Source: a virus | Reading direction: 5' to 3' (one strand) | Virus record (IMG/VR): IMGVR_UViG_3300042516_004178 | Coordinates: 1-24,268 of that record | DNA length: 24,268 nt | Shown here: piece by piece, positions 1-24,268 of the stretch | How positions within the stretch are numbered: the stretch's first letter is position 1 | How the letters are laid out: every line of letters starts with the position of its first letter | Made by a program: the position numbers and the translations under genes | The notes under the pieces: generated by a model | What the model was told of the DNA's origin: nothing | Seen by the model: only the letters and a program-made list of their open reading frames with translations | Databases searched by the model: none

Positions 1-1
1 A

Positions 2-100
2 TTTCATTTAGAAATGGGAATTGATTGGAATCTTGCCATTAGAAATAAATTAGAAGAAATGCAAGACGAAATTACAGAATTAGTTAATGCAAGTTGTTAA
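2..100 (+). CDS. 3' end of a hypothetical protein (5' truncated by window)
   Basis: An open frame runs from the window edge to a TAA at 98-100 and encodes the last 32 residues of a protein, ending NASC. The visible part is a charged, probably helical segment rich in Glu and Lys. No family can be recognised from so little. It lies in the same orientation as everything downstream and is followed at once by the first hairpin and promoter-like box. Confidence 0.55.
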   Translation, partial: FHLEMGIDWNLAIRNKLEEMQDEITELVNASC

Positions 101-106
101 GTAAAA

Positions 107-132
107 ATGAGGCGGGGCAAAACCCGCTTCAT
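107..132 (+). terminator. Hairpin between the first two genes, overlapping promoter box A1
   Basis: A 10-bp stem (107-116 with 123-132, one G-T wobble) encloses a 6-base loop. It follows the stop codon at 98-100 and has no U-tract. Its loop-side G-run and 3' arm form part of promoter box A1, so hairpin and promoter are physically merged. It is probably a terminator or processing stem for the upstream gene. Confidence 0.5.
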
Positions 133-140
133 ACATTTAC
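114..140 (+). promoter_or_regulatory. Class A promoter-like element A1
   Basis: GGGGC, ten bases, TC, then ATACATTTAC, located 24 bases before the ATG at 165. It matches nine other copies in the first 3.2 kb at fixed internal spacing. Confidence 0.6.
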
Positions 141-164
141 GGTACACAAATAAAAATTAAAGTT

Positions 165-374
165 ATGATAGTAGAGATTTTTACAACCACAGATCGCCTT
201 CCTTATTTACAGAAAAATATGAATGATAAAATAGTAGTGATGAGTCACCCAGACGGAACGGGACAGGTAAAGGTACAGGTAGTGGTAGATGATGCAATGG
301 ATGTGATGAATATTTTTCACGCTGGAGTAAGTTACGGTTTAGATAAAATGCAAGCCGTATACACAAATAAATAA
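165..374 (+). CDS. Small hypothetical protein (69 aa)
   Basis: The protein is 69 residues long, of mixed alpha/beta character, and opens MIVEIFTTTDRL. I see no signal peptide, membrane segment or known motif. The ATG lies 24 bases after promoter-like box A1 with an A-rich leader and no Shine-Dalgarno sequence, as for its neighbours. It is followed by a T-rich run and the next copy of the box. The position in the small-gene region suggests an early, host-modifying or accessory role, but no function can be assigned. Confidence 0.7.
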   Translation: MIVEIFTTTDRLPYLQKNMNDKIVVMSHPDGTGQVKVQVVVDDAMDVMNIFHAGVSYGLDKMQAVYTNK

Positions 375-380
375 TTTTTT

Positions 381-407
381 TGGGCAACGTTAAGTTCCGA
401 TATTTAC
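381..407 (+). promoter_or_regulatory. Class A promoter-like element A2
   Basis: TGGGC, ten bases, TC, then CGATATTTAC, followed by a 35-base A-rich leader to the ATG at 443. It is preceded by a run of seven T residues. The spacing matches the other nine copies. Confidence 0.6.
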
Positions 408-442
408 AATACACAAATAATAAATAAATAAAACAAAAGGTT

Positions 443-691
443 ATGTCAAAAAGTACAACAGTAAAAAACACAGGTAAAAGAGGTCGTCCAACAGTAAGTA
501 ATTCAGCTCGTCAAGCGCGTTTAGCAGCAAGAGAGGCTCGCGTAGCAGCTGGTGGTGAAGTAAAGCGTGGTAGACCAGCTAGTCAAGGATCAGCACGTCA
601 AGCGAAATTAGCGGCTCAAGCAGCTAGAATCGCAGCTGGCGAAACGATCAAGCGTGGTCGTCCAGCGAAGCAAGTTGAAGTAGTAGCTTAA
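443..691 (+). CDS. Three-AT-hook DNA-binding protein (82 aa)
   Basis: This small basic protein has three KRGRP AT-hook cores at residues 12-16, 41-45 and 70-74. They are spaced exactly 29 residues apart by two near-identical Ala/Arg-rich helical linkers (ARQARLAA and ARQAKLAA types). AT-hooks insert into the minor groove of AT-rich DNA, so binding to phage or host DNA is expected. A role as a nucleoid-like compaction, transcription or host-takeover protein is inference. It has its own class A promoter-like box and is followed by a hairpin. G+C is visibly higher than in neighbouring genes because of the Ala and Arg codons. Confidence 0.85.
   Translation: MSKSTTVKNTGKRGRPTVSNSARQARLAAREARVAAGGEVKRGRPASQGSARQAKLAAQAARIAAGETIKRGRPAKQVEVVA
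476..649 (+). repeat. Two tandem 87-bp (29-codon) AT-hook/linker units
   Basis: Residues 12-40 and 41-69 of the AT-hook protein are tandem copies, each starting KRGRP and ending in an Ala-rich helix. A third partial unit (AT-hook only) follows at residues 70-76. This indicates internal duplication. Confidence 0.75.
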
Positions 692-697
692 TTAAAC

Positions 698-720
698 TGG
701 GTGGGGCGTAGCCCCACTCA
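698..720 (+). terminator. GC-rich hairpin overlapping promoter box A3
   Basis: A 10-bp stem (698-707 with 711-720, one G-T wobble) closes a 3-base loop just after the stop of the AT-hook gene. The 21 bases at 699-719 recur identically at 1967-1987. There is no U-tract. Confidence 0.55.
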
Positions 721-729
721 TACTTTCAC
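703..729 (+). promoter_or_regulatory. Class A promoter-like element A3
   Basis: GGGGC, ten bases, TC, then ATACTTTCAC, 16 bases before the ATG at 746. The ten-base spacer contains the 3' arm of the overlapping hairpin. Confidence 0.6.
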
Positions 730-745
730 GTCTAAATTAATTGTC

Positions 746-931
746 ATGGTAGATATACTAATAGAATTTCTATTTGGGGTTAAGATCGTTGGTGAACCAA
801 TCAACATGGAATATGGGGTTGAGCAACCTAAACGCACCGTACAACCTCCGTCTAAGTTACCCGAGTTCGAATGGTGTCAACACGTACGATTCGGAAGTCT
901 ACACAACGTAATGCAACGCGTCCACTTGTAG
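746..931 (+). CDS. Small hypothetical protein (61 aa)
   Basis: The protein begins MVDILIEFLFGVKIVGEP, with a hydrophobic first 15 residues, then a Pro-rich and polar remainder. It has one Cys and no known motif. I chose the ATG at 746 over the in-frame ATG at 701 because 701 lies inside the hairpin/promoter element, whereas 746 is 16 bases downstream of box A3. That matches the spacing at neighbouring genes. The TAG stop overlaps the start of box A4. Function unknown. Confidence 0.6.
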   Translation: MVDILIEFLFGVKIVGEPINMEYGVEQPKRTVQPPSKLPEFEWCQHVRFGSLHNVMQRVHL

Positions 932-956
932 GTCAAAGTCATGGTCATACATTTAC
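930..956 (+). promoter_or_regulatory. Class A promoter-like element A4
   Basis: AGGTC (the least conserved GGC box), ten bases AAAGTCATGG, TC, then ATACATTTAC; 20 bases before the ATG at 977. Its first two bases are the last two of the previous gene's TAG stop. Confidence 0.55.
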
Positions 957-976
957 GGTACACAAATAATAAAGAT

Positions 977-1162
977 ATGAAAATTAAAAATTTAAAAAAG
1001 TACGTAACTGAATTATCAAACGATTTCACTGATGATTATCTAACAACACCAAAACTACAACAACAATTTATTAATCAAGTAGTAGATTATGGTAAGGGTT
1101 GCTGTGAAACGGAACAAGAGTTATTATGCTATGTAGATGGATTATTAACCACATTTAAATAA
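977..1162 (+). CDS. Small hypothetical protein (61 aa)
   Basis: The protein starts MKIKNLKKYVTELSNDFT. It is predominantly polar and helical, with a Cys pair at residues 42-43 (GKGCCETEQE). I chose the ATG at 977 over an in-frame ATG at 941 because 941 falls inside box A4. The 977 start follows an A-rich leader 20 bases after the box. No domain is recognised. It belongs to the one-promoter-per-gene series of this region. Confidence 0.6.
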   Translation: MKIKNLKKYVTELSNDFTDDYLTTPKLQQQFINQVVDYGKGCCETEQELLCYVDGLLTTFK

Positions 1163-1169
1163 ATGGGGT

Positions 1170-1196
1170 GGGGCATAGCCATAATCATATATTCAC
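1170..1196 (+). promoter_or_regulatory. Class A promoter-like element A5 (decayed hairpin)
   Basis: GGGGC, ATAGCCATAA, TC, then ATATATTCAC, 18 bases before the ATG at 1215. The 13 bases at 1162-1174 are identical to the 5' arm of the hairpin at 1963-1975, but the 3' arm is changed so only about 3 bp can pair. The promoter part is intact. Confidence 0.6.
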
Positions 1197-1214
1197 GGTA
1201 TAAAATTAAAAAGT

Positions 1215-1502
1215 ATGAATAAGAAAGAAATCAAAAACGCCATTACAAAGGATGTATGTGCGTTCGTTACTAACCTAGGATACATGATCGATGATGATGG
1301 GTTCCATGGTTCATTAACATTCCAGAGACACGATTCATCAATTGATGACTCGATCGAGTGGAACCGTACATATCAAGATGCAATATGTGCTAATTGGGCG
1401 AGTGACCAGACCAAACTAGACGTTCAAGCAATCAATGCATATATAGGTCCTCGAATTGAATGGTGGAATGCTCAATACCAACCGAAACGTGCTGTGGCAT
1501 AG
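1215..1502 (+). CDS. Small hypothetical protein (95 aa)
   Basis: This acidic and aromatic protein has an Asp cluster (MIDDDGFHG around residues 24-32) and a Trp-rich C-terminal part (residues 70-90). No transmembrane segment or recognised catalytic motif is seen. The start lies 18 bases after box A5 with an AAAATTAAAAAGT leader. The final codons and TAG stop overlap box A6 of the next gene. Function unknown. Confidence 0.7.
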   Translation: MNKKEIKNAITKDVCAFVTNLGYMIDDDGFHGSLTFQRHDSSIDDSIEWNRTYQDAICANWASDQTKLDVQAINAYIGPRIEWWNAQYQPKRAVA

Positions 1503-1520
1503 TTCGGTTCGTATATTTAC
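1494..1520 (+). promoter_or_regulatory. Class A promoter-like element A6
   Basis: GTGGC, ATAGTTCGGT, TC, then GTATATTTAC, 18 bases before the ATG at 1539. It starts inside the 3' end of the previous gene (stop at 1500-1502). Confidence 0.65.
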
Positions 1521-1538
1521 GGTATAAAATTAATGAGT

Positions 1539-1781
1539 ATGAAACAAAAGATGATTAAAGCGTACCACATCGATCATGATGGATGCTACAGTAACATAGT
1601 GATGATCAACACACATAAAGAACACGTTGATAATTACCACACTACGTTCTTCAAATTAGCAGACGCTAAACGTGAGTTATTGAATAGCCTGAAGTACCAT
1701 ATTGATCAGTACACATATGCTGCTAAACGTATTAGAGCGATTAACAACGAAACAGTACCTCAACGCGCTACGGCAGAGTAA
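1539..1781 (+). CDS. Small hypothetical protein (80 aa)
   Basis: A His-rich small protein begins MKQKMIKAYHIDHDGCYSNI, with a Lys/Arg/Tyr-rich helical second half. Two in-frame ATGs exist, at 1533 and 1539. The second is chosen because its distance to box A6 (18 bases) is identical to that at 1215 and 1815, where the leader sequence aligns base for base. The IDHDG stretch looks vaguely like a metal-binding turn, but no family is recognised. The TAA stop lies within box A7. Confidence 0.65.
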   Translation: MKQKMIKAYHIDHDGCYSNIVMINTHKEHVDNYHTTFFKLADAKRELLNSLKYHIDQYTYAAKRIRAINNETVPQRATAE

Positions 1782-1796
1782 CGTTCGTATATTCAC
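1770..1796 (+). promoter_or_regulatory. Class A promoter-like element A7
   Basis: ACGGC, AGAGTAACGT, TC, then GTATATTCAC, 18 bases before the ATG at 1815. It overlaps the stop codon of the upstream gene (1779-1781). Confidence 0.65.
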
Positions 1797-1814
1797 GTCA
1801 TAAAATTAAATGAT

Positions 1815-1958
1815 ATGACAACAGGTTATGAAAAATGGTTAAGTGGTGAATTGAGAAATTTAGGTTCGTTCGCCGAGTCGTTAATGGAAACGTATTTGAA
1901 AGCTGATAGTAGCAATCGTGCTAAGTTAGAGCAAGCGTTCCCTGAGTGGTTCAAGTAA
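1815..1958 (+). CDS. Micro-protein (47 aa), hypothetical
   Basis: A 47-residue frame starts MTTGYEKWLSGELRNLGS and ends FPEWFK. It is predicted to be helical and amphipathic, with aromatic residues at both ends. Its reality rests on the class A promoter-like box 18 bases upstream, which is aligned exactly as for the genes at 1215 and 1539. The leader is A-rich and the stop comes just before the next hairpin. No function is known. Confidence 0.65.
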   Translation: MTTGYEKWLSGELRNLGSFAESLMETYLKADSSNRAKLEQAFPEWFK

Positions 1959-1966
1959 ATAGAATG

Positions 1967-1987
1967 GGGTGGGGCGTAGCCCCACTC
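1967..1987 (+). terminator. GC-rich hairpin overlapping promoter box A8
   Basis: A 9-bp stem (1967-1975 with 1979-1987, one G-T wobble) with a 3-base loop lies just after the stop of the 47-residue gene. Its sequence is identical to the hairpin at 699-719. There is no U-tract. Confidence 0.55.
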
Positions 1988-1997
1988 GTATATTCAC
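1971..1997 (+). promoter_or_regulatory. Class A promoter-like element A8
   Basis: GGGGC, GTAGCCCCAC, TC, then GTATATTCAC, 17 bases before the ATG at 2015. The spacer is identical to that of A3. Confidence 0.65.
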
Positions 1998-2014
1998 GTC
2001 ATAATAATAATGAT

Positions 2015-2245
2015 ATGAAACAAATAACAACACAACCAGTAGTAACATTTCAAGTAGGCGATCGCGTTCAATTCAACAGAACGATTAATGACCGAGGTAT
2101 GAGTATGTGGTTAAACACTGAGTACGGTATCATAACTAAAATGAACAAAGTAACGGCGTTAGTTAAAACACAAACCGCAACGTGGAAAATAGACGTAGAT
2201 GAATTAACTCAATATGTTGATCCATTTAGCGGTTGGGCTGAGTAA
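2015..2245 (+). CDS. SH3-like beta-barrel small protein (76 aa), putative
   Basis: Residues 10-60 read as a small beta barrel: VTFQVGDRVQFNRT is followed by a loop, then TEYGIITKMN and VTALVKTQTATWKI, and finally a short helix. The 'VGDRV.F' plus 'G.I....' pattern is typical of SH3/KOW-like folds, but the specific function cannot be told. I chose the ATG at 2015 rather than 1946 because 1946 lies upstream of the hairpin/promoter and would translate through it. The stop overlaps box A9. Confidence 0.65.
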   Translation: MKQITTQPVVTFQVGDRVQFNRTINDRGMSMWLNTEYGIITKMNKVTALVKTQTATWKIDVDELTQYVDPFSGWAE

Positions 2246-2260
2246 CGATCATATATTCAC
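2234..2260 (+). promoter_or_regulatory. Class A promoter-like element A9
   Basis: TGGGC, TGAGTAACGA, TC, then ATATATTCAC, 21 bases before the ATG at 2282. It overlaps the last codons and stop of the upstream gene. The next two genes lack a box and may be read from this one. Confidence 0.65.
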
Positions 2261-2281
2261 GTCATGATAAAATTAAAACGT

Positions 2282-2476
2282 ATGGAATTAACATTACAAG
2301 AGTTAAATGAAGTGTATTACAGCTTAAATGTATTACTAAACGACAAAGATTCACATTTCGTTAATGTGGATGTAGTAACTAACCTGATAGATAAAATCGG
2401 TGATGAGATTGGACGTCTAGCTATGGATGAAGTAAATAGTGAAATAAACGAATTAAAATTAACAGGTAAACTATAA
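2282..2476 (+). CDS. Small helical hypothetical protein (64 aa)
   Basis: The protein starts MELTLQELNEVYYSLNVLL and is almost entirely helical with heptad-like Leu/Ile spacing, so it may be a small coiled-coil or helical-hairpin protein. An in-frame ATG at 2264 is rejected because it lies only 3 bases beyond box A9, whereas 2282 has the usual A-rich leader. The following gene starts 7 bases after the stop, suggesting cotranscription. Function unknown. Confidence 0.65.
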   Translation: MELTLQELNEVYYSLNVLLNDKDSHFVNVDVVTNLIDKIGDEIGRLAMDEVNSEINELKLTGKL

Positions 2477-2483
2477 TTAAAGT

Positions 2484-2663
2484 ATGAAATACTTATACAT
2501 TATTAAATGTTACAATAAATCAGGATATCCAATAGGCGATTACCACGTAGTAGCTTCAAGCGAACGTAAGGCTAAAGCCGCATTAAAGGTAGATGAGAGT
2601 GTGAGTGGGTGGGTAGGTAAGATGGTAACTGATTACGTATTATCAGTAGTAATAACCGATTAA
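2484..2663 (+). CDS. Small hypothetical protein (59 aa)
   Basis: This 59-residue frame begins MKYLYIIKCYNKSGYPIGDY and continues with a helical Ser/Lys segment and a beta C-terminus ending VVITD. The pattern (strand, turn, strand, 'SSERKAKAAL' helix, strand) suggests a compact alpha/beta fold. It starts 7 bases after the previous stop with an AATTAAAGT leader. It has no promoter box of its own and is probably cotranscribed from box A9. No family recognised. Confidence 0.6.
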   Translation: MKYLYIIKCYNKSGYPIGDYHVVASSERKAKAALKVDESVSGWVGKMVTDYVLSVVITD

Positions 2664-2673
2664 AATAAAACAT

Positions 2674-2880
2674 ATGAACGTAAACGAATTAATGAACATG
2701 AATGACATGTACTATGTAGGTAACATATACGATGTTGATGGTGATGGATGGGTGACTAAAGCCGAAGCCCAAGCGATATTGGATGAGGTAATGGGTGATG
2801 ATAATAATTCAGGTGGATACGGCGACGAGTCGCCGGATGAATACAAACGCATGATGGCTACCGTGGGTATAAAAATCTAA
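2674..2880 (+). CDS. Single EF-hand calcium-binding-like protein (68 aa)
   Basis: Residues 20-31 read DVDGDGWVTKAE, a full canonical EF-hand loop: Asp at 1, 3 and 5, Gly at 6, hydrophobic Val at 8, Glu at 12. Helical flanks lie on both sides (NELMNMNDMYYVGNIY before, AQAILDEVM after). Only one hand is present and the C-terminal third is acidic and Gly-rich. In known proteins single EF-hand or dockerin-type loops bind one Ca2+, often as dimers. What it does in a phage is unknown. It starts 10 bases after the previous stop and is the last gene before the GC-rich island. Confidence 0.75.
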   Translation: MNVNELMNMNDMYYVGNIYDVDGDGWVTKAEAQAILDEVMGDDNNSGGYGDESPDEYKRMMATVGIKI

Positions 2881-3176
2881 CGGGCATCAGGCCCGGGCGC
2901 CCGAGAACTAAGGAGATCGGGACGCTCGCGGTTGATAGCGATCCGATAGCGGTTTGACGGCGATCTGCTCCCATGCTAATTGCGGTCCATCGATGGCGCG
3001 TGGTCGTGCAAAAAAAAAGACATGTATGTTCGGCAGAAACACAATCTCTACACCCCGACAGTATATACGCATATACCCCATACTTATCTTCAAATTTCCA
3101 TTTAATCCCTTTTACACCAACGTTATAAAGGCGCAAAATCTCTTTTAAACAAATTTTTTACGTCGAGCAAATTGTT
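2881..3176 (+). other. Gene-free stretch with GC-rich structured island (2881-3015)
   Basis: No convincing gene is seen here. The first 120 bases are about 63% G+C (41 of 60, then 35 of 60), very unlike the surroundings. They contain CGGGC/GCCCG (2881-2885 with 2891-2895), AGATCG/CGATCT (2914-2919 with 2961-2966), CGCT/AGCG (2923-2926 with 2937-2940), a CCG-ATAG-CGG tetraloop hairpin (2943-2952) and the palindrome CCATCGATGG (2987-2996). A run of nine A residues ends the island near 3018. The rest (3020-3176) is AT-rich with nothing recognisable. Candidates are a structured RNA, a replication or packaging site, or a remnant of foreign DNA. Confidence 0.45.
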
Positions 3177-3203
3177 TTGGCAAAGTCCCAATCGGATATT
3201 TAA
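3177..3203 (+). promoter_or_regulatory. Class A promoter-like element A10
   Basis: TTGGC, AAAGTCCCAA, TC, then GGATATTTAA, 19 bases before the ATG at 3223. It is the last copy found and probably serves the three overlapping genes that follow. Confidence 0.6.
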
Positions 3204-3222
3204 GTAAACAAAAATAAAGGTT

Positions 3223-3411
3223 ATGTTCATTTACTATTTTATCATCAGTGGAATTATTATGGGTGTTTGGTATTCATACAACCAATACACAACATCAAGC
3301 ATCAGTATATTAGATATTATATTAAATATGGTTGGTAGTTTACTAATTGGATGGTTAATGTTACCCATCTCTATATTAGCATTATTAGACAGCATAAAAA
3401 TTCGTAAATAA
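3223..3411 (+). CDS. Small two-helix membrane protein (62 aa)
   Basis: Two hydrophobic segments, about residues 2-16 and 28-56, are separated by a polar YNQYTTSS loop. The protein ends in the basic tail KIRK, typical of a small inner-membrane protein with a cytoplasmic C-terminus. It could be a holin, a superinfection-exclusion protein or another accessory membrane peptide; the sequence does not discriminate. The TAA stop overlaps the ATG of the nuclease gene (TAATG at 3409-3413), so the two are translationally coupled. Confidence 0.7.
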   Translation: MFIYYFIISGIIMGVWYSYNQYTTSSISILDIILNMVGSLLIGWLMLPISILALLDSIKIRK

Positions 3412-3899
3412 TGAAACGTTTAACACACGATGAGGCTAAACAATACCGCCAATTAAGTAGTAGTGACATGCGTTATAGTATGCGTCGTGCTATTGCTTAT
3501 ACTCTTACCCCCATCCCTAATGACCCAGGTTGGGAAGAAATCACATATTACGGTGCAGCCTGGATAGACCCAACTAACACTCCACAACATCCACATTATA
3601 TTTACGTTCTCGTTAACCCATCTATTCCAGGTATATGTAAGATTGGCTTTACTACCACGACAGTATACGATAGAGTTAAACAGATCAATTCAGCTACGGG
3701 CGTAATTACGCCTTGGTACGCGGTGTTCTCATATAAGTGCCCAGATGGTCGTTCACTTGAGCAAGATATACATACACATCTTGAAGACATTGGCGTACGT
3801 GTTAATCCAAAGCGCGAGGGATTTCAAATATCATCTGATGATGCGCGTGTTATTATTGAAAATATAGGTAAAAAATACAAATCAAATGAAATCAATTAA
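3411..3899 (+). CDS. T5orf172-type GIY-YIG superfamily nuclease (162 aa)
   Basis: The central domain (residues about 63-140) matches the T5orf172/MUG113 branch of the GIY-YIG superfamily: HYIYVLVN (GIY-like strand), CKIGFT (YIG-like strand), DRVKQINSATG with a conserved Arg, a Glu in SLEQDIHTHL, and the terminal REGFQI. These proteins are putative Mg-dependent DNA endonucleases common in phages. Some are mobile or tied to host-DNA degradation. The N-terminal 60 residues are extra and of unknown role. The gene is coupled to the membrane-protein gene upstream and overlaps the next small gene by 14 bases. Confidence 0.8.
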   Translation: MKRLTHDEAKQYRQLSSSDMRYSMRRAIAYTLTPIPNDPGWEEITYYGAAWIDPTNTPQHPHYIYVLVNPSIPGICKIGFTTTTVYDRVKQINSATGVITPWYAVFSYKCPDGRSLEQDIHTHLEDIGVRVNPKREGFQISSDDARVIIENIGKKYKSNEIN

Positions 3900-4056
3900 T
3901 ATCTTAGTAATGTTATTAGGTCATTTAATCCTAATTCATCTTCATCGTTATCATATGAGTATGAGTGGAATTCACCCATTACAATTTATTGGGTTTATGC
4001 TATCACACGCGATATGGCACTTTTTAGTTGCTAGAAAATTGTATATACGTATCTAG
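3886..4056 (+). CDS. Small His-rich membrane protein (56 aa)
   Basis: This frame overlaps the 3' end of the nuclease gene by 14 bases and encodes 56 residues with two hydrophobic segments, about residues 4-18 and 32-49. They are joined by a loop with HLHRYH. Seven His residues are present, and the C-terminus is basic (RKLYIRI). The overlap and membrane character suggest it is the third gene of a compact operon with the genes at 3223 and 3411. A holin or antiholin role is possible but unproven. Confidence 0.55.
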   Translation: MKSINILVMLLGHLILIHLHRYHMSMSGIHPLQFIGFMLSHAIWHFLVARKLYIRI

Positions 4057-4114
4057 AGATTGGTGTTGGTAGCCACGAGACTACATAAGGGAGATACGTT
4101 CTGTTATACCTGCA

Positions 4115-4124
4115 TATATTTATT
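4115..4124 (+). promoter_or_regulatory. Class B (late-type) promoter-like motif B1
   Basis: TATATTTATT, whose ATATTTAT core ends 10 bases before the ATG at 4134. It has no GGC box upstream. The motif resembles the Bacteroidota -7 element TAnnTTTG and is close to the reverse complement of the T4 late box TATAAATA. Confidence 0.5.
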
Positions 4125-4133
4125 GTAAACAAG

Positions 4134-4658
4134 ATGTCTGTATTTAAAATAAAGCTTGAGGATAAAGCTGCTTTTCTTAATCGAATGGAAAAAGCAGGTG
4201 CTGAATTAAATACCAATCAAATGGTAGATAATGAACTTGGGGGTTATTTTGAAGTGACTATTGACGAACCAAAACAGCTAGAAGTAGCTAAAAGTATTTT
4301 AAAACAATCTCCAAAAATTAACACCATAAAAGAAATGGAAAACAAGAAAAAAATGACTAAAGACGAATTAAAAGAAATGGTTCGTCAAGAATTACAAGCT
4401 GTATTAGCTGAAAAGAAAAAAGTTAAAGACGAAGAGAAAAAAGACAAATTAGATGAGAATGAAGAACTAAATGAAGATGCATCCCAAGTTGTGATGGATT
4501 TATTAGGTCAATTAGCTGGTTTGGCTGGTATTGGTTTAACAGGTGTCCAAATTTTAAGGTGGCAAGATAAACTTGAAAAAGAAAATCCAGAATTACACAA
4601 ACAATTAGGAAAAGTAAGTGGTGCAATTGGAAAAGCGGATCCTTCTAAGAGAATCTAA
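4134..4658 (+). CDS. Hypothetical helical protein, possibly virion-associated (174 aa)
   Basis: Residues 1-65 look like a small alpha/beta domain (FKIKLED, then GGYFEVTID). Residues 70-115 are a highly charged Lys/Glu helix containing MTKDELKEMVRQELQAVLAE. Residues 117-140 are a hydrophobic Gly/Leu helix (VVMDLLGQLAGLAGIGLTG), and the C-terminus is charged. A late-type motif precedes the ATG and a strong intrinsic terminator follows. A scaffold, core or virion protein is plausible from composition and expression class, but no family is recognised. Confidence 0.7.
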   Translation: MSVFKIKLEDKAAFLNRMEKAGAELNTNQMVDNELGGYFEVTIDEPKQLEVAKSILKQSPKINTIKEMENKKKMTKDELKEMVRQELQAVLAEKKKVKDEEKKDKLDENEELNEDASQVVMDLLGQLAGLAGIGLTGVQILRWQDKLEKENPELHKQLGKVSGAIGKADPSKRI

Positions 4659-4683
4659 TTTTAAATTAAAAATAAAGAAATTT

Positions 4684-4714
4684 GGGCGTCTTGAAAAAGA
4701 TGCCCTTTTTCTTT
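4684..4714 (+). terminator. Rho-independent terminator
   Basis: A 9-bp stem (4684-4692 with 4697-4705, one G-T wobble) has a GAAA tetraloop and is followed at once by TTTTTCTTT. It lies 26 bases after the stop of the 174-residue gene. It is the clearest intrinsic terminator in the window. Confidence 0.9.
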
Positions 4715-4751
4715 GGAAGTATAAAATCTCCTTCGTAACTTCCACCTACGC

Positions 4752-4810
4752 GGGTTGGGAAAAAGGGAATGGGGGGAAACGGGAAAAACGGCGAGGGGTT
4801 GGGGAACGGG
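4752..4810 (+). other. G-run tract with quadruplex potential
   Basis: Eight runs of three or more G (4752-4754, 4757-4759, 4765-4767, 4771-4776, 4781-4783, 4795-4798, 4801-4804, 4808-4810) lie within 59 bases. They are separated by short, mostly A-containing loops, enough for two intramolecular G-quadruplexes on the + strand. The tract sits between the terminator and a late-type promoter and is unlike anything else in this AT-rich window. Confidence 0.7.
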
Positions 4811-4818
4811 AAAGCACA

Positions 4819-4828
4819 TATATTTATA
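4819..4828 (+). promoter_or_regulatory. Class B (late-type) promoter-like motif B2
   Basis: TATATTTATA, with its ATATTTAT core ending 15 bases before the ATG at 4843. It directly follows the G-run tract. Confidence 0.5.
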
Positions 4829-4842
4829 TATAAACATATATT

Positions 4843-5043
4843 ATGAGATACAAAAACAACGTATTAGATAAATTAACACAATTAGAATCTACTATTACTA
4901 AAGTTCAATTTCAAGTAAATAGAGGAATGGACCAAGATCAAATTTTAGAATCTATTGAAAGTTTAAAAGAACAAATCGAAAAAACACGTGAAATGATTTC
5001 TTTAGAAGGGGATGATTTTGCACAACAATTTGCTAACATATGA
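4843..5043 (+). CDS. Small coiled-coil protein (66 aa)
   Basis: The whole protein is predicted helical with heptad spacing: VLDKLTQLESTITKVQF, then ILESIESLKEQIEKTREMI. It looks like a short dimeric or trimeric coiled coil. Its TGA stop overlaps the ATG of the following membrane coiled-coil gene (ATGA at 5040-5043), so the two products are probably made in fixed ratio and may interact. A late-type motif and the G-run tract lie upstream. Function unknown. Confidence 0.7.
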   Translation: MRYKNNVLDKLTQLESTITKVQFQVNRGMDQDQILESIESLKEQIEKTREMISLEGDDFAQQFANI

Positions 5044-5315
5044 TGTGGTTATGGCTTATTATTATTCATGTTATTGAAATTTCTATTGTAGGAGCTATTT
5101 TAATTATTAGACGCAATAGCGCTCTAGAAAAAGCAGTATTACAACAACGTGAATATATAGACGCAATTAGTATTATTATTAGTAATTCTGATCAAAAGTT
5201 AAAAGAATTAGATACACTAGGTGCATTTGAGTCCGATGATGAAGTTGGTACTTTCTTTAAGAATTTAAGAGAAATACAAACTATCATTAATGATTTCAAT
5301 AACTTTAAAGGTTAG
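5040..5315 (+). CDS. Membrane-anchored coiled-coil protein (91 aa)
   Basis: An N-terminal hydrophobic helix (residues 2-23, WLWLIIIHVIEISIVGAILI) is followed by Arg-Arg and a long helical domain (residues 26-88) with coiled-coil spacing. This is a signal-anchor topology. It resembles i-spanin layout in outline (N-terminal TM plus coiled coil). The orientation and the lack of an adjacent lipoprotein argue against a firm assignment. It is translationally coupled to the coiled-coil gene upstream and lies just before the late sigma factor gene. Confidence 0.65.
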   Translation: MMWLWLIIIHVIEISIVGAILIIRRNSALEKAVLQQREYIDAISIIISNSDQKLKELDTLGAFESDDEVGTFFKNLREIQTIINDFNNFKG

Positions 5316-5350
5316 TTTGGTTACGTGACTTTCCTTCCATATATTGGAAG
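5316..5350 (+). promoter_or_regulatory. Possible host-type promoter with small inverted repeat
   Basis: TTTG at 5316-5319, a 20-base spacer, then TATATTGG at 5340-5347. This is close to the Bacteroidota -33/-7 arrangement (TTTG, about 20 bases, TAnnTTTG), with one mismatch. CTTCCA and TGGAAG (5334-5339 with 5345-5350) form a 6-bp inverted repeat across the -7 box that could be an operator. It lies 18 bases before the sigma-factor ATG. Confidence 0.35.
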
Positions 5351-5368
5351 TAAAATTAGGAAATCACT

Positions 5369-6145
5369 ATGTCATATTATGATAACTACGGTGCTGATAT
5401 TTTCGCCGATGATGATAAATTAGCACTAACTAAACGAGGTAAACCGCGTAAACGCAAACCAAAAGAACCTCGTATTTATTTCACTCAAGATACTGAAGAT
5501 GCTATTGTAGAGTATTTGGCTTGTACTGATCAAGTTGAACGTAATCGCATTTATAATGATCGTATTGAATATGGCTTTTATAAACTGTCTGAAAATATTA
5601 TTCACACATTTAAGTTCTACTATACTGATACTGATACTATTGAGGAATTAAAGCACGAGGTAATTACATTCCTACTCGAAAAACTCCACTTATATAAACC
5701 TGAGAAGGGTAAAGCATTCTCTTATTTTGGTACTATTGCCAAACGTTATCTTATTGTATATAACGAAAATAACTACAAGAAACTTCAAGAAAAAGTTGAT
5801 GTAGATGAATCTGATGAAGAGCAAATGTCATTATATGAAAATGATAAGAATATTGAAAATATGATAGATGGAAATGGATTTATGGACCAATATATTAAAT
5901 ACATAGATGTCCATATATTTAGATTATTTCCTAAAAAACAAGACGCTCAAACGGCAGATGCTATTGTTGAATTATTTCGTAAACGTGAAACCTTAGAAAT
6001 ATTTAACAAAAAAGCACTATACATTTATATACGCGAAATTACAGACGTATCAACCCCTCAGATTACTAAGATTATTAAAAAATTAAAACTAATATACGTC
6101 CAGTTGTATAATGAATACTACAATCACGGACATATAAAGATTTAA
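5369..6145 (+). CDS. Late-transcription sigma factor, gp55-like (258 aa)
   Basis: The protein resembles the T4 gp55 family of divergent sigma-70-type factors, which direct host RNA polymerase to late promoters. The best-matching part is the region 2-like block: IEYGFYKLSENIIHTF (residues 67-81), EELKHEVITFLLEKLHLYKPEKGKAFSYFGTIAKRYLI (residues 92-129, with the diagnostic 'P.KGKAFSYF' turn). The N-terminus has a basic patch (residues 22-34). The C-terminal 60 residues are helical and could carry a region 4 or clamp-binding function. A host-like promoter upstream, rather than a late-type motif, would fit its need to be made before late genes. The likely targets are the ATATTTAT motifs before several structural genes. 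Confidence 0.8.
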   Translation: MSYYDNYGADIFADDDKLALTKRGKPRKRKPKEPRIYFTQDTEDAIVEYLACTDQVERNRIYNDRIEYGFYKLSENIIHTFKFYYTDTDTIEELKHEVITFLLEKLHLYKPEKGKAFSYFGTIAKRYLIVYNENNYKKLQEKVDVDESDEEQMSLYENDKNIENMIDGNGFMDQYIKYIDVHIFRLFPKKQDAQTADAIVELFRKRETLEIFNKKALYIYIREITDVSTPQITKIIKKLKLIYVQLYNEYYNHGHIKI

Positions 6146-6150
6146 TTATT

Positions 6151-6160
6151 TATATTTATT
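6151..6160 (+). promoter_or_regulatory. Class B (late-type) promoter-like motif B3
   Basis: TATATTTATT, with its ATATTTAT core ending 14 bases before the ATG at 6174. It is the first motif before the baseplate cluster. Confidence 0.5.
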
Positions 6161-6173
6161 GATAAACGCATTT

Positions 6174-6557
6174 ATGGCTAATTTTGATGATGTACAGGTG
6201 TTTGATGGTATGTCCCTATCAGACCTGTTCAAAAAAATACATAAGAACAATAAAGATATTGATAAACAGATTGGTGATTTTATTGATACTATGAAACCAA
6301 TGGCGACAGCTAACGCAGGTTCTGCAACAATGTTAATGCCTACCGTTAAAGATTTAATTGATGTTAACGTAAAGAATAACGAACAATTAATTAAAATGGC
6401 AGCTATCGCGCAACGTGCGGCTACTGTTAATGCTAATAGTGGTATTGATTTAATTAATATGGATGAAATTAATGCTTTATTAGAAGAACAAAAAGCAGTA
6501 CAAGAACAAGGACAAAAATTACTTGACCAAGCTCCTATTGTCGCTATAAATAACTAA
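6174..6557 (+). CDS. Hypothetical protein at head of baseplate cluster (127 aa)
   Basis: The protein begins MANFDDVQVFDGMSLSDLFK and is mainly helical, with a Met/Ala-rich centre (residues 40-85) and a Gln/Glu-rich tail. I chose the ATG at 6174; an upstream TTG at 6159 overlaps the late-type motif. It is one base from the spike gene, so the two are cotranscribed. A small structural or baseplate-assembly role is inferred from position only. Confidence 0.65.
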   Translation: MANFDDVQVFDGMSLSDLFKKIHKNNKDIDKQIGDFIDTMKPMATANAGSATMLMPTVKDLIDVNVKNNEQLIKMAAIAQRAATVNANSGIDLINMDEINALLEEQKAVQEQGQKLLDQAPIVAINN

Positions 6558-6558
6558 T

Positions 6559-7731
6559 ATGAGGTACCAGATAGGTGGATTTTCAAATGTATTATCTTCA
6601 GTAGGAAAAAATAATTTTTCCTCTATTAATCCAACTCAAGTAGGAAGGGTATATGGGATAGTTACTACTGCAAACACACCTAATAAGGAACAATTTGAAA
6701 GAGTTGGTGGTTATGATGCTATGGGTACTATATTTTATCGTGACTATAATCAAGCACAAGATACAGTAGGAGAAATAAATAATAATTTTTTTAATGACTG
6801 TAAAGTTGCTAAACCACTATTTCCTCAATTCCAATATTATCCCGTATTAGGTGAATTAGTAGTTTTATATGACTTACCATCACCCGCAACTCAAATATCC
6901 CCCTCATCTACAGAGACTTATTATTTGATTTTAAATTTATGGAATAATAATCAACAAAACTCTCAACCAGCAAATGATAATGCTTCTTTAGGAACTACTT
7001 TTGTTGAAAACCCAGATATTAGAAATTTAGTTTCATTTCAAGGTGATCATATTATACAAGGTAGACAAGGTGCTGCTTTAAGATTTAGTTCAACAACTAA
7101 ATTATATAATGATTTAAACGAATGGAGTTCTGTAGGTGCTGAAGATAGTCCTATTACTATTTTAACAAATGGTTTTAACTATATATCTGATGCTAAGGTT
7201 TATGTTGAAAAAATAAATCATGATTCATCTTCTATTTATTTAACTTCAACACAACAATTACCTTTACAAACAGATAAAACAGGAACTTTAAACCCATTAA
7301 CTAATCCTTTAGACGCAGCTGATTATTTTAATTCACAAATTATTTTAAATGCAGATAGAGTTACTTTAAATTCTAGAAAGGATGAAATAATGATGTTTGC
7401 TAAAACAAATGTTGAGATAAATACTAATAATATTATTAACTTAAATGCTAATGAAAGAGTACATTTAAATACAAATACCGTATTTTTAGGTACTGTAAAT
7501 AATCAATTACCAACCGAACCTATTGTATTGGGGAATAGATTATATGATTTATTAGAAGGATTATTAGACGGGCTACAAACATTTAGTATTGCTCTTACTA
7601 CAGTAGTAGCATCTCCTGAGGGTGCTCCCATGATTGATTTAAACAATGCCGCTCAAGCATTATCTAATAAATTAGAAAATGTTGAAGGGAGAATTGAAAA
7701 TATTTTATCAAATAGAAACTTTACAGCATAG
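6559..7731 (+). CDS. Baseplate central spike / hub protein, gp5-like, without lysozyme domain (390 aa)
   Basis: The N-terminal third (residues about 27-120) reads as an OB-fold domain: VGRVYGIVTT, DAMGTIFYRDYN, then YYPVLGELVVLYDLP. The middle contains the block GDHIIQGRQGAALRFSS (residues about 158-174), which I associate with gp5-type spike proteins. Residues about 265-315 are regular short strands (ILNADRVTLNSRKDEIMMF, NVEINTNNIINLNANERVHL) as in a trimeric beta-helix needle. The C-terminus is helical. In T4, gp5 also carries a lysozyme domain; none is visible here. The neighbours gp25 and gp6 support a baseplate role. The stop overlaps the next gene's GTG. Confidence 0.7.
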   Translation: MRYQIGGFSNVLSSVGKNNFSSINPTQVGRVYGIVTTANTPNKEQFERVGGYDAMGTIFYRDYNQAQDTVGEINNNFFNDCKVAKPLFPQFQYYPVLGELVVLYDLPSPATQISPSSTETYYLILNLWNNNQQNSQPANDNASLGTTFVENPDIRNLVSFQGDHIIQGRQGAALRFSSTTKLYNDLNEWSSVGAEDSPITILTNGFNYISDAKVYVEKINHDSSSIYLTSTQQLPLQTDKTGTLNPLTNPLDAADYFNSQIILNADRVTLNSRKDEIMMFAKTNVEINTNNIINLNANERVHLNTNTVFLGTVNNQLPTEPIVLGNRLYDLLEGLLDGLQTFSIALTTVVASPEGAPMIDLNNAAQALSNKLENVEGRIENILSNRNFTA

Positions 7732-8999
7732 TGGCTAATAACATAAACATATCATCTGTTATATCTCCAGATGTTCTTAGAAATATATCTTCAGCTGCTG
7801 CTATAAAAACATTTGGCGACCAATTAAAAAACCAAGCTAAGGAAAAAATTATATCTGTTGTTGTAGGTAAAGCCCAACAATTAAAAAATCAAATTGAAGA
7901 AATTGCTATTTTAGAAATTAAAGTAAGATCTGATCACGGTACTGAATTAAAAAGATTAGAAATTTTACTTAAGGAAAAACAGATTACTCAAGAAGAATAT
8001 GATAAAGCAGTTACAAAAGAAAATATTGCATTTGATAAAAAGTTAAAAGATCTAGAAAAGTTAAAGAAAAAACTTAACGAGGATTTAAAAAATATAATTG
8101 CTGATCCTTTAAGAAAAATTAAAGAAAAGGCTAATGAAAGAAAAATTAGAAGACAAAGAAGAAAAGCTAGAACTAGAGCAGAAAAAGCTAAAGCAAGAAG
8201 AGATTTAGCTAAAAAACTAGCTAAAAATGCAGCTAAAACTTTAGCACCTATTATTGCACTTCAACTAGTTAATAAATTTGCTTCAATTATTTCTCAAAGA
8301 CAACAATTAGAATTATTAGTAGACCAAGTAAATGCATATATTGATATTGCACAAACACCAGACCAAATAGCAATTGCTACTAATTTAAAAAATAATACTA
8401 TTGCTTTAATTAATAATAGTATTAATAAGTTAAATAATTTATCACAAATAATACAACAAATTAATTTATATATTACTATTTTTAATGCTATAATTTTAAT
8501 ATTATCTGCTATTCCAATCCCAACAGCTGTTCCTCCTGGTATTGGTATACCTGTTAATTTGATTACTAGGATTGTTAAAACACTAGAAAGAGCAAATAAA
8601 TTAGTATCCGCACTTAATATAGTGTTAGCAGTTGCTTCGGTAGCTTTAGAAAATGAGATTAATGAATTAAATGAATTAATATTAAGATTAAAAGAAATTA
8701 CTCAAAATTTAACGGATAAAACGTTAAATAATTTAAATGAACAACAACTAACAGACCTAACTAATTTCTTCTCTCCTGTAGGTGTGGATGAATTTCCACC
8801 ATATAAAGGATTTAAATTTCAAATTAAAACAGAAGAAAATAAAGCTTTTGAAGTTAAAGGAAATAAACGCCGATACGCAGTTGCGATTGATCGTGATGGT
8901 GTTGAAGTAATTAAAAGTGAATTATCATTTACATTAGATCCTAATGACTTAGTAGACCAACTGAAATTAGTTATTGATCAACGAAACTTACAAGGATAA
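7731..8999 (+). CDS. Helical, basic and partly hydrophobic baseplate-cluster protein (422 aa)
   Basis: It starts with GTG overlapping the TAG of the spike gene. Residues 45-125 are a coiled coil that includes ITQEEYDKAVTKE, similar to a SHOCT-type segment. Residues 128-169 are extremely basic (KIRRQRRKARTRAEKAKARR). Residues 245-275 and 294-307 are hydrophobic (IFNAIILILSAIPIPTAVPP). The last 70 residues form a beta-containing domain (GFKFQIKTEENKAFEVKG). Its position next to the spike, coiled coil and membrane-like segments suggest a tail-interior protein such as a tape-measure or membrane-penetrating hub component. That is inference; no family is recognised. Confidence 0.6.
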   Translation: MANNINISSVISPDVLRNISSAAAIKTFGDQLKNQAKEKIISVVVGKAQQLKNQIEEIAILEIKVRSDHGTELKRLEILLKEKQITQEEYDKAVTKENIAFDKKLKDLEKLKKKLNEDLKNIIADPLRKIKEKANERKIRRQRRKARTRAEKAKARRDLAKKLAKNAAKTLAPIIALQLVNKFASIISQRQQLELLVDQVNAYIDIAQTPDQIAIATNLKNNTIALINNSINKLNNLSQIIQQINLYITIFNAIILILSAIPIPTAVPPGIGIPVNLITRIVKTLERANKLVSALNIVLAVASVALENEINELNELILRLKEITQNLTDKTLNNLNEQQLTDLTNFFSPVGVDEFPPYKGFKFQIKTEENKAFEVKGNKRRYAVAIDRDGVEVIKSELSFTLDPNDLVDQLKLVIDQRNLQG

Positions 9000-9000
9000 A

Positions 9001-9008
9001 ATATTTAT
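9001..9008 (+). promoter_or_regulatory. Possible class B motif B6 with very short leader
   Basis: ATATTTAT lies only 4 bases before the ATG at 9013, so a transcript from here would be leaderless or start within the gene. It may be chance in AT-rich DNA. Confidence 0.25.
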
Positions 9009-9012
9009 AATT

Positions 9013-9342
9013 ATGAACGCAAAATTATTTAAAAACTTAATTAAAGAAGCGGTTCGCGAAGCAGTTCGTGAAGAAATTGGTGTATTATTGTTAGAACAAA
9101 AGAAACAAGAATTAAATGAAGGAAAAACATTTAGTTTTACTAGCAATGACATACCAGCAAGTAATGATGTTAAAACATCTTTACGTAGTAAAATGGGAGC
9201 CATGTTTGGCTATGATGTGCCTCAACCTCAATCATCTTTGAAAGTTGATCCTACATTAGATAACCCATTTATGGCCTTTATCGAAGATGCTGGAGCTAAT
9301 ATGACTGCTCAAGATTTATCAGGATTAAGAAATTTAGGATAA
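9013..9342 (+). CDS. Hypothetical baseplate-cluster protein (109 aa)
   Basis: The N-terminal 37 residues are a charged amphipathic helix (LFKNLIKEAVREAVREEI, then LLLEQKKQEL). The rest is polar and Ser/Asp-rich with a short C-terminal helix. I chose the ATG at 9013 because the longer frame from 8974 overlaps the end of the previous gene. The similar helix in the 174-residue protein at 4134 hints at a shared docking or targeting segment. It lies one base upstream of gp25. No function can be assigned. Confidence 0.65.
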   Translation: MNAKLFKNLIKEAVREAVREEIGVLLLEQKKQELNEGKTFSFTSNDIPASNDVKTSLRSKMGAMFGYDVPQPQSSLKVDPTLDNPFMAFIEDAGANMTAQDLSGLRNLG

Positions 9343-9343
9343 T

Positions 9344-9754
9344 ATGCCAATACCACAAACAATACGTGTTAATCCCTTAGACTTACAGGGTAATATTGCT
9401 ATTGGAGTGGCATTGCCTTTTAATGCTCCTGGAGTATTTAAAAGTACATATACAACTAAAGATCAAATCAAATCTAATCTAGTTAATTTATTATTAACAG
9501 ATGTAGGTGAAAGAGTAATGAATCCAACTTTTGGTTGTAACCTTAAAAGATTTATTTTTGAGGGTATTACCGAAAATAATATAGATAACTTAAAAGAAAA
9601 TTTATCTGATAGTATAGCAGTGTTTGTTCCTGAAGTATCAGTAACAGATATTATAATAGTTCCTAATAATGACTTTAATGCTATAGATTTAACAATAAAT
9701 TATATTTTAAGAATATCATCAACACCAGACCAAGTAACAGTACAATTTAATTAA
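9344..9754 (+). CDS. 25: Baseplate wedge subunit, gp25-like (136 aa)
   Basis: The length and layout match gp25 of contractile tails. Residues 24-52 form the N-terminal helix region (KSTYTTKDQIKSNLVNLLLT), followed by the family signature VGERVMNPTFGCNLKRFIFE (residues 54-73) with its conserved Glu-Arg and Asn-Pro. The C-terminus is a beta sheet (AIDLTINYIL). gp25 links sheath attachment to the baseplate wedge core and is among the most conserved parts of contractile injection machines. It is followed two bases later by the gp6-like gene, the standard gp25-gp6 pairing. Confidence 0.88.
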   Translation: MPIPQTIRVNPLDLQGNIAIGVALPFNAPGVFKSTYTTKDQIKSNLVNLLLTDVGERVMNPTFGCNLKRFIFEGITENNIDNLKENLSDSIAVFVPEVSVTDIIIVPNNDFNAIDLTINYILRISSTPDQVTVQFN

Positions 9755-9756
9755 TA

Positions 9757-11595
9757 ATGGCTGAAGAACAAAATATATCGTATCTAAATAAAGACTTCAC
9801 TGATTTTAAATCAGCATTACAGCAGTATGCTAAAACATATTTTCCTGCAACTTATAATGATTTTACAGAAGCAACACCAGGTAATATGTTTATCGAAATG
9901 GCATCTTATGTTGGTGATGTTATGTCATTTTATTTAGATACTCAAGTTCAAGAAAATTTTCTTTTATACGCTAAGGAAAAGGAAAATTTATACGCTCAAG
10001 CCTATGTAATGGGTTATCGCCCTAAAGCATCATATGCTTCAAATACTGTTGTTGATATTTACCAATTAATCCCTTCAGTTATAAACTTAGGTGTAGTTGT
10101 TCCAGATTACACAACATATGGTTTAATCATTCCTGAAAATACAACTGTAACTTCAACCAGTACAGGTACTAGATTTTTAACAACAGCAATAGTTGACTTT
10201 ACAGATACAGGTAGCACTGAAATTACTTTTGTAAATAATAACTTTTATTTATTTAAGAAAACAGTTCCTGCAATTTCTGCTGAAATAAAAGAAACATCAA
10301 TTGATGTAGGTGCTAATCAAAAGTTTGCTACATCAAATGTTGTTGATAGTAACATATTACAAGTATTAAATGTTACTGCTAGTGATGGTAATTTATGGTA
10401 TGAAGTTCCATATTTAGCCCAATCTTCAGTATTCCAAAAAGTAGCAAATCCTAATTTTTCTACTGATCAAACTCCTTATTTATTACAATTACAAAGAGCT
10501 CCTAGACGTTATGTATCTAGAATTCTTTCAGATAATACATTACAATTAGAATTTGGTGCTGGATTAACTAAGGATAAATCTGATACTCAAATTATTCCAA
10601 CTCCATCTTCTATCCAAGCCGGAACTGTACCTGGTATTTCATTATTAACAAACAACTATAATGAAGCTAGTACCTTCTTTACTCAAGAATATGGATTAAT
10701 TCCTTCGGGATCGTTAACAGTAAAATACTTAGTAGGTGGTGGTATTACATCAAATGTACCTGCCAATGATTTAACTATTATTGATAGAACAAATATTTAC
10801 TTTAAAAACGGAACTCCTCCAAATGCTGCTTTAGCTACTTCGGCTTCTGACAGTGTAATATCTAATAACCCAATCCCATCTTCAGGTGGTAGAAACGGAG
10901 ATACAACAGAAGAAATTCGTCAAAATGCATTGTATGCTTATTCAACTCAATTAAGAGCTGTAACTAAAGACGACTATATTGTAAGAGCAATGTCTATGCC
11001 TGCTGATTATGGTACTGTTGCTAAGGCTTATATTTCACAAGATTTATATAAAAGTCCACAACAAACAGTAGCTTATACTCAAAACAATAACCCATTAGCA
11101 TTAGATTTATATGTTTTATCATATAATAGTAACAAACAAATGGTTACAGGTTCTTTAAGTTTAAAGAATAATTTAGTAACCTATATGAACCAATATAGAA
11201 TGGTTACTGATGCTATTAATATTAAAGATGCTTATTATATTAATATTGGAGTTAATTTCGATGTTATTATAAATAGTGGATTTTCAAATAAAGATGTATT
11301 AACGTCTTGTGTATCTGCTCTACAAGACTACTTTAATATAGATAAGTGGCAAATAAACCAACCAATTATTCTTTCAGATATTACTTCTAAATTATTACAA
11401 ATTAGAGGAGTACAATCCGTAGTTAAACTTGAAATTATTAATAAACAAGATCCATTGGGAATAATTTATTCTCCTTATGGATATGATATTGCAGGGGCAA
11501 CTAGAAAAGGAAACATTTACCCATCAATGGATCCAGCTATATTTGAAGTTAGATATCCTAACACAGATATACAAGGTAGAGTAGTAGTAGGATAA
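9757..11595 (+). CDS. 6: Baseplate wedge subunit, gp6/J-like (612 aa)
   Basis: The N-terminus (residues 1-95) carries the conserved gp6 helical region: YLNKDFTDFKSALQQYAKTY, then DFTEATPGNMFIEMASYVGDV, YLDTQVQENFLLYAKEKENL and MGYRPKASYAS. The central part is beta-rich. Residues about 375-420 hold the baseplate-J core RNGDTTEEIRQNALYAYST plus LRAVTKDDYIVRAM. The C-terminal domain includes GFSNKDVLTSCVSALQDYFN and ITSKLLQIRGVQSVVKLEI, also typical. gp6 dimers form the inner ring of the wedge in T4. The length is close to T4 gp6 (about 660 residues). Confidence 0.88.
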   Translation: MAEEQNISYLNKDFTDFKSALQQYAKTYFPATYNDFTEATPGNMFIEMASYVGDVMSFYLDTQVQENFLLYAKEKENLYAQAYVMGYRPKASYASNTVVDIYQLIPSVINLGVVVPDYTTYGLIIPENTTVTSTSTGTRFLTTAIVDFTDTGSTEITFVNNNFYLFKKTVPAISAEIKETSIDVGANQKFATSNVVDSNILQVLNVTASDGNLWYEVPYLAQSSVFQKVANPNFSTDQTPYLLQLQRAPRRYVSRILSDNTLQLEFGAGLTKDKSDTQIIPTPSSIQAGTVPGISLLTNNYNEASTFFTQEYGLIPSGSLTVKYLVGGGITSNVPANDLTIIDRTNIYFKNGTPPNAALATSASDSVISNNPIPSSGGRNGDTTEEIRQNALYAYSTQLRAVTKDDYIVRAMSMPADYGTVAKAYISQDLYKSPQQTVAYTQNNNPLALDLYVLSYNSNKQMVTGSLSLKNNLVTYMNQYRMVTDAINIKDAYYINIGVNFDVIINSGFSNKDVLTSCVSALQDYFNIDKWQINQPIILSDITSKLLQIRGVQSVVKLEIINKQDPLGIIYSPYGYDIAGATRKGNIYPSMDPAIFEVRYPNTDIQGRVVVG

Positions 11596-11612
11596 AATTA
11601 AAAATTAAAAAT

Positions 11613-12212
11613 ATGAATTTAGAAAAATTAAAAGGACATGTTCCTGATAGAGTAATCGAACAAATCCCTAGTGTTATGGAAAAATTCCAAATCAACACTC
11701 CCCTACGTTTAGCACACTTTTTAGCTCAATGTGGCCACGAATCAGGTGGATTTCGTTTAACAAAAGAAAATTTAAATTATAGTGCTAAAGGCTTAATGGG
11801 TATATTTAAAAAATATTTCCCAACTGAAGCATTAGCTAAACAATACGAACGCAAACCAGAAAAAATCGCTAACAAAGTGTATGGTGGTAGAATGGGTAAT
11901 GGTCCTGAAGCATCAGGCGACGGTGCTAAATTCTGTGGCCGCGGTTATATTCAATTAACTGGTAAAGATAACTACACAGCATTTGGTAAATCAATCAATG
12001 AAGATTTAACAAAAGATCCAACAGTAGTAGCAGACAAATATGCTTTATTATCAGCTGCATGGTTCTTTAGCAAAAATGGTTTACATAAATTAGCAGATGG
12101 TGGTGCAACTGATGCAGTTGTTACACAAATCACTAGACGTGTTAACGGTGGTACTATTGGTTTAGCTGATCGTATTAAGCATTTTAAGGAATATCACGCA
12201 TTACTTGCATAA
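11613..12212 (+). CDS. Endolysin, glycoside hydrolase family 19 (199 aa)
   Basis: This is a single GH19 domain cleaving peptidoglycan (muramidase or chitinase-like activity) for host lysis, or possibly local wall digestion during infection. Motifs are AHFLAQCGHESGGFRLTKEN (residues 34-53; Glu43 in HES is the likely catalytic acid and Glu52 may be the second), CGRGYIQLTGKDNY (residues 108-121) and TRRVNGG (residues 174-180). There is no signal peptide, so release would need a holin. Lying between gp6 and fibre genes, and given the spike without lysozyme domain, it could be virion-borne, but an ordinary endolysin is more likely. Confidence 0.9.
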   Translation: MNLEKLKGHVPDRVIEQIPSVMEKFQINTPLRLAHFLAQCGHESGGFRLTKENLNYSAKGLMGIFKKYFPTEALAKQYERKPEKIANKVYGGRMGNGPEASGDGAKFCGRGYIQLTGKDNYTAFGKSINEDLTKDPTVVADKYALLSAAWFFSKNGLHKLADGGATDAVVTQITRRVNGGTIGLADRIKHFKEYHALLA

Positions 12213-12230
12213 AACAGTTTAGTAGTTACC

Positions 12231-12240
12231 ATATTTATAT
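12231..12240 (+). promoter_or_regulatory. Class B (late-type) promoter-like motif B4
   Basis: ATATTTATAT, with its ATATTTAT core ending 18 bases before the ATG at 12257. It lies in a 44-base gap after the endolysin and is followed by the palindrome AGTAATTACT (12243-12252). Confidence 0.5.
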
Positions 12241-12256
12241 GTAGTAATTACTAACT

Positions 12257-13363
12257 ATGGCCGTTTATAAAATATTTCCTGAAAAGAGTGCAACTCTATT
12301 TTCATACTATCCTACCACAAATACAGGATTAGATGAGATACTAGAAGTTAGCACCTTTGAATCATTACAGTCTACTAATGAAGTATCTAGAGGAATAATT
12401 AAATTCCCTACTTCAGAATTAACTGATGTAATTAACAACGAAGTATCTGGATCTCCATTCAGTGCTTCATTAAAATTATATTTAGCCGACGCTACGTCGT
12501 TACCTTTAAATTACACCTTATATAGCTATGCTTTATCAGGTAGCTGGGATAAAGGTACAGGTCGTTTAGGTGATGTACCTGTTGTAAGTGACGGTGCAAG
12601 CTGGAAATACAGAAACCAAAACAGTGGATCACAATGGTTTGTTGGTTCCGTAGTATTAGGCCCAACATTCCCTATTGGTACAACAGGTTCATACAATGAT
12701 GCATTTGGTGGTGGTTTATGGTTTACCGGTTCAGGTGCATCACAATCATTTAACGCTGCTACTTCTAAAGACATCAATATGGATGTTTCTAGTACTGTAA
12801 GAAGATGGTTTAGTGGATCTTTTTCAAATGAAGGTTTTATAATTAAGCATGAACCTTCTCTTGAATTTACTACTGCTTCTAAGTTTGAATTGAAATTCTT
12901 TTCAAACACAACTCATACCATTTATCCTCCATGTTTAGAAATTAAATGGAACGATTCAACATTTTCACCAGGTACATTAAATATAGTTACATCTAGTTAC
13001 TATGCTGCTGTAATTAATAATAATAAAGGTGAATTCCAACAAGACTCAGTACAACGTTTTAGAGTTGTAGTTAGAGACTTGTATCCACCTGTAGTATTTA
13101 GAACTACGTTAAGTTTTGCTAATACAAAAGCGTTACCTTCTTCTTCATACTGGTCAATAAAAGATTTGGATACTGAAGAAACTGTCGTAGATTATGATAA
13201 CAACTTTACTAAAATTAGTTGTGATGCTTCTAGTAACTATTTTGATGTTTATATGAATGGCCTAGAACCGGAACGTTACTATAAACTACTAGTTAAAGCA
13301 GTATTGTCAAACGGTGAAGTGGTAGTAACAGATAAAGATTATATTTTTAAAGTTGTAAGATAA
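12257..13363 (+). CDS. Tail fibre/baseplate protein with DNRLRE-like (CBM96-type) domain (368 aa)
   Basis: Residues 1-225 follow the layout of DNRLRE/CBM96-like beta-sandwich domains: KSATLFSYYPTTNTG, then RGIIKFPTSEL, ASLKLYLADATSLPLNYTL, a SGSWDKGTGR loop, DGASWKYR, a conserved 'SS.VRRW..G...N.GF.I' strand, and FELKFFSN. These modules bind or stabilise on carbohydrates. The rest (residues 235-368) is a fibronectin-like beta domain ending YIFKVVR. It is probably a surface-exposed tail or fibre component. TAATG coupling to the next gene shows operon structure. Confidence 0.65.
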   Translation: MAVYKIFPEKSATLFSYYPTTNTGLDEILEVSTFESLQSTNEVSRGIIKFPTSELTDVINNEVSGSPFSASLKLYLADATSLPLNYTLYSYALSGSWDKGTGRLGDVPVVSDGASWKYRNQNSGSQWFVGSVVLGPTFPIGTTGSYNDAFGGGLWFTGSGASQSFNAATSKDINMDVSSTVRRWFSGSFSNEGFIIKHEPSLEFTTASKFELKFFSNTTHTIYPPCLEIKWNDSTFSPGTLNIVTSSYYAAVINNNKGEFQQDSVQRFRVVVRDLYPPVVFRTTLSFANTKALPSSSYWSIKDLDTEETVVDYDNNFTKISCDASSNYFDVYMNGLEPERYYKLLVKAVLSNGEVVVTDKDYIFKVVR

Positions 13364-13698
13364 TGTCTCAAATACCAGTACAAAAAACTGTATTTAATAA
13401 AGAAGCCTTTAGCAGAGTAGTTAATACTCAGTTCAGCCAACTTATAAATCAAGGAGTTGATCCTGATGAACCTACTTTTACTGTTGATGATTTCTTTCAA
13501 TTATATGAAGATTTGTTTTATCAAATTCCTAAGGAAGGAGATGCAAATTCTCATAGATATATTTTACAACGTGAAGCTGATTATTTAGGTGTTAGTATTA
13601 GTCAAGATGATATTCAAGCATTATTAAATGAAATTACATCATTAAGACAACAAGTACTTGAGGCACAACAAACAATAAACGAACTGACTAAGAAATAA
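13363..13698 (+). CDS. Small tail-cluster protein with C-terminal coiled coil (111 aa)
   Basis: The start overlaps the previous stop (TAATG) and its own TAA overlaps the ATG of the next gene. The N-terminal half is mixed (PTFTVDDFFQLYEDLFYQIP), the middle a helix (HRYILQREADYLGVSIS), and residues 80-111 are a coiled coil (LLNEITSLRQQVLEAQQTI). The tight coupling to the 1265-residue gene suggests a chaperone or small subunit of that protein. No family is recognised. Confidence 0.65.
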   Translation: MSQIPVQKTVFNKEAFSRVVNTQFSQLINQGVDPDEPTFTVDDFFQLYEDLFYQIPKEGDANSHRYILQREADYLGVSISQDDIQALLNEITSLRQQVLEAQQTINELTKK

Positions 13699-16600
13699 TG
13701 GCTAATAATATTCAAATAGTAGGACAAATTTTAACCCAACAACAGATTTCTCGTTATAGTGAAGCTGATCTTAATCTTCTTAATCCATTATTGTTAAGAG
13801 AAGATTTTGGTCAACCTAATGACTATATTGAATATTTTGTTTACGATATAGTAGATAATCCTTTATACGCAAATTATAGCTATCAAAACTTTAAATCTCC
13901 AACAGGTTCATTTGTAACCCCAACGGGTTCATTACCTATAATAGAAATAGATCCCGTTAAAGATTTACAGGCATTAGGTTACCAATCAGGTGAATTTAAG
14001 GTTCAATATAACTTTTTTAATAATAAAATTTCTAATGCTGAACAAGCAGGACTATTTTTAAAAGAAATATCTGCTGACAGAACTGAATTAAGATTAGGAT
14101 CTACTACCTTAACAAATGAGCAAATTGAAACAGGTTCTTTAGCTCTTATAAACGAAATTTCTAGTTCACTTTATGCTGTTAATTACATTGCTAATTTTGA
14201 AAATAACAATCAAGCAACAGTAGTAAACGTTGCTTTAAATAAAATAGAGTCAGGGTATGAAGTTTTATTAAAGTTATATGAACCACTTGCTACTAATATA
14301 ACTGAAAAATCAACATTATGGATTGTAGAAGAAAAAATTAATCCGTATGTTTTTGACATTAATTTAGATAAGTTAATAACTATCCCTCCTGGTCCTCAAT
14401 TAAGAGGCCCAAATTTTTCAATTGATATTCCTAATCAAAATAACGTAGCTACACCATATCAGAATCTTGATACATTAGTAAAAGATTTTCAAAGTGTATC
14501 TACTGCTTCATATCAACAACTTTTAAGTATAATTACTTCTCAAAGTATTGATATTAATACTGATTATTCTGATTTTAATAATTTTATATTTTTTAGTTCA
14601 GCTGAATCTAGGGTTAAAAATTTCTATACTAAGGTAAAACAAATAGAAAATTATCGAAACAATATTGCTGTATACACTCCATTAACTGCTAGTAACCCTA
14701 GTGTAATTAATGATTATAATTTAGCTACGGCTAGTATTGATAATGTTATAGCAAATTTTGATGGACTTGAATATTATTTATACTTTGAAAGTGGATCAAC
14801 ATTAACTTCTTCTTTTGAATATGGTTTAACTCCATACCCAAAATCCAATAATACATTACCTTATACCCTATTATCTACATCTTCAGCATTAGTTAATTCT
14901 TGGTATCATTTTACTACGGCAAGTGCTAATAATTATGATGATCAAAATCAAAATAACTTAACATTTACTGTACCTGCTTTTATTAAGGATGATGAAAACA
15001 ATGAACAGTATTTAACCTTCCTTAAAATGGTTGGTAACTATTTTGATAACGTATGGGTATTCTTACAAGCAATAACGGATATTAATCTAGCAAATAACAA
15101 CCTAGAAAAAGGCGTTTCTAAGGATTTAGTATATTATGTATTACAATCACTAGGTACTAAATTATACAACCAGTATGGGGACATAGATAACGTTGATTAT
15201 TTAATAGGTAGTAGTGGTAGCGCTAATTGGGATAATAATTTTACTTATACTGGATCTTATCTAAATGCAATAGCACGTAAAGATTTAGTTGCTGAATCTT
15301 ATAAAAGAATTTATCATAACTTACCTTTACTACTAAAAACAAAAGGTACAACTTATGGTTTACAAACATTAGTATCTACTTTTGGTATTACTGGAAGTAC
15401 CTTACAGGTAAGAGAATATGGTGGTAATTTAAAATCTAATACTTTAGATGAATTTAATGGTAATAAAATTAGAGTTATATCTAGTGCTATTACAGGTAGT
15501 GTTTTATCTCCGTTTATAAGCCTACAAGTTCAACCAACATCATCTAATTCTTTTAGAACAAATGATTTAAACTATGTAGATATATCATTTTCTCCTCAAG
15601 ATAAAATTGATGAATTTGCTTCTGCTTCTATCGTTGCTGTAAATCCAAACTGGAGGATAGATGATTATATAGGTGATCCTAGACAACAATATAGCACTTT
15701 ATATACTGATTTAAATGTTCAAAGAGATATTTATTACTCTCCTTTAACAGCATCAGTATTACCATATACTGCATCATCAGCTAGCGGTTCAATAGGAGCT
15801 ACTAGCTATAATGATTTTATTCGTTTAGTACAATTCTTTGATAACTCATTATTTAAAATGCTACAGGATTTTGTTCCTGCTAGAACGAGTTTATCAACAG
15901 GTGTTACTATTAGTTCACCTTTACTTCAAAGAAATAAATGGGTGTTATCAAATCCATCATCTACAACTGATATTAATGTAGAAGAAGGACAAATTGATGC
16001 AATACAAATCCAAAGTGAATACACAGACATTTATAAAGGACTATCAGGCAATAAGTTACCTTATTATGCCGGTAATTTTACAGGCAGTTATATAGATACT
16101 TATGCTTATTTTGCAAGTGGAACTTATAACCCATACCTATTTCCTACAGCTGCTTTATCAGCAGGTGATATAAATGTATTTAATCATACTGATTATAATG
16201 TAATGTTAAACAACGTTTCTCAAAGTGTTGTTTCGCGTACAAGACAAGATATTGAATACGTTTTTGGTACAACTCAAAGTATTTTATCTCCTGCTGAACT
16301 ACAAGATTCATATGAAACCTTAAGAACACATCAGCTTTCACGCTATGAAGGTTCTAAAATATACAGTTTACAATATAATATTTATACACCAGCTACTGAA
16401 TCATATGGTGGTGATGTATCATACGGTAAAACAGCTGTTATAGATAAAAATGCTGTTAAATTAGGTTTATTTACTGAAATAACCAATAATAAATTTTTAC
16501 CTGGTCGTAACAATGCAGTTGTAAAATATTTAGTTGATATTGAAGGTAATTTAACTGAACTTAATCTTCGCAATAGACGTTGGCAAGAAATTCAAAATAC

Positions 16601-17495
16601 TTTTATAGCAGGTGATACAGGAAGTATTTCCCAATTTAATAATCAGCTTTATTCCAACCAAAAGATTACTGATGGTGAGAAACTAATATTTGATAGTGGT
16701 TATACTTATAATCCAATATTATATTTTGGTGATACCGGTTCAAGTGGTGGTAATGAACTAGCTTTTTTAAATTTAGGAGGAACAAATGCTTATCTAGCTA
16801 CTGCCCAAAATACATTAGGTCCTAATGCTTATATTAGTGGAAGTGGACCTGGAGTAGATGCTTACCCATTAAGTGGTGGGTATGTAGTAGATATTTTTGA
16901 TAGAACTATTGAAGGTGGAGCTTTCTTCCAATCAGGCGCTTTACAACATTTCCCATCATATTCTGTTCAAGAAACAGGTAATCATTCTATTGCTATTACT
17001 CTTCCATTTACTTATGAAGTAGCTACTTTCCCAGTAAATGAAGCAACATGGTCATTAGAAGTATGGGTTAGTGGATCAACTAGAAACGAAGTATTATATC
17101 GAGACAGACAGTTCTTTGTAGCTGGTGACCCAGCAACATCAACATTAACTTTTGATTATTATTCAGGTGATTTTGTTTTCTATTTATCAGATGCAATTCC
17201 ATCCACTAATGTAACAATTGGAGTTGGAGCTCGGGTATATGGATATGCAAATACAGAAGATTGTAATACTAAAGATTATTCAGAAACAGATTTTATGTCA
17301 TCTACAGCAATAATAACAGCTGGGACAGATACAATAAGTGTACCTGGTAATACTCCATTATCAACTAGTAGTGTGTTTAAAAGAAGTAATAGTATATCTG
17401 TAAATGGAAACTTAGTGTTTAATGGTAGTATTATAACTATTGGTGGTACTCAAGTAACAATTTCAATTCCACCTGGTTGTGAAGGTTATATTTAA
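13698..17495 (+). CDS. Large tail/baseplate structural protein (1265 aa)
   Basis: This is the largest gene of the window. It begins MANNIQIVGQILTQQQISRY and has a helical and beta N-terminal region. A central conserved-looking block (residues about 525-575) reads ARKDLVAESYKRIYHNLPLL and TKGTTYGLQTLVSTFGITGS. A long Ser/Thr/Gly-rich beta portion follows with many TGS turns. The C-terminal 150 residues are beta-rich and end with PPGCEGYI. Size and location between fibre proteins suggest a baseplate-wedge or proximal-fibre scaffold, functionally comparable to T4 gp7 or gp10. That is inference from position. Only 10 bases separate it from the next gene. Confidence 0.65.
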   Translation: MANNIQIVGQILTQQQISRYSEADLNLLNPLLLREDFGQPNDYIEYFVYDIVDNPLYANYSYQNFKSPTGSFVTPTGSLPIIEIDPVKDLQALGYQSGEFKVQYNFFNNKISNAEQAGLFLKEISADRTELRLGSTTLTNEQIETGSLALINEISSSLYAVNYIANFENNNQATVVNVALNKIESGYEVLLKLYEPLATNITEKSTLWIVEEKINPYVFDINLDKLITIPPGPQLRGPNFSIDIPNQNNVATPYQNLDTLVKDFQSVSTASYQQLLSIITSQSIDINTDYSDFNNFIFFSSAESRVKNFYTKVKQIENYRNNIAVYTPLTASNPSVINDYNLATASIDNVIANFDGLEYYLYFESGSTLTSSFEYGLTPYPKSNNTLPYTLLSTSSALVNSWYHFTTASANNYDDQNQNNLTFTVPAFIKDDENNEQYLTFLKMVGNYFDNVWVFLQAITDINLANNNLEKGVSKDLVYYVLQSLGTKLYNQYGDIDNVDYLIGSSGSANWDNNFTYTGSYLNAIARKDLVAESYKRIYHNLPLLLKTKGTTYGLQTLVSTFGITGSTLQVREYGGNLKSNTLDEFNGNKIRVISSAITGSVLSPFISLQVQPTSSNSFRTNDLNYVDISFSPQDKIDEFASASIVAVNPNWRIDDYIGDPRQQYSTLYTDLNVQRDIYYSPLTASVLPYTASSASGSIGATSYNDFIRLVQFFDNSLFKMLQDFVPARTSLSTGVTISSPLLQRNKWVLSNPSSTTDINVEEGQIDAIQIQSEYTDIYKGLSGNKLPYYAGNFTGSYIDTYAYFASGTYNPYLFPTAALSAGDINVFNHTDYNVMLNNVSQSVVSRTRQDIEYVFGTTQSILSPAELQDSYETLRTHQLSRYEGSKIYSLQYNIYTPATESYGGDVSYGKTAVIDKNAVKLGLFTEITNNKFLPGRNNAVVKYLVDIEGNLTELNLRNRRWQEIQNTFIAGDTGSISQFNNQLYSNQKITDGEKLIFDSGYTYNPILYFGDTGSSGGNELAFLNLGGTNAYLATAQNTLGPNAYISGSGPGVDAYPLSGGYVVDIFDRTIEGGAFFQSGALQHFPSYSVQETGNHSIAITLPFTYEVATFPVNEATWSLEVWVSGSTRNEVLYRDRQFFVAGDPATSTLTFDYYSGDFVFYLSDAIPSTNVTIGVGARVYGYANTEDCNTKDYSETDFMSSTAIITAGTDTISVPGNTPLSTSSVFKRSNSISVNGNLVFNGSIITIGGTQVTISIPPGCEGYI

Positions 17496-17505
17496 AAATA
17501 AATAA

Positions 17506-18255
17506 ATGGCAACAAAGACAACAAATACAAATTTTACAATTAATGTCCCTTCAGTTCCTCTGAATGTGGGAGAAAAATTAATTGTTAGATTTAGAATGGA
17601 AAACAATGATATACCTGGTTCTAATTTTACTGCTTCTATTGGACAAGGAAATTTACGTATTTCTTCTTTAGCTGCTTCTACAGGTTATACTACAGTTAGT
17701 ATAGCTCCTCCAAACCAAGCATTTCCTTCAGCTTCAATGGCTGATCCTAATAATACAAATGAAATTGTACTTTCAACAGGTATAACTGGATTTTACGGTG
17801 GACAATACATGTTTGTGCCTAACCCTGTATCTGGTTCTCAAAGTAGTCTTTATGAAAATTACGGTGATGTAGATTATACCTTTAACATCAACTCATTTGA
17901 TATGGCTCTTATATATCTATCAGATGGTACTTATATCGAATCTAGAATTTTAAGAGCATATGAACAAGGAGGTTTATTACGTTTAACTCTAGATATTTTA
18001 TTATCTAATAGTTTAAGAAGTGAATTAATTAACAGAACATATAAACGCTTCTTAATTCTTTCTAGGCAGAATGACGAAACTAACGTAATATTATCCTTTA
18101 CAAAAAGAGATGGAAAAACATCATACGGATTTTTGATTCCTGAAAATATTAGTCCTACCGTTATCGGAAACATAGACACTATTACTCGTGAAGTAAAACA
18201 AAAATTACTTAACGATCAATCAGTAATTAATGATGTTAATGGTGGAAATTTCTAA
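17506..18255 (+). CDS. Tail-cluster structural protein (249 aa)
   Basis: The N-terminal half is beta-rich and Ser/Thr/Asn-rich (FTINVPSVPLNVGEKLIVRF, TGFYGGQYMFVP). Residues about 125-215 are more globular (INSFDMALIYLSDGTYIESR, LRSELINRTYKRFLILS). The C-terminal helix ends NDVNGGNF. It starts 10 bases after the 1265-residue gene and ends 7 bases before a late-type motif. A virion role follows from context; there is no family name I can support. Confidence 0.6.
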   Translation: MATKTTNTNFTINVPSVPLNVGEKLIVRFRMENNDIPGSNFTASIGQGNLRISSLAASTGYTTVSIAPPNQAFPSASMADPNNTNEIVLSTGITGFYGGQYMFVPNPVSGSQSSLYENYGDVDYTFNINSFDMALIYLSDGTYIESRILRAYEQGGLLRLTLDILLSNSLRSELINRTYKRFLILSRQNDETNVILSFTKRDGKTSYGFLIPENISPTVIGNIDTITREVKQKLLNDQSVINDVNGGNF

Positions 18256-18262
18256 ATTTAAC

Positions 18263-18271
18263 ATATTTATA
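18263..18271 (+). promoter_or_regulatory. Class B (late-type) promoter-like motif B5
   Basis: ATATTTATA, with its ATATTTAT core ending 22 bases before the ATG at 18293, in a 37-base gap between structural genes. Confidence 0.5.
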
Positions 18272-18292
18272 GTATATACACAATAGACAATT

Positions 18293-18955
18293 ATGGCAAT
18301 TTTAAACCCTACAACAATTACTGTAGATGCAATATTAACCACGAAGGGCCGCGAATTATTGGCTCGTAACGATGGTTCATTTCAAATTACTCAATTTGCA
18401 TTAGCTGATGATGAAATTGATTATACTTTGTATAATCCAAACCACCCATCAGGATCTGCATTTTATGGTGAAGCAATTGAAAACACTCCAGTATTAGAAG
18501 CTATTCCAAACGAATCACAAGTAATGCGCTATAAACTAGTAACATTACCTCGTGGTACTTCTAAATTACCAGTAATTAACTTAGGTTACAACAGTATTAC
18601 TTTACGCCAAGGTGCTTCATTAACGATTACTCCACAAACACTTAACTATTTAGGCGCTACAAGTACATTTGAAGCCAATGGTTATACAGCAACAATTGCT
18701 GATTCTCGTTTAGTATCTACCTTCACTGGTACTGGTATTGTTACAACAGAACCTACAGGTAATTTAAACACAACTACAGGTACAGTAATGTCTGTAACTC
18801 AAGTTGGTACTTCATTCACATTAACAGGTACAACAATCAACACATTATTTGGTTCTACATTAACACAATTAACTACTACAATCACTGTGATTGGTAGAGA
18901 TAGTGGTGCTAGAATTACAATTCCTTTGAATATTCAAAAAGTATCAACAATCTAA
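18293..18955 (+). CDS. Tail fibre/virion protein with C-terminal Ig-like domain (220 aa)
   Basis: The N-terminal domain (residues 1-100) has the pattern TTKGRELLARNDGSFQITQF, ALADDEIDYTLYNPNHPSGS and MRYKLVTLPRGTSKLPVI. I associate this pattern with virion proteins of T4-like phages from aquatic samples. Residues about 105-220 are a Thr-rich beta sandwich resembling an Ig-like domain. Codons are cleaner (more CGT and GCA) than in the neighbouring accessory genes, as in a highly expressed protein. It has its own late-type motif, consistent with abundance in the particle. Confidence 0.65.
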   Translation: MAILNPTTITVDAILTTKGRELLARNDGSFQITQFALADDEIDYTLYNPNHPSGSAFYGEAIENTPVLEAIPNESQVMRYKLVTLPRGTSKLPVINLGYNSITLRQGASLTITPQTLNYLGATSTFEANGYTATIADSRLVSTFTGTGIVTTEPTGNLNTTTGTVMSVTQVGTSFTLTGTTINTLFGSTLTQLTTTITVIGRDSGARITIPLNIQKVSTI

Positions 18956-18963
18956 TTTAACAT

Positions 18964-19965
18964 ATGTCATTCGTAAGATACAACCCAGAAGATTCAGTAA
19001 TTAGTTCAGAAACCGTAGTACGCGGTTTGTTTACTGGAGATAGCTATACTTTGAACTCATTTTCAACATCAAGTAATCCTAGTGAATATTATGTTGACGT
19101 ATGGAATGGTGACCCGACTTTGTCTTCATCTGCTGTACAATTTTCCCTTCAATATGGTAACATAAATGGTTCTGGATCTGCATTAATTAATAGTGCTGTT
19201 CCAAACTTTACCCCTTCACGTGTTGTATACGGTGAATATAGAAACTTAGTATTTGGTACTGAAACACAAAACTTTAGTTTTGATAATGGTGCAACAATAG
19301 CAAGTGATATTTTTGTATTAAACTTTGCTCGTGCTCGTTACAAAGAATCATTACTACAAGGCTCATTTAATATGACTTTAAAAAGCGGTAGTAATGCTAT
19401 TCAATTAACTGATGACAGTGGTACTACAAATTTAACTCGTTTTATTGGTGAGAATGAAGTTTACTATATCATTTCAGGAAGTAATGGTAATGCTTATACA
19501 GCAAATGCTTCTGCTTCTTATTATGGAATGATGTTCCCTGATCTTGATATTGTAATATTAAATGCTACAGCATCTACAGTAGTAGATTTAAGAAGTTATT
19601 TTGCTCCTATTAACTATGCAACTTCTTCAGTTCAAAACCAGTTAAAATTATATACTTCAATTGTAAGTGGTTCTGCAAATAGTCCAAGTAGCAGTATGAC
19701 TTTACAATCATCTGAAACTGTTTCTTCACGTTATTTCTTTACTCGTGTAAAGAATAGTGAATTTAACTATACAACAAACCCATCTATTATAGATGCAAAT
19801 GGTAACTTATTATATACTACATTAATTAATAACCCTCAAACATTTATTACCTCTGTAGGTATGTACAATGACAATAATGAGTTATTAGCTGTAGCTAAAT
19901 TAAGTCAACCATTAACAAAAGACTTTACAAAAGAAGCCTTAATTAGAATCAAATTAGACTATTAA
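18964..19965 (+). CDS. Tail fibre/virion protein (333 aa)
   Basis: The whole protein is beta-rich with many Ser/Asn/Gly turns (SFVRYNPEDSVISSETVVRG, FSLQYGNINGSGSALI). The C-terminal 75 residues form a distinct module: TRVKNSEFNYTTNPSI, then FITSVGMYNDNNELLAVAKL and IRIKLDY. This module is repeated as a stand-alone protein at 23656. It starts 8 bases after the preceding gene and ends 3 bases before the next one, so the three are cotranscribed. An adhesin or fibre role is inferred. Confidence 0.65.
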   Translation: MSFVRYNPEDSVISSETVVRGLFTGDSYTLNSFSTSSNPSEYYVDVWNGDPTLSSSAVQFSLQYGNINGSGSALINSAVPNFTPSRVVYGEYRNLVFGTETQNFSFDNGATIASDIFVLNFARARYKESLLQGSFNMTLKSGSNAIQLTDDSGTTNLTRFIGENEVYYIISGSNGNAYTANASASYYGMMFPDLDIVILNATASTVVDLRSYFAPINYATSSVQNQLKLYTSIVSGSANSPSSSMTLQSSETVSSRYFFTRVKNSEFNYTTNPSIIDANGNLLYTTLINNPQTFITSVGMYNDNNELLAVAKLSQPLTKDFTKEALIRIKLDY

Positions 19966-19968
19966 TGC

Positions 19969-21423
19969 ATGTCTTCATTCAAAAAGTTAAGCAGAGCAGA
20001 CGTTACGGTAGTTCCCTATCACGCCAATAAACAGTGGCAGTTAGGGTACTGTCCTTATCCTACTTCATCTGAATACTTAACTATTTATAAAGGTACAAAC
20101 TTTACAGGTAGTTTTACTTTAGAAGAAGATGTTACTGAAGGTGAATATGAGCGTTTAGTCTATGATCAAATCAATCATTTATTTTACCAAGCGTATACTG
20201 AATCGTTAGATACTAGTTCGTTAATGTTTACTATTAACAACTATGAATCTGCTTCTCAACAACGCCCTACTTCTTCATATTTTATTTATAATGATAACGA
20301 TAATCTAATCCAAAACTACCCTACAGGAGTTATGGAAGGTATTCGTGTATTAGCAATTAATCAAGATTTATACGGAAATAAAGTATTACCTAATACTTTT
20401 GTTATATCTTCATCTGCTTATTTTATAGCAGACGATGGATTTGGAAATTTATATAATATAAGTGCCTCTGATGATGGAGGTTATTTTTCTCAAAGTTATA
20501 TAGACCCAGAATATTTTGTTGAAAGAGGTATTACAACTAGAGTTCAAATTGGAAACATATATTATGCTCAAGGATTAGCTATTATTACTAATCAGGATTA
20601 TCAAAACATATTTCCTCTTCCTCCTATCGCTAAAAACGATAGTGGAAATTTTTTAACAACAGATCCTCAAAAAACAATTTCAGCATCGTTAAATGATTAT
20701 GCTAGAAGTGGAACTTTAGATACAGGATCACTTGTACTATCAGGTAGTACCTCAGGTCCAGGCTATTCTTGGGCTACAGGAAGTAATGGTACTATTGTTT
20801 TAACAACAACAATTCCAGGTACTTATACTGTATATTATACTATAGGAGCTAATGTAGCTGGTTCTTGTGCTGCTCAATTAAGAAGTAATAAGGCTAAAGT
20901 AACTGCTTATGTAACTACACCTACTACTACAACAACTACTAGTACAACAACAACCACAACAACAGTTCCACCAACCACAACCACTACTACTAGTACAACC
21001 ACAAGTACTACAACGGCGCCAACAACAACCACTACAACAACCACTAGTACTACAACAAGTACTACAACGCCACCACCAACAACCACAACAACAACTACTA
21101 CTAGTACAACCACTAGTACTACAACACCACCACCTACAACAACAACTACTAGTACAACTACATCTACTACTACACCTCCAGTATACTATTACTATGCAGT
21201 TAGACAAAACCAATGTAATTTACCAGGTGCTTGTACATTCGTAGCTGATAGAGTAGCTAGATCAAGTACTCCTTTATCAACAGTTGATGGTGTTTATTAC
21301 AAAGTAGGTTCATTTACTTACCAAATACAAACTGAAATTGACCCTGTACCACCACCATCGTTTGATGTTAGTTTAGATGGTGCCCCATCAGATGCTAACT
21401 GTATAACCGCTTGTGGTCTTTAG
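19969..21423 (+). CDS. Tail adhesin with mucin-like Thr/Ser/Pro stalk and Cys-containing tip (484 aa)
   Basis: Residues 1-210 are a beta-rich virion domain (VTVVPYHANKQWQLGYCPYP, RVQIGNIYYAQGLAIITN). Residues about 215-314 look like an Ig/cadherin-like module (LPPIAKNDSGNF, GTYTVYYTIGA). Residues 316-404 are an 89-residue low-complexity stalk of Thr runs with regularly spaced Ser and Pro-Pro punctuation. Residues 405-484 are a compact C-terminal tip with four Cys. The stalk is a typical O-glycan acceptor composition, and two glycosyltransferase genes follow directly. The layout suggests virion anchor, spacer stalk and receptor-binding tip. The glycosylation is inference. Confidence 0.7.
   Translation: MSSFKKLSRADVTVVPYHANKQWQLGYCPYPTSSEYLTIYKGTNFTGSFTLEEDVTEGEYERLVYDQINHLFYQAYTESLDTSSLMFTINNYESASQQRPTSSYFIYNDNDNLIQNYPTGVMEGIRVLAINQDLYGNKVLPNTFVISSSAYFIADDGFGNLYNISASDDGGYFSQSYIDPEYFVERGITTRVQIGNIYYAQGLAIITNQDYQNIFPLPPIAKNDSGNFLTTDPQKTISASLNDYARSGTLDTGSLVLSGSTSGPGYSWATGSNGTIVLTTTIPGTYTVYYTIGANVAGSCAAQLRSNKAKVTAYVTTPTTTTTTSTTTTTTTVPPTTTTTTSTTTSTTTAPTTTTTTTTSTTTSTTTPPPTTTTTTTTSTTTSTTTPPPTTTTTSTTTSTTTPPVYYYYAVRQNQCNLPGACTFVADRVARSSTPLSTVDGVYYKVGSFTYQIQTEIDPVPPPSFDVSLDGAPSDANCITACGL
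20914..21180 (+). repeat. ACN-codon low-complexity repeat encoding Thr/Ser/Pro stalk
   Basis: About 267 bases of ACA/ACT/ACC/ACG codons with AGT/TCT Ser and CCN Pro interruptions. At protein level there are five units of 20, 16, 19, 19 and 15 residues. Each ends in VPP, AP, PPP, PPP or PP, and the third and fourth are identical. Synonymous codons vary, but short blocks such as ACTACTAGTACAACC recur, so recombination or slippage could change the length. Confidence 0.85.
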
Positions 21424-21465
21424 TGAATAGTTTGGAATTATAAATTAGGATAATTATATTAGGTT

Positions 21466-22407
21466 ATGAAAAATTTACGTTATATTTGCGTTCAACCAAG
21501 GCTAATTTATTATGCTTGGCAGGTTGAAGTTATGATCAATAACTTTATTAAAAATAGAATCAGTGGTAATAATATTGATATTTTAGTTGCTTGGAACCCC
21601 AATGATGGCACTAGTACTCCTGAAGTAATAGATGCTTGGGATAAATTAGTTAACAAATATAATTACGTTAGATTTTTCTTCTATCAAGATACTAGAGAGG
21701 ATATGTCCTATATTCCTTCTATTTATTTTAATATTTTAAAACAACATATAGCCGCCCACCCTGAACTATCTACTCAACCTTTATTTTGTCATGACTCAGA
21801 CATAATCTTTACTAAACCAGTAGATTTTAGTTCAATGTTAAATGATGATATTTGGTATCTAAGTGATACGGTTGGATATATAGGTACACAATATGTTTTA
21901 ACTAAAGGTGAAGATATATATAAAGGTATGTGTGATGTAATTGGAATTGATCCACTAATACCTAAATTATTAAACTCAAATTCAGGAGGAGCTCAACATA
22001 TTATTAAAGGTTCTACTTATGAATATTGGGATAAAGTAGAAAAAGATTCAATTAAATTATATAGATGGTTTTGTGAACAAGAACCACTATGGAAAGGTGA
22101 AGGATATCCAATCCAAAAATGGACTGCAGGGATGTGGTCATTATTATGGAATGCCTGGTTATTCGGTAATGAAACAAAAGTAGATAAGCGTTTAGATTTT
22201 TGCTGGGCAACTGATCACATTAATAGATGGGATGATGTATCAATATTTCACAATGCTGGAGTAACAGAGCACGGTAAATTATTTATGAAAGGAAATTATA
22301 CTCAGTCTTATCCTTATGGAATTGAAAATACATTTGATCCTAATTTTTGCTCATTTAATTATGTAAACGAAATAATAGAAACAACTCAAAAATCATGTCT
22401 AGTATAA
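21466..22407 (+). CDS. Putative glycosyltransferase, GT-A-like with DxD motif (313 aa)
   Basis: The N-terminal half has the order of a GT-A fold: YICVQPRLIYYAWQVEVMIN, then IDILVAWNPND, VRFFFYQDTR, and PLFCHDSDIIFTKPVDF, where Asp110-Ser-Asp112 is a DxD-type metal/nucleotide-sugar motif. Later come NSNSGGAQHIIKGSTYEYWD (residues about 171-189), KWTAGMWSLLWNAWLFG and FHNAGV. The acceptor-side layout reminds me of peptidyl hydroxyproline or serine glycosyltransferases (HPAT/SerGT-like), but I cannot confirm that. It lies 42 bases after the Thr-rich stalk gene and overlaps the next glycosyltransferase by 13 bases. Confidence 0.65.
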   Translation: MKNLRYICVQPRLIYYAWQVEVMINNFIKNRISGNNIDILVAWNPNDGTSTPEVIDAWDKLVNKYNYVRFFFYQDTREDMSYIPSIYFNILKQHIAAHPELSTQPLFCHDSDIIFTKPVDFSSMLNDDIWYLSDTVGYIGTQYVLTKGEDIYKGMCDVIGIDPLIPKLLNSNSGGAQHIIKGSTYEYWDKVEKDSIKLYRWFCEQEPLWKGEGYPIQKWTAGMWSLLWNAWLFGNETKVDKRLDFCWATDHINRWDDVSIFHNAGVTEHGKLFMKGNYTQSYPYGIENTFDPNFCSFNYVNEIIETTQKSCLV

Positions 22408-23144
22408 ATCTCCCTAAAATATCCTGTATATGTCCTACATTTTCTAGGGCACATCTATTAGAAGAAGCTCTTGAATCTTTTTTAAAACAAGATTATCAAG
22501 GAGAAAAAGAATTAATAATATACAATGATTTTTCTCAACAAGAATTCATATTTGAACACCCAGAAGTAAAAGTAATTAATTCTTTAGAACGATCTCCTAA
22601 TCTTGGACATAAATGGAATGTAACATATAGCTATGCTACTGGGGAATATCTATTAACTTGGGGAGATGATGATGTTTATCTACCAGGTAGAATAAGTAGA
22701 ATGGTTAATAATTTAAATCAATCTGACTTTTTATATGAAGGTCCGTATTATATACTTTATGGAGATGTTCTTTACAAAAAAGCAGATCAAACTCAAGGAG
22801 CAAATATAGTTTCAAGAAAATTATTTGATGCAGTAGGAGGAATACCAGAAAAAAATACAGGAGAAGATGCTGCTTTTAATGATAGAATAGCAAAACATTT
22901 ATGTAAACCTCTTGATGCCTGTAAAGATGAACCACAGTTTGTATATAGGTGGTCATCACCAAGAAACCATATATCTCAGTTTGGAGAAGATAAAGAAGGT
23001 GAAATTACTAGTTATCAAAGAATGTTAGAAGCAGCAAATATATACATTGAATCTGGTAAAGAGCCTAAAGGTATTTATCATTTAAATCCTCATTGGAAAC
23101 TAAATTGGATAGAAGAGGTAAAAACTGCTATTATAGAACCCTAA
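22395..23144 (+). CDS. Glycosyltransferase family 2-like protein (249 aa)
   Basis: This is a GT2-type enzyme: ISCICPTFSRAHLLEEALES (residues 9-28) opens the nucleotide-binding half, ELIIYNDFS follows, and LLTWGDDDVYLPGRIS (residues 86-101) holds the Asp91-93 DxD metal motif. NTGEDAAFNDRI (residues 154-165) is the usual 'ED' catalytic-side segment. It transfers a sugar from a nucleotide sugar to an unknown acceptor in the cytoplasm. The start overlaps the previous glycosyltransferase by 13 bases, indicating coupled synthesis. AGA/ATA codons are frequent. Confidence 0.85.
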   Translation: MSSINLPKISCICPTFSRAHLLEEALESFLKQDYQGEKELIIYNDFSQQEFIFEHPEVKVINSLERSPNLGHKWNVTYSYATGEYLLTWGDDDVYLPGRISRMVNNLNQSDFLYEGPYYILYGDVLYKKADQTQGANIVSRKLFDAVGGIPEKNTGEDAAFNDRIAKHLCKPLDACKDEPQFVYRWSSPRNHISQFGEDKEGEITSYQRMLEAANIYIESGKEPKGIYHLNPHWKLNWIEEVKTAIIEP

Positions 23145-23152
23145 CTAGAAAC

Positions 23153-23635
23153 ATGACTTATATTCATCCTACAGCTTTAATTGAATCCAATGTGATAATT
23201 GAGGATGATGTTTATATTGGACCTTATTGTATAATCGGATTTCCACCTGAATGGAAAAAAAGAGAAGATGAAGGAAAGGGTGTATTAATTAAAAAAGGAA
23301 CTAGATTAACTGGATTTGTAACAATAGATGCGGGTGCAGAGAGAAGAACTGAGGTTGGTGAAAATTGTTATATAATGAAATACGGTTATATTGCTCATGA
23401 TTGTATACTAGAAAATAATGTAACAATGAGTGCTGGCTCAAAACTAGCAGGTTTTTGCTATGTTTATGAAAATGTAAACCTAGGAATGGGAGTAGCCATT
23501 CATCAAAAATCAACAATACCTTCAGGGGTAATGATAGGAATGAATGGAGTAGTAACTAAACAAAGTAAATTATTACCTAATCAAAAATATGCAGGTATAC
23601 CTGTTAAACATATAGGGAGTAATGAAGGACATTAA
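23153..23635 (+). CDS. Left-handed beta-helix (hexapeptide) acyltransferase, LpxA-like (160 aa)
   Basis: The protein starts with the typical LpxA/acetyltransferase opening, MTYIHPTALIESNVIIEDDV, then YIGPYCIIG. It continues with hexapeptide-repeat turns (VGENCYIMKYGYIAHDCI, NNVTMSAGSKLAG, NVNLGMGVAI, IGMNGVVTK). His82 in AHDC matches the conserved catalytic-type His of the family. It probably acylates a sugar or nucleotide sugar. I chose the ATG at 23153, 8 bases after the previous stop; the longer frame from 23093 overlaps the glycosyltransferase. It belongs with the two glycosyltransferases as a glycan-making or modifying cassette. Confidence 0.85.
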   Translation: MTYIHPTALIESNVIIEDDVYIGPYCIIGFPPEWKKREDEGKGVLIKKGTRLTGFVTIDAGAERRTEVGENCYIMKYGYIAHDCILENNVTMSAGSKLAGFCYVYENVNLGMGVAIHQKSTIPSGVMIGMNGVVTKQSKLLPNQKYAGIPVKHIGSNEGH

Positions 23636-23643
23636 AATCATCA

Positions 23644-23651
23644 ATATTTAT
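23644..23651 (+). promoter_or_regulatory. Possible class B motif B7 with very short leader
   Basis: ATATTTAT lies 4 bases before the ATG at 23656, the same unusual spacing as at 9001. It would give a leaderless transcript if real. Confidence 0.3.
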
Positions 23652-23655
23652 ACTC

Positions 23656-23967
23656 ATGTCAGCAATAGTATATACCGGATCATTCTCAGTAGCGTTTAAA
23701 AACGATTACACCATCTACGAAAACGAAGTTCGTTGTTTGGTAAAGGAGAGTGACTATAACTCATCCTACAACCCAACATTAGTATCAGGTAGCTACATTG
23801 ATGGATTTTTAAAAGGATTCGCTACTAGCGAAAGTTTCTATACTTATGCTACACAAATTGGTTTGTATGATGATGCTAATAATTTATTAGCTGTAGCTAA
23901 GTTAGGTAAACCAATTATGATGTCACCTGACACAGACATGACGTTTGTAGTCAAGTATGATATATAA
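23656..23967 (+). CDS. Short tail-protein paralogue (103 aa)
   Basis: The protein is beta-rich. Its C-terminal part parallels the end of the 333-residue protein encoded at 18964: CLVKESDYNSSYNPTLV, then YATQIGLYDDANNLLAVAKL and a final VVKYDI. LLAVAKL is identical and the spacing of aromatic and charged residues is similar. It probably forms the same small fold on the virion, or is the remnant of a larger fibre gene separated by insertion of the glycan cassette. Codons (CGT, GCG, TAC) resemble those of structural genes rather than of the cassette just upstream. Confidence 0.7.
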   Translation: MSAIVYTGSFSVAFKNDYTIYENEVRCLVKESDYNSSYNPTLVSGSYIDGFLKGFATSESFYTYATQIGLYDDANNLLAVAKLGKPIMMSPDTDMTFVVKYDI

Positions 23968-23982
23968 AATAAAATTTTAGTT

Positions 23983-24268
23983 ATGTTTCAAACATCTGAT
24001 CCTCTTTATGTTGAGGATTTAATTAATGACCCTGATTTCAATATTGATGACTATTGTGGTTATGTTTATATGACATGTCATAACTCAACAGGCCGCAGGT
24101 ACATTGGTAAAAAAGTATTTCATCATACCACAACTAAAAAATTAGGCAAGAAAGAACTAACTGAAATTCCAGTTACCAGAGGTAAACGCCCAACTAAAAA
24201 GACAGTAGTTAAGGAAAGTGATTGGAAAACATATTATGGTTCCAATACTGAGGTAAAATCATTACCTA
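23983..24268 (+). CDS. GIY-YIG-like endonuclease, 3' truncated by window
   Basis: The first 95 residues are visible. GYVYMTCHNSTGRRYIGKK (residues 26-44) carries the GIY-like (GYVY) and YIG-like (RYIGKK) strands. After a Lys/Thr-rich insertion comes VVKESDWKTYYGSN (residues 76-88), a combination found in phage-encoded GIY-YIG family proteins. These are candidate DNA endonucleases, some of them mobile (homing) in T4-type phages. It follows 15 bases after the tail-protein paralogue. It is open to the end of the window, so its full length is unknown. Confidence 0.7.
   Translation, partial: MFQTSDPLYVEDLINDPDFNIDDYCGYVYMTCHNSTGRRYIGKKVFHHTTTKKLGKKELTEIPVTRGKRPTKKTVVKESDWKTYYGSNTEVKSLP

Follow-up and report, generated by a model that had tools for sequence, protein, structure and literature searches.

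Mycobacteriophage virion O-glycosylation was reportedly described by Freeman et al. in 2023. As reported in two papers that cite this work (PMC12619734, PMC12363180), glycosyltransferases encoded by the mycobacteriophages Che8, Corndog and Myrna modify virion proteins, with the glycans placed at the C-terminal ends of capsid and tail-tube subunits. According to a 2024 paper, bacteriophages 'are not typically glycosylated' (PMC11256854), and a literature search, limited to open-licence papers, returned no demonstrated phage virion glycosylation outside the mycobacteriophages and nothing relevant on tags of poly-threonine or on glycosylation of major tail proteins.

Here we analyze a viral DNA stretch of 24,268 nucleotides (the window), derived from a contractile-tailed phage whose host probably belongs to the Bacteroidota, in which a fibre-like protein with a Thr/Ser/Pro-rich stalk (ADH) is followed by the genes GT1, GT2 and HEX, all on the plus strand. 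We propose that the block at ~20617-23655 serves as a modular cassette for virion O-glycosylation, in which GT1 O-glycosylates a portable poly-Thr acceptor and GT2 and HEX elaborate the glycan; with no biochemical or mass-spectrometric data at hand, we assign this reading a probability of roughly 0.85. As in the mycobacteriophages, a phage glycosyltransferase is linked to virion acceptor proteins, although for GT1 the link is genetic only, and the mycobacteriophage glycan sites, as reported, fall exactly where GT1-bearing phages of Bacillota carry their tags. Unlike the proteins of those Bacillota phages, the capsid and tail-tube C-termini of Che8 have no poly-Thr tag, and the putative acceptor in the window is an internal fibre stalk, not a C-terminal site. 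Che8 gp108-110 were considered as relatives of GT1 and rejected (hmmsearch E at least 0.25). Mucin PTS domains are also Thr/Ser/Pro-rich tracts, and the ADH stalk matches them in composition, its role as a dense O-glycan acceptor being inferred; ADH-type tracts differ in being nearly pure Thr, with the putative enzyme encoded next door, and no homology is implied. Virion O-glycosylation is already known from mycobacteriophages; the GT1 family, the poly-Thr acceptor and the breadth of the system appear to be new.

Architecture of the inserted block

No match was obtained when the whole window was compared with phage records in a near-identity search. Upstream of ADH lie a conserved virion-module gene (18293..18955), which has 68% identity to gp107 of Flavobacterium phage immuto and served as a GT1-independent anchor, and a conserved gene (18964..19965), 44% identical to immuto gp106, the C-terminal domain of which is related to the domain encoded at 23656..23967. 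The latter domain is displaced in the window; relatives without the cassette have it fused to the N-terminal domain of ADH, an arrangement frequent among GT1-negative relatives, and the ancestral gene is intact in 24 GT1-negative loci and in immuto. The stalk and the enzymes accordingly form one block that splits the two domains of a single ancestral gene. In an anchor scan of the same lineage, GT1 was found at 5/5 loci with a poly-T/S stalk and at 0/49 other loci (Fisher p 3e-7).

ADH (19969-21423) is a genuine open reading frame of 484 amino acids that belongs, by position and relatives, in the tail-fibre/spike module; it has no match in Pfam or PHROG, and the label of adhesin given to it in the initial annotation has not been substantiated. 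The N-terminal anchor domain (residues 1-216; 19969..20616) is kept in GT1-positive and GT1-negative relatives alike, and no fold is claimed for it (model pLDDT only 71; the best PDB match, at E 4.5e-3, is not significant). The inserted block begins with a β-rich domain (residues 217-316; 20617..20916), which is missing from fused relatives such as locus L005, is modelled mostly at pLDDT 77-95 and has no significant match in the PDB. The stalk itself, first counted as 89 residues, spans 88 (residues 317-404; 20917-21180), namely 65 T, 12 P, 9 S, 1 V and 1 A. Its threonines are encoded by all four codons (ACA 33, ACT 22, ACC 8, ACG 2), which points to selection on the protein rather than a simple DNA repeat. 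A Cys-containing C-terminal domain of 80 amino acids (21181..21420) completes the protein and has one further occurrence (L097).

GT1 (21466-22407) is a member of phrog_4417, a family of unknown function (profile match E 1e-65 over residues 5-305 of 313), and has no match in Pfam or NCBIfam, nor any sequence match in the PDB. Its structure model (pLDDT 96) predicts with high confidence a GT-A/GT8-like glycosyltransferase fold, the match to glycogenin having a Z of 15.6 with 220 aligned residues and an rmsd of 3.2; Skp1 galactosyltransferase and LARGE1 also match the model. With GT8-type GT-A enzymes (glycogenin, Skp1 alpha-galactosyltransferase, LgtC, LARGE1) GT1 shares the full-length fold (Z ~14-15.6) and the DxD motif, but the identity is only about 8-12%, and any kinship with CAZy GT8 rests on the fold. 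The two aspartates of the motif, D110 and D112 (HDSD), are invariant in 56 sequences. In some loci GT1 is fused to methyltransferases, and in some it is followed by glycosyltransferase and methyltransferase genes; both arrangements count in favour of the glycosylation reading.

GT2 (22395-23144), the gene of which overlaps that of GT1 by 13 nt, matches Pfam Glycos_transf_2 (PF00535; E 3.6e-14, 53.5 bits against a gathering score of 23.3), in agreement with the two overlapping glycosyltransferases initially noted after the stalk. HEX (23153..23635) most likely starts at ATG 23153, in a frame that opens with a TTG start at 23093. It had been called LpxA-like; a hexapeptide acyltransferase it is (Pfam Hexapep), but it scores 91.9 bits against an NCBIfam LpxA equivalog cut-off of 231 and is therefore best regarded as generic. 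In the sister cassettes L008, L011, L012, L015 and L018, GT2 and HEX are 91% and 92% identical, respectively. We envisage that GT1 would bind a nucleotide sugar through the DxD motif, which is presumed to bind metal, and transfer the sugar to threonines of the stalk encoded just upstream, after which GT2 may extend the glycan and HEX may acylate it as a cap. Catalysis on the stalk, Thr as the acceptor, the identity of the sugar and any benefit to the phage, such as the stiffening, shielding or mimicry first suggested, are inferred, and for the GT2 and HEX steps the only support is gene order and family membership.

Linkage of GT1 to poly-Thr tracts

Among 90 scorable, dereplicated GT1 loci, a poly-Thr run (T6 rule throughout) is present in the gene directly upstream of GT1 in 74, against a base rate of 1/209, and within 6 kb of GT1 in 82, against 1/62; earlier tag definitions, based on 40-aa or 9-aa windows, miss the short T6 tags of L300, L302, L304 and L330 as well as the repeats of L296 and L297. 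Linkage at these rates greatly exceeds what chance would give. Had the cassettes turned up just as often where no Thr/Ser-rich stalk exists, the original proposal of a fibre glycosylated by its own phage would have been refuted, and that is not what these counts show; the proposal gains support from this linkage and from the joint gain and loss described below, while glycosylation itself and the sugar remain unproven. Six GT1 loci contain no known poly-Thr tract (L057, L038, L027, L045, L298, L295); the first four are viral fragments and L295 is a non-phage cluster. GT1 cannot be placed near every poly-Thr phage gene, as only 13/120 poly-Thr pattern loci, which are short, have it, and the neighbours of the others include only scattered glycosyltransferases.

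In phages of Bacillota, the poly-Thr run takes the form of a short C-terminal tag on capsid proteins (including the major capsid protein), decoration and tail-tube proteins. On homologous tail-tube proteins the tag comes and goes with GT1: the two are concordant in 30/30 members of one family, with 7 changes on the tree, and in 18/18 of a second, with 3 changes. In an unbiased subset of the first family the tag is present in 4/4 members with GT1 and 0/11 without, and in a direct sample of the second in 3/3 and 0/11. Since well-supported branches provide only a handful of phylogenetically independent pairs (4+2+2), sign tests alone do not reach formal significance. The tail tube of the GT1-bearing Lactococcus phages 1706 or P1046, for example, ends VTTTTTTTTTTHHD.

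This joint gain and loss would not be expected if the enzymes modified host surface glycans, for serotype conversion or the exclusion of rival phages, and the stalk were incidental. Serotype modification of the host by phage glycosyltransferases is on record (PMC12619734), and GT2 and HEX resemble surface-polysaccharide enzymes; that explanation, however, equally fails to predict the clustering of Thr6 tracts around GT1 in five whole genomes, where 24/27 are no farther than about 2.2 kb away, or the place of GT1 in the late structural module, immediately behind virion genes, and we consider it very unlikely. It could also be argued that the tracts are unmodified, acting as flexible linkers or adhesive tails, and that GT1 merely hitchhikes at insertion hot spots in fibre genes, since stalks and enzymes share an insertion site in the lineage of the window and many poly-Thr genes in the available sequence have no GT1. 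The Bacillota tags, however, sit at the C-terminal ends of the products of several distinct genes (capsid, decoration, tail tube) scattered over kilobases, and a single hitchhiking event could not account for their being gained jointly; 68/72 last tags fall within 12 aa of the C-terminus. In addition, a different stalk chemistry tends to accompany a different glycosyltransferase at the same site, which leaves hitchhiking with little to recommend it. Glycosylation of DNA bases by GT1, after the manner of the T4 glucosyltransferases, has precedent in well-known phage enzymes (PMC12619734) but, on gene context and fold alone, is hardly credible for a gene that is located among virion genes, not nucleotide genes, and follows the protein tags, and whose closest folds are protein or glycan glycosyltransferases.

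Breadth of the GT1-tag pair and related stalks

Under the preferred reading, virion O-glycosylation, what GT1 would recognise is the poly-Thr tract as such, a portable acceptor tag, and the same enzyme family would for that reason travel with poly-Thr tags on unrelated virion proteins. The GT1-tag pair occurs in phages of Lactobacillus, Enterococcus, Staphylococcus, Lactococcus, many Bacillaceae and Chryseobacterium and in numerous environmental phages, a recurrence across very different bacteria that suggests sugar-coated phage particles to be far commoner than recognised. An unassigned family, phrog_4417, thereby receives a likely function, and GT1 with poly-Thr provides a marker by which glycosylated virions can be predicted from sequence. 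The prediction can be put directly to the test in known phages: several that bear GT1 are isolates, and cultured examples include Lactococcus phages 1706 and P1046, Lactobacillus phage iLp84 and Chryseobacterium phage MA9V-3. If this compact enzyme does modify plain poly-Thr tags, it may also be a useful protein-engineering tool.

At the insertion site used by the GT1 cassette, TP-repeat stalks tend to be paired with, and directly followed by, the phage version of a GT60-type enzyme (Pfam PF11397, named after the Skp1 GlcNAc-transferase; encoded, for example, in L108), which differs from GT1 in family and in the stalk sequence that it accompanies. It is an even bet, in our estimate, that tailed phages use an acceptor-tag code, with poly-Thr tracts, short or long, read by phrog_4417 and TP-alternating stalks by the GT60-like family, an ancestral fibre gene receiving stalk, enzyme and glycan-tailoring genes as exchangeable cassettes, and that some phages tag only part of their capsid proteins through programmed frameshifting or stop readthrough, for which the capsid 3' ends of vipetofem, L305 and bIL285 are candidates. 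The tag bearers vary by group, being fibres in Bacteroidota-type phages and major capsid, decoration and tail-tube proteins in Bacillota phages; in the capsid genes of three phages, the tags are recruited by apparent recoding, a further point in favour of a portable tag.

The cassette in the window and the GT1 family

The 24,268-bp virus record encodes an endolysin and baseplate wedge proteins of a contractile tail. The wedge protein shares 43% identity with its counterpart in Flavobacterium phage immuto, and the genes surrounding the cassette are ordered as in that phage, from which we infer a Bacteroidota host as likely; in immuto, the module runs on into genes annotated as tail fibre and tail spike. 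The initial annotation described a Thr/Ser/Pro-rich run in a fibre-like protein followed by two overlapping glycosyltransferase genes and an acyltransferase, and this description holds: the run encoded by the fibre-like gene ADH (19969-21423) comprises 88 residues (65 T, 12 P, 9 S), GT1 (21466-22407) and GT2 (22395-23144) overlap by 13 nt, and HEX (approximately 23153-23635) encodes a hexapeptide acyltransferase. As all four Thr codons are used in the run, it is inferred to be maintained at the protein level. Probable endonuclease-type genes are located at 3411-3899 and 23983-24268; the latter flanks the cassette and matches a homing endonuclease PHROG as well as phrog_447, labelled 'NAD synthetase'. 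A small basic protein in which the motif KRGRP recurs is encoded at 443-691.

GT1 has no match in Pfam or NCBIfam and belongs to phrog_4417, annotated as unknown function. Its predicted structure (mean pLDDT 96) aligns over the full length with GT8-type GT-A enzymes, with structural matches to glycogenin (Z 15.6), Skp1 alpha-galactosyltransferase (14.8), UGGT (14.8), LgtC (14.7) and LARGE1 (13.9), and both aspartates of the HDSD motif (D110 and D112) are unchanged in 56 of 56 GT1 sequences spanning 30-89% identity. The model thus identifies GT1 as a predicted glycosyltransferase of a hitherto unassigned family, the activity of which has not been shown. The GT1 tree splits deeply into one clade from Bacillota phages and one from Bacteroidota-type phages (SH-aLRT 100), and poly-Thr accompanies GT1 in both.

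Association of GT1 with poly-threonine runs

A scan of viral contigs yielded 163 GT1 relatives, with 80 loci kept; after addition of genome contigs and isolated phages and dereplication at 90% identity, there were 93 GT1 loci, 90 of them scorable. A poly-Thr run, defined as at least six T/S residues including at least five T, is present in the gene immediately upstream of GT1 in 74 of the 90; widening the range to 6 kb raises the count to 82, among them L288, which was scored from annotation. The same test on other genes gave 1/209 in same-lineage GT1-negative loci, 1/62 in genome loci and 15/195 in viral loci bearing GT1. Among the eight loci scored as lacking a run, the records of two (L022, L074) contain in-frame poly-Thr at another position. 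In locus L032 (1-9960), seven successive fibre-like genes, each with Thr/Ser runs, precede a single GT1. Alignment of downstream genes matched a few near-GT1 proteins in viral loci to crAssvirus muzzle and ring proteins, which suggests that crAss-like phages have GT1.

The conserved gene at 18293-18955 served as a neutral anchor for sampling the lineage of the window, giving 54 loci with enough downstream DNA; GT1 was found in all five loci with a poly-T/S stalk and was absent from the remaining 49. A single gene encodes both the ADH N-terminal domain and the domain of 23656-23967 in immuto (gp105) and in 24 GT-free loci. In the window and other GT1 loci of the lineage, the two are separated by the stalk, GT1 and a varying set of additional enzymes, and the C-terminal domain gene lies 1.0-3.6 kb past the end of the stalk gene. 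This arrangement indicates, at the level of gene order, that stalk and enzymes come in as a unit. Some contigs in this comparison were present in duplicate, and one GT1 locus (L052) is an exception, having the fused gene intact and GT1 elsewhere. A second ADH copy on the opposite strand of L006 (9546-11938) is probably a palindromic assembly artefact.

In Bacillota isolates and prophages, the run takes the form of a tag that closes a virion protein (major capsid, decoration or tail tube), as in the phiFL1A tail tube (...TTTTTSTTTTTTSSTTTTTTTQASSK), phage 1706 (...VTTTTTTTTTTHHD) and the iLp84 capsid (...VPTTTTTTTSK); all of five more isolates examined have tags. The last tag lies within 12 residues of the C-terminus in 68/72 cases among genome loci. 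Of the 27 ACN6 tracts in five whole bacterial genomes, 24 are no more than about 2.2 kb from GT1, and proteins of the host are thus essentially untagged. Among tail-tube homologues gathered blind to GT1 from 299 genomes of one order (Bacillaceae-type), those of at least about 44% identity have a Thr/Ser tag in 4/4 cases with an adjoining GT1 and in 0/11 without GT1. With GT1-anchored prophages added, tag and GT1 are concordant in 30/30 members of this family, with seven changes on the tree. A second tail-tube family shows concordance in 18/18 members, with three changes. One capsid core has two different ends, ...PEGVVEATISGETTTTTKPTTTTT with GT1 versus ...PEGVVEATIEADKEVPGAV without. With so few pairs independent on well-supported branches (4, 2 and 2), the sign tests do not reach significance by themselves; these natural experiments draw their strength from agreement across datasets.

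Three GT1 phages have a capsid gene (Pfam Phage_capsid) that itself lacks a tag, with a poly-Thr tail devoid of a start codon directly behind its stop. In vipetofem (L293, 4662-4817) and a Listeria prophage (L305, 3029-3214), the tail is in the -1 frame at CAAAGTAAC, common to both, at the stop; in bIL285 (L291, 4947-4982), it follows TAA in frame and ends in RHD like the tail-tube tag. Programmed frameshifting or readthrough, yielding a tagged minor capsid form, is the probable though unproven explanation.

Proposed virion O-glycosylation and its alternatives

The best reading of these data is that GT1 O-glycosylates poly-Thr virion tags, although no glycan has been observed: GT1 would move a sugar from a nucleotide donor onto the tag threonines, and the glycan on the window's fibre stalk would be elaborated by GT2 and HEX. 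If the association of GT1 with tags were pure hitchhiking, the presence of tags on several separate genes would not be easily explained. Alteration of the host surface by these enzymes does not predict that tag and enzyme co-vary, and neither does glycosylation of DNA by GT1.

The principle of phage virion O-glycosylation is already known: according to papers that cite Freeman et al. 2023 (PMC12619734, PMC12363180, PMC11652166), capsid and tail-tube subunits of mycobacteriophages bear O-glycans at their C-termini, added by phage enzymes. The glycosyltransferases of mycobacteriophage Che8 are unrelated to GT1 in sequence, and poly-Thr tags are absent from this phage. In the searchable literature, no description appears to exist of the enzyme family, of poly-Thr as an acceptor, of the cassette exchange or of the taxonomic breadth.

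A second stalk class and variable enzymes

In other loci, the insertion site of the GT1 cassettes is occupied by stalks of alternating T-x-T-P. A GT60-like enzyme of Pfam PF11397, a family named for Skp1 GlcNAc-transferase, is present in 9/28 loci with T/P-type stalks, directly downstream where examined (L100, 10513-13516; L108, 11688-14788; also close behind the stalk in L110, L112, L115, L119, L139, L142 and L150). GT1 is absent from all 28, and PF11397 from every poly-T/S locus of the anchor sample, suggesting a second putative stalk-enzyme pair. Since a distant PF11397 member is present in two poly-Thr loci from other lineages (L171, L234), the correspondence between stalk type and enzyme family is a tendency and not a rule. 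Near the PTTAPTTSP-type stalks of L004, L090, L116, L123 and L124, some with several such genes in a row, neither GT1 nor a GT60-like enzyme was found.

GT2 and HEX recur in sister cassettes at 91-92% identity; elsewhere the slots downstream of GT1 are filled by different glycosyltransferases and methyltransferases. In L051, L053, L054 and L077, GT1 is fused to apparent SAM-dependent methyltransferase domains, suggestive of sugar O-methylation. Long GT1 ORFs (660-739 aa) in L041, L044, L048, L050, L055, L056, L057 and L062 have an extra C-terminal region, a radical SAM/SPASM domain in L056, the function of which is unknown and possibly lies in glycan or peptide tailoring. A constant GT1 with variable downstream enzymes and fusions fits, by inference, a scheme in which a conserved enzyme primes and the later tailoring of the glycan varies. 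In Chitinophaga silvisoli (L295, 5919-13676), a protein that joins a GT1 domain to a Glyco_transf_7C domain belongs to a cluster that also encodes a radical SAM protein, a C39-peptidase ABC transporter and a weakly LanC-like protein; GT1 may have a role in a glycosylated RiPP-type pathway here.
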